64,000 bases of DNA from the NCBI GenBank assembly GCA_016937945.1, contig JAFGVP010000073.1, positions 1 through 64,000 of the forward strand, written 5' to 3'. Of this stretch, positions 1-64,000 are shown one piece after another. The stretch is from Pontiellaceae bacterium. GTDB lineage: Bacteria > Verrucomicrobiota > Kiritimatiellia > Kiritimatiellales > Pontiellaceae. The notes under the pieces were generated by a model. The model was not told the DNA's origin. It did not search any database and saw only the letters and a program-made list of their open reading frames with translations. Within the stretch, counting starts at the first letter, position 1; the number at the start of each line of letters is the position of its first letter. Made by a program: the position numbers and the translations under genes.

Positions 1-154
1 CCGCCTCCCGTTGTTCTCGAGCGGTCTCCCGGACCTGCCGGGCGGTTTCTTTTCTCAGGGACGGTTCTTCAGCAAATGTGCTGTATTGCTGAGCCGACAC
101 GGAGAAGACAGCGGCACCGCTGACAAGGAACACAATGGGTCTGAATAATTTCAT
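1..154 (-). CDS. Partial exported protein, N-terminus only
   Basis: The gene starts at an ATG at 154 and runs off the left edge, so only about 51 residues are visible. They begin MKLFRPIVFLVSGAAVFSVS-A, a typical signal peptide (basic start, hydrophobic core, small residues before an SA-Q cleavage site). After it comes a charged stretch rich in Glu and Arg that could start a coiled coil. It lies 85 bp downstream of the small exported-protein gene and on the same strand as pheT, so it may end that transcript. The family cannot be named from this fragment. Export to the periplasm is well supported; function is unknown. Confidence 0.6.
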   Translation of the reverse strand, partial: MKLFRPIVFLVSGAAVFSVSAQQYSTFAEEPSLRKETARQVRETAREQREA

Positions 155-239
155 AATTTTTTAAGACGCCCCTTTTCCCGCGGGACGGAATAAGCAAAAA
201 ACGGAAAAGACCCGAAAGACGGGGTACAGAAAAACCCGA

Positions 240-545
240 TTAATCAAACGGCGAGATTGTTTCCTGATCGAAAGGCGTGCTACCCAGTGCATCAATCTCA
301 AAAAGCATGGCATCGCCACGCTCCTCAAGCGACTGCACCGATGACGGCTCCGGAACTTCAACGACCGGCGGTGCCACAGGAGGGGCTTCATCGGCAACAG
401 GGATCGCTGCCGGCACGGAGCGATCCGGCTCCGAAATCACTTCGGGCTCCGGCGCGGTGTTTGCTGCCGGACGAATACTATTCGAAGACGCCGCAGCAAC
501 GGCAACCAACGTCAGCAGGATTAGAGCTATACGGGCGGCTTTCAA
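240..545 (-). CDS. Small exported or membrane-anchored Pro/Glu-rich protein
   Basis: A protein of about 101 residues. I place the start at a TTG at 545 because AAAGGA lies six bases before it; another TTG two codons upstream is possible. The N-terminus (KAARIALILLTLVAVAAAS) is a hydrophobic signal or anchor. The rest is low complexity, rich in Pro, Glu, Val and Ala (repeated PEPEV and APPV-like segments), then a short acidic tail ending SPFD. No enzyme domain is visible. It lies about 50 bp downstream of pheT on the same strand and is probably co-transcribed. The composition suggests a flexible periplasmic linker or spacer; I do not recognise a family. Confidence 0.5.
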   Translation of the reverse strand: MKAARIALILLTLVAVAAASSNSIRPAANTAPEPEVISEPDRSVPAAIPVADEAPPVAPPVVEVPEPSSVQSLEERGDAMLFEIDALGSTPFDQETISPFD

Positions 546-596
546 TGGCAATCCTTTGCAGAGTGGATAACCGAAAACCGCCCGGATGTAAAGCCG

Positions 597-3002
597 CTAT
601 CCTTCGCGAAGGGAAGCATCCAGTTGCTTGCAGAGGAAATCCGATAGCTTCTGGTGCGCCTTATTCACCTTTTTATCGGTCAGAGTCTGCTGAGCCGAGC
701 GATAGACAAAGTTATAGGCCAGGCTCTTCTTGCCCTTCTCGATGCCCTTGCCCTGATAAACATCAAACAGCCCGAAGCTTTCCAGATCCTTCGGATCGAC
801 CTTGCGAATCAATACCGCAATATCTTCGTGACGGACGGACTGATCAACAACCAGCGCAATATCACGACTCATGGAGGGGAACTGCGCGAGATCCTTCGTC
901 TTGGCGACCGTAAAGGCATTTTTCAGCAGGGCATTCAGCTTCAGCTCGGCCGCGGCCACCGGACCGGACAAACGCCATTCCGAGCGGGCGGTCTTGTTAA
1001 CCAATCCCATGCAACCGACGGCTTCACCATCGAGCTCAATCGTCACCGCCTTGCCGCCTTCGAATTCAGGACGGTCTTCAGCCTTAAAGGTGACATTCTC
1101 AAGCTGCTGGGCCGCCAGCAACTGCTCCAGCAGACCTTTCATCCAGACAAACATTTCCTCTTCGGATACTGGAGCCCGCTTGTTGAGCAGTGAACGGCCG
1201 ACCGGTCCCATCATGCCAAGCGATACGGTTTCGGCCTGAACCGGCACCCCATCAACACGATTAAATACCCGACCCAGTTCATAGAAGCAGGCTTCATGAA
1301 TCTGACGCGAATGGTTGCGGCCGAGGCTTTCAACCAACTGAGGAATCAGCGAGGTACGCATCACCGACTGATCCATGCTGATTGGATGCGGCAGCTCTTC
1401 GCGGCTATCGCGGTTTTCTTTGTTAAAGAGATCCAGCAGCGGATGATTCACCAGCGTATAGTTCATGATTTCGCTGACGCCCAGCCCCTGCAGGCGATCA
1501 CGTAGCTCAGATACGGCCCGTACGCGCGAATCATCGGCTTCGGGAATCACCTTGGCCAACGGCGTCTTGGCCGGCACATTGTCAACCCCGTGAATACGGG
1601 CGATTTCCTCGACCAGATCAACTTCGCGCTCCAGGTCCAGACGGAAGCTCGGCACCACCGCGACAGCGGTTTCGCCATGATCCTCCTCCAGCCCGATTTC
1701 CAGGGCGGTGAAAATCCGGCGCATTTCATCCACGCTGACGCCGGAACCGATCATTCCCTCCACGCGGGTGTAGCTGAACGGTATCCGAACGGTATCCGTA
1801 GGCTTCGGATAGACATCCACCACGCCGGAGCAAAGCTTTGCCCCGGCCAGTTCGCCCATCAGGGCAGCTGCACGGCGACTGGCCCACTCCACGGAATCAA
1901 CATTCACGCCACGCTGAAAACGGTAGGAGGAATCGGTGCTTAGTCCGAGCTTCTTGGCCGTATGACGGATGGTCGAGGTTTCGAAGGCAGCGGCCTCCAG
2001 CAGAATGGTCGAGGTCGAATCGCTGATTTCACTGACGTTGCCACCCATGACGCCGGCCACGGCCGACGGCTTTTCGGCATCGGCAATCACCAGCATTTCT
2101 TCGGTAAGCGTACGTTCGATATCATCAAGGGTCTGCATCTTTTCACCGGCACGGGCGTTGCGGACAATGATGGTGCTTTCAGCCACCAGATCTTTGTCGA
2201 AGGCGTGCAGCGGATGACCGGTTTCAAGCATGACATAGTTGGTAATGTCCACCACGTTGCTGATCGGACGGATCCCGGCGGCCTCGAGCCGCTTCTGCAT
2301 CCATTCCGGCGCCGGACCGATTTCCGCGCCTTTCAGTACACGGGCGGTGTAGCGGGGGCATTTCCCTGGCTCTTCGACAACCACGGAAACCTCTTCGTCA
2401 ACCGCATTTTCAGTTTCGTTGATTTCGATGGCCGGCAACTTGAGTTCGGTTCCGTAAAGTACCGCCATTTCGCGGGCCACGCCGATCATGGAGAGACAGT
2501 CAGGGCGATTGGGCGTGATTTCGAGTTCAATCACCGTCTCCGGCTCGCCCCACACGGATACAAAAGGCGTTCCGGGTTCCAGCGCCGCATCAAGAACCAA
2601 TAGGCCGGAGTGATCCTCGCCCAATCCGAGCTCATCCTTTGCGCAGAGCATGCCCATCGACTGTACACCGCGAATCTTGGCCTTCTTGAGCGTAATACCG
2701 CAGGGCAGCGTGGTGCCGACCGGTGCAAAGGGATATTTTCCTCCGGCGTCGACATTCGGTGCACCGCAGACCACCTGCATGGTTTCCTCGGCGCCATAGG
2801 TGACGGTGCAGAGGCGTAGCTTGTCGGCATCCGGATGGGGCTCAACGGCCAGCACCTCGCCCACCACCACACCGGCAAAATCGGAGCCGATCGTTTCAAT
2901 CGCCTCCACCTCAAGTCCCGCAAAGGTCAGCTTATCTGCCAGCCCTTCAATGGTGTCCTCAAAATCAACATATTCCTTCAGCCAACTGACCGGTACTTTC
3001 AT
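597..3002 (-). CDS. pheT: Phenylalanyl-tRNA synthetase beta subunit
   Basis: PheT, 801 residues, forms the alpha2-beta2 enzyme that charges tRNA-Phe in the cytoplasm. Domains in order: the N-terminal MKVPVSWLKEYVDFED segment, an EMAP/tRNA-binding OB fold (about 40-150), B3/B4 editing region, the B5 domain, the catalytic-like core, and the C-terminal ferredoxin-like anticodon-binding domain (FPSMSRDIALVVD). I chose the ATG at 3002 over an upstream in-frame start because the family begins MKV and a GGAGAAG ribosome site precedes it. No pheS is seen in the 195-bp gap upstream or beyond it, so pheS lies elsewhere. It is divergent from the histidine kinase at 3198. Length is normal. Confidence 0.97.
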   Translation of the reverse strand: MKVPVSWLKEYVDFEDTIEGLADKLTFAGLEVEAIETIGSDFAGVVVGEVLAVEPHPDADKLRLCTVTYGAEETMQVVCGAPNVDAGGKYPFAPVGTTLPCGITLKKAKIRGVQSMGMLCAKDELGLGEDHSGLLVLDAALEPGTPFVSVWGEPETVIELEITPNRPDCLSMIGVAREMAVLYGTELKLPAIEINETENAVDEEVSVVVEEPGKCPRYTARVLKGAEIGPAPEWMQKRLEAAGIRPISNVVDITNYVMLETGHPLHAFDKDLVAESTIIVRNARAGEKMQTLDDIERTLTEEMLVIADAEKPSAVAGVMGGNVSEISDSTSTILLEAAAFETSTIRHTAKKLGLSTDSSYRFQRGVNVDSVEWASRRAAALMGELAGAKLCSGVVDVYPKPTDTVRIPFSYTRVEGMIGSGVSVDEMRRIFTALEIGLEEDHGETAVAVVPSFRLDLEREVDLVEEIARIHGVDNVPAKTPLAKVIPEADDSRVRAVSELRDRLQGLGVSEIMNYTLVNHPLLDLFNKENRDSREELPHPISMDQSVMRTSLIPQLVESLGRNHSRQIHEACFYELGRVFNRVDGVPVQAETVSLGMMGPVGRSLLNKRAPVSEEEMFVWMKGLLEQLLAAQQLENVTFKAEDRPEFEGGKAVTIELDGEAVGCMGLVNKTARSEWRLSGPVAAAELKLNALLKNAFTVAKTKDLAQFPSMSRDIALVVDQSVRHEDIAVLIRKVDPKDLESFGLFDVYQGKGIEKGKKSLAYNFVYRSAQQTLTDKKVNKAHQKLSDFLCKQLDASLREG

Positions 3003-3034
3003 AAATTCTTCTCCGCATGCAAAAATGAGCGTTC

Positions 3035-3063
3035 TGTATACCGTTTGCCGCAAAACGGCTCAA
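3035..3063 (-). promoter_or_regulatory. Probable sigma-70 type promoter of pheT
   Basis: On the minus strand TTGAGC (3058-3063) is followed after 17 bp by TATACA (3035-3040), a fair match to -35 and -10 hexamers. The pheT start codon is about 33 bp further on. The call rests on hexamer match and position alone. Confidence 0.45.
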
Positions 3064-3197
3064 GCCATTCGTAAGGAGGAATCCGCTCCAGCCGGCCTCG
3101 CCGGACCTGCGAAAAACGAAATGCTGCATAAAAGATCCCGCCCCTACATGGCACACGGATTGCTATGTACGTTTCAATACCATGAAAGCGATTACTC

Positions 3198-4817
3198 ATG
3201 ACAAAATCAGGAATCAAACGAGCTCCCCAGTTTTTATCACTGTTTCTACCGGCGGTAGCGGGAGCCGTTCTGGTCTCATCACTCTTCATCTACTACCAGC
3301 AAAAAACAGCGCAGGCTTCGAGACAGCCCTGTGAACATATCCTGCAGGAGGCACCGCAGGCGGATATTCCTCGCGAAACCCTGTTGCTTAATCACAAGGC
3401 CTCGTTGCTCACCCTGATCGCCGCCAACATCTCCTTTCTGGCCCTGACTGCCATCGGCGCACTGAAACTCATTGAGGCCAATGAGAAGCGCGACGATGCC
3501 GAACGTTCACTACGCATTACAAATCAGGAATTGGAAAAGCAGTCGCGAGAGCTCTCTAACTCCAACGCGAGCCTGCAGGAAAACATGATGAAACTGGCCC
3601 GGGCCGTGGAAGAAAAAGGCCGGCTGGCAAACGAGCTTCGACAGGCACAGAAAATGGAGGCGATCGGCACACTGGCCGGCGGCGTTGCCCACAATTTCAA
3701 CAATATCCTGACCCCGATTCTCGGCAATGCCCAGATGGCCCAGCTTGAACTCGATCCGGATCATCCGTTGCAGACCGAACTGACGGAAATTCTTCATGCG
3801 GCCCAACGCGCCAAGGAGCTGGTTCAGCAGATTATGTCGTTCAGCCGACAGAATGATCAGCAGCACGTTCAGGTTAACATCGCCACGCTGGCCTCGGAAA
3901 CATGCAAACTGCTGCGTTCATCACTCCCCGCGTCTATCGAGATCCGACTCAACATTGCGCCGGAATGCCCGGGCATTATGGGCGAACCGTCACAGGTACA
4001 GCAGATCATTATGAATCTGGCCACGAATGCCTATCATGCCATGCGAGAAACCGGAGGCACGTTGAGCATCAGCCTCTCCGCCCGGGAACTCAATCTTGCT
4101 GACTGCGGCACGCCGTATGAGATTGCTCCCGGCACCTATGTCCGGCTTTCCATTGAAGATACCGGTACCGGCATTCCCTCGGAAATCCGGGATCGTATTT
4201 TCGAGCCCTACTTCACCACTAAGGAGGTCGGCGAAGGAACCGGCATGGGGCTGTCGCTGGTTCACGCCTACATCAAGGGGCTGCACGGCAGGATTTCCGT
4301 GGACTCCACTCCAGGCAAAGGAACGGCATTTCACATCGATCTTCCGATAACCTATGCAATGGATCACGAAGCGCCGGCAACCCAAACCGGAACGGCCATG
4401 GCCGGGAGCGAATCCATCCTGCTGGTTGATGACGACACCCATGTTCTGGAAACAGAGTCACGTATTCTCCGCCGGTGCGGCTATCAGGTGACCACAGCGG
4501 CCAACGGGATCCAGGCACTCGCCATCTTCACCCGCGCGCCGGACCGCTTCGACCTGCTGATGACCGACATGACGATGCCCGACATGAACGGCATTGCCCT
4601 GATCCGCTCCGTCAAAACGCTTCGGCCCGACTTAACAGCCATTCTCTGCACCGGATATAACGACGTCATTGAAGCGGATGTTGATCCGGAACGCACCATC
4701 GACCGCATCCTGAAAAAGCCGGCCACGATCGAGGAAATCACCAACATTGTCCGCAACGTGCTGGATCATTACCGGTCCGACCACACCGCTCCGTGGAAAC
4801 AGATGGTTCGTAAGTAA
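3198..4817 (+). CDS. Hybrid sensor histidine kinase with C-terminal receiver
   Basis: A 539-residue membrane kinase. Membrane segments are at about 13-32 and 69-92 with a short periplasmic loop, followed by a coiled coil (about 95-150). The dimerisation helix carries the phospho-acceptor His in GGVAHNFNNILTPI (near 165), of the NtrB-like HNFNN type. An ATPase domain follows, with EDTGTGIP and GTGMGLSL boxes. A receiver domain occupies about 405-525, with its phospho-acceptor Asp in LLMTDMTMPDMNG. The sensing loop is very short, so the signal may come from the membrane or from partner proteins. The downstream genes are a receiver-phosphatase and a STAS protein, so this kinase probably drives that module. 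Confidence 0.92.
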   Translation: MTKSGIKRAPQFLSLFLPAVAGAVLVSSLFIYYQQKTAQASRQPCEHILQEAPQADIPRETLLLNHKASLLTLIAANISFLALTAIGALKLIEANEKRDDAERSLRITNQELEKQSRELSNSNASLQENMMKLARAVEEKGRLANELRQAQKMEAIGTLAGGVAHNFNNILTPILGNAQMAQLELDPDHPLQTELTEILHAAQRAKELVQQIMSFSRQNDQQHVQVNIATLASETCKLLRSSLPASIEIRLNIAPECPGIMGEPSQVQQIIMNLATNAYHAMRETGGTLSISLSARELNLADCGTPYEIAPGTYVRLSIEDTGTGIPSEIRDRIFEPYFTTKEVGEGTGMGLSLVHAYIKGLHGRISVDSTPGKGTAFHIDLPITYAMDHEAPATQTGTAMAGSESILLVDDDTHVLETESRILRRCGYQVTTAANGIQALAIFTRAPDRFDLLMTDMTMPDMNGIALIRSVKTLRPDLTAILCTGYNDVIEADVDPERTIDRILKKPATIEEITNIVRNVLDHYRSDHTAPWKQMVRK

Positions 4818-5002
4818 CTGTTTTCTGCGAACCGCGTCTCTTAACCGGTCGAAACAGACGAGAATGTTGTAGATACCGCACATCGAACAATTCCGCTCGC
4901 GAATCCGGTCCGATCCGACCTGCACACGTCTTTGCACACTCCACAGATTGACACTCCCGTACGATTCAATAGAATCACGACCGACAAGAGGGTGAATAAA
5001 CA

Positions 5003-6169
5003 TTGAATGTCCCGAATCAAGATCAGCCGTTAATCCTGTGTATTGACGATGAAGACGTTGTCCGGCGAATTATCAGGAAATATCTGGAGCGCGCGGGATA
5101 CAGGGTCGTCGAGGCCGGAGATGGAGAAGCAGGATTAGAGCTATTCAATCGCGAACGACCCGATTTGGTGATGGTCGATCTGCGCATGCCGAAGATGGAC
5201 GGACTGGAGGTGCTGTCGCGCATCACTGCGCAGGCCCCCGACACCCCGGTTATCGTCGCATCCGGAGCAGGCGTCATGGATGATGCTATTCAGGCCCTCC
5301 GACTGGGTGCGTGGGACTACCTGCTTAAACCGATCTCGAACGTGGAAATTCTTCATCACACCCTGGAAAGGAGTCTGGAGCGATCCCGACTGATCAGGAT
5401 GAATGATGAATTCAGAAAGCGCCTGGAAGAAAAACTGGAGCTGATTCAGGATGACGCCACGGCAGCAAGACGGATCCAATATCAACTGATGCCGCCGCCA
5501 CAGGCCCAATGCGGCCCCTACCATATTCAACGATCCATCCTCTCATCCCTGCTGCTGAGCGGCGACTTCCTTGATTATTTCGAGATGGACCGGAACCATC
5601 TCGCATTCTATGCCGCCGATGTTTCGGGACACAGGGTTTCCTCAGCGCTCGTTACGGTCATGCTGAAAAGCTTCATGAACACCTACCGGAACAAGGCCTG
5701 CTCGCGCCCCAGCGGAACGTTCGATTCCGCCGATGCGATGACCGAACTGAACCCCGTTTTCATCCGGGAAAAACTGAATAAACATGTAGCTATGTTTTTC
5801 GGAATCCTCAATACAGCCGACAACACCCTGAACTATTGTAGCTGCGGCCAGTTTCCCTACCCGATTCTCCACCAAAACGGGAAAGCCGGACTGATTGACA
5901 ACAGCAGAAACCTGCCCATCGGCATGATCGAATCCGCAGAATACAGCAGCGAACAGATTCAACTGCCCGATGCCTTTCGACTTAACATTTTCTCGGATGG
6001 GGCTCTTGAACTTCTCGATCACACAACTCTTGACGAAAAGGTCGAATATCTCATGACCCTGAACACCGAACAATCCATCCGTCAATTTTTCGACCACGCC
6101 AAAAACCTCGAGGAACTGCCGGATGATATCTCAATACTTTCCATTGGAAAGGATGCGAACCATGGATGA
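5003..6169 (+). CDS. Response regulator with PP2C/SpoIIE phosphatase output (RsbU-like)
   Basis: A 388-residue protein. An N-terminal receiver (about 8-125) has acidic pocket residues in CIDDED and the phospho-acceptor Asp in LVMVDLRMPKMDG. A helical linker follows (about 130-165). The SpoIIE-type PP2C domain (about 165-380) shows metal-binding Asp residues in YAADVSGH and FSDGALEL. The start is a TTG at 5003, supported by AAGAGGGTGA eight bases upstream. Family knowledge: such proteins dephosphorylate a STAS anti-anti-sigma factor when their receiver is phosphorylated. The next gene overlaps by eight bases and encodes exactly such a STAS protein. The upstream kinase gene is 185 bp away. Confidence 0.92.
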   Translation: MNVPNQDQPLILCIDDEDVVRRIIRKYLERAGYRVVEAGDGEAGLELFNRERPDLVMVDLRMPKMDGLEVLSRITAQAPDTPVIVASGAGVMDDAIQALRLGAWDYLLKPISNVEILHHTLERSLERSRLIRMNDEFRKRLEEKLELIQDDATAARRIQYQLMPPPQAQCGPYHIQRSILSSLLLSGDFLDYFEMDRNHLAFYAADVSGHRVSSALVTVMLKSFMNTYRNKACSRPSGTFDSADAMTELNPVFIREKLNKHVAMFFGILNTADNTLNYCSCGQFPYPILHQNGKAGLIDNSRNLPIGMIESAEYSSEQIQLPDAFRLNIFSDGALELLDHTTLDEKVEYLMTLNTEQSIRQFFDHAKNLEELPDDISILSIGKDANHG

Positions 6170-6653
6170 GGGACGCGTCATGTATGCCGAGACGACCGGC
6201 ATCTATCTTATTCAGCTGATCGGCAACGTGCGCTATACCATCAGCCGGGGACTCGACAAACTGATCAACCGAATCAGCCGGGATGAGAACGCACGGGAGA
6301 TTATCATAGACCTCGCAGATACCCAGTTTATGGACAGCACCAACCTGGGACTGCTCGCCAAACTTGCGACTGTCTCGCATGAAAAATTCAATACATACCC
6401 CCTGCTGATCTCCAACAACCGAAACATCAATCTGATTCTGGACAGCATGGGTTTTCAGCAAATCTTCCGCATGACCTCCGGTCGAGCAACATCCGCTTCC
6501 TCCCCCCTGCGGTTTCAGGATATTTCCGATCCCGGCAGCCCATCGGCCAATATACTGCTGGAAGCGCACCGCCAACTAAGCGGAATGAATGCAAAAAACG
6601 CCGAAACGTTCCATGATGTAATCGAACTGCTGACCGAAGATTCTGCTGTTTAA
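6162..6653 (+). CDS. STAS-domain anti-sigma factor antagonist (RsbV/SpoIIAA-like)
   Basis: 163 residues. I place the start at the ATG at 6162, within the stop region of the phosphatase gene, with GGAAAGG upstream. The STAS fold covers about 1-105. The usual phosphorylation site is in the segment DTQFMDSTNLGLLAKL, where the Ser after Asp is the expected target of an RsbW-type kinase. A C-terminal tail of about 50 residues is longer than in a minimal STAS protein and has no recognised domain. No RsbW-type anti-sigma kinase or sigma gene is present in the window, so those partners must be elsewhere. Confidence 0.88.
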   Translation: MDEGRVMYAETTGIYLIQLIGNVRYTISRGLDKLINRISRDENAREIIIDLADTQFMDSTNLGLLAKLATVSHEKFNTYPLLISNNRNINLILDSMGFQQIFRMTSGRATSASSPLRFQDISDPGSPSANILLEAHRQLSGMNAKNAETFHDVIELLTEDSAV

Positions 6654-6836
6654 TACCAATGATTGATAGGTTTTTGGATTTTCAAGGCCGGCGGCGATAC
6701 GTACCGACAGGTGATTGCGCGCAAGCAAGCAATCTTCGCCTGCAAAAACTAAATCCTACAATCTAACTGTAAACGGTATAATACCTGGTTCCCTCGCGGA
6801 CTCCATGATCAATCGACCGCTCATCCTCATAAAACA

Positions 6837-6870
6837 AAAAAAACCGCCCCCGAAAGAGAGCGGTTTTTAC
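6837..6870 (-). terminator. Rho-independent terminator of rpsD
   Basis: The arms AACCGC and GCGGTT with a short loop are flanked by A-rich and T-rich runs on both sides. It lies 20 bp past the rpsD stop and could also stop transcription arriving from the STAS gene on the other strand. The remaining 6654-6836 stretch shows no gene. Confidence 0.8.
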
Positions 6871-6887
6871 GTTCCGAAAGGAACCCA

Positions 6888-7490
6888 TTAGCGGGCGTAG
6901 AATTCGACAACCAGCGAGATTTCGCAGGTTACCGGAACTTCTTCCATGGAGGGAAGGCGGTTCAGCTCAGCCGTCAGTTCCTTGTCGTTGGCCGTAACAT
7001 AATCAGGTGTCTTGGCAACCTGCTGGGCCAGAACAAATACATCGAGGTCCTTGGACTTTTCACGAACGGTGATCTTGTCGCCGACGCGCAGCTGGAAGGA
7101 AGGAATGTTTACCTTCTGACCGTTTACACGGAAATGACCATGGGAAACCATCTGACGAGCCTGGTAGATGGTACGCGCCATGCCGGCACGCAGGATAACG
7201 GCGTCCAGACGGCACTCGAGCATCTGAAGCATAACTTCACCGGTGTTGCCCGGCTTACGTACAGCCTTTGCAAACACGTTGCGGAGCTGCTTTTCGCTCA
7301 GGTTGTACTGATAGCGCAGACGCTGCTTTTCGGTCAGCTGCTTACCATAGTCGGACTGCTTGCCGCGACGGCGGTTCGGGCCGTGCTGACCCGGTACATT
7401 CGGGCGGCGTTCCAGATACTTTTCAGATTTCGGGGTCAGAGCGATGCCGAGACGACGCGCCTTCTTGATTTTCGGTCCAGTATATTTCAT
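6888..7490 (-). CDS. rpsD: 30S ribosomal protein S4
   Basis: S4, 200 residues, binds 16S rRNA early in small-subunit assembly. The N-terminus MKYTGPKIKKARRLG, the KYLERRPNVPGQHG segment and the S4 RNA-binding domain (about 90-155, ILRAGMARTIYQARQMVSHGHFRVNG) are all visible. The zinc-binding Cys set of some S4 proteins is absent, so this is a C-minus type. AAAGGAATAAA precedes the ATG. The gene stands alone rather than in a ribosomal-protein operon. It has its own strong-looking promoter about 170 bp upstream and a terminator directly behind it. Confidence 0.97.
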   Translation of the reverse strand: MKYTGPKIKKARRLGIALTPKSEKYLERRPNVPGQHGPNRRRGKQSDYGKQLTEKQRLRYQYNLSEKQLRNVFAKAVRKPGNTGEVMLQMLECRLDAVILRAGMARTIYQARQMVSHGHFRVNGQKVNIPSFQLRVGDKITVREKSKDLDVFVLAQQVAKTPDYVTANDKELTAELNRLPSMEEVPVTCEISLVVEFYAR

Positions 7491-7660
7491 TTTATTCCTT
7501 TCATATTTCCCGCGTGCACCCCTGCAAATTAAGCCGGCATTACCGGCCGCCCGTTATGGATTGTTTCGAATCCGGGCGCTCGCCCCGCACCATGCGGTAT
7601 TTGTTTCTTCGGCGATGATCCTTCGGTCGGGATTCCGTTTTACGGGAAACAAGACGGGCA

Positions 7661-7688
7661 TTTATATCGGATGGATTTTTTGAGTCAA
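7661..7688 (-). promoter_or_regulatory. Strong sigma-70 type promoter of rpsD
   Basis: On the minus strand TTGACT (7683-7688), a 16-bp spacer and TATAAA (7661-7666) give a near-consensus promoter. Transcription would begin near 7655, leaving a leader of about 165 nt before rpsD. The 7491-7795 gap otherwise holds only this leader and the divergent pfp promoter. Confidence 0.65.
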
Positions 7689-7734
7689 CCCCGTTTACCT
7701 GCAAATATTTACGGACTCAAAACGAGTGGAGGGC

Positions 7735-7762
7735 TTGATTTAAGGCGTTAATCGCATAAAGT
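7735..7762 (+). promoter_or_regulatory. Possible promoter of the phosphofructokinase gene
   Basis: TTGATT (7735-7740), a 16-bp spacer and TAAAGT (7757-7762) lie 34 bp before the start codon. The match is moderate. An AGGAGGG ribosome site follows. Confidence 0.35.
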
Positions 7763-7795
7763 TCGGGCCCCATTTAAATCAAACAGGAGGGAAAA

Positions 7796-9019
7796 ATGGC
7801 AGCAGCCAAGACGATTGAAGGAAACATGCTCATCGCCCAGAGCGGCGGACCGACCGCCGTGATCAACCAAAGCCTGATCGGCGCCGTGATGGAAGCCAAG
7901 AAGCACAAAGAGATCAAGAATATCTACGGGGCACTCCACGGCATTCAGGGCATTCTCGATGAAACCCTCATCAACCTGAAGAAGGAATCCAAGGCCACGC
8001 TCGAAGCGGTTGCCAACACGCCGTCCTCGGCCCTCGGATCCGTCCGGCGCAAACCGACTCCGGAAGACTGTGCCGCCATCTTCAAGGTGCTTGAAAAATA
8101 TGACATTCGCTATTTCTTCTATATCGGCGGCAACGACTCGGCTGAAACCACGCACATCATCAACGAAGAAGCCAAGAAGGCTAAATACCAGCTTCGCTGT
8201 TTCCACATATGCAAGACTATTGATAATGACCTCCGCCAGAATGACCACACCCCGGGCTTCGGCAGTGCCGGCAAGTTTGTGGCTCAGGCCTTCATGGGCG
8301 ACAACCTTGATAACGTCGCACTCGGCGGCGTTAAGATCAACATCATCATGGGCCGCCACGCCGGCTTCCTGACGGCCGCCGCCGCACTGGCCCGTCAGGA
8401 CGAGGAAGACGGGCCCCACCTGATCTATCTTCCGGAACGCCCCTTCTCCATGACTCAGTTCATCAAGGATGTGAAAGCGGTTCACGATAAGCTCGGCCGC
8501 TGCGTGATCGCCGTATCCGAAGGGATTGCCGATGAAAAGGGCACGCCGATCGTCACCCTCGGCTCCGCCGCCAAGGAAGTCGACTCGCACGGCAACGTTC
8601 AGCTCAGCGGCACCGGAGCCCTCGGCGATATCCTGGCCCAGGAGATCAAGGACAAGACCGGGATCTCCCGCGTACGCGCAGACACCTTCGGCTACCTGCA
8701 GCGCTCCTTCGCCGGATGCGTTTCTGAAGTGGATGCCAAGGAAGCCTTCGGCGTCGGCGCAACGGCCGTGAAGGAAGCCATCAGCGGCAACAAAGACGGC
8801 TCCATCGCCATCAAGCGCAAGCCCGGTAAGAAGTATGCGGTTGAATTCAAGCGCGTTCCGCTCAAGAGCGTCGCAAAGGAAACCCAGCACATGCCGGCAA
8901 AATTCATTAACAAGGACGGCAACAACGTGACTCAGGCATTCATCGACTACGCGGCGCCGATTGTCGGCAAACTGCCGAAGATCGGTAAATTCAAACGCGT
9001 GCCCGTTGCCAAGAAATAA
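7796..9019 (+). CDS. pfp: Pyrophosphate-dependent 6-phosphofructokinase
   Basis: A 407-residue cytoplasmic PFK-family enzyme that interconverts fructose 6-phosphate and fructose 1,6-bisphosphate. The N-terminal QSGGPTAVINQSL loop, the GGNDSAETT loop, CKTIDNDL with the catalytic Asp, and MGRHAGFLTA are all present. Known family rules link an Asp in the GGxDS position and a Lys before TIDND to pyrophosphate rather than ATP as phosphoryl donor, and both are seen here. A strong AGGAGGG ribosome site sets the start. The following MFS gene is 85 bp downstream past a hairpin repeat. PPi-linked glycolysis is common in anaerobes and in PVC bacteria. Confidence 0.94.
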   Translation: MAAAKTIEGNMLIAQSGGPTAVINQSLIGAVMEAKKHKEIKNIYGALHGIQGILDETLINLKKESKATLEAVANTPSSALGSVRRKPTPEDCAAIFKVLEKYDIRYFFYIGGNDSAETTHIINEEAKKAKYQLRCFHICKTIDNDLRQNDHTPGFGSAGKFVAQAFMGDNLDNVALGGVKINIIMGRHAGFLTAAAALARQDEEDGPHLIYLPERPFSMTQFIKDVKAVHDKLGRCVIAVSEGIADEKGTPIVTLGSAAKEVDSHGNVQLSGTGALGDILAQEIKDKTGISRVRADTFGYLQRSFAGCVSEVDAKEAFGVGATAVKEAISGNKDGSIAIKRKPGKKYAVEFKRVPLKSVAKETQHMPAKFINKDGNNVTQAFIDYAAPIVGKLPKIGKFKRVPVAKK

Positions 9020-9023
9020 TGAA

Positions 9024-9090
9024 AACCACGGAATACACTGAAAACACGGAACTGATCCTTCCTTCAGTGTATTCCGTGTATTCAGTGGTT
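9024..9090. repeat. Intergenic inverted repeat built from GGAATACAC-like units
   Basis: AACCAC at 9024-9029 pairs with GTGGTT at 9085-9090. Between them both arms are built from iterations of a GGAATACACTGA-like unit, giving a long imperfect stem. It fills the gap between pfp and the MFS gene and may act as a terminator or RNA-stability element. It resembles the other hairpin repeats at 36.2-36.5 and 57.5 kb in style. Confidence 0.7.
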
Positions 9091-9104
9091 TGAAAAAGCC
9101 CTGA

Positions 9105-10406
9105 ATGAAACCCTTCGAAAAGATCCCGTTCAACCCCGCGCGCTGGCCGTTCTTCTACGGTTGGATAGTGCTCTTCTGGGGCGTGGTCGGTGTTCTGCTC
9201 AGTGTTCCCGGCCAGACTACCGGCGTATCGGCCTTTATCGAGCCGCTGCTGCACGCCCTCGGCATTGAGCGGGTGGACCTGGCGGATGCCTACCTGATCG
9301 GAACCTTTACCAGCTCCCTGCTGCTGACGCCGGCCGGAAAGCTGTTCGATCGCATCGGCGCACGCTGGATGGGCTTTATCGCCTGCGTCTCCCTGGGGCT
9401 CGTATTGCTGCTGCTCAGCCAGTGTGCCGTCGCCTTTGACCCCCTCTCCAAACTGCTGCCCCGCCGTTACGCCGTCCTGCTGCTCTTCGGCCTGCTTATC
9501 TTCCTACTCCGCCTTAGCGGACAGGGCATCCTGACCATGGCATCGCGCAACATGATTATGAAATGGTTCGACCGCAAGCGCGGCGTAACCAGCGGAATTG
9601 TGGGAGCGGCCACGGCCGTCGGATTTTCGATTGCACCGTCGGGTTTCAATGGTCTGATCGGGAAACAGGGATGGTCCGGCGCATGGTTGATCCTGGGCCT
9701 GTTGCTGATCGGATTGTTTGCGCCGCTGCTACTGATCTTTTTCCGGGACAATCCGGAAGCAAGCGGCCTGATTCCTGATGGGAAATCCCTTCCGTTGAAA
9801 GCGGGAAGCAAGCCGCCCCCGCAAAAGGAATTTACTCTGGCCGAGGCGCGCCGTACGTGGACATTCTGGGCATTCACCTTGACGATCTGCGTTCAGGCGC
9901 TCGTCATGACCGCCGTCGGCTTTCATATCGAATCCATATTCCAGCGCGCAGGCATGAGCAGTGCGCAGGGCTTCGGCATGCTGCCGTGGGCGGCCGTAAT
10001 TGCGGTAATCATCAATATTGTCGGCGGCTGGCTGAGTGGCCGCATCGAGTTGCGCTGGATGCTGATGCTCATGCTGCTGACCATGACGCTTTACCTGATC
10101 GGATTCATCCGGCTACGGCCCGGATCCACCTACTGGTTTATTGCGGCAACCTACGGCGCATCAAACGGCCTGTTCGGGATTCTGATGACCCTCACCTGGC
10201 CGCGTTACTATGGCCGCAAGCATCTCGGAGCGATCAGCGGACTCTGCATGACCTGCATGGTTCTATCCAGTGCCGCCGGCCCGGCCATCTTCAGCCGGAG
10301 CCTGGAGCATGCGAACGGCTACGGCGCCGGATTTTCCCTCTGCCTTTTTACGACGCTGATCCTGCTGATCTTCAGCCTGCGCGCCCGGAATCCGCAGCGG
10401 TCCTGA
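9105..10406 (+). CDS. MFS transporter (oxalate/formate antiporter-like)
   Basis: A 433-residue protein with about twelve hydrophobic segments. The N-terminus (FFYGWIVLFWGVVGVLLSVPGQTTGVS) and the loop GKLFDRIGARWMG after helix 2 match the monocarboxylate/OFA branch of the major facilitator family. A central cytoplasmic loop (about 205-250) is rich in Lys and Pro. Substrate cannot be read from sequence; small organic acids are the usual guess for this branch. It follows pfp on the same strand, separated by a hairpin repeat, and converges on the hybrid kinase gene with only three bases between the stop codons. Confidence 0.85.
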   Translation: MKPFEKIPFNPARWPFFYGWIVLFWGVVGVLLSVPGQTTGVSAFIEPLLHALGIERVDLADAYLIGTFTSSLLLTPAGKLFDRIGARWMGFIACVSLGLVLLLLSQCAVAFDPLSKLLPRRYAVLLLFGLLIFLLRLSGQGILTMASRNMIMKWFDRKRGVTSGIVGAATAVGFSIAPSGFNGLIGKQGWSGAWLILGLLLIGLFAPLLLIFFRDNPEASGLIPDGKSLPLKAGSKPPPQKEFTLAEARRTWTFWAFTLTICVQALVMTAVGFHIESIFQRAGMSSAQGFGMLPWAAVIAVIINIVGGWLSGRIELRWMLMLMLLTMTLYLIGFIRLRPGSTYWFIAATYGASNGLFGILMTLTWPRYYGRKHLGAISGLCMTCMVLSSAAGPAIFSRSLEHANGYGAGFSLCLFTTLILLIFSLRARNPQRS

Positions 10407-10409
10407 AAC

Positions 10410-12287
10410 CTATCGGACCGATCCTTCGTCCAACGCCGAAACCTGCATGGCATCCTCGATTCCATCGGCAGCCTGAACAGCGGCCTGCAGCGTGGCCTTC
10501 AATACACTGAGATCCACTGGTTTGGAAACATAGTCATCCATGCCGGCTTCAAAACAGCGCCCACGATCCTCCGGCATGACGCTGGCCGTTAAGGCAACGA
10601 TACGTGTACGGGGGCGATCCCCTTCCACTTCCATCCTGCGAATCTGCCGACACGCATCATATCCATCCATGTCCGGCATATGACAATCCATGAGAATCAG
10701 ACCGTATGATTTGCGACGCCAGGCCTCGATGGCCTCAAACCCATCGCGAGCAAGATCGACATTGCAACCGAATCGTCCGAGAAGCTTCAGACCAACGAGC
10801 TGGTTTACCTTGTTGTCCTCAACCAGCAGAACCGGAAAACCTTCGAGGTTGCCCAGCCCTTCTGTATCGGCTATCCGCTCGAGCACGGCCGCCTTGACAT
10901 ATGACGCCGCCTCCGGCTCATTTTTCATATAACACGCCGGCAGCGGCAAGGAAATGCTGAAGCTGAATGTTGTTCCTTCCCCCGGAACACTTTCCACCGC
11001 GATGATTCCTCCCATTAGATCCACGATTCGCTTACAAATCGCCAACCCAAGCCCTGTTCCGCCATATTTTCGCGTCGTGGATGTATCCGCCTGAGTAAAG
11101 GGTAGAAACAGGGATTCCTGTGCTGATTTGCAAATCCCGATCCCGGTATCATGAACCGCGAAATAGAGAGCGCATTTGCCGTCCTTGGTCGCCGTTCTGG
11201 TTATCTCCAGATAAACACCGCCTGTTTCGGTAAACTTGACGGCATTCCCCAGAAGATTCAGCAGAACCTGACGAAGCCGGACGGGATCGCCCACCAACCG
11301 GTCGGGAACATCCTGCGCCAGAGAGTATTTCAGGTTCAGTTCCTTTTCCCTTGCCCGTGGTTCAAAAAGACCGATGGACAGGCGAACCAGATCACGGAGA
11401 TCAAACTCGGTCTCTTCAAACCGCATCTTGCCCGACTCGATCTTGGACAGGTCCAGAATTTCGTTGATAATGCTCAGCAGGTTGTCTCCGCTGAGCCGGA
11501 TCATTTCGGCATACTCCTGCTGTTCCACGGAGAGAGGGGTCTCAAGCAACAGGTTTGTCATTCCGATAATTCCGTTCATCGGAGTCCGGATTTCGTGGCT
11601 CATATTGGCAAGGAACTCACTCTTGGCCTTGCACGATTGAAGCGCCTCCTCGGCCATCTTTACCGAGTTGCTGTTGGCGTCCTTCAGTTCATGGTTCATC
11701 TGCCGCAGTTCCGCATTGGCCTTCTGAAGCAGGGACGTCCGCTCCTCCACGACAGACTCCAGATCCTCAAGCTTTAACTGCGCCTGATGACTCAGCCGCC
11801 ACTTTTCGCTCATGCACGATGCCAACTGAAGGACCTCGATGTTGTCAAAGGGCTTTTTCAGGATCATCAGCTGGTCGGGAAAGCCGAGACGACCTACGAT
11901 CTCATCCCATGAATAGTCGGAATACGCCGTACAGATGACCACCTGAAGCCCGGGATATTCTTCCCAGATCCGGGCCACCGTTTCAATTCCGTCCCACCCC
12001 GGAGGCATCCGGACATCCACAAAGGCCAACGCATAGGGCCGTCCCTCTGCCAGGCTTTTGCGCACCAGCTCAAGGCCCTCCTGCCCCTGATAGGCGGAGT
12101 CGATCTCAAACTCAGGACGAACCGCTTCAGGCTCTTTTTCTTGTCCGAACAATGCCTCTTCGAGTTCATCCAGCACACTGCACTCCTTCGAGCGCGCCTC
12201 CAGAATCTTTCTGAAATCGTCATGAATGGCCCGGTTGTCGTCGATCACCAGGATTCGCCGGTTTTTAGATGGATCGATTTTCATCAT
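10410..12287 (-). CDS. Hybrid histidine kinase: receiver-HisKA-ATPase-receiver
   Basis: A soluble protein of 625 residues. It has an N-terminal receiver (about 8-165, Asp in [14 protein letters not shown]) and a coiled coil. The HisKA helix carries the phospho-acceptor His in [18 protein letters not shown], followed by an ATPase domain ([19 protein letters not shown]). A C-terminal receiver has its Asp in [17 protein letters not shown] chose the ATG at 12287, which overlaps the upstream kinase stop as ATGA; a second ATG follows immediately. An insertion of about 25 residues in the first receiver, rich in Glu, is unusual. It has no membrane segment and probably takes phosphate or signal from the upstream PAS kinase. 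It has no DNA-binding output. Confidence 0.92.
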
Positions 12288-13966
12288 TTCCTCTTCGGCT
12301 CTATGGGTAATTGAAGCGTAAACCGTGCACCGCACCCTGGGCCATCGCTGAATACGTGAATGCATCCGCCCAGTTCCTTGGCCGCAAGCGCACCACTGTG
12401 AAGACCAAATCCATGCCCCTCCTTGCGGGTGGTGAATCCATGATTAAAGATCCGCGTAAAATTCTCCTTCGGAATGCCGATGCCGTTGTCTTCGACCGAA
12501 ATCAGAACCGTTCCTTCCTCTCCCGGCTCAATCCGGATGGTGATCAACTTGTCGGTCCGGCCCGAATCATCGCAGGCATACTTGGCATTCCGAATCAGGT
12601 TGACCAGAATCTGCAGCACCTTGTTTTTCTCAATGGAAATGGGCGGAACCTCCGTATAATCCCGCGCCAGATCAATCCCGTGCCGCTCCACGGCCCCAAG
12701 ATTCAAACGCAGGGCATCTTCCACCAGGTCCGGCACCGGAAGCGTCTCCACCAGCCCCAGTGTACGGGCCGTGTCCTGCTGCATCGCAATGACCTCCTTG
12801 ATATGCTGGATATTTTCAGCCAGCATACCGGTCTCACGAAGGATTTCCTCCTGCTCGCGCTGCAACTGCCCGGCCAGCTGTTCGAGATAATCCGGCAGCT
12901 TCTGACCGGCCGAACCGTCGGCAAAAAATCCCGGCAGGTCATTTGCGTTGGCCCGCAGCAACGATGCCACCTTCGGGACTCCGGAAATCTTTGACCCGCT
13001 GATCCGCTCTGAAATAACCGAACAGGAAACATTCACGCTGTTGAGAACATTCCCGATATTGTGCAGTACGCTGGTCGCTACTTCCGCCATGCCTGCCTGC
13101 CGAGATGCCGCAACCACCTTTTTGTGCAGCTGCTCTACCTTGATCTCCGCCTCCTTTATCTCGGTAATATCTTTTGAAATTCCGAACGTACCGATGATAT
13201 TTCCCGCTTCATCACGGAAGGGCATTTTATTGGTAATGACCCAGGTAACCCGTCCATCAGGCCAAGTTTCCTTTTCCACCTTCCCCGAAATCGCCTGTCC
13301 TGTACGCATGATCTCCAGCTCATCCCTTCGCGCGCTGTCGGCATGCTCTTCTGAAAAGAAATCGTGATCGGTTTTTCCGATGACATCGTCAATGCTGTCA
13401 CAGTTCTCAAACCATTTAGTCTGAGAGGCACTGCACCACATAAAACGCGAATGCAGGTCCTTAAAATAGATCTGGCCATCCGAATGCTCCATCAGCGCAT
13501 GCAACAGGTTCCGGTCTTTTGTCAGTTCCTCTTCCACCCGCTTGCGTTCGGAAATATCACGCAGGATGCCCAGCACATGCCACCGCCCGAGGATCCGGAT
13601 ACTCGACAGGGAAATTTCAGCAGGAAACTCCGAGCCGTCTTGCCTCCACATTACGATCTCACGTGTTTTCCCATCGGAAGGATGCTCACCGGAATTCAGC
13701 ATATTTCTGTATGCCTCATGAAAACGTTCAGGAATCAGCCACTGGTAGATATCCTGTTCCGGCAGATCAGCCTGACCGTAGCCGAACATGCCGGCTGCCG
13801 CCGGATTCCAGAAGGCCAAACGACCCTGCTGATTGATGATAATGATGGCATCACGGGCCGCCATGGTCAGTTGCCGGAACATATTGGGTCCACCCGGCAT
13901 GTCATGGTTCTTTAACTCCGCGCCATCGCCTGCCGAACCATTCAATAATGTACATTGATTGTTCAT
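12284..13966 (-). CDS. PAS-PAS sensor histidine kinase
   Basis: 560 residues from an ATG at 13966 with GGGGGAG upstream. Two PAS domains lie at about 30-145 ([20 protein letters not shown], then a PAC segment) and 155-280 ([27 protein letters not shown]). The kinase dimerisation helix uses the variant His box [13 protein letters not shown], followed by an ATPase domain with VEDNGIGIP and [18 protein letters not shown]. There is no membrane segment, so the signal is cytoplasmic or comes from a small ligand or redox state; no cofactor residue is obvious. The stop overlaps the start of the hybrid kinase gene, so the two are translationally coupled and probably act together. Confidence 0.9.
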
Positions 13967-14407
13967 TTTCTCCCCCGAGTTGATTTCATAAAAAATATGA
14001 ATAAGCAGTCTAGCATTTAACATGCCACAAAATCCATATAGCACTGTTGCATAAGCAATTAGGCGATATAAAATGAGACACCCCGGCGCTTTATGACGAC
14101 AAATCACCGAAAAACTGAAAAATACGACCTACAGTCCGCATTTATAATCATTACTTTTTAAATCCGCCCCCCCCTCCGCATGAGACAAAAATACGCTTCT
14201 ATTTTGGATCTACGTAGATTTTTATGGTGAAGGGGATGGTTGTCCGCACCACTCATTCAGAAAAGGTACTTAGCAGCGCAGAGCACTGATACCCTTAATC
14301 GTTAGGTTTTATGGCTCATTCCCGAAAACCGTGGGTGAGTAAGTGAGGCATCGCTCTATTTCTTGTTTACTGAGTTTACCAGAACCAGTGAACAGAAAGA
14401 AAAAGCG
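13967..14407. other. Intergenic stretch without recognised genes
   Basis: About 440 bp between the PAS kinase start and the transposase remnants. It is more AT-rich than its surroundings near 14100-14240. It probably holds the kinase promoter, but no convincing hexamer pair was found. Short conserved-looking words near 14300-14345 may be the edge of the old insertion sequence. Confidence 0.4.
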
Positions 14408-14565
14408 ATGGCTCGGAAGGAACTATGCACGGATTTGCTCGGCATTCAAAGATGGGAAGTTGAGGGAGGCGGCGTGAGGATTGAAAACGACGAGGTGATT
14501 GTCTCGGTGAAGCCGAGCCGGCCCGGTCATGTCTGATCGTACTGCGGGCAGCCGGTTCTGGACAT
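14408..14565 (+). pseudogene. Remnant of an ISL3-family transposase, N-terminus
   Basis: Reading from the ATG at 14408 gives a helix-like start, then DLLGIQRWEVEGGGVRIEN and VIVSVKPSRPGHV. This matches the opening of ISL3/IS204-type transposases, which continues into a Cys-x2-Cys zinc motif. Here a TGA at 14534-14536 stands where the first Cys codon (TGT/TGC) is expected, followed by SYCG. Homology ends within about 30 bp, where an unrelated IS630 fragment begins. This is a dead, truncated gene. Confidence 0.55.
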
Positions 14566-15022
14566 TGAGGGAAGTGCGGCCTTCGGCTCCCTATCAAACC
14601 AAATACCAGTGGAGTAACGTCTACGGCGGCCTTGAGGTTATGGAAGGCGGCAGCGAGTTTTTCAAAAACCCGCCGGTCAATCTGGATCTGAGCTCCGGAT
14701 ATCTCCATCAGATATCCCATAGTAATACTGAAGCAGGACATGTGATTGTGTGGGACGGTGCCGGATTTCATCAAAAGACACAGCTCGAAGAGGTCCCCGA
14801 CAACATTCATCTGATCAACCTTCCGCCCTGCAGGAACTCAATCCGATCGAGCAGCTGAGGGATCAAGTGGGTGTGGTTTATGCCGATAAGGTTTTTGAAA
14901 CGCTCGAAGAAATCGAGGAGGACATCTCCGGGGCACTACGTCCTTTCCGGGAAAGTGCACGGAAGGTTCTGCAATTGCTGGGTGTTGACAACTACCTGCA
15001 GTGTTCTGCAAACGCTTTCTAA
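14566..15022 (+). pseudogene. Remnant of an IS630-family transposase, C-terminal half
   Basis: The reading VRPSAPYQTKYQWSNVYG, HVIVWDGAGFH and ELNPIEQLRDQV matches the catalytic half of IS630 DDE transposases. The second Asp is in VWDGAG and the final Glu in ELNPIEQ. The first half of the protein, including the first catalytic Asp, is missing, and a frameshift near 14828 moves the C-terminal part (ADKVFETLEEIEEDISGALRPF) into another frame. It cannot be active. Its left edge abuts an ISL3 remnant. The 290 bp to the right hold no gene that I can support. Confidence 0.8.
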
Positions 15023-15256
15023 GCGGCGAACATAATAAAACCAAACAATAAGTAGTATGACTTATGCGCGTTTACCATCTTCGCTTCGCTCCGATGCCAC
15101 TACAAAGGATTGATAACGAGCGTTCTATGTCGTGTGCTCGGAGCCTGGCGGAGCGTGTATTTGATGCAAAATACGGGAAGAACCTCGGTTGTCCTAAAAA
15201 GGACCTTGGGTTCCGTGCAACCACACGACCGGAGCGAAACCACCACCCCTCCGATA

Positions 15257-15291
15257 TAAAAAATCCCCGTCCTGCAAACGCAGAACGGGGA
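15257..15291 (-). terminator. Rho-independent terminator of the outer-membrane protein gene
   Basis: Arms TCCCCGTCCTGC (15264-15275) and GCAGAACGGGGA (15280-15291) form a strong stem with one mismatch. On the minus strand it is followed by a run of T. It lies 24 bp past the stop of the gene at 15315. Confidence 0.88.
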
Positions 15292-15314
15292 CACCCAACG
15301 GAATCGCTTCTATT

Positions 15315-16856
15315 CTAAAAATCCATCGCCACGCTGGCAAACAGCCGTGCCTCGGAAGGTACGTCGTTGCCGTCAAATTCCACGCTGTCGCCGAGGGCAT
15401 ACGCGCCGCCGACATCCACCTTTAAACCCAGCAGGTTTACGCCGACGCCAGCCGTTGCCACCCAGTCCTGCCACGAAGCAGCGAGATTCCGGTACGCCCC
15501 GGCTCGCAGAGCGATCAGCCAGACATCAATTTCTCCGCCGAACGACACGCGCTGGATATCATATCCCGGAAGCAGGGTTCCGGTTTCAAGCAGATCCAGA
15601 TTACCTTCAAGGGTCAGCCGGCGCGAAGGCATGAAGGCGGCACCGAGCGTCACCTGCGGATCAACCTCCACATCGGGCACGGAAATCGTTTCCGTCTGCG
15701 TGGCCCCGCCATTTACGGTATAGTCGATCGTATCCGTGAAGCCGTCAAAGGTCGGACGGTTCAGGTTGTGTCCGACCAGCGCAAACTGGAAATTCGGAAG
15801 GCGGTACATCACTCCGAGGTCAATACCGAAATTCATGGTGCTTTCCGCGGCATCCGAAACCTCTTCCAGCACCTGATCGTTTTCGTCATCAAAAATCCAG
15901 ACCTTGGTTCCGAGAACGCTGCCGTACATCAGCTTCGCCGTAGCGCCGATCGCCAGGTTTTCGTTGATAGCCCAGCCATAACTGACAGGCACTTCCACCA
16001 GCGCAAATCCGCGACCGACCACGGTCGTCAGATTATCATCAATGCTTCCGCCGCTTCCCGGTATAAAGCTGCTGAACAGACCAATTGCCTCGGCCACTTC
16101 CGTAGAGGTCAGGCTTCCGTCGGCAGCCAACCCGCCAAACTGATCATCCAGATACTTGATCGTATCACTGTCAGCAGCGATTCCTCCCAGCGCCGTCGCC
16201 AGATCGCTGCGTTGCTGGGCAGTCAGTTGATAGGAGCCGTCCCACACAAAGCCGTCGTTGGACGCGGCCGTGTTGATTTCCGTAACCAGATCTCCGACGA
16301 CGGCATAATCATCGAGTGCGAGATTGGCGGTATCCGGCAGCGCCCATGCGGCGGCCTCTCCAAACAAATGCAGGCCAACGCCGAAGCGGCCGACCTGAAT
16401 GGAGGTTCCCGCCGATACATCGGCATATAGGGCGTCGGAAGCATCCAGTCCGCCGAGAATCCCTCCCATGGAGAGCAGGTTTTTCAAATTATCCGGATTG
16501 GAGGACAGACTGCCGGCATCGAAGGCATCAAAATCGATATCCGCCAGCACATCGAGATAGCGTCCCATGTCTTCGGTCAACGTGATGCCGGCACCGACCC
16601 CCACAAAATCCCAGCTGAATCCCTGCGTGGAAAGGTTGGCATTGTCGACCGCATTCGATTGCCACTCCTCTCTTCCGAAAAATCCGAACGCCGCCGGATT
16701 GAGCAGCTGGGCTGACGCATCGCGGACCGATGCCGCATTAGCCCCGCCCATGGCGGCGGCACGGCCTCCCGCAAGTCCGAACTCTTCAGCCTTAGACATA
16801 TTTTGAAGAACAAAGAGCGCCCCCGCGCCCAGACATACCACTACGTATCTTTTCAT
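15315..16856 (-). CDS. Outer-membrane beta-barrel protein, TraF_2-like family
   Basis: 513 residues from an ATG at 16856 preceded by AAGGGGGT. A signal peptide (MKRYVVVCLGAGALFVLQNMSKAEE) is followed by LAGGRAAAMGGANAASVRD and LLNPAAFGFF. This is the hallmark opening of the FadL-related 'conjugal transfer TraF' family, which despite its name is a broad outer-membrane family. The last residue is Phe (VAMDF), as in many BAM-inserted barrels. The mid region (about 195-300) is helical and probably forms a plug or periplasmic extension. The cargo is unknown. It stands alone, with its own terminator, next to the divergent-looking IS remnants. Confidence 0.75.
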   Translation of the reverse strand: MKRYVVVCLGAGALFVLQNMSKAEEFGLAGGRAAAMGGANAASVRDASAQLLNPAAFGFFGREEWQSNAVDNANLSTQGFSWDFVGVGAGITLTEDMGRYLDVLADIDFDAFDAGSLSSNPDNLKNLLSMGGILGGLDASDALYADVSAGTSIQVGRFGVGLHLFGEAAAWALPDTANLALDDYAVVGDLVTEINTAASNDGFVWDGSYQLTAQQRSDLATALGGIAADSDTIKYLDDQFGGLAADGSLTSTEVAEAIGLFSSFIPGSGGSIDDNLTTVVGRGFALVEVPVSYGWAINENLAIGATAKLMYGSVLGTKVWIFDDENDQVLEEVSDAAESTMNFGIDLGVMYRLPNFQFALVGHNLNRPTFDGFTDTIDYTVNGGATQTETISVPDVEVDPQVTLGAAFMPSRRLTLEGNLDLLETGTLLPGYDIQRVSFGGEIDVWLIALRAGAYRNLAASWQDWVATAGVGVNLLGLKVDVGGAYALGDSVEFDGNDVPSEARLFASVAMDF

Positions 16857-16924
16857 GATTATACCCCCTTGTTGATGCGGAAAATATAGAAGATATCTTC
16901 TTAAAGGCAAACCATTTGGAGAAT

Positions 16925-18343
16925 CTAGTGATCCACGGGAAGACGTTCTTCCTCAACCGGCGTATGACGATCAAGGATGTCGATGCTTTTCCATCGTCCC
17001 GACTTAAAACGCCAGCACAGCCCGAGCGAGAGAACAATGATATAGAGCAGGCACCAGAGCCATGCGATCACCGGGCCGACGTGCAGCACCAGAACCAGCA
17101 CCAGCTCTCCGATCGCGAAGAAGGTCCATGCGAGCCCTGTATGGAAATACATTACGAAATGGGTATCGCCAGCGCCCTTGAGTGCGCCGCTGACAATAAA
17201 ATTGACCGCATCCATGATGCCCCATGCCACCAGCACCAGCAACAGCTGGCGGCAGATCTGAAACACCTCTGGCGACGCTGCGATCCCCGAGCTCTGGCCA
17301 AACAGGTTTACATAGAAATGCGGGAAAAAGATAAAGGTACTGACCAGCGGAACAGTATAGAACATGCCCGCTTTCAGAGCGATCCATCCGGAACGTTCCG
17401 CAAAATCCGGCTGGCGGGCGCCCATATATTGTCCGACCATGATCGACGTCGCAATACTCAGGCCGATCATCGGCATCAGGGCAAACAGGTTAATGCTCAG
17501 CGCCATGTTGCTGGCGATGGATGCCGCCTCGCCCTGCCGTCCGAGCAACAGCACAAAAAGGGAAAACGAAGCCAGATCAAGAAACAGGTGTATGCCGGAC
17601 GGACCGCCGTAGCGAACCATCTGCCGAAGCTGCAATGGATTCCAGCGAAACGCCTTCCGCGTGAAAAACTGATGATCCGTACTCGGCGACAAGAAGTAGA
17701 GCAACATGATGCCGGGGCTCACCCATCCGGCAATGACCGAAGCGATTGCCGCACCGGCAATGCCCATTTCGGGAAAGCCGAAGTGCCCGAAGACCAAGAT
17801 ATAGTCGAGCACGATGTTGATCACGTTTCCCAGAACATTGGCCAGCATCACGGTCACGGTCTCGCCCCGCCCCGAAAAGAATCCGGAAATGGCGGCGGCA
17901 AACGGCTGCGAGACTGAGCCGAGCATCAGGATGGAAAAATAGATCCTCTCCTGCTCAAAAACCGCCGGACCGTGCCCGCTGATTTTCAGAAAGAACAGAC
18001 CGAGAGGAATGAGCGCCAGCATGATCGGCCAGGCCAGCAGCGAAAGCCAGAGCCCCTGTACCGTAGCCACGGCGCACTTGCGGTATTCGCCGGCGCCGAA
18101 ATATTGCGCCACAAAGGTGTTTGAATAGGCCGCAAGCGCCACAAAACCGCACAGCATCGTGAAGCAGAGAATCCCGGCCGGAACCGCCGCACGGAATGCT
18201 TCCGGACTGTACCAGCCAAGGAACATGCGGTCGCAGAAATTCAGCAGGGAAAATGACCCGGTGCTGATGATCAGCGGCCACGCAATTTTCAGCAGTTCCC
18301 GATATCCGCCAAAGGTTCGGCGCTCTGTTTCATTTTTATGCAT
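16925..18343 (-). CDS. MATE family efflux transporter
   Basis: A 472-residue inner-membrane protein with about twelve hydrophobic segments in two homologous halves. The N-terminus (ELLKIAWPLIISTGSFSLLNFCDRMFLG) is typical of NorM/DinF-type MATE exporters, which expel cationic drugs or metabolites using Na+ or H+ gradients. The GAGEYRKCAVA loop after the third segment also fits. The start at 18343 has no clear ribosome site. The 68 bp to the outer-membrane protein gene downstream would allow co-transcription. Substrate is unknown. Confidence 0.88.
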   Translation of the reverse strand: MHKNETERRTFGGYRELLKIAWPLIISTGSFSLLNFCDRMFLGWYSPEAFRAAVPAGILCFTMLCGFVALAAYSNTFVAQYFGAGEYRKCAVATVQGLWLSLLAWPIMLALIPLGLFFLKISGHGPAVFEQERIYFSILMLGSVSQPFAAAISGFFSGRGETVTVMLANVLGNVINIVLDYILVFGHFGFPEMGIAGAAIASVIAGWVSPGIMLLYFLSPSTDHQFFTRKAFRWNPLQLRQMVRYGGPSGIHLFLDLASFSLFVLLLGRQGEAASIASNMALSINLFALMPMIGLSIATSIMVGQYMGARQPDFAERSGWIALKAGMFYTVPLVSTFIFFPHFYVNLFGQSSGIAASPEVFQICRQLLLVLVAWGIMDAVNFIVSGALKGAGDTHFVMYFHTGLAWTFFAIGELVLVLVLHVGPVIAWLWCLLYIIVLSLGLCWRFKSGRWKSIDILDRHTPVEEERLPVDH

Positions 18344-18632
18344 AGGCCGCGCAATCTACGCGCAATGCCCGCCGCGTTAAAATAGATTTTTCCTAAATCA
18401 GCGGACAACAAAAGCATACGGGCTGGTCATTCCCGAGTTCCGAAAACCGACTTAATCAACCAGCAACATCCTCTCCACGAATTCCTAACAGACCTATCAA
18501 TATATACATATAATCATTACGTATTTTAACCAATTGTCTCGCCGACTCCTAACAGAGGCTCCCAATTCTTTGCGTCACGTCTGGCACATCCAGAAGAACT
18601 AAAAACAACCTTTAAATGAATGGAGCAACTTC

Positions 18633-19340
18633 ATGAAAAAACTTACCTACTGGCTGACGATCGGGATCTGTGCAGCCGGAACTGCGCACGCAACGCTTAC
18701 TCCGGATTGGGCCGGAGACGACGGATCGGCCTATGCGGAATGGAATAGCTGGGCAGGTTTCAGCATCGGAAGCTCATCTTCAGGCGCGGACTATTTCGAA
18801 GCCTACGATCAATCAGGGAGTCTTCTTTCCGGCATTCCCGGACAGGACGATCCCGATGCCGAGGCCCTTTCTGTAGCATACTATTCCGATTCCGACGGCG
18901 CGGGTCTCGAACTGCTTGATAACTGGGACCTCAGTTTCTGGATGCCGAATTTCAGCGGCTATTCCATACAGGAATCAGTCATTCAACTGACCTATTGGGA
19001 CGATCCGGATGACGCCGACTGGCGCGCCGGATTTGATCTGGGGGTCTCCCTTTATGGCGGAAGCGGCAGTTCCCTGACCGGCGGACTGGTCTATCTCGGC
19101 GAAGAACTTGACGTCGAAGGACGCATTACCGAGGCATGGGGTTTTACTGCAAACAACAGTGCGGATGGATTCTTTGTCGATATCGCCGCAGACAGCGAAA
19201 GCCTCGGTGGCGGTATTTTTCTCGATGCAGTAGCCATCGACACCATTTCCTACGATGTCGTGCCTGAGCCGGCATCCGTAGTTTCCATGATGATCGGAGG
19301 GGTGATCCTTGCCGGTCTGCGTAAGCGTGCCCGGCGCTAG
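18633..19340 (+). CDS. PEP-CTERM sorting-signal protein
   Basis: 235 residues with a signal peptide (MKKLTYWLTIGICAAGTAHA). The central region is acidic, aromatic and rich in Gly, Ser and Asp, and looks like a beta-sandwich. The C-terminus VPEPASVV is followed by a hydrophobic segment and the basic tail RKRARR. This is the PEP-CTERM signal, recognised by exosortase, which processes proteins for the cell surface or exopolysaccharide. No exosortase gene is in the window. GGAGC precedes the ATG. The alkaline phosphatase gene follows after 45 bp, so they are probably co-transcribed. The upstream 289-bp gap is AT-rich and holds a TCCTAACAGA word twice, 66 bp apart; no promoter is certain. Confidence 0.9.
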   Translation: MKKLTYWLTIGICAAGTAHATLTPDWAGDDGSAYAEWNSWAGFSIGSSSSGADYFEAYDQSGSLLSGIPGQDDPDAEALSVAYYSDSDGAGLELLDNWDLSFWMPNFSGYSIQESVIQLTYWDDPDDADWRAGFDLGVSLYGGSGSSLTGGLVYLGEELDVEGRITEAWGFTANNSADGFFVDIAADSESLGGGIFLDAVAIDTISYDVVPEPASVVSMMIGGVILAGLRKRARR

Positions 19341-19385
19341 GGGAGAGTCCGGGTAAACCAACCACAAACATTAAGGAGCAATACA

Positions 19386-20930
19386 ATGAAATCAATGATC
19401 GTGAAAAGTGCTGTCTTCGGATGCACACTGGCAGCGCTGTTTTCTGCCAACCAGACAGAAGCCCGGCCGACCCGGGCCAACAGCGGCGCAAAATATGTCT
19501 TCTTCTTTCTTGGAGACGGTATGTCTGCCACGCAAATCCAGGCGACCGAGGCTTGGCTGACCACCGCCAACGGCGGTAGCGCCCGGAATGCGGAAGATCT
19601 GCTGAATCCCGGCAACCGGCTCAATATGACCAAACTACCGATTGCCGGCATGCAAACCACCTTCGATGCCGGAGCCCTCATGACCGATTCCGCGTCATCC
19701 GCCACCGCATTTTCGTGCGGGATCAAAACGCTGAGCGGCGTGATCAATATGGATACCACTAAAACGACCGGCTATAAGAGCATTGCTCAGCTGGCCCACG
19801 AAATGGGCATGAGCGTCGGTGTGCTTTCGAGCGTTTCGCTCGACCACGCTACGCCGGCCGCCTACTATGCCAGCGTACCAAGCCGCGGCGCAATGAACGA
19901 TATCTGCATCCAGCTGGCCAACTCCGGTTACGAGTTTTTCGGCGGTGGCAGCATGGCGAAAGGAGGCGCCGGTTTCGGCACTGACGCGTGGGCGCTTGCA
20001 GCCACGAATGGCTACTCGGTGGTGTCCGGCCGCACGGCCATTCTGGACCTGATCAATAACCCCCAGAGCAAGGTAATCTGCCCGAACGCATGGCTTCAGG
20101 ATTCTTCGGCCATGCCCTACCACGTCGACTTCAATGCTCCGGAGGCCTCGAACAACGTCACTCTGGCGGAAATGACCGAAGCCGCCATCGCCTGTCTGGA
20201 AAGCGACAAGGATGGCTTTTTTATCATGGTTGAAGGCGGCAAGATTGACTGGGCTTGCCATGCCAACGATGCCATGGCTGCCATCGGCGACATGATCGAC
20301 TTCGACAACGCCGTCGGCGAAGCCATCGCATTCTATCTGGCGCATCCTAACGACACACTGATCGTTGTTACCGGCGACCATGAAACCGGCGGACTTACCA
20401 TCGGTCATGCCACCACCGGCTACAGCGAAAATTATGCCGGCCTGACCAATCAGACCTGCAGCTTCACCTACTTCGGAGCCAATCAGTGGACCGCCCACAA
20501 AGCCGCGTATGCCGACAGCTACACCGACACGCCGACCAATCTGGTTTCCAACGCCGACATGCTCAACCTGATGGAAGAGTGCTTCGGTCTGGTCTACGCA
20601 GACCTGAACGACTATCAGAAGGAAAAGCTGGAAGATGCCTACGACAAGTCCATCACCGGCGGTCGTTCCGGCACAAACAACAACAGCGCGGCTGAAAACA
20701 GCTACCTGTACGGCTCCTACGAACCGATTGTCGTGACCATCACGCACATCCTGAACGAGCGCGCCAGCATCGGCTGGACCTCTTACAGCCACACCGGCGT
20801 CCCGGTTCCGGTCTTCGCGGCCGGATTCGACGCATACCGTTTCGCCGGATTCTACGACAACACCGACATTGCCAAGCAGATTGCCGCCGCCATGCGCTAC
20901 AAAGGCACCCTGCCGGTTGAGCGCGACTGA
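19386..20930 (+). CDS. Secreted alkaline phosphatase
   Basis: 514 residues with a signal peptide ending near TEARPT. The alkaline-phosphatase superfamily core is complete. The first metal Asp is in FFFLGDGMS, and the nucleophilic Ser is in LMTDSASSATAFSCG. Metal ligands are in MVEGGKIDWACHAND and VVTGDHETGG, and a late His is in YSHTGVPVPVFAAG. It hydrolyses phosphate monoesters in the periplasm or outside the cell. An insertion of about 100 residues between the catalytic core and the last metal His (about 370-460) lacks a recognisable domain. AAGGAG sets the start. It sits behind the PEP-CTERM gene and is followed by a terminator. No Pho box was recognised. Confidence 0.93.
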   Translation: MKSMIVKSAVFGCTLAALFSANQTEARPTRANSGAKYVFFFLGDGMSATQIQATEAWLTTANGGSARNAEDLLNPGNRLNMTKLPIAGMQTTFDAGALMTDSASSATAFSCGIKTLSGVINMDTTKTTGYKSIAQLAHEMGMSVGVLSSVSLDHATPAAYYASVPSRGAMNDICIQLANSGYEFFGGGSMAKGGAGFGTDAWALAATNGYSVVSGRTAILDLINNPQSKVICPNAWLQDSSAMPYHVDFNAPEASNNVTLAEMTEAAIACLESDKDGFFIMVEGGKIDWACHANDAMAAIGDMIDFDNAVGEAIAFYLAHPNDTLIVVTGDHETGGLTIGHATTGYSENYAGLTNQTCSFTYFGANQWTAHKAAYADSYTDTPTNLVSNADMLNLMEECFGLVYADLNDYQKEKLEDAYDKSITGGRSGTNNNSAAENSYLYGSYEPIVVTITHILNERASIGWTSYSHTGVPVPVFAAGFDAYRFAGFYDNTDIAKQIAAAMRYKGTLPVERD

Positions 20931-20952
20931 TTCCTTATCATAACAATGGCGA

Positions 20953-20977
20953 GGGCGGCACGGATGTGCCGCCCTTT
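20953..20977 (+). terminator. Rho-independent terminator of the phosphatase gene
   Basis: A perfect 9-bp stem (GGGCGGCAC / GTGCCGCCC) with a four-base loop is followed by TTT, 22 bp past the phosphatase stop. It separates that gene from yibE/F. Confidence 0.8.
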
Positions 20978-21000
20978 CGCCGCATCCGGATTCCTGTACC

Positions 21001-22173
21001 ATGAAGACATCCCATCGCAACCTGACTCTCTCCCTGTTGCTCCTGACCGCGGCAACAGGCCTTTTCTTCGTCAATCTTTCACCAAAACCAACTGCACGTC
21101 CCAACGGGCAGCCCGCCAATATCGAGCGCTGCCGGGCCAGAGTGCTGTCCGTCGATAACAGCAACGTACACACCAACCTGATCGTTCGCACCGAAGAGCA
21201 GATTCTGGAGCTGCGGCTCGAAAGCGGCCAGCACAGAGGCACCGAGATGGCGGCCGTGAATTATCTGACCGGTAAAATGGAACTCGATGAATGGTATGAA
21301 CCCGGCCAGGTCATTCTGGCGGAATACGGCCTTTCCAGCGGGAAACCGGCCAACGCCGTCGCACGCGGTATCTATCGGCTTAATCTACAGTTTCTGCTGA
21401 TCGGTCTGTTTGCCATCCTGTTGCTGGGTCTCGCCGGCTGGACGGGCGCCAATGCCATCCTCTCGTTTATCGTCTCGGCCCTGCTGCTCTGGAAAATCTT
21501 TTTTCCGTTGCTGCTGCGCGGCTGGCCGCCGCTGATCACCGGGGTGGCTTTGGCGGCGTTGCTTACCGGGATCATCACGCTGGCCGTCGGTGGACTGGAT
21601 CGACGCGGATTGTCTGCTTTTGCCGGCTCTATGCTTGGCGTTCTCCTTACCTGCGGACTCGCAATCGTATTCTCAAAAGCTTTCCATATTGATGGAGCGG
21701 TCCGCCCCTTTGCCGAAACCCTGCTCTATTCCGGATATTATGAACTCAATCTGACCCACATTTTCGTTGCCAGTATTTTCATCGCCTCCTCCGGCGCGGT
21801 CATGGACCTGGCCATGGATATCTCAACAGCGATGCACGAAATCAAGTTACAGAACCCTTCAATCGGCATATTGCAGCACGCGCTGGCCGGACTGCGCGTC
21901 GGCCGGGCAGTGATCGGAACGATGACCACCACCCTGCTGCTGGCCTACAGCGGCAGCCACATCACCATGTTTATGCTATTCATCGCCAAAGGGCTTCCGC
22001 TGGCCATCATCTTTAATACGCCGCTGGTCGCGGCAGAAATCCTCAATATTCTCGTTGGCAGTTTCGGCCTCGTCACGGTCGCTCCCTTCACCGTGCTCAC
22101 GGCATTGCTGTTAATGCACCGCACCAGAATACTATCGAGCAGGCGGGTTGCCCCGCCGGTCAGCAACCGGTAG
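21001..22173 (+). CDS. YibE/F family membrane protein, 3' end altered
   Basis: 390 residues. An N-terminal membrane anchor is followed by a periplasmic domain of about 90 residues (RARVLSVDNSNVHTNLIVRT), then about seven to eight membrane helices of the YibE/F family. The family includes GAVMDLAMDIS and a GRAVIGTMTTTLLLAYSG segment, both seen here. The function is uncertain; some members are thought to affect export. The last roughly 15 residues (after LLLMHR) do not look like family sequence. They are read from the antisense strand of a group II intron remnant that supplies the stop codon. No clear ribosome site is seen before the ATG. Confidence 0.85.
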   Translation: MKTSHRNLTLSLLLLTAATGLFFVNLSPKPTARPNGQPANIERCRARVLSVDNSNVHTNLIVRTEEQILELRLESGQHRGTEMAAVNYLTGKMELDEWYEPGQVILAEYGLSSGKPANAVARGIYRLNLQFLLIGLFAILLLGLAGWTGANAILSFIVSALLLWKIFFPLLLRGWPPLITGVALAALLTGIITLAVGGLDRRGLSAFAGSMLGVLLTCGLAIVFSKAFHIDGAVRPFAETLLYSGYYELNLTHIFVASIFIASSGAVMDLAMDISTAMHEIKLQNPSIGILQHALAGLRVGRAVIGTMTTTLLLAYSGSHITMFMLFIAKGLPLAIIFNTPLVAAEILNILVGSFGLVTVAPFTVLTALLLMHRTRILSSRRVAPPVSNR

Positions 22174-22576
22174 CCGAGGAACTTGCGTTCCTGCACATAG
22201 GCTACCGCGCTTTTCCGCCGGTTCACTTTCAGCTTTAAACGCTTCTCAAGGAACCGGGGCACGGATTCGAGCACTCGTTCTCCCGCCTTGAGCGAGTGAA
22301 CGTAGATATTGCAGTCATCCGCGTATCGGCAAAAGCGATGCCCCCGCCGTTCCAGTTCCTTGTCGATGTCGTCGAGCAACAGGTTCGCCCGCGAGGCGAC
22401 CCGCTCCATCAGATGTTCGGTTACGGTTCTGTCTTCACTCCGTGCCACCGGCAGTTCAAACACCTCCGCGCCACCGGAGCAGGAGTTGAACCCGTTTCCA
22501 GTGCAGGCAGTTGTTCGGCAGGCAGTTCGAACAGTACGCACAGCCTCGCCGACTCTTGCTGTTTGCTTGTGCCCAT
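22152..22576 (-). pseudogene. ltrA: Group II intron reverse transcriptase/maturase, decayed
   Basis: The reading opens MGTSKQQESARLCVLFELPAE, typical of class C maturases. It then shifts frame into VTEHLMERVASR and continues as ANLLLDDIDKELERRGHRF, CRYADDCNIYV (the YADD catalytic motif), RLKLKVNRRKSAV and RKFLGYRL. Between VASR and ANLLL the family has well over a hundred residues (fingers and palm), so an internal deletion has joined the two. The thumb and X domain after GYRL are missing. The coding sequence is dead: one frameshift, one deletion, one truncation. Confidence 0.85.
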
Positions 22577-22970
22577 GAACTTCATGCTCCGTTACCAAAT
22601 CGGCAGATTCAGCCCTTCGTCCGAAAGGGGCGGACTACTATGGCCTCTGCTGACTCCTGCACACCCATCCGACGATGTCACCACCGTCGTAGCCCTCCGG
22701 GCAGATGCACAGGTCTCTCAGAATAAGACATGCAACTTTCACTTGGTGCGGACTGGATTTACCGTCAGGGCTCCTGATGAAGTATCGGGAGTGAGCGTCC
22801 AATGCCGCCTTCCCCGCCCCGTCGGCCTTTTATCCAGATTGCCATTCCGCTTCGCTTCGAATCCTTCAGACCCGGCATCACCACAACGCCCTTGCTCTCA
22901 ACTATCCGGTTCCGCTCCATCGCGGCCCACTGGGAACTTTCATCCCAGTTACATGCCATGTCTGACGCAC
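22152..22970 (-). mobile_element. Degenerate group IIC intron inserted behind a terminator
   Basis: On the minus strand the element begins GTGCGTCAGACATGGC at 22970, a classic group II intron 5' end. It continues through about 390 bp of probable ribozyme domains (with AACTGGGATGAAAGTTCCCAG, a stem seen in class C introns) into the reverse-transcriptase remnant at 22576. The insertion point is directly after the T run of a Rho-independent terminator. Class C introns use exactly this target. The 3' part is missing: no domain V sequence is found before yibE/F begins. The element is therefore truncated and cannot splice or move. Confidence 0.8.
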
Positions 22971-22996
22971 AAAAAAGCCCGGCGTATAAGCCGGGC
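22971..22996 (-). terminator. Terminator of the coiled-coil lipoprotein gene and intron target
   Basis: On the minus strand GCCCGGC, a six-base loop and GCCGGGC are followed by six T. It lies about 26 bp past the stop of the lipoprotein gene. The group IIC intron starts at the next base. Confidence 0.92.
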
Positions 22997-23022
22997 TTTA
23001 TCAATCCAGATCGTTCAGAAGG

Positions 23023-23634
23023 TTACATAGCACCCATCTGTTCGAGCAGATCTGCAGCGGAACTGGAGCCGGATTCTTCCACTTCAACGTCCATACCCAT
23101 GTCTTCGACCATGGGAACAGCGGACTCAACCATGCCGTCGAGTTCCGGGAACCCAACATCAGAAGGCTTCACACCGTTCAGCTGAGCCAGATTCAGAATA
23201 AGCTCATCAAAGCGACGCTGAGTTTCGCGGGCTTCCATTTCCATGGTGGCACGTTCGCTTTCAGCGTCAGAAGCCATGGCCTGTGCAGACTGAATCGAGG
23301 CTTTCGCACTCTTCAGCTGCGATTCGAGAGAGGAAATGTCACTGCGGACATCTGCCAGCTCGCCCTTGAGACTCTTGTTGGTCTCTTTCAGCTCGTCGTT
23401 AAGCGCCGTGGAGTCGCGAAGGTCTGCGCGAAGGGAACGAACGCTGTCTTCTGCAGCCTTCTGCAGGGACTTCGTGTCCTGAAGTTCCGTATTAACCTTA
23501 TCGAGTTCCATCTGATGTTCGCTGTTCAGCTGGGCAACAATAGCATCATGCTCTTCCTGCGGCACTCCGCAGCCCGTCAGCATACCGATTGCACATCCTG
23601 CGACCGCCAGCATAGCAATTGACTTAATTTGCAT
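23023..23634 (-). CDS. Coiled-coil lipoprotein
   Basis: 203 residues with a lipoprotein signal peptide ending MLTGCG, so the Cys at about 22 is lipidated. Residues about 28-150 form a long coiled coil (heptads rich in Leu, Ala, Glu, Lys). A Gly/Pro-containing segment and an acidic tail (MDVEVEESGSSSAADLLEQMGAM) follow. This is a periplasmic protein, perhaps spacing the envelope layers as Lpp does. It is monocistronic with its own terminator and resembles no named family closely. The upstream 124 bp should contain its promoter. Confidence 0.75.
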   Translation of the reverse strand: MQIKSIAMLAVAGCAIGMLTGCGVPQEEHDAIVAQLNSEHQMELDKVNTELQDTKSLQKAAEDSVRSLRADLRDSTALNDELKETNKSLKGELADVRSDISSLESQLKSAKASIQSAQAMASDAESERATMEMEARETQRRFDELILNLAQLNGVKPSDVGFPELDGMVESAVPMVEDMGMDVEVEESGSSSAADLLEQMGAM

Positions 23635-23758
23635 TACTTCCTCCGTTGGTTGTTAAATCACATTTCCCAGAAATGAAGACAGTATATAAGCGGAATTATG
23701 AAATTCAACACCTCTGGACAAAATATTTGCCGACCCGATTTGCCGATCTTTCGGGAAA

Positions 23759-24337
23759 TCAGATCAGGTCGCAGGCATCCGGCGGCATCCATTTGGCAGG
23801 CTGCCCATCCCATTTAACATTGCAGCCGACCGGATTGGTCATCGGAACAGCAATTTCCTGGCCGGTCAGCAGCGCCTCCAGCGCATCAGCGAGCTCGTGC
23901 GTCGAAGCGTCCTGCCAGTTGCGCGGTGTATCCATGGCCCGCCCTGTGTAAACCAGTTTTCGCTCTTCATTAAACACAAAGAAATGCGGCGTCCGCAGTG
24001 CTCCATAAGCCAGCGCCACCTCCTGCGATTCATCGTGAAGATACAGCCACGGGAATGAAAATTCCGCCATACGCTCCACCATATGCTCGAAACTGTCCTC
24101 GGCATAGGTGTTTTTGCTGTTCGAGTTAATCGCGACAAATCGCACACCCTGATCAGCAAAACGATCTGCCACGGAACGGGTGTTTTCATCCGATCCGATC
24201 ACGTAGGGGCAATGGTTGCAGGTAAAGAAAATCACCAGCACCTTGTCATCAAAACCGTCCAGCGAATACGTATTCCCATCCGTTGCCGGCAGCTTGAATG
24301 CAGGGGCGGAATCACCGATATTCAGAGTAAAAGCCAT
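23759..24337 (-). CDS. Thioredoxin-fold redoxin (AhpC/TSA-like)
   Basis: 192 residues from the ATG at 24337, chosen over upstream in-frame codons because GGAG lies six bases before it and the family starts at MAFTLNIGD. The fold is a thioredoxin/peroxiredoxin ([21 protein letters not shown]). The active site [10 protein letters not shown] has a CxxC pair, as in a common bacterial 'thioredoxin family protein' group. Later motifs [19 protein letters not shown] and [14 protein letters not shown] (cis-Pro region) support it. No signal peptide, so cytoplasmic. It probably handles thiol-disulfide exchange or peroxide; the substrate is not clear. Confidence 0.88.
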
Positions 24338-24463
24338 GATCATCTCCATTTGAATTATGGAGTTTTTGGACTCTCCGGCCGGTGATGGCAATCCTATTCC
24401 CCGAGAAAGGGCACCAATTTATTCCGCTTTAATTCTGCATACCGAGTCGATACGCTGTGCATC

Positions 24464-25627
24464 ATGAAAGCCGTATTGATTGTACTCGACTCCGTGGGCA
24501 TTGGCGAGGCGCCGGACGCCTCCGACTATGGCGACGCCGGAAGTGCGACGCTCCAGCATATCGGCGAAGCCGTAGGCGGGCTCGCGCTGCCGACCCTTGA
24601 AAGACTGGGGTTGGGCCGCATCCATCCCGGCCATCCGATTCCGGGAATTTCTCCTGCGGCCGCGCCGCTGGCGTCGTACGGAATGATGCAGGAGGTTTCT
24701 AAAGGAAAAGATACGGTCACGGGCCACTGGGAAATATGCGGGTTGGAAATTAATCCCGGCTTCCATAACTTTCCGCTCGATTATCCCTCCTTCCCACCGG
24801 ACCTGATTGACGCCTTCGAAAAGGAGACCGGCCGCGCCGTGATCGGAAATAAGGCCGCAAGCGGCACCGCCATTATTGAGGAACTGGGAGAAGAACAGAT
24901 GCGGTCCGGCGCGTGGATCGCCTACACCAGCGCCGACTCTGTGATGCAGCTGGCGGCTCATAACGATATTATTCCGCTCGATGAACTCTACCGCAGCTGC
25001 GAAATCGCCCGCCGGCTGTGCGACCCGCTTAAAGTCGGCCGCGTCATTGCCCGCCCGTTCATCGGCAAACCTGGAGCCTTCCGCCGCACAGAGGACCGCC
25101 GTGATTATGCCTACACGCCGGAAGAACCTCTGATTACCGAACGTCTGCTCAATGCCGGCATACCGGTTTACGCCGTCGGCAAAATTGAAGATATCGTCGC
25201 GCATCGCGGAATCACCGAAAGCATTCATTCCGGCAGTACCAAGGAATCGCAACAGGTTGTCGAACAGTTCATGGAGAGAGAGGGCGACGGACTGATCTTT
25301 GCCAACTTTATCGACTTCGACATGCTCTACGGCCACCGGCGCGATCCGCAGGGATATGCCGATGCCCTCCGACAGACGGACGATTGGCTGGCCCGGTTTC
25401 TGAATACGCTCTCCGACGATGACATGCTGATTCTGACGGCCGACCACGGAAACGATCCCACGTTTAAAGGAACCGACCACACGAGGGAATTTGTCCCGCT
25501 TCTGGTTTATCGACCCGGCCGTGCCGGACAAAACCTCGGAATCCGTCAAGGGTTCTACGATATCGCCCAGTCACTTGCCGCCCTCTACAACCTCCCCCCA
25601 ATCCTCCGAGGAAAATCCTTCTTATGA
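24464..25627 (+). CDS. deoB: Phosphopentomutase
   Basis: A 387-residue cytoplasmic enzyme that interconverts ribose or deoxyribose 1-phosphate and 5-phosphate in nucleoside salvage. It belongs to the alkaline-phosphatase superfamily. The first metal Asp is in IVLDSVGIGEAPD, the phospho-acceptor Thr in GKDTVTGHWE, and later ligands in FIDFDMLYGHRRDP and LTADHGNDPTFKGTDHTRE. Length is normal. The next gene, a guanine-type deaminase, overlaps its stop by four bases, which ties both to purine salvage. The ribosome site is weak. Confidence 0.96.
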   Translation: MKAVLIVLDSVGIGEAPDASDYGDAGSATLQHIGEAVGGLALPTLERLGLGRIHPGHPIPGISPAAAPLASYGMMQEVSKGKDTVTGHWEICGLEINPGFHNFPLDYPSFPPDLIDAFEKETGRAVIGNKAASGTAIIEELGEEQMRSGAWIAYTSADSVMQLAAHNDIIPLDELYRSCEIARRLCDPLKVGRVIARPFIGKPGAFRRTEDRRDYAYTPEEPLITERLLNAGIPVYAVGKIEDIVAHRGITESIHSGSTKESQQVVEQFMEREGDGLIFANFIDFDMLYGHRRDPQGYADALRQTDDWLARFLNTLSDDDMLILTADHGNDPTFKGTDHTREFVPLLVYRPGRAGQNLGIRQGFYDIAQSLAALYNLPPILRGKSFL

Positions 25628-26097
25628 GTTATTCAGAAACATTCCTGGTCGAAGCCATCAATCTTTCGAAAGAAAAAATGGAAGCCGGTGCCGGCGGGCC
25701 GTTTGGCGCCGTGATTGTAAAAAACGACCGGGTGGTCGGCCGCGGATGGAATTGCGTCACCTCAGCCAACGATCCGACGGCGCACGCAGAGGTTGAAGCC
25801 ATTCGGGATGCCTGCCGGAATCTGGAAACCTTCTCGCTGGAGGGTTGCGAGATCTATGCAAGCTGCGAACCGTGCCCGATGTGCCTTTCCGCCATTTATT
25901 GGGCTCGCATCGATATCCTCTATTATGCCGCCGATCGGCAGGATGCAGCCGGCGCCGGATTCGATGACGCCCTGCTCTACCGCGAAGTCAGTCTTCCGAT
26001 GAAGGAACGTTCCCTGAAAGCGGAGAGCCATCTTCGGAAAGAGGCGCAAGCAGTTTTCGAAGCATGGAAAAAGAAAGACGACCGGACGCCTTACTGA
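25624..26097 (+). CDS. guaD: Nucleobase deaminase, guanine deaminase type
   Basis: 157 residues of the cytidine/deoxycytidylate deaminase fold. Zinc ligands and the catalytic Glu are in TAHAEVEAI (His-Ala-Glu) and SCEPCPMCLSAIYWA (two Cys). The C-terminal segment FDDALLYREV with a domain-swapped tail is characteristic of the B. subtilis GuaD type, which converts guanine to xanthine, rather than TadA. A tRNA adenosine deaminase role cannot be fully excluded. It overlaps deoB by ATGA and its 3' end overlaps the convergent radical SAM gene by seven bases. Confidence 0.85.
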   Translation: MSYSETFLVEAINLSKEKMEAGAGGPFGAVIVKNDRVVGRGWNCVTSANDPTAHAEVEAIRDACRNLETFSLEGCEIYASCEPCPMCLSAIYWARIDILYYAADRQDAAGAGFDDALLYREVSLPMKERSLKAESHLRKEAQAVFEAWKKKDDRTPY

Positions 26098-27029
26098 CCG
26101 GAGGGAACAAGATAGTAGGTTTCCCCGCCCGTTTTTTCCGTAACAAGCAGGCCGGAACTCTTCATCATTTTCAGCCTCCGATACATCCCGTCGCCCGGCA
26201 CGTTGAAATAGGTTGCCAACTGCTCACAGGTCGCCGGATGGCGCCGGATCAGATCAAGCAATGAGGCGTCCGTGATATCAAGCGAGGTGAATCCCTGCTT
26301 GCGGAAACTGGCGGTCACACTGGCATTTTCGCCAAACAGTCTGGCGAGCTCTTCCAGCTGCTCCTGCGGCGGCGCCGATACACCTTTGACCGCCGGCGGC
26401 CGAACGACCGTATTGATATCCACCCGATCCGGCTCCAGCGTCTTAACCACTTCAGCAATCCGCTTCGCGGTGGGCATCTGGGAATTGATTCCGTCAACAA
26501 TGAAGACCTCAACGGAAAATTCGCCGGGGAACATTTTCCGGAACGCGCGCTCGCCCTTGATCAGCATTTCAAAGGTAACGCCCTGCGCCGGCCGGTGAAT
26601 CTGCTGAAAACTGGCTTCGTCCCACGCGCTCAACGTTACCTTGACCTTGTTTGCCAACGCCGCCTGCTCCCGAACCGCCGCCATATGCAGCAGCGTTCCG
26701 TTGGTCAGTAGAACCGACGGAATATCGGTTTCATCCTTTACCCACTGGAGCACATCGCCGAAATAGCTGTGCAGTGTCGGTTCGCCGGATCCAGCCAGCG
26801 TAATATGATCAGCCTCTCCGTCTGCACGCTTCCACTGGTCCAGCTCGGTCAGTACATCCTGGATCGGCACATAGTCGCCCCGCTCACTCACTTCGCAGGT
26901 AGTTTCGCCAAGCTGGCAGTAGATGCAATCCATGGTGCAGGTCTTGAAAGGAATCAGATCGATTCCGAGCGAACGCCCCAGCCGCCGCGAAGGCACCGGG
27001 CCAAACAGATAGTGACGGTTGCTTGTCAT
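26091..27029 (-). CDS. Radical SAM protein of the COG0731 group with C-terminal winged helix
   Basis: 312 residues from the ATG at 27029; a TTG 12 codons upstream is possible and neither has a strong ribosome site. The opening FGPVPSRRLGRSLGID and the iron-sulfur motif CTMDCIYCQLG (CxxxCxxC) define this radical SAM group, related by sequence to wyosine-synthesis enzymes. TLAGSGEPTLH is the GGE-like SAM-binding motif. The last 70 or so residues form a winged-helix domain (ATCEQLATYFNVPGDGMYRRLKMM). The substrate is unknown. It is divergent from the sugar dehydrogenase gene. Confidence 0.87.
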   Translation of the reverse strand: MTSNRHYLFGPVPSRRLGRSLGIDLIPFKTCTMDCIYCQLGETTCEVSERGDYVPIQDVLTELDQWKRADGEADHITLAGSGEPTLHSYFGDVLQWVKDETDIPSVLLTNGTLLHMAAVREQAALANKVKVTLSAWDEASFQQIHRPAQGVTFEMLIKGERAFRKMFPGEFSVEVFIVDGINSQMPTAKRIAEVVKTLEPDRVDINTVVRPPAVKGVSAPPQEQLEELARLFGENASVTASFRKQGFTSLDITDASLLDLIRRHPATCEQLATYFNVPGDGMYRRLKMMKSSGLLVTEKTGGETYYLVPSGQ

Positions 27030-27088
27030 GCGTTCAACATGGGTTAAACTTGTTGCCCGGCGCAAGCTTGAAAAGGAGCCAGTTAATT

Positions 27089-28486
27089 ATGAAAAAATCC
27101 ATCATCATCCCCGCCCTTTCCTTCTGCACAATCATTGCTTCGGCACAGTCGCCCGACGCGCTCTACCGTACCCACTGTGCATCCTGCCACGGAGCCCGCT
27201 TTCAGGGTGGAAATGCGGAAAGCCTGGTCGACGGCCACTGGCAGTTTGGCGCGTCACAGACAGACATTGAGAAAAACATACGCGACGGGATCGAGCATCT
27301 CGGAATGCCGGCATACGCGGCGACGCTGCGCGATGCCGAAATCTCTGCGCTGACCAGATATCTTCTTGAATCTGAAAACACCGCTATCCGCCAGCGGGAA
27401 AAAATTCCGGAAACCCTTGAAACCCTCGATTACAGGATCAAGGTCGAGATCGCAGCCGAAGGGCTTGAGGTTCCGTGGGACATCGCCTTCCTGAATGAAA
27501 ACTATGCGCTGGTTACTGAGCGTCCCGGCCGGCTGCGTATCATTGAAAACGGACGCCTTCTGCCGAATGCCGTCAACGGAACCCCGACCGTGCTCGCGGA
27601 AGGACAGGGAGGACTGCTGGCGGTCGCCTTTGATCCAGATTACCTGCAGGAGAATAATCGTTGGATCTATCTCGCCAACAGCCACGGGCTCGAACCGGAA
27701 GAAGGTAAACGCGCCGGAGCCATGACCCGGATCGTACGCGGACGGATCGTCGACAATCAATGGACCGATGAACAGGTTGTTTTTGAAGCGCCGCATGAAA
27801 CCTATCGGACCACGCGGCATCATTACGGAACGCGCATCGTGTTTGACCGGGAAAAGAATCTTTATTTTTCTATCGGCGATCGCGGCACCGACCCGCATGC
27901 GCAGGATCTGTCGCGCCCCAATGGAAAGATTCACCGCATCCGGCGCGATGGAAGCATCCCCGAAGACAACCCGTTTTACAATCAGGACAGCGCCATGCCG
28001 TCCATCTTTGCTTATGGCGTGCGCAATCCGCAGGGACTCGCCATTCATCCGGAAACCGATCAACTCTGGGAAGCCGAACACGGTCCGATGGGCGGCGACG
28101 AAATCAACCTGATCCGGCCCGCAAAGAATTATGGCTGGCCCGTCATCACTTACGGAATCAATTATAACGGGACGAGCATTACCGATATCGTGCGCAAGGA
28201 GGGCATGGAACAGCCGGTCTGGTACTGGCGCCCCTCCACCGCGCTCTGCGCCATCGACTTCTATTCCGGCGACCTGTTCCCCCGCTGGAAAAACAAACTG
28301 CTGGCCGGCGCCCTGAAATTCGAAGACGTCCGGCTTCTCGACATTGAAGGCGACCGAGTCATGCACGAGGAAATCATCCTCAAAGGCGCCGGACGTGTCC
28401 GCGATGTCGCCTGCGGCCCCGACGGAGCTATTTACATAATCCTGAACGATCCCGGAACCATCCTGCGCCTCACGCCCGAATCTTAA
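27089..28486 (+). CDS. Periplasmic sugar dehydrogenase with N-terminal cytochrome c domain
   Basis: 465 residues from the ATG at 27089 with AAAAGGAG upstream. A signal peptide is followed by a small cytochrome c domain with the haem site HCASCH (about 30) and an axial Met in HLGMPAYA. From about 115 on is a six-bladed beta-propeller of the glucose/sorbosone dehydrogenase (PQQ-dependent aldose dehydrogenase) family: GLEVPWDIAFL, RPGRLRII, GQGGLLAVAFDPDY, GDRGTDP, YGVRNPQGLAIHP, EHGPMGGDEINLI. It should oxidise a sugar in the periplasm and pass electrons straight to its own haem. In many homologues the cytochrome domain is separate or C-terminal. Confidence 0.9.
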   Translation: MKKSIIIPALSFCTIIASAQSPDALYRTHCASCHGARFQGGNAESLVDGHWQFGASQTDIEKNIRDGIEHLGMPAYAATLRDAEISALTRYLLESENTAIRQREKIPETLETLDYRIKVEIAAEGLEVPWDIAFLNENYALVTERPGRLRIIENGRLLPNAVNGTPTVLAEGQGGLLAVAFDPDYLQENNRWIYLANSHGLEPEEGKRAGAMTRIVRGRIVDNQWTDEQVVFEAPHETYRTTRHHYGTRIVFDREKNLYFSIGDRGTDPHAQDLSRPNGKIHRIRRDGSIPEDNPFYNQDSAMPSIFAYGVRNPQGLAIHPETDQLWEAEHGPMGGDEINLIRPAKNYGWPVITYGINYNGTSITDIVRKEGMEQPVWYWRPSTALCAIDFYSGDLFPRWKNKLLAGALKFEDVRLLDIEGDRVMHEEIILKGAGRVRDVACGPDGAIYIILNDPGTILRLTPES

Positions 28487-28493
28487 ATCCCGC

Positions 28494-29183
28494 TCACGGA
28501 CAATAGCGGTATCCCACGCCATGTACCGTGCGCAACGCCGATGGATTGGCCGGATCGGCCTCCATTTTCTTGCGCAGCTTGGAAACATGCTGGTCCAGCG
28601 TACGGGTCGTACCGAAATAGCCGACGCCCCAAACCGCATCAAGCAGTTGATTGCGTGACAGCACCTCGCCGGCATGCTCATGGAAAAAACGGATCAGCTC
28701 CAGTTCGCGGTGCGACAGCGGTTCGCTATTTCCGGCCATGGAAATCGTGTAGGCCCGGCAGTCAACCGTGGCCGCCCCGAAGGAAAAAGTATCCGGAATC
28801 GACGATGTCGGATTGGTTTCTCCGGCGCGACGCAAGACCGCTTCCACGCGGGCGAGCAGTTCATGTACGCCAAACGGTTTGGTCACATAATCATCAGCGC
28901 CTAGCTGCAGGCCGACGACCTTGTCAATCTCTTCGCCTTTCGCAGTAAGCATGATGATCGGCACCCGGCTGTCTGACTTGCGGATTTCGCGGCATACATC
29001 ATACCCGCTCTTTTCCGGCATCATGACATCCAGCAGAACCAGATCGAAACGCCCCGCCGCATACTGCCCCAACGCAGTCGCGCCGTCACCGACCGCGCAC
29101 ACATCAAATCCGTCGCTCTCAAACAGATCAATCAGTCCGGCGCGAATGTTGGCATCATCTTCTGCAATCAGAATTTTCTTCAT
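28494..29183 (-). CDS. OmpR-type response regulator, last gene of the sortase locus
   Basis: 229 residues from the ATG at 29183, which overlaps the sensor kinase stop (ATGA) and has GGAG upstream. The receiver (1-120) has acidic residues in IAEDDAN, the phospho-acceptor Asp in LVLLDVMMPEKSG and the conserved Lys in DDYVTKPFG. The winged-helix DNA-binding domain (130-229) has LSHRELELIRFF and RTLDQHVSKLRKKM. It pairs with the upstream kinase. The TTACA direct repeats at 32223-32248 are a plausible target. Confidence 0.94.
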   Translation of the reverse strand: MKKILIAEDDANIRAGLIDLFESDGFDVCAVGDGATALGQYAAGRFDLVLLDVMMPEKSGYDVCREIRKSDSRVPIIMLTAKGEEIDKVVGLQLGADDYVTKPFGVHELLARVEAVLRRAGETNPTSSIPDTFSFGAATVDCRAYTISMAGNSEPLSHRELELIRFFHEHAGEVLSRNQLLDAVWGVGYFGTTRTLDQHVSKLRKKMEADPANPSALRTVHGVGYRYCP

Positions 29184-30793
29184 CGGTTCTCCACTCCCGG
29201 AACGGTCATGACAAAGCAGGCCCCGCCGCATTCGGCCTCGTGATATTCCAGCGCCCCGCCCAGATCCGTAATCAGCCGGCGCGACAGACTCAGCCCCAAA
29301 CCGCTGCCCTGACTGCTCGCCGTGATCGAATCATCAATGCGGTAAAAGCGTTCATAGATTTTCCGGCGATGCTCCTTTGCAATACCGGGTCCGGCGTCGG
29401 CCACGGCAATCCGGAATCCGCCGGATGCCTCGGCAAGCTCAATCGTCAGCCGGCCGCCGGCCGCCGCATATTTGACGGCATTATCAATCAGGTTCAGCAG
29501 CACCTGCTGGACGGCGTCGCGATCCGATTTAACCATGGCCGTAACATTCGGAAGAACGACCGACAGCTCCATGCCGGCCTCGCCAATCCGGATGCGCTGC
29601 GACGCCACCGTTTCCGAAACAACCTCGCACAGATCAAAATGGCTGATCCGGTATTGTTTCCGGTTCTGTTCCAGCCGACTGAAATCGAGCACATTATTCA
29701 CCAACCGCGAAAGCCGCTCACTTTCCGAGGCAATGGTTTTCAGATAACGGCCACGCTTTTCGATATCGCTTACGCGCCCCTCGCCAAGCAACTCGGCATA
29801 CATCCGGATCGTGGTCAGCGGCGTTTTGAGCTCGTGCGAAACATTGGATACAAACGTCGTTTTCTGCTGAGCTTCCAGCCGGTTCCGAACCGTTTCGCGC
29901 AGCAGCAGTCCGCCGGCGGAAAAGAGCACAATGAAGAGAATGAAAACAAGCAGGCCGGAAAGCAGCGCATAGCGTTGCGCCGCGGGACCTAACGCTCCGT
30001 CCGTCGTATGCAGCGCAAGCTCCCAATGCGGAAGCGCCGGACCCACCGGAACCGACAGCACCGCGGAAGTGCCGGATGTCTCGGCGATGGATCCCGACTG
30101 CATGATGCGGCGCCCGCTGCCATCCAGCAACAGGATCATTCGCCCGTCCACAATATCGAGGGGCATCGCCTGCTGCAGCTCGCAAAGCAGCATGGCCATT
30201 TCCAGTTCGACTCCATAGCGCAGGCCGTCGCGCTCCATCCAACCGATCATGCCGAGCCGGTTTTCCCAGTACCACGGAATCCAGCCGCTATGCATCGGCG
30301 GGTTCCAACCGCGGGATCGGGAAAACAGCCGTCTCGAAACCGGCGCCGCATATTCATCTTCCTGAACCACCTCGTCCCATCCGTGCGTTCCATCAAACAA
30401 CGTGCTGTAACGAATCAGGAATCCCTGCTCCTCCTTCGTCAGAGGCTCCGAATCATTCGGAAGCAGAAGATCGTTTGCGCCGCGCCAGACAAACACGTTG
30501 CGGACCAGCGGATTGGTCCGCTCCATCTCGCGCAGGGTATCGCGCAACGCGGAGGCAGGAATCGATTCAAGCGAGCGCATCAGTCCATCCTGAACCGCGG
30601 AAACCGCCAGTTCCAGCTGCTCCGCCCGGTTCTGCAGACGGAGTTCTTCGGTCTCGCGAACGGAACTGTCGAGCCGGGCCTGTTCCCGCGAAAGCAGACG
30701 CGCCGCCACTCCCGCTATAATCGCCGCGGAGAGCAGCAGCAACACCCCGTACAGAATGACCGGTGACTTCCTAATAGGAGGACCCCCGTTCAC
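29180..30793 (-). CDS. Sensor histidine kinase with large periplasmic domain
   Basis: 537 residues. Membrane segments are at about 11-31 and 275-298, enclosing a periplasmic domain of roughly 240 residues with no recognised fold. Then come HisKA with His in FVSNVSHELKTPLTTIRMYAE and an ATPase domain (VADAGPGIA, GSGLGLSLSRRL). The start is a GTG at 30793, 23 bp inside the upstream von Willebrand gene; a start slightly further in is possible. It is translationally coupled to both neighbours, so it should sense something about the von Willebrand/sortase machinery in the periplasm. Confidence 0.88.
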   Translation of the reverse strand: MNGGPPIRKSPVILYGVLLLLSAAIIAGVAARLLSREQARLDSSVRETEELRLQNRAEQLELAVSAVQDGLMRSLESIPASALRDTLREMERTNPLVRNVFVWRGANDLLLPNDSEPLTKEEQGFLIRYSTLFDGTHGWDEVVQEDEYAAPVSRRLFSRSRGWNPPMHSGWIPWYWENRLGMIGWMERDGLRYGVELEMAMLLCELQQAMPLDIVDGRMILLLDGSGRRIMQSGSIAETSGTSAVLSVPVGPALPHWELALHTTDGALGPAAQRYALLSGLLVFILFIVLFSAGGLLLRETVRNRLEAQQKTTFVSNVSHELKTPLTTIRMYAELLGEGRVSDIEKRGRYLKTIASESERLSRLVNNVLDFSRLEQNRKQYRISHFDLCEVVSETVASQRIRIGEAGMELSVVLPNVTAMVKSDRDAVQQVLLNLIDNAVKYAAAGGRLTIELAEASGGFRIAVADAGPGIAKEHRRKIYERFYRIDDSITASSQGSGLGLSLSRRLITDLGGALEYHEAECGGACFVMTVPGVENR

Positions 30794-32117
30794 TCTTCTG
30801 CTGATTAAAGATCCAGAAACTGCTGGTCCGCATTGATTTCCGACCCTCCTTATTCAGCTCCTGCTGGTTTTCAATATCCTTGGCCTGCTGCTGCATCTCC
30901 GCCGCCTGTGCCTCCAACTCCGGCAGTGAATTTTGCTCGGCAAACAGGGCCAGGTTTGCGCTGTTTACATAGAGAGTCTGTGCGGCGGCTTTATAATCCT
31001 GTTGGTCTGCATAATCGATGGCCTGCTCCTGCGCCACAGCCACTTCATTCAGCAGCACCTCTTTCTTCACCGCAACGTTCATGTTCCGGTCGACATCCTC
31101 GTTGTCCGCGCTGTAGCGTACCATTGCCTGACCGGAGCTGTTTGCCGGACGATTGGCGATCATGTCCTGATACGCACAGCGAGCCGCGGCAATCTGGCGG
31201 ACTTCGCCTTCGGCTCCGATGGGAAGCTCCACCTCAATGAGGGCATATTTCTGCTGGCCGCCGTAGAGCTGGTTCAGGGAAACTTCCACATGATCATTCC
31301 CGACGCGGCCGTCCCGGCCGATAATACGCAGCGGTCGAATGCCTTCCGGAAATTCCACATCAATCGTCACCTTGCCGGCAACCACGCTCAGCACATCGCC
31401 CAGCTCGGAAGCAAAGATGCGCGGCAGGTCGACACTCGATTCCACGAAATAGGTATTTCCATCGCTGTTCTGCGCCATCTGCGCCATGAGGTCTTCGTTA
31501 TAATCCGTACCCACCCCGATCGTCGTCACGGAGATTCCTTCCTTGCGAAGCGCCGTACCCAGCCGACCGAGTTCCGCCGGAGTTGAAGGCCCTACGTTTG
31601 CCAGTCCGTCCGACAGTAGCAGAATGCGGTTTACATAACGCCCGTCGAGATGCTTGCGGACTTCGGAAGCCCCCTGGCTCACGCCGGCAAACAGCGCCGT
31701 ACTCCCGCCGGCCGTTACCGACCGGATACGCCCTTCGATCCACTCCGTATTCGCCGCACTCTGAGCCGGCACAACGGTTGTGACCTGATCGTCATACGTC
31801 ACCAGCGAAAAGATATCCTCCGGCCCGAGCCTCAGCAGTGCCGCAATCGCCGCCTCACGCGCCTTGTCAATTTTCTGCCCGCCCATGGAACCGGAACGGT
31901 CCATCACGATAGTCAGATTCACCGGCGGCCGCTTGTTCAGCTTCGGGGCTTTGGGCGCATCCAGCGTAACCTTGACCACCGCCGTCTGCCGACTGCCGGA
32001 AAGCACCACAGGATGATCCATCTCCACTCGACAGACCACGTTCGACTCCGCCTGTGCGCTCCATGCGCCGGCCATCGCGACCGCCGCCGCCAGAAACTGT
32101 TTTGCCAATACCTTCAT
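30771..32117 (-). CDS. Exported von Willebrand factor A domain protein
   Basis: 448 residues; the second of two adjacent ATG codons (32117) best fits the GGAGG site. The signal peptide ends near WSAQAES. The vWA domain (about 65-240) has an intact metal-ion site: DRSGSMGG, a Thr in TAGGSTALFAG and LLSDGLANVG. It continues with a beta-rich region and a helical, Gln/Glu-rich C-terminus (about 375-448). The layout resembles the YfbK-like family. It has no C-terminal membrane segment and no sorting signal, so it is probably a soluble periplasmic partner. It lies between the sortase and the sensor kinase, overlapping the latter. Confidence 0.85.
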   Translation of the reverse strand: MKVLAKQFLAAAVAMAGAWSAQAESNVVCRVEMDHPVVLSGSRQTAVVKVTLDAPKAPKLNKRPPVNLTIVMDRSGSMGGQKIDKAREAAIAALLRLGPEDIFSLVTYDDQVTTVVPAQSAANTEWIEGRIRSVTAGGSTALFAGVSQGASEVRKHLDGRYVNRILLLSDGLANVGPSTPAELGRLGTALRKEGISVTTIGVGTDYNEDLMAQMAQNSDGNTYFVESSVDLPRIFASELGDVLSVVAGKVTIDVEFPEGIRPLRIIGRDGRVGNDHVEVSLNQLYGGQQKYALIEVELPIGAEGEVRQIAAARCAYQDMIANRPANSSGQAMVRYSADNEDVDRNMNVAVKKEVLLNEVAVAQEQAIDYADQQDYKAAAQTLYVNSANLALFAEQNSLPELEAQAAEMQQQAKDIENQQELNKEGRKSMRTSSFWIFNQQKSERGSSY

Positions 32118-32222
32118 CATGCACCTCCATGCTAGAAGATTCCCGACGTTGTGTCACGGGTCGTCCGCAACTGATCAACGAAGGAAAGGTAGCCGGCCGT
32201 ACAGCAGAAATGGTCACAGGCA

Positions 32223-32248
32223 TGTAAAACGTTTGTAAAAATATGTAA
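32223..32248 (-). promoter_or_regulatory. Direct-repeat site, probable response-regulator binding
   Basis: On the minus strand TTACA occurs three times (32244-32248, 32234-32238, 32223-32227) with 10- and 11-bp periods, the spacing used by OmpR/PhoB-type regulators. It lies 106-131 bp before the second von Willebrand gene, in the 146-bp gap behind the sortase gene. Confidence 0.45.
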
Positions 32249-32263
32249 CGGCACCGAACCAGC

Positions 32264-32791
32264 TCAGACCGGTTCGGCAACAGCAACAAACCGATCCGGC
32301 GCCGGACCGATGAAGCGGAATGGATAGCAGGTCAAAAGCAGGACGCATTCATGTTTTGACTGCTCCTGAAGAAAAGATTCCACCTCCTGCTTTGCGCAGA
32401 TATGAATCCGCCGAACGCGATACACCGCAACAGATCCATCGCGGGTTTCAATCAGGACTTCATCACCCTCTTTAATAGCATTCAATTCCCTAAAATGGGT
32501 GTCGCGATGCGCCATGATCAACGTCGCCAAACCGATCGACTCACTCCCCGGAAACCGGGACAGGTTTTCTCTATCTACGCCGGTCAGTACCAGCTGGCTG
32601 ATGTTTGCAGCAGGAATCTCCAGCCACAGGGAGGGTTCTCCATGCAGTCCCAATGCAGGCTCATTGCAGCAACAATTCCAGATTACAGCCGCATTCCACA
32701 TCAACCAGCCACGCTTCAGGCGCGAACCCACAGGACAGGCCGACACCGCCAGCCCTGCAATCAGCAACAGCAGCCATGCCCTACGCCGCAC
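32264..32791 (-). CDS. Sortase (small, class D/GN-like transpeptidase)
   Basis: 175 residues from a GTG at 32791, placed by GGAG five bases upstream. An N-terminal membrane anchor (MRRRAWLLLLIAGLAVSAC) leads into the sortase barrel. The catalytic triad is visible: His in LIMAHRDTHFREL, Cys in LLTCYPFRF and Arg in PAPDRFVAV. Sortases cleave a C-terminal signal and join the protein to an acceptor. In Gram-negatives a small sortase is typically paired with one dedicated VIT/vWA substrate, and the VIT/vWA gene here overlaps this start by 11 bases. The final acceptor in such cells is unknown. Length is typical of this small type. Confidence 0.92.
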   Translation of the reverse strand: MRRRAWLLLLIAGLAVSACPVGSRLKRGWLMWNAAVIWNCCCNEPALGLHGEPSLWLEIPAANISQLVLTGVDRENLSRFPGSESIGLATLIMAHRDTHFRELNAIKEGDEVLIETRDGSVAVYRVRRIHICAKQEVESFLQEQSKHECVLLLTCYPFRFIGPAPDRFVAVAEPV

Positions 32792-34751
32792 GTACGCTCC
32801 TTCGCCACAGCAGTGCGGCAAGAAGAATCAAAATCCCGAGAACCAGTTGCAGGGCTTCCTGAGTTGCAGTGGCGTACATCTGCCAGCCCTTCGGTGCCTC
32901 CACGGGAACGCGGACAGAAATCAGTTCGCCATCGCGGTTCACCACCTGTTCTTCGACGGCAACGCGCGATGTAAACCGGGTGACCAGCTGATGTTTCAAC
33001 GCAATGCGAATGACCGCCTGTTTCAATTCGTTGCCCACCACCTCATCATCGGTCTGCATCAGCTGAACCATCAGATCTTTGATCTGCATGCGGCCGTAAA
33101 GTGTATCGATTGCATCGTGTTGCTCGGTAGCGTGGTGTTCGAGATCGATTACATATTCCTGATGTTCGCCATCGATCTGGCCGATCACTTTCACCCGTCC
33201 TTCAAATCCGCCGGGGGCATAAGCGGCGACCTGTAGCGGACGGCCATAAAAGATATCCGGGCACCGCATCGGATAGGTATTCACTTCGGCCCCTTCCCAT
33301 TCCAGTTCCACATCAGTCAGCACAGGAGCATCCAGTGTCTGGAAAAAGTCGGCCATTACCTCGCCTATGTCTTCATGTGATCGAATGAAGCGCGACTGCC
33401 CGCGACCGACCTCAGCCATCCGATGCATCAGGAATTCATTGGGCGCACTGCCGATACCGAAGGTAAACAGCCGGGTATTGCCCAGCTCCTTTGACAGCAG
33501 ATTGATCAACGATTCCTCGTTACCGACATCGCCATCGGTCAGGAAAACCACCAACGGCATGCGACTGCCTGTATCGCCCATCAGCGAAAGCACATATGAA
33601 AGCGCCGACTGCATTTCCGTTCCGCCGTCGGCCGTCAGGTTGGCAATATATTCGCGCGCACCGGCCAGTTTGTCCGGCGAGGCATCGCGCAGGTCCGGAC
33701 TGAACCCGCTGTAGTTATCGGCAAACCGGACCACAGTAAAACGGTCTTCGGGATTCAGGATGTCCAGACATTTACGCAGGCCGGCCCGGGCCTGACTGAT
33801 GGAATCGCCGGACATGGAACCGCTGGTGTCGATCAGGAATATAACATCCTTCGGCAACGCCTTGTGCTTTCGCTCCCGTCCTATCGGAGGAAATACGCTC
33901 AGCAATCCGTACATCTCGTCACCCACCGACTGAACAAACGTAACAGCTGGTGCCTCATTGGCTCGCAACTGCACGGCAAGACTGAACTCACAATCGGGGC
34001 GAATCACGTCCTGCCCAGGCATGATGCGATAGCAGTCATGACCTTCATCATGAACCTGAATAGCATGAGTGCTGGAGGTGACCGTCCTTACCGGAAGTCC
34101 GTTGAGCGTTACATCAATACTCAACCGGTGACCGGAATCAAGACAGGGATACAGAACCGGAGGATTCAGGCGAGCGGCATCTTCCACCACCGTTTCCGGT
34201 TGCAGGTTTTCATCATACTTGAAGGGAATGTACCGCTCGCCCACAACCGTCGGAAACGTAATGTCATACCGGTCTTTTTGAAACCGCAACGCTTCGACAT
34301 ACGAAAAACAGATATCCACCGATTCACCCGGCATAAGGTTGGCCACGGACGTCGTAAAGAGGTTGGGCCGCTCCTGTTCAAGCAGGGCCGTATGGCGTCC
34401 TTCGGCCTTTGCCTGTTCATAAACCGCCTTCGCCTCTTCCTTCTCCCGTACAGTGCTCCTGACAACCCGGTCTTTTAACCGCAGTTCGAACCCGTCCACC
34501 GCCGCCTCCGACGGCAGAGGGAAAATATACACCGCTTCAAGCGGTCGATCCGCCGGATTGGTAAACCGCTGAATCACTTCTGTGCGTGCAATCCCTGCTG
34601 TAACGTCGATGTGTACCTCCGTCTTTTTCAACGGCAGCACAACCAACGCTTCGTTAGTGGTCGCCGGCGAAAACAGCACGCCGGCAATTTCCTGATCAGC
34701 GTGACCGAGCATGGTGGCGAACAGGGAAACCAGCATCATCCATTTTTTCAT
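32781..34751 (-). CDS. VIT and von Willebrand domain protein, probable sortase substrate
   Basis: 656 residues. A signal peptide (MKKWMMLVSLFATMLGHA) precedes a VIT domain (about 40-165: HIDVTAGIARTEVIQRFTNP and AVYIFPLPSEAAVDGFEL). The vWA domain (about 300-470) has the metal site DTSGSMSGDS and VFLTDGDVGNE. The C-terminus has a tripartite sorting signal: YATATQ, a hydrophobic helix, then RRSVRAA. In the proteobacterial sortase-target family a motif like LPxTAT is usual; here LP is replaced by MY. It overlaps creD (ATGA) upstream and the sortase downstream. It is probably exported and handled by the sortase. Confidence 0.92.
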   Translation of the reverse strand: MKKWMMLVSLFATMLGHADQEIAGVLFSPATTNEALVVLPLKKTEVHIDVTAGIARTEVIQRFTNPADRPLEAVYIFPLPSEAAVDGFELRLKDRVVRSTVREKEEAKAVYEQAKAEGRHTALLEQERPNLFTTSVANLMPGESVDICFSYVEALRFQKDRYDITFPTVVGERYIPFKYDENLQPETVVEDAARLNPPVLYPCLDSGHRLSIDVTLNGLPVRTVTSSTHAIQVHDEGHDCYRIMPGQDVIRPDCEFSLAVQLRANEAPAVTFVQSVGDEMYGLLSVFPPIGRERKHKALPKDVIFLIDTSGSMSGDSISQARAGLRKCLDILNPEDRFTVVRFADNYSGFSPDLRDASPDKLAGAREYIANLTADGGTEMQSALSYVLSLMGDTGSRMPLVVFLTDGDVGNEESLINLLSKELGNTRLFTFGIGSAPNEFLMHRMAEVGRGQSRFIRSHEDIGEVMADFFQTLDAPVLTDVELEWEGAEVNTYPMRCPDIFYGRPLQVAAYAPGGFEGRVKVIGQIDGEHQEYVIDLEHHATEQHDAIDTLYGRMQIKDLMVQLMQTDDEVVGNELKQAVIRIALKHQLVTRFTSRVAVEEQVVNRDGELISVRVPVEAPKGWQMYATATQEALQLVLGILILLAALLWRRSVRAA

Positions 34752-36082
34752 CGAACGACTCCTTCCGGTTTAACGCCGATGGCGTACCAATCCACCTTAC
34801 GGGTAATCAGCATGGCGCCGGCCATCAACCCAAACAGCAGGACCGATCCGGCAATCAGAGCGTGGTCTTCCGACTGCAGCAAAGCAAACAACGCGGCATA
34901 AAGCAGGGAAAGCAGGGCACCGAACGATAGACCGCGGCGGGCCGACCGCATCACGTTGCACAGATAAAAGCTGATCAGACCAATGGTTGCCAGGCTGGCC
35001 AGGCCATAGGAAATGCCGAAGCCGACATGCTCCGACAGACTGAGCAGGAGAAGGAAGAAAACAGCCTGGGCCAGCCCGACAAATCCATACTGCACCGGAT
35101 GAATCCGAAGATCCTCCAGCATTTCAAAAAGGAAGAACGCAGAAAAGGTGATGAAGATAAACAGGAAGCCATACTTCAGCGCGCGGTCCGTCAACGGATA
35201 GGGATTGACCGGATCAATCAGGCTCACGCCCATTTGCTGCATCCGGGAGGGCGCCCCGTCGAGCATGGCCTGCTGAGCGGAACAGGCCAGTCCGTTCACG
35301 TTCCACTCCGCAGCAAATCCGTCGTCAGAGACCGTGCGATCGGTCGCCAGAAAATCGCCGATAAAGCTCGGATGTGGCCATGAGGAATTCAGACGAATGC
35401 AATTTTCCGAACCGATCGGAACAAAGGTCAGCGAGCCCATGCCGTACAGATCCAGATCCATCGAAAAATCAAAGGTCTGTCCCGCCAGGGATTCCGGGTC
35501 CGGCAGCTCGGCGTGAACACCGCTCGAGGCATTTGACAGCAGACTTCCCGCTTCGACTTTGAGCGGTCGGTTGTTCCACGACAGCGCGGACACATGGGAA
35601 ATTCCGCGCGGGTCCGCAATCATGAAGCCGGCGGACGCCGAGATCAGTTCCACGCGGGAAGCCTCTTTCTCCGCCAGCGGCTCAAGCAGGGGAAATGTCA
35701 CCGCTCCTGAGAGGAGTCCTTCACTCTGGAACACATTGGCCTTAAAGATGCCCCGGTAGCGCTCCTGCACCGCCATTCCGCCTTCATAGCTGAAGCTTTC
35801 CGGGAAGACGAGAACCGTCCGTTCCTCGCTTCGCTCCTTGTCGTACCAGCCATCCTTGCTCGCACTGTAAAGTCGTTCGTTCCAGGTTTCTCGATAGACC
35901 AGTGTAAAAACCGGCCCTGAAATTTTCTGTTCACCGGCATAGCTCCCCGCGATATCCCGTTCCACTTCATACTGTCGCTGACGCCGCTCCATCGTCAGTC
36001 CGCCGATTGATGACAGAATGAACAGCAGGATCAGTGCGATCCCGCCAAGCACGATTAACTTTATTCCCACTCTCCATTGCAT
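34748..36082 (-). CDS. creD: CreD family inner-membrane protein
   Basis: 444 residues. An N-terminal membrane helix (IKLIVLGGIALILLFILSSIGGL) and the family signature MERRQRQYEVERDIAGSY are followed by a periplasmic domain (about 45-290) and five or six C-terminal helices (FLFIFITFSAFFLFEMLEDLRIHPVQYGFVGLAQ is characteristic). In enteric bacteria creD is the main target of CreBC and affects the envelope and beta-lactam response; its biochemical role is not known. AAGGAGG precedes the ATG, and a CreB-type binding site lies 53 bp upstream. It is the first gene of the stretch running into the sortase. Confidence 0.95.
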   Translation of the reverse strand: MQWRVGIKLIVLGGIALILLFILSSIGGLTMERRQRQYEVERDIAGSYAGEQKISGPVFTLVYRETWNERLYSASKDGWYDKERSEERTVLVFPESFSYEGGMAVQERYRGIFKANVFQSEGLLSGAVTFPLLEPLAEKEASRVELISASAGFMIADPRGISHVSALSWNNRPLKVEAGSLLSNASSGVHAELPDPESLAGQTFDFSMDLDLYGMGSLTFVPIGSENCIRLNSSWPHPSFIGDFLATDRTVSDDGFAAEWNVNGLACSAQQAMLDGAPSRMQQMGVSLIDPVNPYPLTDRALKYGFLFIFITFSAFFLFEMLEDLRIHPVQYGFVGLAQAVFFLLLLSLSEHVGFGISYGLASLATIGLISFYLCNVMRSARRGLSFGALLSLLYAALFALLQSEDHALIAGSVLLFGLMAGAMLITRKVDWYAIGVKPEGVVR

Positions 36083-36134
36083 ACCCAGCCTCCTTGGTTA
36101 TGCGAAGAGACTGCCACGCTCTTTTGAAGGCCGT

Positions 36135-36161
36135 ATGAACTGAATGTGAAATGGAGGTGAA
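36135..36161 (-). promoter_or_regulatory. CreB-type binding site upstream of creD
   Basis: On the minus strand TTCAC-N6-TTCAC-N6-TTCAT (36157-36161, 36146-36150, 36135-36139). This matches the published E. coli cre tag TTCACnnnnnnTTCAC with a third half-site in the same 11-bp phase. It ends 53 bp before the creD start codon. Confidence 0.75.
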
Positions 36162-36173
36162 AAAAGGATTATT

Positions 36174-36245
36174 CAGCCACAAAGGGCACAAGAAACCCAA
36201 AACATGGCATTCGTAATCCATGCTACCCTTTGTGTCTTTTGTGGC
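36174..36245. repeat. Hairpin repeat, CCACAAAGGGCACA type
   Basis: GCCACAAAGGGCACAAGAAA at the left pairs with the inverted sequence ending CTTTTGTGGC at the right. CATGG and CCATG form an inner stem. It starts a 440-bp creC-creD gap (36083-36524) that holds this repeat, the next two repeats and the CreB site, but no gene. Confidence 0.65.
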
Positions 36246-36305
36246 AAAATAATCTACCCCTCAACCGGGACGAAGAAACGCAGCGCGGCATTGCCACAAC
36301 CGGGG

Positions 36306-36382
36306 TTCACCACAGAGGACACCGAGGAACACAGAGGAATACCCTCCGCGACCTCTATGCCCTCTAGCGGAGCGGTTGGTAA
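36306..36382. repeat. Hairpin repeat, CACAGAGGACACCGAGG type
   Basis: The left half reads ACCACAGAGGACACCGAGG with a second AACACAGAGG unit. The right half holds CCTCTATGCCCTCT and GGTTGGT as an imperfect complement. Such 'accacagaggacacagagg' hairpins are widespread intergenic elements in many bacterial groups; their role is not settled. Confidence 0.55.
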
Positions 36383-36423
36383 AAACCTGCCGGAAAGACA
36401 GGAAAATGACGGATAACCGTACA

Positions 36424-36461
36424 GACGCAAAGAGGCTCTCTTTCTTCGCGGCTTTGCGGTC
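36424..36461. repeat. Hairpin repeat, CGCAAAG type
   Basis: GACGCAAAG (36424-36432) pairs imperfectly with CTTTGCGGTC (36452-36461), with a CTCTCTTTCTTCG loop region. It is the third inverted repeat in this gap and lies just past the creC stop region. Confidence 0.55.
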
Positions 36462-36524
36462 ATGAACTCCATTCCACCTGCGGCGCGCCCGGAGATCGCG
36501 CCCTACCTTATGGTGAAGAACACC

Positions 36525-37961
36525 CTACCCTTCCACGGGAATAAGGAGCGAGGCACAGACACCGCCTTCGGGACGGTTGGAGAGCCGGACATCGCCGGAA
36601 TGCAGTTTGGCGATTTCACGCACAAAGTTAAGCCCGAGCCCTGAGCCCTTCTTTCCGTTGGCCGGGCGCTGCAGGGAATAGAAGCGTTCAAAGATGCGGT
36701 CGATGGCATAATCGGGAATGCCTGAACCGCGATCCAGCACCTCAAAGATCATCCGTTCGTTTTCGCGCCGGACCACTAATTCAACGGCGGCCCCATCCGG
36801 AGAAAAATCAAGCGCGTTGCGCAACAGGTTGGACAACGCCTGACGCAGCAGGAAATATTCGCCGCACAGCGTCAGGTCATCCGGCACGGATTTGTTAATT
36901 TCGATTTTCCGGGCGCGGGCCACCGGCATCAGGCTATCGAGCACATCGTTCAGCAATTCGTGCGCATCGATCAGTTCCGTATGCATAAGCCCCTTGCGCT
37001 TTTCCAGCGCGGCGAGCGAAAGCATCCGGTCAACCAGTCCCTGCATCCGTTCCGACTCGGACCGGATATTATCCAGAAAACGTTTTCGCTGCTCCGGCGC
37101 CATTTCTTCGTTCAGCAGCTCGGCGGCGCCGCGGATTGCGGCCAGCGGACTCTTCATCTCATGAGTCAGCGACTGCACATACTCTTCGACATACTGCTTG
37201 CCTTCCAGTGCATCGCGCATCTCTTCGAATGCCGTGGCCAGCTCGCTCATTTCGCCGCCATGCCCAAGCTTCGGGCGCCGGACGGACCGGCCGTCACGAA
37301 TGGCCCGCGCATAACCGGTCAGCGCCTTGACCGGATGAATGATCCACAGCGAAACCGGAATCAGCATCAGCAGGATCGCAAGAAACGCCACCGTACAGGA
37401 AATCACCAGCCGCGCCTTGGCCTGCTGCATGAACGGCGCAATGCTCTTCACCGGTTTACCAACCGTTACAGCGCCGACAATCTCACCATCCACAACAATC
37501 GGAGCGGCAATGTAAAAGTGAAAGCTGTCCATGTCGCCCGGAACATCATACGACGCACGCGCACCGTATTCGCCCTTGAGTGCCAGACGCGTATCGCGCC
37601 AGTGGTATTCATCGCCGGCCATCATGTCGTGATGAGAATCATAAACAATCTGCTCATCGCGATTCACCACCAGCACCCGCACATTCATGTTGGTCTTGGT
37701 GTGGTTATAGATTCCCGCCGCAAGTTCCCGTTCGCCGGCGGATTCCAGCGCATCGCGAAACGAATCATCCATCTCGATTCGTCCATCTACCACCTGCCGG
37801 CCCACCTGCTCCGCAAGAAGCACCGAAGTATCCACCAGCGACTCCTCCATCGTAATGAAATAGTGCAGCCGCACATCCTGCACAATCCAGTCGACCAGCA
37901 GATAAAAACCGGCTGACAGCAGCACCAGTGCAGTCAGCAGCAGACGGGTACGCATCTTCAT
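36525..37961 (-). CDS. creC: Sensor histidine kinase CreC
   Basis: 478 residues from the ATG at 37961, overlapping the creB stop as ATGA. Membrane segments at about 7-27 and 185-206 flank a periplasmic Cache-like sensor domain (VRVLVVNRDEQIVYDSH, FHFYIAAPIVVDGEIVGAVTVGKP). A HAMP domain, HisKA with YVQSLTHEMKSPLAAIRGAAELL (the CreC signature, His at its centre) and an ATPase domain (DRGSGIPDYA, GSGLGLNFVREIAKLH) follow. It should phosphorylate CreB. A gap of 442 bp full of hairpin repeats separates it from creD, which therefore has its own CreB-controlled promoter. Confidence 0.94.
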   Translation of the reverse strand: MKMRTRLLLTALVLLSAGFYLLVDWIVQDVRLHYFITMEESLVDTSVLLAEQVGRQVVDGRIEMDDSFRDALESAGERELAAGIYNHTKTNMNVRVLVVNRDEQIVYDSHHDMMAGDEYHWRDTRLALKGEYGARASYDVPGDMDSFHFYIAAPIVVDGEIVGAVTVGKPVKSIAPFMQQAKARLVISCTVAFLAILLMLIPVSLWIIHPVKALTGYARAIRDGRSVRRPKLGHGGEMSELATAFEEMRDALEGKQYVEEYVQSLTHEMKSPLAAIRGAAELLNEEMAPEQRKRFLDNIRSESERMQGLVDRMLSLAALEKRKGLMHTELIDAHELLNDVLDSLMPVARARKIEINKSVPDDLTLCGEYFLLRQALSNLLRNALDFSPDGAAVELVVRRENERMIFEVLDRGSGIPDYAIDRIFERFYSLQRPANGKKGSGLGLNFVREIAKLHSGDVRLSNRPEGGVCASLLIPVEG

Positions 37962-38665
37962 GCATTCACCTGCAGGCAATACCCCCAGCCGCGGCGCGTC
38001 TGCAGGCAGTCGGAACGGGGATCAATCTCACGCAGCTTGGAACGCAGTGTCTTGATATGCGTATCCACGGTCCGGTCAAAACTTGCTTCCGGCTCGTCCC
38101 ACGCATGATTCATCAGCTGCTCGCGCGAAAAGACCTGACCCGGATGAGCAATCATCAGCTCCAGCATGCGGTATTCATAGCGCGACAAACCGAGCGGCTT
38201 TCCGCGATAAAAGATATCCTTGCGTAGTGCATCGACGCGGAAAAGGGACGGCGCCTCGACCGCCTGCGCGGGATTATGGTTTCCGTTGGTCCGGCGCAGA
38301 ATGGCGCGGATGCGCGCGGTCAGCTCCCGCGGACTGAACGGCTTGGTCATATAGTCGTCCGCACCCAGCTCAAGCCCGACAATGCGATCGATCTCCTCCT
38401 CGCGCGCGGTCAGGAAAATGATCGGCACCTCGGAACAGGTCCGGATGCGACGGCAGAAATCAAAGCCGTTTTCATCCGGCAGGCCGACATCAAGTACCAT
38501 CAGATCAACCGGTTGCATCTGTAATACCTGCCACGCACCGCCAGCCGTATTCACACAGATCGGCTCCATGTTTTCCGTACTCACCGCAAAAGCGATGTTC
38601 TCGGCAATCGACGGCTCATCCTCGACGATCAGGATCTGCTTTTTCTCAATGTGGATGGATTCCAT
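37958..38665 (-). CDS. creB: Response regulator CreB
   Basis: 235 residues. I place the start at the ATG at 38665 (MESIHIEKKQILIVEDEPS); a GTG 22 codons upstream would overlap the DUF504 remnant and is less likely. The receiver has acidic residues in IVEDEPS, Asp in LMVLDVGLPDENGFD and Lys in DDYMTKPFS. The winged-helix domain ends with FDRTVDTHIKTLRSKLR and TRRGWGYCLQ, close to E. coli CreB. A CreB-type site before creD and the coupling to creC support the name. Confidence 0.93.
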   Translation of the reverse strand: MESIHIEKKQILIVEDEPSIAENIAFAVSTENMEPICVNTAGGAWQVLQMQPVDLMVLDVGLPDENGFDFCRRIRTCSEVPIIFLTAREEEIDRIVGLELGADDYMTKPFSPRELTARIRAILRRTNGNHNPAQAVEAPSLFRVDALRKDIFYRGKPLGLSRYEYRMLELMIAHPGQVFSREQLMNHAWDEPEASFDRTVDTHIKTLRSKLREIDPRSDCLQTRRGWGYCLQVNA

Positions 38666-38690
38666 GATCGGGGAATATATTTCAACCGCC

Positions 38691-38925
38691 TCATTGATTC
38701 CAGATTGTTTGACCATTCTTACGAACTTCACGAATGCGGTGAAAGGGAATCGTCAGGACTTCGCCATGAACACAAATGGTGAAGGAAAAATGGTTGCCCA
38801 CTTCGCTATGCAACTCCTCGAGACAATGGAATTCAACAGCGTCGTCAAATACCCGCCTCGAACGAGCCCTGACCACAGACATTGTCCCAACGAATGCGAT
38901 TCAGCAGTTCCCTGATTGTTTCCAT
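38691..38925 (-). pseudogene. DUF504 family gene with a frameshift
   Basis: From the ATG at 38925 the reading is METIRELLNRIRWDN and GSFEAGI, then TGA at 38845-38847. In the next frame the sequence continues FDDAVEFHCLEEL, then GEVLTIPFHRIREVRKNG and the end QTIWNQ. Joined together this is a complete DUF504 protein of about 77 residues (the family ends IPxHRIREVxxxGxxxW). One base gained or lost near 38850 separates the halves. The function of the family is unknown. It may be a recent pseudogene or a sequencing error. Confidence 0.7.
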
Positions 38926-38943
38926 GCCCTTCAGAACAGGAAA

Positions 38944-39189
38944 TCAATAGTATGCATCTTCTTCGGGTTCATCATCAGAGCCGGAGTTTCCGAAGGGTAT
39001 CGGCTCGGTTTTTTCGGAACGATGGGTCCGATAACTGAAGATGGGAATGCAGCCCCCGAGAACCCCGACTTCCCGAACCGTGCTCGTCTCATCCACGTCG
39101 CTGTCCTGAACGTATACCAAGGCACAGCCCTGCACTAAGACACTGGCGGTAATGACCGCCACAACAAACAAACCCCGTTTAATGCTCAC
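38944..39189 (-). CDS. Small lipoprotein
   Basis: 81 residues from a GTG at 39189 with AAAGGAGG just upstream. The signal peptide ends LVQGC, so the Cys at about 21 is lipidated. The mature part is short, with a Gly/Cys segment (VGVLGGCIPIFSYRTH) and a strongly acidic tail (GSDDEPEEDAYY). No family was recognised. It lies 47 bp downstream of the next lipoprotein gene on the same strand and is probably in the blaI-M56 operon. Confidence 0.65.
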   Translation of the reverse strand: MSIKRGLFVVAVITASVLVQGCALVYVQDSDVDETSTVREVGVLGGCIPIFSYRTHRSEKTEPIPFGNSGSDDEPEEDAYY

Positions 39190-39236
39190 ACCCAACCTCC
39201 TTTATAAAAAAGCGCGCTAATCTATCACGGTCTTTG

Positions 39237-39977
39237 CTATTCCGGCAACGACAAGGTGTCGACGGACCGCATCATGGATTCCATTTGCCGCTGCATATCC
39301 TCCACCTGCCGTTGCATGTCGATCACCTGGTTTTGCATCTCTTCAGGATTCATCCCGACTGCCTCGGCGCTTTCTCCAGATTGCGTCTTCGGTTTTTTTG
39401 CGTTCTTTTTCGCGGCGCGAATGGCCTGACGCTGCCACCAGTCCATATTGTCGTTGAGCGGATCGAGGGTGAGTAGGTTGGCAAACAGGTCGACCACCTC
39501 CAACGGACGAAATCCAATGCGTCCGCCGACCACGAACAGATGCGCCCCGATCCCGAATTCATCCCCGGTCTCCATCGACAGGGCCTTGTAGCCATTCCGG
39601 GACGCCGCCTTTCCAGAAAAGGATTCGATGGGAGCAAAGGTCAGTAGACCTTTTTGGTTCACGCGCATGTTCCGGGAATGGACGAGTGAAACGTTCCAGC
39701 CCTCGCGTTCGGCCTTCCAGAGCCCTATCTGGCGCGGGCCAACGCCCAGTCGATAGAGGTCTTCATAGCTGTAGGCCTTGACCTGCAGCAACTCGGTCGC
39801 CATGACATGCGCCCCCATGTCCGTGCCCAGCGATAAGGTCGCATCGGCAACCACGATATCGGTCAAATCCTCGCCGAGGCAATAAACGGAATTCCGGAAA
39901 CTTTGGCATCCGGATATCAGCGCGATCGCAATAAACAACAGCATTCCGCGAAGAATACAATGGTACTTTGGTTTCAT
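39237..39977 (-). CDS. Lipoprotein with Met/Gln-rich coiled tail
   Basis: 246 residues from the ATG at 39977 with GAGGGTGG upstream. The signal peptide ends ALISGCQ. The body has no named domain that I can see (segments DLTDIVVADATLSLG and GDEFGIGAHLFVVGGRIGF). The last 45 or so residues are a Met/Gln coiled coil (MQRQVEDMQRQMESMM) almost the same as the tail of the adjacent M56 sensor. It starts 29 bp past the sensor stop. I infer that sensor and lipoprotein meet through these tails in the periplasm. Confidence 0.72.
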   Translation of the reverse strand: MKPKYHCILRGMLLFIAIALISGCQSFRNSVYCLGEDLTDIVVADATLSLGTDMGAHVMATELLQVKAYSYEDLYRLGVGPRQIGLWKAEREGWNVSLVHSRNMRVNQKGLLTFAPIESFSGKAASRNGYKALSMETGDEFGIGAHLFVVGGRIGFRPLEVVDLFANLLTLDPLNDNMDWWQRQAIRAAKKNAKKPKTQSGESAEAVGMNPEEMQNQVIDMQRQVEDMQRQMESMMRSVDTLSLPE

Positions 39978-40006
39978 ACACCCACCCTCTTTCATGTTGA
40001 ATCCAT

Positions 40007-42385
40007 TCACGGAGTGCCCATGGCCTTCATCATGGATTCCATCTGTTTCTGCATTGCTTCCAACTGCTGTTGCATGCCCTTCATTTGATTCTGCATTGTG
40101 CCCGATTTGGCCATCGCTTCCATCTGCTTCTGTATCTGCTGCATCTGCGCCTGCACTTGCGCTGCCTGCGCATTATTGAGCGGCACATCGGTCGAATAAC
40201 TATAGCTCACCTGGTTTACCGGAGCGGGTACCGATTGCGGCACATGCCGGGAAGTCTGCGGTTTGCCCTGCGCGATTCTTGCCAATACATCGTCTTTATC
40301 GCTGAACGATGAGATTGTATTGGCAATCCGCCCGGCCTCAGCGCTCATGGACAACGCAATAAACTGATCGGCACACCGGCTGGCAGCCTCATCCTTTAAA
40401 GAAAAAGAAGACATATTGCCCAAAGCCATCAGTGCTATTTCGACATCGCCCAACGAGCCCGCATCCACTGCTATTTTCGCCAATGCATCATCCCGCTCCG
40501 AAAAGCTGCTCATCCCCCTCGTAATCTGTAATCGAGTCCTCATCTCTTTAGCCATCCATTGCCTCCTGGACAGCTCTACCCGATTGAGCAGTTCCATCCT
40601 CGCGCCGCTGGAAGATATCTTGCGTGCAACACGGTCCGCCTCATCATACATACCAATGGAGACGAGTTGATCCACGCATTGGCCGACGATCCCATCCCTT
40701 GCTGGAGTCGACGACATGTTGTTCAAGGCTTCCAGTACAGCATCAACGTTTCGGGAGCGGCTGGCCATCATGGCGGCTTCCGCCAAAGCTTGATCCTGTT
40801 TCTCGATACGGGATATGGATTGAATAAATGCAATCTGCTCTTTCGAAAGCTTGCTTTCCATCGCCGTCGCTTCATCCACAGGTTCCGGATGCAATACAAC
40901 GTCGCTATCGCTCCGGCCAAATACCGCCACAACCTTGCCGTCCTCGCGAAAGATGAGATTGCCGTTCGGATCGAGATTGGCCGTGTTGATCCCGCCGGGA
41001 GCGGTGAACACCAGTTCGTCATAGTTCACCGTCCACTGCATACGCTTTCGCAACGAACTCCCCTCCAGCAATGCCTGGCCATTCTCCTCGATCAGCAGAT
41101 GCCGCTTCCCATCGGAAGATATAGACGGCATAAACCATTCTCCGAGCAATGGAATGGCGACATCGGCGGACGATGCAACCCGTTCCTCGTTTGGCATGGT
41201 GGCCGGCTCAGCATCCATTGCATCCCAGGCAACGTTGGTTTCGACCAGCATGGCCAGTATCTCGTCTTCCGTTTCGGCACTGATCTCGGCCAAAGGTTCA
41301 TTGCGCTCTTCCTCTGCAACGGTAACGGCAGCCAATGGCGCGGCGACACCCATAAACAGAACGACGGTAGCGACGACAACCCCAACACCCAACGCCTTGC
41401 GGTTCCTCTGCCCATCGAGGATGGCCAGCAACCGACCTTCGAGCACATTCCTGCGCGCCATCGTGATAGCGGCACCATATAGCGGAACACGGCAGGGCTG
41501 CGTCCGGGCAATCATCAGCAGCTGATCCGCGTAGGCCGTGGCTTCGGCACCGCTGCCCAGCACATAGTCGTCGCAGGCATGTTCGCGTTCCAGCCGCATC
41601 CGACGCATGGCCACCACATAGAGCGGATTAAACCAGTGCAGCGCCGTAGCGAAGCTGCAAAGCAAATGGATCAGACAGTCGTGCCGCTTCACATGGGCCA
41701 GCTCATGGGCCAATACGGACTCCCGCTCCTCTTCCGGCCAATTCCTGCCAACGGACGGAACAATGATAACCGGTCGAAAGATCCCAAAGGCCATCGGCAT
41801 CTGCCCCCCGTCGCGCTCCAACACAACCACGCAGCGCCGAAGGGCCAGCTTCTGCTTCAAACGATCATACGTCGCCAACCAGGCACCAGTGGGTGGCGAA
41901 GCCTTGCGGGCAATCCGTAGCGCCGCAACATAACCAATGGGCAGCGGCAACAGCACAAGCAAGACTCCGGAAATCCATACCATCCATGCAATCTGGTACC
42001 CATTGATCGGCACGGACGGCAATTCCGCTGGAAGAACTTCCACGGGGACCGGAAAGCTTTCGGCATCGGCTTCCGCTACGGGCCCAACTTCCGCACCAGT
42101 CGATTCCAACGCCGAATGACCAGCAAGTACCGGGGACACGGAGACACGAACCGTCGGCACTGACCGCAACGGAACAGGTATGGTTTCCCTCGGCACGACG
42201 GCAAGTTTCCATTGCGGCATCGCAACATATGCAACGGGAACCAGCAGCGTTCCAAGCAGCGCGAGCATCCAAACCAAATGGCGTTGCGATGCCGACAGGC
42301 GGCGAAACAGCAAAACCACCAGCCCGGCACACACGAGCAACAAACTGCACTTCAGTTCGATTCCGACAAGATCCACCCAGTCCAT
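40007..42385 (-). CDS. M56 family (BlaR1-like) membrane metallopeptidase sensor
   Basis: 792 residues. N-terminal helices at about 10-30, 36-57 and 130-155 surround the zinc peptidase, whose site is VLAHELAHVKRHD (HExxH near 230), with a downstream Glu in LEREHACDDYVLG. A further membrane helix lies at about 330-350. The remaining roughly 440 residues are periplasmic: a beta-rich part (WFMPSISSDGKRHLLIEENG), helical repeats (MSSFSERDD, MSSFSLKDE, ISSFSDKDD) and a Met/Gln coiled tail ending SMMKAMGTP. There is no penicillin-binding domain as in BlaR1, so the signal is not obviously a beta-lactam. It follows blaI after 11 bp, as in BlaR1-BlaI systems. Confidence 0.9.
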   Translation of the reverse strand: MDWVDLVGIELKCSLLLVCAGLVVLLFRRLSASQRHLVWMLALLGTLLVPVAYVAMPQWKLAVVPRETIPVPLRSVPTVRVSVSPVLAGHSALESTGAEVGPVAEADAESFPVPVEVLPAELPSVPINGYQIAWMVWISGVLLVLLPLPIGYVAALRIARKASPPTGAWLATYDRLKQKLALRRCVVVLERDGGQMPMAFGIFRPVIIVPSVGRNWPEEERESVLAHELAHVKRHDCLIHLLCSFATALHWFNPLYVVAMRRMRLEREHACDDYVLGSGAEATAYADQLLMIARTQPCRVPLYGAAITMARRNVLEGRLLAILDGQRNRKALGVGVVVATVVLFMGVAAPLAAVTVAEEERNEPLAEISAETEDEILAMLVETNVAWDAMDAEPATMPNEERVASSADVAIPLLGEWFMPSISSDGKRHLLIEENGQALLEGSSLRKRMQWTVNYDELVFTAPGGINTANLDPNGNLIFREDGKVVAVFGRSDSDVVLHPEPVDEATAMESKLSKEQIAFIQSISRIEKQDQALAEAAMMASRSRNVDAVLEALNNMSSTPARDGIVGQCVDQLVSIGMYDEADRVARKISSSGARMELLNRVELSRRQWMAKEMRTRLQITRGMSSFSERDDALAKIAVDAGSLGDVEIALMALGNMSSFSLKDEAASRCADQFIALSMSAEAGRIANTISSFSDKDDVLARIAQGKPQTSRHVPQSVPAPVNQVSYSYSTDVPLNNAQAAQVQAQMQQIQKQMEAMAKSGTMQNQMKGMQQQLEAMQKQMESMMKAMGTP

Positions 42386-42396
42386 GGCATCCCCCT

Positions 42397-42780
42397 TCAG
42401 CGACGTTTCGCTTGTTCGATCAGCTTGCTCAAACGGTCAAAATCCTCATCGGTCAGGTTTGCGCTGTCCAGATCGAGCAGCGATGCGATAGCCTTTTCCG
42501 TCGAGTTTTCAAAGAAGGTGCTCAGCACCCGGCGCATGGCCCCTTTTCGGGCCGCGGTCAAACTTGCCACAGGCTTGTAGAAATATTTACGGCCACTCGT
42601 GCGGTGCGTGACCTGCCCCTTTTCCTCCAGCAGGCGAAGCATCGTGCGAACGGCGGAATACCCCGGCGCGTCATCCATCAGTTCCTGGACATCCAAGGCG
42701 GAAAGTTCGCCCTTCTCAAAAAGCAGATCCATGATCTGCCGCTCGCGGCGGCTCAGGTTTTCCGGGGCATAGTGGCTCAT
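42397..42780 (-). CDS. blaI: BlaI/MecI family transcriptional repressor
   Basis: 127 residues. A winged-helix DNA-binding domain (about 8-75: LSRRERQIMDLLFEKGELSALDV, YSAVRTMLRLLEEKG) is followed by a dimerisation segment. Family members repress their own operon until the M56 partner triggers their cleavage. A palindromic operator overlaps the promoter directly upstream. AAAGGA six bases before the ATG supports the start. The gene opens an operon with the M56 sensor and two lipoproteins. Confidence 0.94.
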   Translation of the reverse strand: MSHYAPENLSRRERQIMDLLFEKGELSALDVQELMDDAPGYSAVRTMLRLLEEKGQVTHRTSGRKYFYKPVASLTAARKGAMRRVLSTFFENSTEKAIASLLDLDSANLTDEDFDRLSKLIEQAKRR

Positions 42781-42795
42781 GGCGATCCTTTCATT

Positions 42796-42815
42796 TGTGC
42801 TAAAATATTAGCACA
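42796..42815. promoter_or_regulatory. Palindromic operator of the BlaI-type repressor
   Basis: TGTGCTAA, four bases and TTAGCACA form a perfect 8-bp inverted repeat, 16 bp before the blaI start. It covers the predicted -10 box, the expected position for a BlaI-type autorepressor. Confidence 0.82.
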
Positions 42816-42830
42816 CACGAAGCAAATCAA
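42802..42830 (-). promoter_or_regulatory. Promoter of the blaI operon
   Basis: On the minus strand TTGATT (42825-42830), 17 bp and TATTTT (42802-42807). The -10 lies inside the palindromic operator, so repressor binding would block it. Confidence 0.55.
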
Positions 42831-42981
42831 CCCTTAATGCTATTTTTTTAACACTCACAGCCCGCTGATCAAAAACAGATACCGAAGGAAACTACTAACT
42901 GCATGTGGCGTAGAGCCAGGGAGACCTCGACACGCGTGAAAATGAAACCGCATGCCCGAATAGATCACCCATGCATTTTTT

Positions 42982-43118
42982 GAGCAGACCCGGAACCGCC
43001 TTGATGGCATCAGCCACCTTCGTTCCGTCCTTACCGCCGGTCTGGGGGCCTTGTCGGGCTTCCCGCCATCTCCACCGCCGATCAGCTTGCCTGCGTGGCC
43101 GCCTTCCTTCACCAGACC
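42982..43118 (-). pseudogene. Decayed duplicate of the alaS 3' end
   Basis: The minus strand reads VKEGGHAGKLIG, GGKPDKA and, after a one-base frameshift, GKDGTKV-ADAIKAVPGLL. This is the C-terminus of the complete AlaS encoded at 43588-46242 (KEGIHAGKLIGAV, GGKPDKAQAGGKDGTKV, DAIKAVPGLL). A stretch of about 20 bases coding for KLAGG is missing and many third positions differ, so the copy is old or came from another lineage. It belongs to the 389-bp gap 42781-43169, which otherwise holds the blaI promoter region. Confidence 0.8.
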
Positions 43119-43169
43119 ATTTTCACTTCTGAATTTTAGTAACCGGCTAGCAGCGTGACAGCATCGACT

Positions 43170-43529
43170 CTATTTCCTGCGAACGAAACGGACGGTATCC
43201 CCATCGCCGGTAATGAGCAGCGAATCATCGGACAGCAACTGTCCGGTCGGTTTTTCGGATTCGCCCTCGACGCTCAGTTCGAGCCCTCCGGTTTCGTTGA
43301 CCGCCCATTCCCCGTTAATGCCGTGGATGATGGCTCCATTTGCATCGCCGGCCGTCAGCGAGAATCCCCCCTGCTCCATGATATAGACCGTAATCGATTT
43401 TACCGTTCCGTCCGAAAGCTCCGGCGCAGGATTATCGCACTCCCACGTCCCGACATATCCCTTATTCGTTGCACAGCCGGCGAGCACCATGGCCGCCAGC
43501 GCCAAAACCGCAAACCTACTCTTTTTCAT
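43170..43529 (-). CDS. Small lipoprotein, lipocalin-like
   Basis: 119 residues with a lipoprotein signal (LAAMVLAGCA, Cys at 19). The mature part starts YVGTWECDNP and alternates beta strands (SITVYIMEQGGFSLTAG, GEWAVNETGGLELSV, DSLLITGDGDTVRFVRRK). This layout recalls the lipocalin-like small domains (GTW opening). AAAGGAGAG precedes the ATG. It lies between the intact alaS and a decayed copy of its 3' end, so it may have arrived together with a rearrangement there. Confidence 0.7.
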   Translation of the reverse strand: MKKSRFAVLALAAMVLAGCATNKGYVGTWECDNPAPELSDGTVKSITVYIMEQGGFSLTAGDANGAIIHGINGEWAVNETGGLELSVEGESEKPTGQLLSDDSLLITGDGDTVRFVRRK

Positions 43530-43587
43530 TCAGCTCTCCTTTCACAAAGATCCGCTTCAAATCGTGAGTCTCTGCGGCCGCGCCGCA

Positions 43588-46242
43588 TTAACTGTGCATG
43601 TCGGTCAGAAGTCCCGGAACCGCCTTGATGGCATCAACCACCTTCGTTCCGTCCTTACCGCCGGCCTGGGCCTTGTCGGGCTTGCCGCCACCACCGCCGC
43701 CGGCGAGCTTAGCCACCGCGCCGATCAGCTTGCCGGCGTGGATGCCTTCTTTCACCAGATCATCGCTGACGGAACACATAAAGCAGGCCTTGCCGTCGGC
43801 ATGGCTGCCGAGAATAATCACGCCGCTTTCAAGCTTCTGGCGCAGGCGGTCCATCAGTTCGCGCAGAGCATCCATCGGGACTTCGCCGGCCGTTGCCGCC
43901 AGCAGCGGCATGTTGTCGACCTTATCCTTGAGCGTGATGTGCTCAACCTTCGAGAGCAGTGCTTCGATACCATGCACCGCCGCTTTCATGCGGGCTTCCT
44001 TCAGCTGCTTTTCGGCCGATTTCACCTGCTCCGCCATCGCCTTGATACGGCCCGGCAGATCGGCCGGTTTCACGCTGAGGCTCTGGCTCAGTCCGCTGAG
44101 GAGTTCATGCTCGTCAGCCGACCATTCCAGTGCCGCCAGTCCGGTCACCGCTTCAATACGGCGGATGCCGGCGGCCACGGACGATTCGGAAACAATACGG
44201 AACTGCCCGATCTGTCCGGTGGAGCTCACATGCGTTCCGCCGCAGAGTTCCTTGCTGAAATCACCCACGGAAACAACGCGCACGGTGTCGCCGTATTTAT
44301 CATCAAAAACGGCCTGGATATCGTCGGATTTCTGCACATCGGCCAGCGACATTTCCTGAATGCCGACCAGCGTGTTCCTGAGAATCTGTTTATTGACGAC
44401 GCGCTCGATCTCGCGCAGCTGTTCCGGCTTCACGGCTTCGAAATAGTTAAAGTCGAACCGCAGGTAATCGGAAGCCACCAGCGAACCGGCCTGCTTGATC
44501 GTGGAATCCACCACTTCGCGAAGCGCCTGATTGAGCAGATGCGTCGACGTATGGTTACGGCGGATCTTATCGCGCCGGCCGCGGCACACCCGTGCAGTAA
44601 CCTTGTCGCCGGCATTCAGCTTTCCGCTCACCAGCTCGCCGGAATGGATAATGATTCCGTCGCCGGTCTTCTGCGCATCCTGAACCTTGAACTCAACGCC
44701 TTCGGCCTTGAGCGTTCCATGGTCGCCCTGCTGGCCGCCGGACTCCCCATAAAAAGGCGTTTTGTCGAGAATGACGGCGCCGGATTCGAGCACTTCCAAT
44801 ATGGTTGCTTCGCATTCGGTGGATTCGTAACCGACAAAGATTGTGGCATCGACATCGAGTGCCCCGCCGTCGGCCATGACCACCGACTTTTTGCTCTTAT
44901 AGTCGGCGCGTGCGCGCTCACGCTGCTCGTCCATCAGCTTTTCAAAACCGTCGGTATCGACGCTGATGCCGCGCTCGCGGGCCATCACTTCGGTCAGATC
45001 GATCGGGAAGCCGAAGGTGTCGTACAGTTTGAACGCTTCATCGGCCGGGAACAGATTATCCGACAAACCGCCGGCCACCTGATCAAACAGTTCGATGCCG
45101 CGGTCGAGGGTGCGGTTGAAGGAATCCTCTTCCGCCTTGAGGGTCTTGGTGACGCGGTCGAGATTTTTACGCAGCTCGGGGAAGGCCTCGCCAAAGTTTG
45201 CAGCAACGGTTTCAGCCAGTTTGTAGAAGAAAGGTTCTTTAAATCCGAGCACACGGCCCACGCGGACGGCGCGGCGCAGAATGCGGCGCAACACATAGCC
45301 ACGGCCTTCGTTCGACGGAATAATACCGTCGGCGATCGCGAAGCTGAGGCAGCGGATATGGTCGGCAATCACACGGAAGGCAATATCCGCCGGATCGGTC
45401 ATGGAACTGCCATACTTCTTGCCGCTCATCTCTTCCAGCGAGCGGAAGATCGGGGTGAACACATCGGTTTCATAGTTGGAGATCACGCCCGAAAAATCGG
45501 AGAACCCGTTGGTGCACTGAATGATTGAACAGGCGCGCTCAAAGCCCATGCCGGTATCAACGTGCTGTGCCGGAAGCGGCGTATAGGAGCCGTCGGGATT
45601 GGCGTTGAACTGAATGAAAACGAGGTTCCAGATTTCAATCAGGTCGGCGCTGTCGGCATTCACCATTTTGGCGCCGGCGTCGCCGTTGGGCGTCAGGTCG
45701 ATGTGGATTTCCGAGCAGGGTCCGCACGGACCGGTGTCGCCCATCATCCAGAAGTTATCCTTGCGGTTGCCGGGAACGACGCGCTCGGCGGGCAAATATT
45801 TCAGCCACATCTCCTTGGCTTCAAGGTCGGCGGCGGTTTTGTCGTCGCCGCCGAAATAGGTGGCGTAAAGGCGGTCGACCGGAAATCCCCACACCTTGAC
45901 GAGCAGCTCCCAGGCCCAATCGATGGCTTCCTGCTTGAAGTAGTCGCCGAAAGACCAGTTGCCGAGCATTTCAAAGAAGGTGTGGTGATAGGTGTCGGCG
46001 CCGACATCCTCGAGGTCGTTGTGCTTGCCGCCCGCGCGGATGCACTTCTGGGTGTCGGCGGCACGGCCCGGCTCGTAGGGGCAGTTGGCCTGTCCGAGAA
46101 AGATCGGGACAAACTGGTTCATGCCGGCATTGGTGAACAGCAGGTTCGGGGCGTCGGGCATCAGACTGGCCGATTTTACCAGCGTATGCTGTTTCGATTC
46201 AAAAAAATCCAGGAACGACTGGCGGATTTCCTTCGATGTCAT
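43588..46242 (-). CDS. alaS: Alanyl-tRNA synthetase
   Basis: 884 residues from the ATG at 46242 (MTSKEIRQSFLDFFESK). Domains: class II catalytic core (LLFTNAGMNQFVPIFLG, YHHTFFEMLGNWSFGDYFK), the tRNA-recognition helices, an editing domain with zinc ligands in RNHTSTHLLNQAL and KELCGGTHV, and the C-terminal oligomerisation/DHHA1 domain ending in a Gly-rich stretch (KLAGGGGGGKPDKA). It charges tRNA-Ala and edits Ser/Gly errors. A promoter with near-consensus hexamers lies upstream. A decayed copy of its last 45 or so codons lies about 470 bp downstream. Confidence 0.97.
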   Translation of the reverse strand: MTSKEIRQSFLDFFESKQHTLVKSASLMPDAPNLLFTNAGMNQFVPIFLGQANCPYEPGRAADTQKCIRAGGKHNDLEDVGADTYHHTFFEMLGNWSFGDYFKQEAIDWAWELLVKVWGFPVDRLYATYFGGDDKTAADLEAKEMWLKYLPAERVVPGNRKDNFWMMGDTGPCGPCSEIHIDLTPNGDAGAKMVNADSADLIEIWNLVFIQFNANPDGSYTPLPAQHVDTGMGFERACSIIQCTNGFSDFSGVISNYETDVFTPIFRSLEEMSGKKYGSSMTDPADIAFRVIADHIRCLSFAIADGIIPSNEGRGYVLRRILRRAVRVGRVLGFKEPFFYKLAETVAANFGEAFPELRKNLDRVTKTLKAEEDSFNRTLDRGIELFDQVAGGLSDNLFPADEAFKLYDTFGFPIDLTEVMARERGISVDTDGFEKLMDEQRERARADYKSKKSVVMADGGALDVDATIFVGYESTECEATILEVLESGAVILDKTPFYGESGGQQGDHGTLKAEGVEFKVQDAQKTGDGIIIHSGELVSGKLNAGDKVTARVCRGRRDKIRRNHTSTHLLNQALREVVDSTIKQAGSLVASDYLRFDFNYFEAVKPEQLREIERVVNKQILRNTLVGIQEMSLADVQKSDDIQAVFDDKYGDTVRVVSVGDFSKELCGGTHVSSTGQIGQFRIVSESSVAAGIRRIEAVTGLAALEWSADEHELLSGLSQSLSVKPADLPGRIKAMAEQVKSAEKQLKEARMKAAVHGIEALLSKVEHITLKDKVDNMPLLAATAGEVPMDALRELMDRLRQKLESGVIILGSHADGKACFMCSVSDDLVKEGIHAGKLIGAVAKLAGGGGGGKPDKAQAGGKDGTKVVDAIKAVPGLLTDMHS

Positions 46243-46304
46243 TTTCACAACCTTCTTTCCATAAAACAAAAGCCGCCGATCCCTGCCGGCGAAAATCAGC
46301 GGGT

Positions 46305-46333
46305 TTTATAGCGGGATCGCCTGTTTGATGCAA
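46305..46333 (-). promoter_or_regulatory. Probable sigma-70 type promoter of alaS
   Basis: On the minus strand TTGCAT (46328-46333), a 17-bp spacer and TATAAA (46305-46310). The leader to the alaS start would be about 57 nt. Confidence 0.6.
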
Positions 46334-46423
46334 TGGCGGATTCCGAGTGAAAACAGCGGGGCGGCGCGGAAATTCATAAATTGGTTTTTACCCTCCTGCC
46401 GGAATCGCCATACTTTGCGGGTC

Positions 46424-47527
46424 ATGAAACAAATTACCGCAACCCTCTTATTCCTGATGACGGCACTGGCTGCCGGACAGGCGGCGCAGATCCGTGTGCA
46501 CCTGAACCATCCGCCGGCCGAAGGTCGTGTGGTCTTCGTACTCTACGATTCCGCCAATACCTTCGGCGACCTGCGCGATCCGGCGCTGACCGTTTCCGAA
46601 CCGCTGGACGGAAGGGACGAATATATCATTACCAATGTGCCGCCGGCAGAATATGCCCTGCTGGTATTTCACGATGAAAACGGCAACCGGGCCATCGACA
46701 AAAATTTTGTCGGCATTCCCCGCGAACCGCTCGGATTTTCCAACAACTATACGCCGAAGGGACCGCCGAGCTATGCACGCGCGGCATTTGTTCTTTCCGA
46801 TCAGGCGGAGCAGTCTTTTGATGTGGCACTGTATCGTCCGCTGGGCGAGCGCGGCCGGATCGGGATCGGCCCCGGGCTGATCATGCAGAGCAGTCCGTAT
46901 CGCGACTATGACGGAGGCGTATACCGTTTTATTCCGGCAATCACCTACACGGGCAGCCGGCTGCAATGGTTCGGACCGCAGGTGCAGTTCGGACTGGCCG
47001 GCAGCCGGCGGCTGCGCCTTGCCGCCACGGGAACCTACCGGATCGGCCCGTATGAAGAGAGCGGGAGTCCGGCGCTTGCCGGCATGGGCGATGCCGAGGA
47101 TACGGTCATGGCCGGGCTGGCGCTGCAGGCGGAGCTTCCGGGAGGAATGGATCTGTCGATGGGCGCCGCAGGCGATCTGATCGACCGGATCGGCGGGTTT
47201 GAGGCCGACATTCGGCTGGGCAAAGCGTGGCAGGCCGGAATCGTCCGGATCTCTCCCGGCATCGCCCTGAACTGGATGGACAGCGGCATGGCACGGAATG
47301 ATTTCGGCGTGAGTCCGGCGCAGGCGGCAATCGGACGGCCGGCGTATGATCCGGGCGACACCTTCGGTCTGGAAGCCGGATGCGGACTGTTTGCCGAGAT
47401 TACGGAGCACTGGATGCTGGTCGGACAGCTCGGCATTGAATGGCTCGACCATGCTGCAACGGACAGTCCGATCGTGGATGCGGATTATCTCTATAAAGGA
47501 TACATGGCGCTGAACTACCTGTTTTAA
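46424..47527 (+). CDS. DUF2141-MipA/OmpV fusion, outer-membrane protein
   Basis: 367 residues from the ATG at 46424 (MKQITATLLFLMTALAAGQA, signal peptide). Residues about 22-140 are a DUF2141 beta-sandwich (GRVVFVLYDS, NVPPAEYALLVFHDENGNRAIDKNFVGIPREPLGFSNN). From about 150 on is a MipA/OmpV-type barrel (GIGPGLIMQSSPYRDYDG, RFIPAITYTG, final strand GYMALNYLF with terminal Phe). MipA-like proteins scaffold murein synthesis enzymes in E. coli; DUF2141 has no settled role. Finding both in one chain suggests a periplasmic domain anchored on a pore. The gene is divergent from alaS and 77 bp before the rhamnosidase gene. Confidence 0.82.
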   Translation: MKQITATLLFLMTALAAGQAAQIRVHLNHPPAEGRVVFVLYDSANTFGDLRDPALTVSEPLDGRDEYIITNVPPAEYALLVFHDENGNRAIDKNFVGIPREPLGFSNNYTPKGPPSYARAAFVLSDQAEQSFDVALYRPLGERGRIGIGPGLIMQSSPYRDYDGGVYRFIPAITYTGSRLQWFGPQVQFGLAGSRRLRLAATGTYRIGPYEESGSPALAGMGDAEDTVMAGLALQAELPGGMDLSMGAAGDLIDRIGGFEADIRLGKAWQAGIVRISPGIALNWMDSGMARNDFGVSPAQAAIGRPAYDPGDTFGLEAGCGLFAEITEHWMLVGQLGIEWLDHAATDSPIVDADYLYKGYMALNYLF

Positions 47528-47604
47528 CGGGAGCAGTATTGATCCGGACACACGATGCGTGGCATCCTTTGGAGTTGATTTGACGCGATAGAAGGGGATT
47601 TACG

Positions 47605-49746
47605 ATGAAGCGACAACAGATATTTTTTCCGGTTTCCGCCGCCGTTGCACTGCTCGTACTGCCGGCATGCACGGCTCAGCAGGCCGTCTCTCCCGACGGA
47701 CAGATGGTTGAGTTCCTGCGAGGCGAATGCATCGCGGGCCTGATTGATCCCGTACCGGAATTCAGCTGGGTCGTTCACTCCAAAGAGAAGAATGCCATGC
47801 AGGCGGCCTATCAGGTGCGGGTCGCAAGCAGCAGGAATTTACTGGAATCGGGCAAGGCGGATGTGTGGGATAGCGGAAGGGTGGAATCGGACCAATCAGT
47901 CAATGTGAGCTATGGCGGAGCGGCGCTGCAGCCGAGACAGACGGTTTACTGGAAGGTGAAGACCTGGACCAACCAAGGCGAAGAGAGCAACTGGTCAGCC
48001 GTTCAGGAGTTTACTGCAGCGGAGCCCGATTCCGGATTCACCGCCTCCCGGCTTCCGCTCGAACAGACCGAAATTGCGCCGGCGCGGATTATTCGCCTGT
48101 CCGACTCCCGCTATCTGGTTGACTTCGGAAAAGTGGCCTTTGGCTATCTGCGCCTTAATCTGCTGGGCCGCGCCAACGATGACGTGGTGACGATTCATTT
48201 TGCGGAAAAGGGCAACGATAAGGGAATCGACACGAATCCAGGCGGAACGATCCGCTATTACAAGGTAAGCCAGGCACTGAACAAAGGGGAAAATAAAATC
48301 GATGTCCATCCACCGGTCGACGGACGCAATACCGGTCGCGACGCAATTCCGATTCCCGCAAATATCGGCGTGATTACGCCCTTTCGGTATGTCGAAATCG
48401 AGGATTGTCCGGTGACGCTGCGGGACAACATGATCCGGCAGGTGGCGGTCCATTATCCCTTCGACGAAACGGCCGCCAGCCTCAGCTCCGAAAACGACCT
48501 GCTGAATCAGGTCTGGGAACTCTGTAAATACAGCATGAAGGCCACGAGTTTTTGCGGCGTTTATGTGGACGGCGACCGCGAGCGCATCCCTTACGAAGCC
48601 GACGCCTACATTAACCAGCTCTCTCACTATGCCGTCGATCGCGAATATTCCATCGCGCGCTACAGCCATGAATACCTGCTCAGGCATTCCACCTGGCCGA
48701 CGGAATGGAAGCAGCACTCTGTTATGCTGGCATGGGCCGATTGGATGTATACCGGCGATACCGAATCGCTCGAAAAAAACTACGACACCTTGAAACAGCA
48801 CAAAACGCTTGAATGGCGTGCGCGCGAAGATGGCCTGCTGAAAACCGACGGCATGGCAAACCGCAACGATATCGTGGACTGGCCGGAAGGCGAACGGGAC
48901 AGCTATGACCGAAGAGAAGTAAACACGGTCATCAATTCATTCTACTACCTGAACCTTTGCCAGATGGCGGACATGGCGGACGCGTTGAGCCGGACAGACG
49001 AGGCGCAGGAATATCGGGATAAAGCAGCGCAGGTGAAAGTACGATTCAACGAAGTGCTCTTCGATGCCCAAAAGGGAATCTATGTCGACGGAGAAGGATC
49101 GAACCATTCCGCTCTTCACGCCAACATGCTGCCGCTGGCCGCGGGCCTCGTGCCGAAGGAACACATCGACTCCGTAGCCGACTTTGTGATTTCACGCGGC
49201 ATGGCCTGCAGCGTGTACGGCGCACAGTATCTCCTTGAAGGTCTCTACCGGGCCGGCCGGCCGCAGGCGGCACTGGACCTGATGACTTCCGAGGATAAAC
49301 GCAGCTGGATGAACATGATTCGCTGCGGATCCACCATTACGATGGAGGCATGGGATAATCAGTTTAAACCGAATCAGGACTGGAACCACGCGTGGGGCGC
49401 CGCGCCCGGAAATATTGTTGCCCGATACCTGCTTGGCGTCCGACCGCTTGAACCGGGATTCGCGAAGGTTCTGATCCAGCCGCAGCCGGCGTCACTCGGC
49501 GATGTACGCGGTACGGTTCCGACCATTCGCGGACCGGTCACAGTGATCATTAAAAATGCCGGCGGCAAGTTTATGCTCGGCGTCGAAATTCCCGCCAACA
49601 TGAGAGCAAAAGTGGGTATCCCATGCCGCTCCGAAGCGACCGTGAAACTCCTGCTGGACGGACAGCCGGTGGATGCACTCGCGGAGGGCGGCTATCTCTT
49701 TTTGGACAACATCGGTTCCGGAAAACACATGATCACGGCACAATAA
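47605..49746 (+). CDS. Alpha-L-rhamnosidase, GH78 family, lipoprotein or exported
   Basis: 713 residues. The signal (MKRQQIFFPVSAAVALLVLPAC) ends in a possible lipobox LPAC. A fibronectin-like domain (about 35-145) and jelly-roll region are followed by the (alpha/alpha)6 barrel: FCGVYVDGDRERIPYEADAY holds the acidic catalytic loop and ITMEAWDNQFKPNQDWNHAWG the second Glu. A C-terminal beta domain closes it. GH78 enzymes remove terminal rhamnose from plant or algal glycans by inversion. It is shorter than many GH78 enzymes (often 900 or more), apparently lacking one N-terminal carbohydrate-binding domain. AAGGGGA sets the start. Confidence 0.9.
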   Translation: MKRQQIFFPVSAAVALLVLPACTAQQAVSPDGQMVEFLRGECIAGLIDPVPEFSWVVHSKEKNAMQAAYQVRVASSRNLLESGKADVWDSGRVESDQSVNVSYGGAALQPRQTVYWKVKTWTNQGEESNWSAVQEFTAAEPDSGFTASRLPLEQTEIAPARIIRLSDSRYLVDFGKVAFGYLRLNLLGRANDDVVTIHFAEKGNDKGIDTNPGGTIRYYKVSQALNKGENKIDVHPPVDGRNTGRDAIPIPANIGVITPFRYVEIEDCPVTLRDNMIRQVAVHYPFDETAASLSSENDLLNQVWELCKYSMKATSFCGVYVDGDRERIPYEADAYINQLSHYAVDREYSIARYSHEYLLRHSTWPTEWKQHSVMLAWADWMYTGDTESLEKNYDTLKQHKTLEWRAREDGLLKTDGMANRNDIVDWPEGERDSYDRREVNTVINSFYYLNLCQMADMADALSRTDEAQEYRDKAAQVKVRFNEVLFDAQKGIYVDGEGSNHSALHANMLPLAAGLVPKEHIDSVADFVISRGMACSVYGAQYLLEGLYRAGRPQAALDLMTSEDKRSWMNMIRCGSTITMEAWDNQFKPNQDWNHAWGAAPGNIVARYLLGVRPLEPGFAKVLIQPQPASLGDVRGTVPTIRGPVTVIIKNAGGKFMLGVEIPANMRAKVGIPCRSEATVKLLLDGQPVDALAEGGYLFLDNIGSGKHMITAQ

Positions 49747-49791
49747 AGCTGAGTGTGATTGCCGAGCGCACTGAATCGGAGGTTCGGCATC

Positions 49792-50934
49792 TTATCTCTG
49801 CAGAACAGGCAGCGATGCCACAAAATCAGCCACAAGGTTCAGGGCAGCCTTCTCCTTTTTCCAGGGGCCGCCGCCATGTTGCAGGTGCAGCGGATCCACG
49901 GTAATGACGAGCATCATATCCAGCTGGGGAAGCAGGATAATCTGCTGGCCGCCATGGCCCCACGCCATGTTGTAGCGATAGTTACCGGCCTGCACCGACC
50001 ACCACTGATACCCGTATGCATTATCCTTCCAGTTGCGACCGACCCGAAATTTCCAGGCTTTGCTTGAATAGGTCTGCAGCGAATCGTGTACCCACTGCGA
50101 CGGAACAACCTGCACGCCATTATATTGTCCGTCGTTCATGTAAAGCTGACCGAATCGAGCCAGGTCGCGTGCAGTCAGATGCAGATCGGAAAATCCCAGA
50201 TAGTTACCATCCCAGTCCTGTTGCCAGAACCCGGGTTCGATGCCCAGCGGTGAAAAGAGATTTTCCTGCGCATAGGATTTCAGGTCTATGCCGGTTGCCC
50301 GGGCTACGATCTGGCCGAGAATGTGAGAGGTCAGGTTGCTGTATTCAAAGCCGGTCCCCGGATCGCGCACGAGGGGAACACGGATGAGTGTATCGTTATG
50401 AAAACCGGTCATGAGCAGGTTGAACAGCTCCTCTGTGGATTCCTCCCACGGATAGCCGGCACGCATCTGCAGCATTTGCCGAATGGTAATTTCGTTCCGA
50501 CGCGGGTCTTTCACCTGATCCGCCAGCTCCGGAAAAAATGCCATCATCGGCTGATCGAGACTCTTTATATCGCCTCGCTCCAGAGCGATACCGACGAGCG
50601 ACGAATTAATGCTCTTCGTGACCGAGTGAATGTTCACCTGCTGGTCCGGCGCGCCTCCATGAAAATACTGCTCCGCCACCAGCCGGTTATTTTTGAAAAC
50701 CAGCACCCCGTAAACATTTTCAAGGCGGGAGGCATTCCAGTAGAGATCGTCCAGAAGACTTCGGTCCACGCCTTCTTCTTCCGGCGTTGAAACCTGAAAC
50801 AAACCGTTCGAGTGAGCGGCATAGTTGACCGCAGAAAGATCCTTCGTGGTCGGCCCGCAGCCGGCCGACAGGATCCCGAGCACAAAAAGAACAAATCCGG
50901 CCCCGCCGGAAAAAACTAAACCAAAACGTTGCAT
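49792..50934 (-). CDS. Serine hydrolase, class C beta-lactamase/esterase-like lipoprotein
   Basis: 380 residues from the ATG at 50934 with GGGGAGGGG upstream. Lipoprotein signal ending ILSAGCG. The serine beta-lactamase-like fold carries the nucleophile in HSVTKSINS (SxxK), a YSN motif in FEYSNLTSH and HGG in WGHGGQQI. Members are carboxylesterases or peptidases more often than true beta-lactamases. It converges on the rhamnosidase gene with 45 bp between stops. Substrate unknown; periplasmic and lipid-anchored. Confidence 0.9.
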   Translation of the reverse strand: MQRFGLVFSGGAGFVLFVLGILSAGCGPTTKDLSAVNYAAHSNGLFQVSTPEEEGVDRSLLDDLYWNASRLENVYGVLVFKNNRLVAEQYFHGGAPDQQVNIHSVTKSINSSLVGIALERGDIKSLDQPMMAFFPELADQVKDPRRNEITIRQMLQMRAGYPWEESTEELFNLLMTGFHNDTLIRVPLVRDPGTGFEYSNLTSHILGQIVARATGIDLKSYAQENLFSPLGIEPGFWQQDWDGNYLGFSDLHLTARDLARFGQLYMNDGQYNGVQVVPSQWVHDSLQTYSSKAWKFRVGRNWKDNAYGYQWWSVQAGNYRYNMAWGHGGQQIILLPQLDMMLVITVDPLHLQHGGGPWKKEKAALNLVADFVASLPVLQR

Positions 50935-51063
50935 AATCCCCTCCCCCGCAATTGCGTACGACATTTTCCGCACGACGGGCGAGTATGGCACCGGGGCAGA
51001 GGAATGCAACCCATTCCGGACCGGGGGTGTCGCGTCCGCTATTCGGAGGGAACCGATGACAAT

Positions 51064-52287
51064 TTAATAGGTTTCCCCTCGACGATACTTTTCAAGGGTC
51101 TGCAGGCGCTGCTTTTTCAACTCATCTGTGTGGGCAGCATCAACAACCGTTTGTTGAAGGTATATTGCATAATCAAACTGCCCGTTTTCAGCGTAGGCCG
51201 CCGCCAGCGAGGTTCTCCCCGGAGCGGATCGGGAAACTCCTGCAGCGATTGCCCGATCGGCATATTGAGCTGCCAGCGCCCCGTTTCGCTTGGATTTATC
51301 TGCGTTGGCCCCGTAATACTCGGCTAAATAGAGTAACGATTCTGCATCCTCTTTTTCCGCTCCTTTTTCCAACCATTTCAGCGCCTCGGTATCACTCCTA
51401 TTTATCCCGTTTCCTCCTCTGGTGTATAGATCGCATAGTCTCGCCGCTGACTCGTACATTCCAGCGGAGAAGCCTTCTTTGTAGTACTTTACCGCGCCTG
51501 CATAATCGCCATCCTGCGCATACATCTCTCCAAGCATATAATACGAGAATCCGTCACCCTTTTTGCCTAGTAGTTCGTACTCTTTTTTCGCCTCCTCACG
51601 ATTGCCTTGATCATGCAATAACCGGGCCTTGCGCCATTCACTTGTATAATCATGTTCGGGTCGCGGCCTGAATTGCGGGTCCTTAGCGTCCTCAACCCAG
51701 CTGTATTTCTGTCGCAACTCCCTAGGCACAGAGACTTCATATCCGGATTGATCTCTTCCAATCGTGGAACTATGTATGCGAAAGATCACTCCAATAGGGT
51801 CGGAATAGTCATAATATCCCGGCAAACGAATCCGTTTCTCTTCGTTTGGCGCAATGCAGCCAACAAATTGATCCACTTCAAAGGTATGAACTTCCTTAGT
51901 TAACTTGTTGACGCTATATACCCGGCAATCCATGTACAGGTTTTCCAGCATCTCGCAATGCAGATTCTTGAGAGTCACTTCATAGCAGATGCCAATGGCT
52001 TCTTTCTTCTGCTTGGCCGAAACAGCCAGAAATTCCTCGGCTGCATTTGTATTAAGGCGCTCCTCATATTGCTGAAGTATGTATTCCTGATCGGCTTCGG
52101 AAAAAGAATCTAGGTCCGCCCAAAACCGCTTTCCGTTTTCCCGTTCGACTAAAACCTGCTTTTTTACGGCGTTGAACCGGATCATTTTGGCCTGACAGGA
52201 CTTTCCTTCCACACTCGTGAATGTACGAAAATCATCGGCCGTCGCAACGGCGACTCCCATCAAAAAATATACAAGCAATCTTTTCAT
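51064..52287 (-). CDS. SHD1 and Sel1-repeat exported protein
   Basis: 407 residues. A signal peptide (MKRLLVYFLMGVAVATA) is followed by an SHD1-like domain (FRTFTSVEGKSCQAKMIRF, VLVERENGKRFWADLDSFSEADQEYI), common in Planctomycetes and Verrucomicrobia. A beta-rich middle part (about 85-205) leads to a C-terminal array of Sel1/TPR-like repeats (about 215-390: AKKEYELLGKKGDGFSYYMLGEMYAQDGDYAGAVKYY, ALKWLEKGAEKEDAESLLYLAEYYG). Such repeats bind other proteins. It is monocistronic, with GGGGGAG before the ATG. Function unknown. Confidence 0.82.
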   Translation of the reverse strand: MKRLLVYFLMGVAVATADDFRTFTSVEGKSCQAKMIRFNAVKKQVLVERENGKRFWADLDSFSEADQEYILQQYEERLNTNAAEEFLAVSAKQKKEAIGICYEVTLKNLHCEMLENLYMDCRVYSVNKLTKEVHTFEVDQFVGCIAPNEEKRIRLPGYYDYSDPIGVIFRIHSSTIGRDQSGYEVSVPRELRQKYSWVEDAKDPQFRPRPEHDYTSEWRKARLLHDQGNREEAKKEYELLGKKGDGFSYYMLGEMYAQDGDYAGAVKYYKEGFSAGMYESAARLCDLYTRGGNGINRSDTEALKWLEKGAEKEDAESLLYLAEYYGANADKSKRNGALAAQYADRAIAAGVSRSAPGRTSLAAAYAENGQFDYAIYLQQTVVDAAHTDELKKQRLQTLEKYRRGETY

Positions 52288-52406
52288 ATGCGCTCCCCCA
52301 CCAGTTTATTTTCCACCCGTCTTGCTCTATGTGTTATTCCATCCGACTACGTAATAATTAAGATCAGACGCAACGGAACGAGGATGCCTGCTCAACATTC
52401 TCAATG

Positions 52407-54236
52407 CTAAAAGTCCACATCGGAATGGAGGCGGGTTTCGAGCATGGGCCGGGCCTCTTCCCAGCCTTTCGTCAGCGCATGAATATCCAGCCGCAGGCGG
52501 GTGGTTTCCTTGAACCGCTCCTCATTGGAAAGATCACTCCGGCGCGCCAGATCGGCCTGTTCACGCTCCAGAAAACGTTTCCAGAAAAGCAGGATATAGC
52601 GCTGGGCCAGCTCCACCGGCCGGGTTTCTGTGTCGATCGTCCTCGACTCTTCAACCTGCACGCGGGTGATTACCTTCTGCATTTCGTCGTCATACTCATG
52701 AAACCCCTCGGTCAGGGTTTCCGGCGGGTCGAGCATCAGGATTTCAGCCAGCTTCCGGCAGGTCTCATCCGTGATCAGCTCCGGCCGGATAAAGTCATGT
52801 ACCAGTGGATGGACCTCGCGATAGTGATGAACCAGCAGCTCGAGCAGCGCGGTCTCCTGGCGCGGATAGGTTTTCCTGGGCGGAAGTTTCGGTGCCGGCG
52901 CCTCCGGCTCAGTTGTGCGGACCGGACGTTGACTCTGCTTTGCCCTTCTCAGGTCCTGCTTTAAGGCCGCTGTAGAAATATTCAGGCGATCCGCCGCCTG
53001 CTGGATCATCGGATCGCGCCGGGCGGCCGAGGAGCAATGGCCGATATAATTCAGGACCGCCTGCACGACGCGCATACGGCCGGCTTCGGTGGAAATATCC
53101 TCCTGCTTCTGGAAGGCCTCGATCAGGAAATCCAGTGCAGACGGCGCCGTGGCAACAAGAGCGGTAATGGCATCCGACCCGTTTTTCCGGATCAGGGAAT
53201 CCGGATCCTCGCCCTCCGGAAGCGTCACCACGCGGACCGACAGCTCGGTCGCCAGAAAAATTTCGGATGAACCCAGCGCCGCCTTGAGTCCGGCGGCATC
53301 GGAATCGAGTACAAGAATGACCTCGTCGGCATAGCGCTTGATCAGTCGCGCATGGTTTTCGGTCAGAGCGGTTCCCTGCGAGGCCACGACATTTTCAAGT
53401 CCGGCCTGATGACAGCGGATGGCATCGATCTGCCCCTCCACCACAATCGCCTGCCGGGAATCGACGATCGCCTTGCGCGCCTTGTCGAAGGCATAAAGCA
53501 CGCGGTTCTTGTGAAAAAGCAGGGTTTCCGGGCTGTTGACATATTTAGCACCCTTTTCCGCTTTGTTCATGATGCGCCCGCTGAAGCCGATCACACGCCC
53601 CATCTGATCGCAGATCGGAAACATGATCCGGTTCCGGAATCGGTCATAGTGACTCGTCCGGCCGCCGCGATCGGACGGGACCGCAAGCCCCGCCGCTTCA
53701 AGCTGTTCGGCGGTGTAGCCCTTTTTGAGCGCACGTGAAAGCAGTCCTTCCCAGTCGTTGGGCGCATAGCCGATCTGAAACTGCTTTACCAGCTCCGGCG
53801 GCAGATCCCGTTCCTCCAGATAGCGCCGGGCCTCGGCGCCCTCCGGCGCTTCAAGCAGCATACGGTGAAAAAATGCGGCGGCATCCGTATGCAGTTTATA
53901 CAGCACATCCTTATTGCCGCTCTTTTCCGGCTGGGCGCCGCCTTCATATTTCAGCTCAACCCCGGTGCGTTCGGCCAGAATGCCGATCGCCGTCACGAAA
54001 TCGACCTTTTCATAATCCATCACAAAGCGGAATACGTCACCGCCGGCGCCGCAACCGAAGCAATGAAAAATCTGGCGGGCATCATTCACCGTGAATGACG
54101 GGGTCTTTTCCTGATGGAACGGACAGTTGCATTTATAGGTGGAACCGCGCCGGCGCAGCTGCGGAAGATACGCCCCCACCACCTCTACAATATTGCAGCG
54201 GGCCCGTATCTCTTCTATCACCTCTTTTGCGATCAT
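52407..54236 (-). CDS. dnaG: DNA primase
   Basis: 609 residues. I prefer the ATG at 54236 (MIAKEVIEEIRARC), since AGGGA is six bases before it and too close to the earlier ATG at 54242. The zinc-binding domain has CNCPFHQEKTPSF and HCFGCGAGG. The core includes RNRIMFPICDQMGRVIGFSGR, the TOPRIM segment VVEGQIDAIRCHQAG and LVLDSDAAGLKAA (catalytic acids). A C-terminal helicase-binding region follows. It makes RNA primers at the replication fork. It is not next to rpoD as in the common macromolecular-synthesis operon. Confidence 0.97.
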   Translation of the reverse strand: MIAKEVIEEIRARCNIVEVVGAYLPQLRRRGSTYKCNCPFHQEKTPSFTVNDARQIFHCFGCGAGGDVFRFVMDYEKVDFVTAIGILAERTGVELKYEGGAQPEKSGNKDVLYKLHTDAAAFFHRMLLEAPEGAEARRYLEERDLPPELVKQFQIGYAPNDWEGLLSRALKKGYTAEQLEAAGLAVPSDRGGRTSHYDRFRNRIMFPICDQMGRVIGFSGRIMNKAEKGAKYVNSPETLLFHKNRVLYAFDKARKAIVDSRQAIVVEGQIDAIRCHQAGLENVVASQGTALTENHARLIKRYADEVILVLDSDAAGLKAALGSSEIFLATELSVRVVTLPEGEDPDSLIRKNGSDAITALVATAPSALDFLIEAFQKQEDISTEAGRMRVVQAVLNYIGHCSSAARRDPMIQQAADRLNISTAALKQDLRRAKQSQRPVRTTEPEAPAPKLPPRKTYPRQETALLELLVHHYREVHPLVHDFIRPELITDETCRKLAEILMLDPPETLTEGFHEYDDEMQKVITRVQVEESRTIDTETRPVELAQRYILLFWKRFLEREQADLARRSDLSNEERFKETTRLRLDIHALTKGWEEARPMLETRLHSDVDF

Positions 54237-54365
54237 CGCCATTCCCTAGAAATAGCGTAACGCCGATGTCCCCACAATCCCGCGGGAAGAATTTTATGCC
54301 GGGGGATTGCAGTTACCGGTCCAAGCCCCTATTTTGGAGCGACTTTCCGAATCAGGACATGCGAT

Positions 54366-54671
54366 ATGAAGCTGCCGAAACTTCAAGATCTGAACAACGA
54401 ACGCTTTCTGAACGAAGCCTTCAGCCCGGAAAAAAATACGCAATGGATCCGGGCCACGCGGTTGCGGCGCAATGTCTACCTGGTGCTTTTTCTCACAGGC
54501 ATCGCCTGCATCTTTGTCACGGCATTCGCCCAACGATACCTGCTGATGGTGCTGTCGCTTTTCCTCGCGGTGCTCTCGCTGGTTGTTATGACCAAGTACG
54601 ACACCCAGCTCTACTTCCTGACCAAACTAAAACTGCGGGAACCGGAACAGGAAGAAGGCCCGATTCCGTGA
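54366..54671 (+). CDS. Small two-helix membrane protein
   Basis: 101 residues starting MKLPKLQDLNNERFLNEAF. Two hydrophobic helices (about 37-55 and 59-76, YLVLFLTGIACIFVTAF, LLMVLSLFLAVLSLVVM) are followed by a charged tail (LREPEQEEGPIP). No family recognised. It stands alone between dnaG (divergent) and the LysM gene (convergent). The 100 bp after it hold an ACCGCC/GGCGGT hairpin without a T run. Coding status is likely because composition and hydrophobic pattern are protein-like, but expression evidence is lacking. Confidence 0.6.
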   Translation: MKLPKLQDLNNERFLNEAFSPEKNTQWIRATRLRRNVYLVLFLTGIACIFVTAFAQRYLLMVLSLFLAVLSLVVMTKYDTQLYFLTKLKLREPEQEEGPIP

Positions 54672-54774
54672 TTAAACCGCCTCCCTACGGGACGGCGGTC
54701 GAAAGGTGTAGATACCACTTACCCGCAGGGACGCGGACGGGGCATTAGAAATGCAATCCATCGACTCAATATTC

Positions 54775-55299
54775 CTACTCCGGAATAAAGAGCGTCTGGC
54801 CAACGCGAATGGTATCGGAGGTCAGGTTGTTGGCCTTTTTGATTTTATCGACGGTCGTTCCGTAGGCCTGGGCGATCACGGAAAGGGTGTGACCTTTCTG
54901 GACCACATGCTCGCGGCCCGGACCACGCCCGGAGGTCGTCGTCGGACGCGTTGCAACGGCCTGGTTAATCAGACTTTCCACGCGCCGGATGACTTCCTGG
55001 ATATCCTGTGTATGTTTCTGTTCCACGGACTGCAGCTTACTGTTGAGCTGGCTGAGAGAGCTGCCGGACTTCCGCAGCTCTTCACGCAGCTGCTGCACTT
55101 CCTGCGCAAGGCGACCGTTTTCCATCTCGATGGAATTGAGCTGTCCCTGCAGTTTGTAGAACCGCTCTTCCGTGGCACGCGCCTCAAGCTGGCGATAAGC
55201 CTGCGCCTGCTGCTGGCGCTGTTGCGGGGTCTGCAGGGTTTCACATCCGGAAAGAAGCACGACTGCGGTCATGCAGGGCAGCCAAATATATTTTTTCAT
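54775..55299 (-). CDS. LysM-domain coiled-coil lipoprotein
   Basis: 174 residues from the ATG at 55299. Lipoprotein signal MTAVVLLSGC. A coiled coil (about 25-110, ATEERFYKLQGQLNSIEMENGRL) leads, through a Thr/Gly/Arg linker, to one LysM domain (about 128-174: REHVVQKGHTLSVIAQAYG, KKANNLTSDTIRVGQTLFIPE). LysM binds peptidoglycan, so the protein should tie a membrane to the wall, with the coil possibly forming a trimer. It lies 37 bp downstream of sppA on the same strand and is probably co-transcribed. Confidence 0.88.
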   Translation of the reverse strand: MKKYIWLPCMTAVVLLSGCETLQTPQQRQQQAQAYRQLEARATEERFYKLQGQLNSIEMENGRLAQEVQQLREELRKSGSSLSQLNSKLQSVEQKHTQDIQEVIRRVESLINQAVATRPTTTSGRGPGREHVVQKGHTLSVIAQAYGTTVDKIKKANNLTSDTIRVGQTLFIPE

Positions 55300-55336
55300 C
55301 TCATTCACCATTAACGGGTTTGTAAATTTACGGGGT

Positions 55337-56329
55337 TCAGGGTTTCCACTGATAAAGCAGGCGGGGCGATTCAACCGACTGCAGACTGGGGAGTTTCGGC
55401 GCCTGAGCTCCCAGTAGCTCGTCGAGCAGCCCGACAGGCTGCGCATAACGCACAATACAGAGTTCGTCCATGCCCATCAGATCCTTAAGCGCTTCCACGG
55501 CATCAAGCCAATAGCCGACTTCATCGATAAATCCATGATCGAGCGCCCGCGGCGCCGTAAATACCCGCCCATCCAGCAGTTCAGGATTCTCGAAATTCCG
55601 GGCATTCATCACGATCGAAGCAAAGCGGTCCTGCATTTCATCGACCAGATCCTGCATCATGGCCATGTGTTCCGGATCCACGTCTTTCAGGGGATTGAGC
55701 ATATCCTTGTTGTCGCCTGATGCAATGGTCACGGATTTCAGCCCGATTTTATCGCCCAGCTCCTTCATGTTGAGCGACTGCATGATCACCCCGACCGATC
55801 CGACGATGGCGGTGGGTTCTGCTACAATATAGTCGCCGGCCATGGAGGCGTAATAAGCGCCGGAAGCCCCAAGGCCGCGAATGAAGACGACGATCACCCG
55901 GTCTTCATCGCTCTCCTTGAACATTTTGAGAGCGGCATAGATTTCGTCGCTGGGCGTTACGGCGCCGCCGGGAGAATCGACTTCCAGCAGAATCGCCCGT
56001 ACATATGGATCACTGCGGGCCGCGAGAATCTGCGTCAGGATGGTCTCCACCATATCGGGATCCGACCCCAGCAGCCGCTCTTGACGCCCGCGCATGATGA
56101 CGCCGGAGAGCGAAATCCGGACCACCTTGTTTTCAAGCGCCAGATCATCATAGCTTCCGTACGACCAGATTTCCTCATAATCCGGCATTTCATCGACGGG
56201 ACCGGCATAGCTCGCATTCCCTCCGAAAAGATAGGCAATCAGCCCGAAATTAGTCGCCACGCTGCCGGCCAGCAGCATGATCAGCAGAATCAACAGTACC
56301 CAGTATCCGGTTTTCGGTGCGTTGGACAT
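55337..56329 (-). CDS. sppA: Signal peptide peptidase SppA
   Basis: 330 residues, the short single-domain type. One N-terminal membrane helix (VLLILLIMLLAGSVATNFGLIAYLF) precedes the S49 peptidase domain: ILLEVDSPGGAVTPSDEI, the nucleophilic Ser in RGLGASGAYYASMAGD, IVGSVGVIMQSLN, and the general-base Lys in SGDNKDMLNPLK. It degrades leftover signal peptides in the membrane. A terminal segment of about 40 residues after VEALKDLMG is not conserved. It is divergent from kdsD; the 133 bp between are AT-rich. Confidence 0.93.
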   Translation of the reverse strand: MSNAPKTGYWVLLILLIMLLAGSVATNFGLIAYLFGGNASYAGPVDEMPDYEEIWSYGSYDDLALENKVVRISLSGVIMRGRQERLLGSDPDMVETILTQILAARSDPYVRAILLEVDSPGGAVTPSDEIYAALKMFKESDEDRVIVVFIRGLGASGAYYASMAGDYIVAEPTAIVGSVGVIMQSLNMKELGDKIGLKSVTIASGDNKDMLNPLKDVDPEHMAMMQDLVDEMQDRFASIVMNARNFENPELLDGRVFTAPRALDHGFIDEVGYWLDAVEALKDLMGMDELCIVRYAQPVGLLDELLGAQAPKLPSLQSVESPRLLYQWKP

Positions 56330-56462
56330 TTATCCATTTCCTTGATTATGTGATAAAAAAAGCATCATAGAGACTTCCTTCCATTAAATGAATAAATAAA
56401 TTCCATTGGCTGGAATAAATGGGGTAGCGTGCGCGTGTTTTATCAACCTGAGGAGATTGGTT

Positions 56463-57434
56463 TTGGACTATCTGGAACGCGCACGCGAAGTATTGGACAT
56501 TGAGATTTCTGGACTTGAAAAGGTCCGTAACGATCTGGGCAGCGGATTTGCAGAGGCCGTTGACGCGGTGCTTAAAACACTCGCCAATGGAGGGAAAGTG
56601 GTTGTAACCGGTGTCGGCAAGAACTGGCATATCGGCAACAAAATGGCCGCCACGCTGACCAGCACCGGCACGCCGGCGGTAATGATGCATCCCATTGAAG
56701 CCATGCATGGCGATTTCGGGATTCTGGGCGATCGTGATATCCTGCTGGCCATGAGCTATTCCGGCGCATCCGATGAGCTGATTGCCCTGCTTCAGCCCGT
56801 TAAGCGCAAGGGCATCCCGATTATTGCAATGACCGGCGAGCTCGACAGCCCGCTGGCCCTGCACAGCGACATTATTATCTCCATCAAGGTCGACAAAGAA
56901 GCCTGCCCCTTCAACATGGCCCCGACCACCAGCACCACCGCGACTCTGGCGTTGGGCGATGCGCTGGCCATGGTCCTGCTCGAATCCCGCGGATTCAAGC
57001 TTGAGGACTATGCAAAACTGCACCCCGGCGGCGCCATCGGACGCACGCTGCTGCTGCGTGTGGACGATGTGATGCGTACCGGAGAACGCTGTGCCACGGT
57101 CCAGACCGGGAAGCCGGTTCGCGAGGCGCTGATCGCCATGACCGGAGCCAAGGCCGGCTGCGTGGCGATCGTGGAAGCGGACAACACCCTGGCCGGCATC
57201 ATGACCGACGGCGACCTGCGCCGGCACCTGATCGCAACACCGAACCTGATTGAGCAGCCGGTGGAATCCGTGATGACCGCCAATCCGATCACACTGCACA
57301 AGGATATGCTGGCCCTTGAAATCCTGAATATTTATGAAAAACACAATATTGACGACCTGATCGTGGTTGATACAGAAAACCGCGTTATCGGCGCCGTCGA
57401 CATTCAGGACATGCCGAAGCTGAAGATACTTTAA
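56463..57434 (+). CDS. kdsD: Arabinose-5-phosphate isomerase (KpsF/GutQ family)
   Basis: 323 residues from a TTG at 56463 with AGGAG seven bases upstream. A SIS domain (about 30-170: VVVTGVGKNWHIGNKMAATLTSTGTPAVMMHPIEAMHGD, LAMSYSGASDELIALL) is followed by paired CBS domains (about 200-323). It converts ribulose 5-phosphate to arabinose 5-phosphate, the first step to Kdo for lipopolysaccharide. Presence supports a Gram-negative cell with Kdo. Other Kdo genes are not in the window. A terminator-like repeat follows. Confidence 0.93.
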   Translation: MDYLERAREVLDIEISGLEKVRNDLGSGFAEAVDAVLKTLANGGKVVVTGVGKNWHIGNKMAATLTSTGTPAVMMHPIEAMHGDFGILGDRDILLAMSYSGASDELIALLQPVKRKGIPIIAMTGELDSPLALHSDIIISIKVDKEACPFNMAPTTSTTATLALGDALAMVLLESRGFKLEDYAKLHPGGAIGRTLLLRVDDVMRTGERCATVQTGKPVREALIAMTGAKAGCVAIVEADNTLAGIMTDGDLRRHLIATPNLIEQPVESVMTANPITLHKDMLALEILNIYEKHNIDDLIVVDTENRVIGAVDIQDMPKLKIL

Positions 57435-57477
57435 CCGGAGACCGGCAGGGGACGTTTAAACAGATGAGTTCCCCATT

Positions 57478-57516
57478 GACCCGCAAAGACACAATAGGTA
57501 CGGTTTGCGGGTTCTT
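57478..57516 (+). terminator. Hairpin with T run behind kdsD
   Basis: ACCCGCAAA (57479-57487) and TTTGCGGGT (57503-57511) form a perfect 9-bp stem followed by TCTTTTT. The left arm (CCGCAAAGACACA) belongs to the same word family as the hairpin repeats near 36.4 kb, so a repeat may serve as terminator. Confidence 0.65.
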
Positions 57517-57549
57517 TTTACAACGATTGGAAAGGGAGAGGACAACACC

Positions 57550-59217
57550 ATGGCAATGATGATTTCGAAGTTTCATAAGATTATCCAAAACAAAACGGTT
57601 TGGGCGATTTTCGCAGTAATCGTTTGCGTCGCATTCGTCGGACTTTACACAGGGAACCGAGGCAACTCGAACAACTCCCAAAAAGCGGCGCCGGACGAAG
57701 TGGCCGGAAAGGTTTTCGGCGAGAAGGTAACCCGCAGCGAATTCAGCAACGCGTACCGCAACTCCTACCTCATGCTGCTGCTCAGCACGGGCAAGCCGGT
57801 CAGTGAAGATCCGAGAATGTCCGCCATGCTGCGCGAAAGCGCCTGGCAGCGGCTGGCGATCCTGAAGAAGGCCGAAGCCGCAGGACTGACGGTAACCGAC
57901 GAGCAGCTCGTCAAGCACATCCGCCAGCAGCGCATCTTTTTCAATCCGCAGACCGGACAGTTCGACAACAACACCTACAGCGCGTTCTTCAGCCAGATCC
58001 TGCCGCGTCTGGGCATCCAGATTACCGACAAGTACTATGAAAACATGATGCGTGAAAACATGCTGATCGACAAGGTGTCGAGCACTGCGGTCCAGGGCGC
58101 ACTGGTTACGGAAGCCGAAATTGATCGTGCGTTCCACCTCTATTCCGATGGCCTTAACATCAAGTATGCCGCCGTTCCGCGCACACTTGCTCCGGCCGTT
58201 GAGATTACCGAAGCCGATGCGCTCAAATATTACAACAGCTTCCCGAACCAGTTTGCTTATCCGGACAAGGTGCGGGTCAAGTATGTGACCTTCCCGGTTG
58301 CGGACTACGAAGGCGAAGTCAGCGTGACCGATGAACAGGTCACTGCGATCTACGAAAACAACAAGAACTACTTTGTCGTTGAAGGAACCGAATCGGATCC
58401 CGAACCCCAGTTCAAACCGCTGGAAGAAGTTCGGGAAGAGATTCTCGAACGCGCCACCCACGAACTTGCCCGTCAGAAGGCCGCCGGTGCCGGAGGCATG
58501 TTTGTCTCGCAGCTGGCCAGCCAGTCCGCAACCTTTGAGGAAGTGGCAGAAAAGGCCGGAAAGACGATTGCCCTGACCGTTCCGTTCGCCATCTCCGACA
58601 CGGTGCGCGGCATCGATCCGGAAGCCGGAACCTTCACCCGCGCCGCCTTCGCCCTTGAAGACGATAAGAACCACTTTTACAGCGATCCGGTTGCCGGCCG
58701 CGATAATGTTTATGTTCTGGCTCTCGCGGAAAAGAAACCTTCATTCCTGCCGAAGTTTGATGTGGTTGCCGAGGATGCCATGGAAGCGGCCCGCGTTACG
58801 GCCGAAGAAGATGCTTACTACAGCAAGGCCGAAGAAATTCACGGAAAGCTGCAGGAAGCCCTTACTGCCGGAACCGCCTTTGATGAAGCCGCCAAGGCGC
58901 TTGGCCTCGAACCCGCTCTGGCAGAGAAGCTCAGTCTGGCGGAGTCTCCCACGGAAACGATTCCCCAGCAGCTGCTCTACGCAACCTACATGTTCCCGGC
59001 CGGCTCGCTGGTTGACCTGATTCCTTCTGAAAATCAGTTCCTGGTTGCTTACATTGCGGAACGTATTCCGGCGGACCGCGCAAGCGCAGACCCGATGATT
59101 CTCGAACAGCTCAAGGCTAACGTCCAGCAGGACAAAGCCTCCCGTATGGCGGAAGCATGGCGTGATGCCCTGATGGAGGAAGCCGCCGTCGAAGATCTGC
59201 TCGACAGCAATTCCTAA
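57550..59217 (+). CDS. PpiD/SurA-like periplasmic folding factor
   Basis: 555 residues from the ATG at 57550. One N-terminal membrane helix (TVWAIFAVIVCVAFVGLYTG) anchors a large periplasmic part. A SurA_N-type chaperone domain (about 45-205: VFGEKVTRSEFSNAYRNS, AWQRLAILKKAEAAGLTVTDEQL) is followed by PPIase-like segments that are degenerate. The family's HILV/HIL start of a parvulin domain is replaced by KVRVKYVTFPVADY, so isomerase activity is doubtful. The C-terminal half (about 300-555) has helical repeats. It probably chaperones outer-membrane proteins. GGGAGAGG precedes the start. Confidence 0.82.
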   Translation: MAMMISKFHKIIQNKTVWAIFAVIVCVAFVGLYTGNRGNSNNSQKAAPDEVAGKVFGEKVTRSEFSNAYRNSYLMLLLSTGKPVSEDPRMSAMLRESAWQRLAILKKAEAAGLTVTDEQLVKHIRQQRIFFNPQTGQFDNNTYSAFFSQILPRLGIQITDKYYENMMRENMLIDKVSSTAVQGALVTEAEIDRAFHLYSDGLNIKYAAVPRTLAPAVEITEADALKYYNSFPNQFAYPDKVRVKYVTFPVADYEGEVSVTDEQVTAIYENNKNYFVVEGTESDPEPQFKPLEEVREEILERATHELARQKAAGAGGMFVSQLASQSATFEEVAEKAGKTIALTVPFAISDTVRGIDPEAGTFTRAAFALEDDKNHFYSDPVAGRDNVYVLALAEKKPSFLPKFDVVAEDAMEAARVTAEEDAYYSKAEEIHGKLQEALTAGTAFDEAAKALGLEPALAEKLSLAESPTETIPQQLLYATYMFPAGSLVDLIPSENQFLVAYIAERIPADRASADPMILEQLKANVQQDKASRMAEAWRDALMEEAAVEDLLDSNS

Positions 59218-59231
59218 ACCCGGGTGCCTGA

Positions 59232-59639
59232 ATGCCGCTGGCCTACCTTATCATACTGTTCATCGGCATTCCGGTGGCCGAACTGGCCATCCTCATCAAG
59301 CTCCACGACATCATGGGGCTTGGTGCCACCATCCTCCTCGTCCTGCTCACCGGCATCATCGGAGCGGCTCTGGTCCGGCGGCAGGGAATCAACCTGCTTT
59401 TTAAAATCCAGCAGGAAATGGCCGCCGGCAACCTGCCGGCCCCGCAGATGATCGACGGGATCATGATCCTGCTGGCCGGCGCATTCCTGATTACCCCGGG
59501 CCTGATGACCGATACCGTCGGCTTTGCCCTGCTCGTCCCCTTTATCCGCGCCGGCATCCGGGGGTGGCTGCGGAACGTGCTGGAACGGAAACTCCGCAAC
59601 GGCACCATCCATGTAAACATCCGACCGCCCTATGAATAA
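59232..59639 (+). CDS. fxsA: FxsA family cytoplasmic membrane protein
   Basis: 135 residues with three or four membrane helices. The family signature is clear: PVAELAILIKL at the start, GLGATILLVLLTGIIGAALVRRQG, then LLAGAFLITPGLMTDTVGFALLVPFIR. In E. coli FxsA blocks phage T7 exclusion by the F plasmid; its normal role is unknown. It follows the PpiD-like gene after 14 bp and overlaps the next gene by eight bases, so the three are one operon. Confidence 0.93.
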   Translation: MPLAYLIILFIGIPVAELAILIKLHDIMGLGATILLVLLTGIIGAALVRRQGINLLFKIQQEMAAGNLPAPQMIDGIMILLAGAFLITPGLMTDTVGFALLVPFIRAGIRGWLRNVLERKLRNGTIHVNIRPPYE

Positions 59640-61050
59640 AGAGGTCACCATTCCGCTTTGCGTCGATCTGGATGGCACACTGGTCAAGCTGGACACCCTG
59701 CATCAGGCGCTTTTCCTGTTGCTCCGACGCGATTTCTTCAGCTTGTTCCGGATTCCGGGATGGCTACTCAAAGGGAAAGCCCACCTGAAAGACCAGGTCA
59801 TGCAGCGCGTCGCGCTCGACGCCGAGGCCCTGCCCTATAACCGGTCCTTTCTCGACTGGCTCCGCGAGCAGCATACCGCCGGACGCAAACTCATCCTGGC
59901 CACGGCCTCCAACTATCGTACCGCCCAGTCCGTCGCCGACCATCTGGGCATCTTTGACGAAGTTCTTGCCAGCAACGCCGAAACCAACCTGCGCGATAAC
60001 AGCAAGCTTGAAGCGATTCAGGCGCGGCTTGACCGTTTTGCCTATGCCGGCAACGACCGTCACGACATCCCGATATGGAACGACGCCGAGGAAATTATTC
60101 TCGTTAACCCATCCCGCGCAGCCCGGACCGCCTGCGAAGAAGACGCTTCCTATGTATTTGAAGAACGCAAGCCGCGGCTGCTGATGCTGATCAAGGCCAT
60201 GCGGTGTGAACAGTGGCTGAAAAATGTCCTCATCTTCACCCCCATGCTGCTGGCCCATCGGCTTGGCGAAACGACCTGTATCATCCAGACCCTGCTGGCC
60301 TTTTTTTCCTTCAGTCTTGCGGCGTCATCGATCTATGTTCTCAACGATCTATTTGATCTGAGCGCCGATCAGCATCACCCCCGCAAATGCCGGCGCCCGT
60401 TTGCATCCGGAGATCTGCCGATTTCCTCCGGCGCGCTCCTGATGCCGTTGCTGGCCGGTGCCAGCCTCGCGCTTTGCCTCCTGCTTCCGACTCCGTTTCT
60501 GTGGGTACTGCTGACCTATTATGCCATTACGACGCTCTATTCCTGGCGTCTGAAACAGCTCACCATTACTGATGTGCTGACGCTGGCTATTCTATACTCA
60601 ATGCGCATCTTCGCCGGCGCCGTTGCATCCTGTACTCCCGCTTCCACCTGGTTCATTGAATTTGCCATCTTTCTCTTCCTGAGTCTGGCGCTCGTCAAAC
60701 GTTTATCCGAGCTACGCGAAATTGAAGATGCACCGGAACAGCAGGCCCACCGGGAGCGAGGCTACCGCGCCTCCGACCTACCGTTGCTGCTGGGATTCGG
60801 CGCTGCCAGCGGCTATATCTCCGTGTTGGTTTTTACGATGTACCTCGGAAGCGAAAATGTGGCCAGGCTTTATGACCGCCCCGATATTCTCTGGATTTTC
60901 TGCCCGTTGCTGCTCTACTGGATCACCCGCATCTGGCATTTGGCCTGGCGCGGCGAAATGCATGACGATCCGCTGGCATTTGCGGCCCGCGACTTCCACA
61001 CTTATCTTGTTGGCGCCCTCGGCGTGGCCGCCATTCTGTTCGCCATCTAA
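59632..61050 (+). CDS. HAD phosphatase-UbiA prenyltransferase fusion
   Basis: 472 residues. The N-terminal HAD-like domain (about 1-185) has the nucleophile Asp in CVDLDGTLVKLDTL, a Thr/Ser motif in ILATASNY and a later GNDRHD. The C-terminal UbiA domain (about 195-472) has eight or nine helices. Its first Asp-rich motif is SIYVLNDLFDLSADQ with HPRKCRRPFASG; the second is weaker, near ELREIED. The UbiA branch resembles decaprenylphosphoryl-phosphoribose synthases; paired with HAD it may make and dephosphorylate a polyprenyl-linked pentose for envelope glycans. Substrate is inferred only. Confidence 0.88.
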   Translation: MNKEVTIPLCVDLDGTLVKLDTLHQALFLLLRRDFFSLFRIPGWLLKGKAHLKDQVMQRVALDAEALPYNRSFLDWLREQHTAGRKLILATASNYRTAQSVADHLGIFDEVLASNAETNLRDNSKLEAIQARLDRFAYAGNDRHDIPIWNDAEEIILVNPSRAARTACEEDASYVFEERKPRLLMLIKAMRCEQWLKNVLIFTPMLLAHRLGETTCIIQTLLAFFSFSLAASSIYVLNDLFDLSADQHHPRKCRRPFASGDLPISSGALLMPLLAGASLALCLLLPTPFLWVLLTYYAITTLYSWRLKQLTITDVLTLAILYSMRIFAGAVASCTPASTWFIEFAIFLFLSLALVKRLSELREIEDAPEQQAHRERGYRASDLPLLLGFGAASGYISVLVFTMYLGSENVARLYDRPDILWIFCPLLLYWITRIWHLAWRGEMHDDPLAFAARDFHTYLVGALGVAAILFAI

Positions 61051-61067
61051 CCCGCAGGAGAAAGCTC

Positions 61068-61982
61068 ATGACCAAACCCAGCGTTGACCTGACGATCGTC
61101 GGATCCATCGGAATCGACACCATCGAAACCCCGACCGAAAAACAGGAGGACATTCTGGGCGGCTCTGTCAGCTATGCCTGCGCCGCGGCCTCGTTCTTCA
61201 CCCACACCGGCATGGTCGGCGTGGTCGGAACCGACTTCCCGCAGGAATTCCGGAACACCTGGAAAGACATGAATATCGATCTCGAAGGCCTGCAGACCGT
61301 CGAGGGAAAAACCTTCCGCTGGTCCGGCGTCTACGAAGAAAACATGGACAACCGCCGCACGCTTTCCACCGAGCTCAACGTCTTCGAGACCTTCTCGCCC
61401 GTCTTGCCGGAAGCCTATCGCGAAGCGCCCTACCTTTTTCTGGGCAACATTCATCCGGCGCTTCAGCTGCATGTACTCGAACAGGTCCGCGATCCGAAAT
61501 TCATCCTGATCGACACGATGGACCTCTGGATTAATATTGACCGGCCGGATCTGGAAAAGGTGATCGGCAAATGCCACATGCTGACTCTCAACGAATCGGA
61601 AGCCCAGCTCTTTACCGGCGAACAGACCCTGGGGTGCGCCGCTGCCCGGTTGCTGGAACTCGGTCCGGAATATGTCCTGATCAAAAAAGGCGGCAACGGA
61701 TCCATGCTCTTCACCCGCGACGACATCTTTCTGTTACACGCCTATCCGCTGGATTCATTCAAGGATCCCACCGGCGCCGGCGACACCTTTGCCGGCGGCC
61801 TGATGGGCGCCCTCGCCGCCTCCGGAAAGACCGACAAGGAAGCCATCCGCCAGGCCATGGTTTACGGTAGCATCGTCGCCTCGTTCGGCGTTGAGGAGTT
61901 CAGCCTCGAACGGCTCAAGCAGCTCGATCGCGACCAGATCGACGCACGGGTCTCCGAATTCCGCGAAATGTGCCGGCTGTAA
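61068..61982 (+). CDS. PfkB family carbohydrate or nucleoside kinase
   Basis: 304 residues with GCAGGAG before the ATG. The ribokinase/PfkB fold shows LGGSVSYACAAASFF near the start (substrate-binding GG), LTLNESEAQLF, VLIKKGGNGSML and the C-terminal signature DPTGAGDTFAGGLMGALA with the catalytic Asp. The exact sugar is unclear. It is 17 bp behind the HAD-UbiA gene and so may supply a phosphorylated sugar to the same envelope pathway. Convergent with priA, 15 bp between stops. Confidence 0.9.
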   Translation: MTKPSVDLTIVGSIGIDTIETPTEKQEDILGGSVSYACAAASFFTHTGMVGVVGTDFPQEFRNTWKDMNIDLEGLQTVEGKTFRWSGVYEENMDNRRTLSTELNVFETFSPVLPEAYREAPYLFLGNIHPALQLHVLEQVRDPKFILIDTMDLWINIDRPDLEKVIGKCHMLTLNESEAQLFTGEQTLGCAAARLLELGPEYVLIKKGGNGSMLFTRDDIFLLHAYPLDSFKDPTGAGDTFAGGLMGALAASGKTDKEAIRQAMVYGSIVASFGVEEFSLERLKQLDRDQIDARVSEFREMCRL

Positions 61983-61997
61983 CGCGCTCCATCTACG

Positions 61998-64000
61998 TTA
62001 TAACAACGATAATGCGTCCACATCCACACTGAGTGACACCCCTTTCGGCAACCGGAAGGAGGTCATCACATGGCGGATCGGCTTTGTCATCTTTACGGTA
62101 TGCTCGCAGCGAAGCATGATCTGGTAGCGGTAGGCGCCCTTCGCCCGGGCCAGCGGCGCCGGCATCGGCGGCGAATGGATCACCGATTCCGGAAGAATCC
62201 GCTCCAGCCGCTCAAAAAACCGGTCCGAAGCCGCAATCACATCCCCTTCACTTTCCCCTTTGAAGGTGAGCAGCACCAAATGAGAAAATGGCGGATACGA
62301 CAACTCCTTCCGGAATTCCAGATCCTGTGAACAAAAGCCTTCATAATCGAGGCTGTTGGCAGCCTGAATCGCCGGATGGTGCGGCGTGTAGGCCTGCACA
62401 ATCACCTCGCCCGCCTTTTCGCCGCGTCCGGCGCGGCCTGCCACCTGCGTTAACAACTGAAAGGTCCGTTCGCCCGCCCGGAAATCCGGCACGTGCAACG
62501 ACATATCGGCATAAAGAACACCGACCAGCGTGACATTCGGGAAATCGAGCCCCTTGGCAATCATCTGCGTACCCAGAAGAATATCGATTTTCCCGATCCG
62601 GAAATCGTCGAGCACCCGACGATACGAATCCTTTCGGCGCATGGTATCGGAATCCATCCGGGCCACCCGCGCATTCGGGCACAGCCGCTCCAGCACCTCT
62701 TCAATCCTTTGCGTACCCATGCCGGCATATTTAAAATCGGGATCGCGGCAGTCGGGACAGCGGTCCGGAACCTTCTTTTCGGCCCCGCAGATATGGCAGA
62801 GCAGTTTATGCTCCCGCTTATGATAGGTCATCGACACACTGCACGCTTCGCATTCGGCCACATAGCCGCACTGCTCGCACTGCAGCGACGACGAAAAACC
62901 GCGCCGGTTCAGGAAGAGAATCACCTGCTCGCGGCAGTTCAGCCGGTCATAGATTCCATTCACCAGCTCCCGCGAAAAAATCTGAGGCCGCCCCTCTTTC
63001 TCAGCCTCGATCCGCATATCCACCACCCGCATCAGCGGCATGGAGCGGTCGTCAACACGTTGCAGCATTTCAGCCAGCTCGTACCGACCGGACCGCACAT
63101 TGCTGAACGATTCCAGCGCCGGCGTCGCCGAACCCAGAACCACGCAGCAGTTTTCCAGATGTCCGCGCATGACGGCCACATCGCGCGCGTTATATCGCGG
63201 CGACTCATCCTGCTTGTAGGTCGGCTCATGCTCCTCGTCCACCACGATCAGCCCCGGATTCTCCACCGGCGCAAAGAGGGCCGAACGCGCACCGATTGCA
63301 ATGGTTGCCTCGCCGTTACGAATCCGATGCCACTCATCGTGCCGTTCGCCCTCGGAAAGGCTCGAATGCAGAACCGCCACGCAGTTCCCGAAGCGAGATC
63401 GGAAGCGATCCACGGTCTGCGGCGTGAGCGATATTTCTGGCACCAATACGATCGCGCCCTTTCCCTGATCCAGCGCATGCTGAATCGCCTGCAGATACAC
63501 CTCGGTCTTGCCGCTGCCCGTCACGCCATGCAGCAGCACCGTGCCCGGCTTTTTGCGATCCATTGCCGCGTTGATAATGTCCAATGCCGTCTGCTGCTCC
63601 GCCATCAGGTCAAACGGCTTTGTACGAAGCAGTTCCATCCCGGCATGCGGATCGCGCTGAATCGTCGACTCAGCAATCGTTACCAGCCCGTTCTTCTCCA
63701 GCGTCCGGACCGGCGAATCTGAACATTCGCCCCGCTCCTTCAGCTCCGACAAGGTCATTGAACCGTGCTGAAGCAAAATCTGTATCAGCATCTGCTGCTT
63801 CTCCGGCAGGCGAGCCTCCTGCGGTACAGCTTCCGTGCCGCAGGCGTCCCGCCTGCCGGAGTCATTAACCAACGAAACCACCAACTGCTTCTTGTGCTGG
63901 GCGCCGCGCTTGCGGACAGCGCTGGGCAGAACAGTCCGGACGGCGTGCTCAATCGGGGCGCAGTAATAGTCGGCAATCCAGTAGGCCAGCTTCATGATCG
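61998..64000 (-). CDS. priA: Primosomal helicase PriA, 5' end outside window
   Basis: About 667 residues are visible; the N-terminal 3'-end-binding domain lies mostly beyond the right edge. The visible part starts within it (KLAYWIADYYCAP), so the ATG at 63995 is an internal codon. Helicase motifs: Walker A GVTGSGKTEVY, ILVPEISLTPQ, DEEH in VVDEEHEPTYKQDE, GSATPALES, and RAGRGEKAG. Zinc-binding Cys clusters lie in CEQCGYVAECEAC and CHICGAEKKVPDRCPDC. PriA restarts stalled forks. A 57-bp palindromic repeat is inserted in frame in the linker before the helicase core. Confidence 0.95.
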   Translation of the reverse strand, partial: IMKLAYWIADYYCAPIEHAVRTVLPSAVRKRGAQHKKQLVVSLVNDSGRRDACGTEAVPQEARLPEKQQMLIQILLQHGSMTLSELKERGECSDSPVRTLEKNGLVTIAESTIQRDPHAGMELLRTKPFDLMAEQQTALDIINAAMDRKKPGTVLLHGVTGSGKTEVYLQAIQHALDQGKGAIVLVPEISLTPQTVDRFRSRFGNCVAVLHSSLSEGERHDEWHRIRNGEATIAIGARSALFAPVENPGLIVVDEEHEPTYKQDESPRYNARDVAVMRGHLENCCVVLGSATPALESFSNVRSGRYELAEMLQRVDDRSMPLMRVVDMRIEAEKEGRPQIFSRELVNGIYDRLNCREQVILFLNRRGFSSSLQCEQCGYVAECEACSVSMTYHKREHKLLCHICGAEKKVPDRCPDCRDPDFKYAGMGTQRIEEVLERLCPNARVARMDSDTMRRKDSYRRVLDDFRIGKIDILLGTQMIAKGLDFPNVTLVGVLYADMSLHVPDFRAGERTFQLLTQVAGRAGRGEKAGEVIVQAYTPHHPAIQAANSLDYEGFCSQDLEFRKELSYPPFSHLVLLTFKGESEGDVIAASDRFFERLERILPESVIHSPPMPAPLARAKGAYRYQIMLRCEHTVKMTKPIRHVMTSFRLPKGVSLSVDVDALSLL
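63803..63859. repeat. 57-bp REP-like palindrome inside priA
   Basis: CCGGCAGGCG (63803-63812) and CGCCTGCCGG (63850-63859) are the outer arms; CCTGCGG and CCGCAGG form an inner stem. The length is 19 codons, so the priA frame continues, reading SGRRDACGTEAVPQEARLP on the minus strand. No second copy was seen in the window. Confidence 0.85.

What the first reader, a model, noticed from the sequence alone, without database searches (positions are those of the whole stretch)
28494..38665. A sortase system wired into CreBCD and a second two-component system
Seen: eight same-strand genes in the order creB, creC, creD, VIT/vWA protein, sortase, vWA protein, sensor kinase and response regulator. Most junctions overlap by 4-23 bases. 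Known: Gram-negative small sortases usually come with one VIT/vWA target, and marine proteobacteria have a dedicated kinase/regulator pair next to them. CreBCD is separately known as an envelope-stress system. Inference: here creD and the sortase cassette form one CreB-driven transcript, and the second kinase watches the result. I know of no description of such a combined locus.
Basis: partly seen in the sequence, partly recalled or inferred. Interest (0 to 1): 0.82.

Follow-up and report, generated by a model that had tools for sequence, protein, structure and literature searches.

The report
CreB-controlled sortase operon in Pontiella
In some marine anaerobic bacteria an enzyme that anchors one exported protein appears, from its DNA control site and gene order, to be controlled by the CreBC cell-wall stress system; the neighbouring second sensor system is a separate module that only happens to lie next door.

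Summary
The eight minus-strand genes are real, but they form three units: (1) creB-creC; (2) creD-VIT/vWA-sortase, joined by conserved 4- and 11-bp overlaps; (3) vWA-kinase-regulator, behind a 143-bp gap with its own repeats. Unit 2 is preceded, 63 bp before creD, by an exact CreB box (TTCACN6TTCAC) plus two further half-sites, the only exact box outside a gene in this 4.28-Mb assembly. All 8 creD genes of the genus carry the box (7 exactly). All 3 sortase-bearing species keep creBCD-VIT-sortase. Outside the genus the link recurs without creD: creBC-[box]-VIT-sortase in two lineages, and [box]-VIT-sortase with CreBC elsewhere in a third. These VIT proteins lie in one well-supported clade, apart from the mostly proteobacterial cassettes, whose promoters had no box. 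Unit 3 occurs intact in five genomes without sortase and is absent from the other two sortase-bearing species. Transcription and CreB binding are untested. The parts are known; the wiring seems new: a CreB-regulated variant of the dedicated Gram-negative sortase cassette, whose sortase and target fall below the class GN cut-offs.

The parts
37958..38665 (-). creB, response regulator
   Evidence: NF008296 307.3 bits, cut-off 273
36525..37961 (-). creC, sensor kinase; 4-bp overlap with creB
   Evidence: NF008312 528.6 bits, cut-off 356
36146..36161 (-). exact cre/blr tag TTCACCTCCATTTCAC, ending 63 bp before creD
   Evidence: consensus from PMC4689548
36124..36145 (-). two further 11-bp-spaced half-sites (TTCAT, TTCAA)
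   Evidence: conserved in the 8 creD promoters of the genus
34748..36082 (-). creD, inner membrane protein
   Evidence: NF008712 456.7 bits, cut-off 275; PF06123
32781..34751 (-). VIT/vWA protein, proposed sortase substrate; C-terminal MYATAT motif, hydrophobic helix, RR; 4-bp overlap with creD
   Evidence: TIGR03788 549.4 bits against cut-off 551.65; PF08487; tails
32264..32791 (-). sortase, start GTG at 32791, 11-bp overlap with VIT/vWA gene
   Evidence: PF04203 66 bits; invariant HRD, TCxPF, Arg; fold matches solved sortases
32121..32263 (-). gap with 11-bp-spaced TTACA repeats, proposed separate promoter of the vWA-HK-RR module
   Evidence: repeats recur in four of five relatives
30771..32120 (-). 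second vWA protein (neighbouring module, not part of the sortase system)
   Evidence: PF00092; distribution
29180..30793 (-). second sensor kinase (neighbouring module)
   Evidence: HisKA and HATPase_c; synteny with the vWA gene in 5 other genomes
28494..29183 (-). second response regulator (neighbouring module)
   Evidence: Response_reg and Trans_reg_C

Best explanation
CreC senses a cell-envelope signal (in other bacteria, peptidoglycan stress through PBP4) and phosphorylates CreB. CreB binds the tandem TTCAC half-sites before creD and controls one transcript, creD-VIT/vWA-sortase. The VIT/vWA protein is exported and held by its C-terminal helix and basic tail. The co-made, membrane-anchored sortase cuts its TAT-type motif and transfers it to a nucleophile in the periplasm or envelope. 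The result is a single-substrate sortase deployed as part of the CreBC response. The vWA-HK-RR genes downstream are an independent operon that lies next door in this one species. Shown here: gene identities, conserved order and overlaps, conserved CreB boxes, recurrence in other lineages. Inferred: transcription, CreB binding, the sign of regulation, the signal, the cleavage and the anchoring partner.
For: Exact cre tag 63 bp before creD, the only exact copy outside a gene in the assembly; box present in all 8 creD promoters of the genus, half-sites 96% conserved against 70% in spacers; creBCD-VIT-sortase with 4- and 11-bp overlaps in all 3 sortase-bearing species, which are not a clade; exact tag directly before VIT-sortase in G591, L039 and L040, whose genomes have CreB above the cut-off, and none before the nearest two relatives without such a CreB; no exact tag before the other VIT loci of the 80; sortase active-site residues and fold; sorting-signal-like tail.
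Against: No expression or binding data. CreBC represses creD in S. maltophilia (PMC4689548), so the sign is open. L039, L040 and several relatives are draft or metagenome-assembled genomes, and L039's label may be wrong. The substrate motif MYATAT is not a canonical LPxTG. Four of seven creBCD loci of the genus have no sortase, so CreBCD does not need it.
Confidence: 0.75

Rival explanations
1. One reading: all eight genes are one system, CreB drives the cassette and the second kinase senses the anchored product.
For: Same strand, direct adjacency, overlapping genes within each unit.
Against: vWA-HK-RR occurs intact in G014, G004, G048, G050 and G056, none with a sortase; it is absent from the other two sortase-bearing species, and in G016 the PQQ dehydrogenase gene follows the sortase directly; it has its own conserved upstream repeats.
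Confidence: 0.07
2. CreB controls creD only; VIT-sortase sits behind creD by accident and has its own regulation.
For: Sortase-free relatives keep creBCD with the same box; other genes can follow creD directly, such as an alpha-2-macroglobulin gene in G012.
Against: Overlaps leave no room for a promoter between the genes; the order is kept in three species that are not a clade; the box lies directly before VIT-sortase where creD is absent or elsewhere.
Confidence: 0.14
3. It is an ordinary class GN (proteobacterial dedicated) sortase system that was transferred into this genus and landed near creBCD.
For: The VIT/vWA protein nearly reaches TIGR03788; sortases are rare in the class (5 of 346 genomes).
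Against: Sortase 67.1 bits against the TIGR03784 cut-off of 158.25; neither kinase and neither regulator reaches TIGR03785 or TIGR03787; the VIT proteins lie in a separate clade (100% SH-aLRT, branch 1.07); the CreB link recurs in three further lineages.
Confidence: 0.04

Closest known systems
CreBC/BlrAB-creD regulon (E. coli, Aeromonas, P. aeruginosa, S. maltophilia)
   Same: CreB, CreC and CreD above curated cut-offs; same gene order; same TTCACN6TTCAC box at nearly the same distance from creD as in S. maltophilia (PMC4689548)
   Different: creD is followed, with overlaps, by a VIT/vWA gene and a sortase gene; in other lineages the box precedes VIT-sortase without creD
Class GN sortase cassette with one VIT/vWA target and PdsRS-type regulators (TIGR03784, 03785, 03787, 03788)
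   Same: VIT/vWA target gene followed by one small sortase; motif-helix-basic tail; target just below the TIGR03788 cut-off
   Different: Sortase far below the TIGR03784 cut-off; separate VIT clade; linked to CreBC in the same direction rather than to the oppositely oriented kinase/regulator pair seen in many proteobacterial loci
Class D sortase (B. anthracis SrtD, 2ln7)
   Same: Best profile and fold match among solved structures; TAT in the proposed substrate motif, as in LPxTATN
   Different: 74.6 bits against the class D cut-off of 165; host has an outer membrane; a target gene next door

Membership tests
CreBC two-component system | CreB and CreC pass curated equivalog cut-offs | tested here: met
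   307.3 against 273 and 528.6 against 356
CreBC two-component system | cre/blr tag before creD | tested here: met
   exact tag 63 bp before creD, conserved in the genus
CreBC two-component system | CreB binds the tag and controls the downstream genes | not testable with these tools
   needs binding and expression experiments
CreD | passes the curated cut-off | tested here: met
   456.7 against 275
Sortase superfamily | sortase domain with catalytic His, Cys and Arg, and the fold | tested here: met
   PF04203 66 bits; invariant residues; fold
Class GN (proteobacterial dedicated) sortase system | sortase passes TIGR03784 | tested here: not met
   67.1 against 158.25
Class GN (proteobacterial dedicated) sortase system | target passes TIGR03788 | tested here: not met
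   549.4 against 551.65, a narrow miss
Class GN (proteobacterial dedicated) sortase system | dedicated kinase and regulator pass TIGR03785 and TIGR03787 | tested here: not met
   creC 126.3 against 612.2 and creB 157.0 against 335.7; second regulator 135.1, second kinase not among its best 25 families
Class D sortase | passes NF033746 | tested here: not met
   74.6 against 165
Single-target sortase cassette | one sortase in the genome, next to a protein with a sorting-signal tail | tested here: met
   one PF04203 match in the genome; tail; other substrates were not searched for
Single-target sortase cassette | the target is cleaved and anchored by the sortase | not testable with these tools
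   needs biochemistry

The most novel reading that the evidence does not exclude
A clade of VIT/vWA-sortase cassettes in Pontiella, another Kiritimatiellia family, a Lentisphaerae-labelled genome and one further lineage is an old CreB regulon: CreBC, known mainly for creD, uses a sortase-processed vWA protein as an envelope-stress effector, sometimes with and sometimes without CreD beside it.
Probability: 0.6. Interest if true: 0.7.

Novelty: new variant of a known kind. Interest (0 to 1): 0.6.

Why it matters
What CreD does, what CreBC is for outside beta-lactam resistance, and why Gram-negative bacteria keep a sortase for one protein are all open. A conserved operon with a conserved CreB box ties the three together and gives direct tests in a cultivated species (P. 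sulfatireligans F21). No paper in the searched library links sortase and creD (its single hit is an unrelated review).

Tried and rejected
Eight genes as one system: rejected by synteny and distribution of the vWA-HK-RR module. Promoter and terminator scans were near chance level and are not used as evidence. A weak sortase hit in G402 lies on a contig with no match to any gene of this locus and looks like a contaminant. The class of L039's genome held only one other genome, whose best VIT locus has no sortase match, no CreBC and no tag. The three other exact tags in this genome lie inside genes. The second kinase's sensor region gave no informative fold match, only its catalytic part matched. 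Whether the untagged proteobacterial genomes carry CreB was not tested.

Full report
Anatomy. Eight genes lie on the minus strand between 38665 and 28494. Curated profiles confirm CreB, CreC and CreD. Behind creD come a VIT/vWA protein just below the cut-off of the known sortase target family, and a small membrane-anchored sortase with invariant HRD, TCxPF and Arg positions. The sortase's predicted fold matches solved sortases, B. anthracis SrtD first. The VIT/vWA protein ends in MYATAT, a hydrophobic helix and basic residues, comparable to the LPxTAT-type tails of other sortase-linked homologues. Then follow a second vWA protein, a kinase and a regulator. Two gaps, 442 bp (creC/creD) and 143 bp (sortase/vWA), divide the locus into three units; all other junctions overlap (4, 4, 11, 23, 4 bp).

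The CreB box. The published cre/blr tag is TTCACN6TTCAC (PMC4689548). An exact copy sits at 36146-36161, ending 63 bp before creD, followed by two more 11-bp-spaced half-sites. The 4.28-Mb genome holds four exact copies; the other three are inside genes. In the genus, 8 of 28 genomes have CreD. All eight carry the array 60-67 bp before creD, seven exactly and one with one mismatch, including G012, where creBC is not next to creD. Half-site columns are 96% conserved, spacers 70%, flanks 64%. Four creD genes outside the genus have no exact tag within 500 bp.

The cassette. Sortase is rare: 5 of 346 genomes in the class. The three in the genus all have creB-creC-creD-VIT-sortase with overlapping genes. 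The three are not a clade on alaS+creBCD (AU p 3e-5), and VIT identity (65-68%) resembles creD identity (61-63%). The simplest reading is an ancestral cassette lost several times; transfer into the same place is not excluded. Sortase-free relatives keep the same chromosomal context, for example G027: alaS-creBCD-PQQ dehydrogenase-radical SAM-guaD-deoB.

Recurrence. G591, of another family of the class, has creB (331.7 bits)-creC (581)-[exact tag and two more half-sites]-VIT-sortase without creD between them. L039, a contig labelled Rokubacteria, has creB (325.4)-creC (312.3, below cut-off, but CreC is its best family)-[exact tag]-VIT-sortase, and no CreD in its genome. L040, labelled Lentisphaerae, has an exact tag directly before VIT-sortase, with CreB and CreC above cut-off on a different contig. 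Among 80 VIT-homologue loci, exact tags occur 5 times in 2.54 Mb of strand sequence; 0.12 were expected in the VIT upstream windows and 2 were found, L039 and L040, both in genomes with CreB above cut-off. The nearest two relatives, L038 and L057, whose genomes have no such CreB, have no tag. Exact tags in the whole genomes number 1 to 21; by my arithmetic the chance of one within 150 bp before a given gene is roughly 5e-5 to 2e-4 for each of these genomes. All these VIT proteins, with L038 and L057, lie on one side of a 100% branch (length 1.07) apart from 47 other sortase-linked homologues, mostly proteobacterial.

The second two-component system. Orthologues of the second vWA protein occur as vWA-HK-RR in G014, G004, G048, G050 and G056. 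None of these genomes has a sortase match; G014, G004, G048 and G050 have no CreD match, and G056 only a partial one. The other two sortase-bearing Pontiella lack the module. Its upstream repeats (TTTTACAA...TTTTACA) recur in four of the five relatives and differ from the cre tag. It is a neighbour, not a part.

Mechanism. CreBC responds to loss of PBP4 and to cefoxitin in P. aeruginosa (PMC2654508), and a Pontiella species has an outer and a cytoplasmic membrane and peptidoglycan synthesis genes (PMC10880615). I infer that an envelope signal, through CreBC, sets the level of CreD, the VIT/vWA protein and its sortase together. The sign of control is open, since CreBC represses creD in S. maltophilia (PMC4689548). 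What the vWA protein is attached to is unknown.

Novelty. CreBC-creD regulation and dedicated Gram-negative sortase cassettes (TIGR03784 beside a vault-like target, PMC3237569) are known separately. Their linkage through a conserved CreB box was not found in the papers searched, a library that lacks most subscription journals. I rate it a new variant of a known kind.

Noticed in passing
window 40007-42780 (-): A BlaI-like repressor gene and a BlaR1-like M56 peptidase gene lie between alaS and creB here but not in the relatives compared; another possible cell-wall sensor next to CreBC.
   Followed up: partly
L025 398-3778 and L029 8709-9218: In sortase-free relatives other genes follow creD almost without gap: a bacterial alpha-2-macroglobulin in G012 and a 169-aa predicted membrane protein in G008. 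The place behind creD may be a slot for envelope genes under CreB.
   Followed up: partly
L173 1759-1796 (+): In G419 four tandem half-sites lie between creD (minus strand) and a divergent plus-strand gene, and point at the latter.
   Followed up: no
window 28494-32263; L151-L155: vWA-kinase-regulator is a conserved three-gene module of the class with its own 11-bp-spaced upstream repeats; its function is unknown.
   Followed up: partly
window 36165-36524: The creC/creD gap is longer here (442 bp) than in most relatives (about 80-150 bp; G016 about 340) and holds repeat-like filler such as cacagaggacaccgaggaacacagagg.
   Followed up: no

Follow-up and report, generated by a model that had tools for sequence, protein, structure and literature searches.

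A four-repeat box upstream of creD in Pontiellaceae and its probable role as a CreB operator-promoter

To understand how the creD gene of a Pontiellaceae bacterium (a family placed in Kiritimatiellota) might be controlled, we asked whether the TTCAC repeats in front of it form an operator for the envelope-stress response regulator CreB and, if so, how far that operator extends. The CreBC system has been known for decades. Its cre/blr tag, TTCACnnnnnnTTCAC, is required for BlrA induction (PMC3660660), creD is a CreBC target (PMC4689548), and creD induction in P. aeruginosa depends on creBC (PMC2654508). In S. maltophilia, a putative tag of the form TTCAC-N6-TTCAA lies before creD at about -80 (PMC4689548), while in Salmonella CreB binds at a promoter that lacks a typical tag (PMC7873081). 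The analyzed stretch, referred to as the window, comprises 64,000 nucleotides of contig JAFGVP010000073.1 (assembly GCA_016937945.1) and contains the following features around the repeats.

36124..36161, minus strand: four 11-bp-phased putative CreB half-sites (a double cre tag), TTCACctccatTTCACattcagTTCATacggccTTCAA; all 16 TTCA positions shared by 8/8 genus genomes
36146..36161, minus strand: exact canonical cre tag TTCACN6TTCAC, motif as in PMC3660660 and PMC4689548
36108..36113, minus strand: predicted -10 element CAGTCT, exactly 10 bp past half-site 4
36089..36094, minus strand: likely Shine-Dalgarno sequence of creD, AGGAGG
34748..36082, minus strand: creD, 444 aa (NF008712, 456.7 bits, cut-off 275; PF06123)
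36525..37979, minus strand: creC, sensor kinase (NF008312, 528.5 bits, cut-off 356)
37958..38731, minus strand: creB, response regulator, open frame as listed (NF008296, 306.8 bits, cut-off 273)
32781..34751, minus strand: VIT/VWA protein gene (TIGR03788-like, 549.4 bits, cut-off 551.65)
32264..32821, minus strand: sortase gene (PF04203; passes the general TIGR01076 cut-off but none of the class cut-offs)

The locus is ordered creB, creC, a 363-bp gap, the box, and creD, with the flanking genes exceeding the NCBIfam equivalog cut-offs for CreB, CreC, and CreD. The PF06123 match covers positions 2-428 of CreD, most of the family length, and the true start of creB is probably about 38665. From 36161 to 36124 the minus strand, which is also the strand of creB, creC, and creD, reads TTCAC-N6-TTCAC-N6-TTCAT-N6-TTCAA. 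The first two half-sites (TTCAC, 36161-36157; TTCAC, 36150-36146) form an exact TTCAC-N6-TTCAC at 36146-36161, upstream of creD and in its orientation, as the preliminary description had reported; this is the sole exact match within the 64-kb window. That description counted three half-sites, 53 bp before creD. The distance is correct when measured from the third half-site (TTCAT, 36139-36135), and all three are indeed present at 11-bp spacing, but a fourth phased half-site (TTCAA, 36128-36124) had been overlooked. Its end lies 42 bp from the creD ATG (36082). Judged by sequence and context, the cre site is a CreB tag. The creC-creD gap also holds repeats at 36172-36470, one imperfect and inverted (CCACAAAGGGCAC... 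/ ...TTTGTGTCTTTTGTGG) and others purine-rich (CACAGAGGA), which may represent a mobile repeat element; a comparable palindrome occupies the corresponding position at locus L105.

The two-unit tag by itself is weak evidence, because at two mismatches the window is no richer in it than shuffled sequence (45 found, 49 expected). This lack of enrichment would suit an array that arose by chance or as part of a low-complexity tract. The four-repeat pattern behaves differently. With up to three mismatches, it was found at five places in the window against 0.47 expected, a count reached in 0 of 100 shuffles, and three of the five were registers of the creD array itself. The exact pattern occurs once in the 4.28-Mb genome, at the creD array. 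We extended this comparison to 29 genomes called as the same genus or family (including that of the window), eight of which have CreD. Four units precede creD in all eight, and each genome carries the exact pattern at one place only, before creD. A reversed-pattern control over 388 genomes of the phylum returned only a handful of matches. We regard a chance origin as having next to no probability, and rejected it on the conservation in 8/8 genomes.

Within the genus, conservation is concentrated in the repeats. In an alignment of the eight sequences anchored on the box, none of the 16 TTCA positions varied. On average, the commonest base was shared by 8.0 of the eight sequences at half-site positions, against 5.6 in spacers and 3.9 over the 30 bp upstream. 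The hexamer that follows likewise kept A2 and T6 in 8/8. Absence of the motif before creD in close relatives, proposed at the outset as grounds for abandoning an operator, was thus not observed. The cre tag before creD is also conserved in family f46.

We then considered whether only the classical tag matters. The literature examined defines a 16-bp tag only, and in the window the last base is T in half-site 3 and A in half-site 4 instead of C, so half-sites 1 and 2 could be functional alone, with the others decayed or incidental. Against this, both of the later half-sites keep their TTCA unchanged in 8/8 genomes. Further evidence came from creD upstream regions in two samples: full-length CreD genes among 86 matching genomes out of 388 for the phylum, and 60 matching genomes drawn from 399 for Pseudomonadota, plus named plasmid-collection records. 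A creD scan of named genomes covered six loci. A single-period test for four TTCA units was dropped, as it missed the 10-bp gap of E. coli-like arrays, TCCA units, and five-unit arrays. Instead, arrays were found with a softer score that allows a 10-12 bp middle gap, under which some long-diverged loci still rate poorly. Selection used this half-site score alone (≥13.5) and was blind to the hexamer.

creBC-linked creD genes typically carry four phased units, and some loci seem to have a fifth. The genus of the window and family f46 have TTCAN units, Xanthomonas and relatives TTCAC.TTCAA.CTCAA or CACAA.CCCAC or CTCAC, Vibrio four TCCAY units, and E. coli and Klebsiella TTCAC-11-TTCAC-10-TTCAA-11-CCCAC. 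At exactly +10 from the array, a hexamer with A2 and T6 was present in 35 of the 42 creBC-linked arrays from two phyla, compared with 0-6 of 42 at other offsets and a background of about 0.04 per position. Among creD genes without creBC, 7 of 64 arrays had it. The 35/42 tally is unpicked, while a tally of 24/27 refers to hand-picked lineages. A binomial figure for the +10 hexamer overstates its significance because related genomes are not independent; the clustering of hexamers at one offset does not rest on that figure. In family f55 (L084, L085, L087), creD lies ahead of creB and is preceded by three clear units and a poor fourth, with +10 hexamers TAAGCT and TAACTT at two of the three loci.

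The four-unit layout is therefore repeated in separate lineages, with the -10 distance fixed relative to half-site 4, which makes a functional tag of two units improbable. It also qualifies a further point of the preliminary description: the tag is extended, but not peculiarly so in Pontiellaceae, since Pseudomonadota, including E. coli, share both the four-unit layout and the fixed -10 distance at creBC-linked creD genes.

To relate the four-unit box to its presumed regulator, we compared their distributions across the 388 phylum genomes. Four units plus a -10 element, with at most one mismatch, were found in 44 genomes, and CreB above the cut-off in 53. The two coincide in 32 genomes (32/44 box genomes against 53/388 overall; Fisher p ~5e-23). 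Together with neighbors identified as CreB and CreC by NCBIfam, this co-occurrence supports the earlier proposal of a conserved operator. Some one-mismatch matches, being AT-rich or simple repeats, are probably noise. Of the 24 genomes with an exact box, 20 have CreB above the cut-off; among the remaining four, G072 encodes a long-linker CreB absent from the search listing. Conversely, 21 CreB-positive genomes have no box within one mismatch, so that either the operator drifts or some targets differ.

Half-site sequence also tracks the recognition helix of CreB. Proteins with the helix RT...HIKT (KS in one) are paired with TTCA first units in 29/29 clear cases, apart from one mixed array (L128), and those with RN or RS...HIK followed by S, A, or G with TCCA first units in 12/12. 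TCCAY units stand at creD at L054, L056, L057 (Vibrio), L113-L127 (Pseudomonadota), and L159, where N or S replaces T at two places of the helix. As the TCCA group is a single clade in the CreB+CreC tree, this covariation perhaps reflects one evolutionary event. The DNA-binding domain of CreB matches PhoB 1gxp, with the aligned recognition helices reading RTVDTHIKTLR in CreB and RTVDVHIRRLR in PhoB; a PDB search found no CreB structure.

These patterns also bear on whether another OmpR-family regulator binds the array. Downstream of creD, on the minus strand at 28509-34751, the window encodes not only the VIT/VWA protein and the sortase but also another VWA protein and the histidine kinase and response regulator of a second two-component system. 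Phased direct repeats are preferred by OmpR/PhoB-family regulators in general, and the second regulator (28509-29180) shares the gene neighborhood, such that this second two-component system (28509-30793) beside the sortase operon, or PhoB, could be proposed instead. However, the box follows the presence of CreB across genomes, its half-sites follow the CreB helix, and the identical E. coli tag is known to be CreB-bound (PMC3660660). We consider a different regulator very improbable. Assignment of the creB gene itself as PhoB was rejected, as it scores 199.0 bits against the TIGR02154 cut-off of 296.2 and its half-site is TTCAY.

Losses and rearrangements were found among relatives. Four genomes of the same order or class (G106, G051, G211, G179) have a boxless creD. 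Their CreD proteins are 47-60% identical to that of the window and fall in one clade with it at 100% support, while their best CreB match is merely 33-38% identical, the level of a paralogue. In G027, creD is not behind creBC but has retained the box, and a CreB of 75% identity is encoded on another contig. In G351 (L075), creC and creD are separated by an additional stretch that apparently contains an open frame, and the box lies directly after creC, ahead of that stretch. In the CreB+CreC tree (root unplaced), the genus, family f46, and Pseudomonadota form three separate clades, which makes a recent import of creBC from Pseudomonadota unlikely. Genus CreD groups with other members of its class in the CreD tree. 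The creBC genes may have arrived by ancient transfer or come by common descent, two origins that the trees do not separate.

Our data suggest that the site at 36108-36161 is very probably the operator-promoter of a creD-VIT/VWA-sortase operon, worked by the neighboring CreB as two tandem dimers in the manner of PhoB. At PhoB promoters, the box occupies the position of the -35 element. PhoB boxes consist of two 11-bp direct repeats (PMC3978041). Direct repeats of 11 bp and a short, fixed distance to the -10 element, at the 10-bp offset found in 35/42 arrays, describe creBC-linked creD genes equally; read from sequence, this +10 geometry is that of a PhoB-type promoter in which the box replaces the -35 element. 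Against this reading, the hexamer CAGTCT differs widely from TATAAT. In the proposed mechanism, phosphorylated CreB would bind head-to-tail. As each 11-bp repeat would take one winged-helix domain, the four repeats would seat a pair of CreB dimers, both on the same face of the DNA. Repeat four would replace the -35 element, 10 bp from the -10 hexamer, allowing CreB to recruit sigma-70 RNA polymerase at a -35-less promoter, as PhoB does at pho boxes. Occupancy by two dimers, the transcription start, and co-transcription of the genes downstream of creD are thus predictions of the model. CreB would activate rather than repress creD here, although the sign of control may vary, since deletion of creBC in S. 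maltophilia raised the creD transcript 3.8-fold (PMC4689548).

The predicted transcript would extend beyond creD. The VIT/VWA gene overlaps the creD stop by 4 bp, so the two probably form one operon, and the sortase gene in turn overlaps the VIT/VWA gene. No obvious LPxTG was found near the C-terminus of the VIT/VWA protein. The creD-VIT/VWA-sortase order is kept at L179 and L182; directly behind creD, G019 and G028 have VIT/VWA and sortase genes, as does the window.

Boxes also stand before other genes, where open frames were called mechanically and the first-gene assignment is unsure at places without family matches. In five genomes (G107, G114, G242, G093, G261), a box precedes a VIT/VWA gene that has an XrtQ-like exosortase gene (PF09721) behind it, and in G168 it precedes VIT-containing genes. 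Four-unit boxes with a -10 element were seen before VIT or VIT/VWA genes at L262:3091, L262:7104 (G114), L238, L251, L255, L257, L237, and L236. Families f44, f46, and f52 have boxes before such genes, with the XrtQ-like exosortase next in most. At L229, L232, and L247, the box precedes a ~550-aa open frame that matches no Pfam family, and a divergent CreD comes next. Frames of this size directly behind a box lie at L226:368-2008, L229:2109-3830, L232:3913-5529, L234:2141-3811, and L247:3719-5386. In G242 (L256), a four-unit box stands about 90 bp ahead of creB itself, which suggests that creBC is autoregulated there.

The recurrence of the layout in most of the CreB lineages surveyed and the boxes before surface-anchoring enzyme genes suggest an old, wider CreB programme. 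We lean toward a version that spans Verrucomicrobiota/Kiritimatiellota and includes creD (or a divergent CreD with the ~550-aa protein) together with a VIT/VWA surface protein and the sortase or exosortase that goes with it, the operator units and the recognition helix having changed together. If CreB does govern these genes, Cre would be a response of envelope-surface anchoring and not chiefly a regulator of carbon or beta-lactamase functions. Four units, 10 bp, and a -10 element constitute a sharper operator that can be searched for in genomes without prior knowledge, and they place an old Cre circuit outside Pseudomonadota. The two variable helix positions are candidates for half-site recognition, and the VIT/VWA-sortase/exosortase loci, as putative co-regulated partners, offer a lead on the role of CreD and the Cre response. 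As far as checked, three things are new, namely the occurrence in Kiritimatiellota, the architecture of four units plus a -10 element, and the link to VIT/VWA-sortase/exosortase genes; we claim no priority for the four-unit view, as the primary papers on the E. coli creD promoter lie outside the literature checked.

Several known systems share parts of this arrangement. In the proteobacterial dedicated sortase system (TIGR03788 target, TIGR03784 sortase), a VIT/VWA target-like protein, a sortase, and a two-component system adjoin, as they do here. In contrast, the Pontiellaceae genes sit behind creD and a CreB box, their VIT/VWA protein scores 549.4 bits, just short of the equivalog cut-off of 551.65, and their sortase falls under the class cut-offs. 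PhoB-dependent sigma-70 promoters also carry tandem boxes of 11-bp direct repeats arranged head-to-tail, but the half-site here is TTCAY rather than that of PhoB, and the regulator is CreB. For S. maltophilia, the published tag marks the first two units only (PMC4689548); the Xanthomonas-related loci L130-L133 have four, TTCAC.TTCAA.CACAA.CTCAC, plus the +10 hexamer. The closest counterpart is the cre/blr tag of E. coli and Aeromonas (TTCACnnnnnnTTCAC), with the same half-sites, orientation, position before creD, and creBC-creD order. In E. coli, a -10-like TATCCT lies 10 bp past a fourth, degenerate unit; the layout matches, but its second half is worn. The Pontiellaceae array, from a different phylum, instead has four intact TTCAN units in strict 11-bp phase, and its gene run extends into the VIT/VWA and sortase genes.
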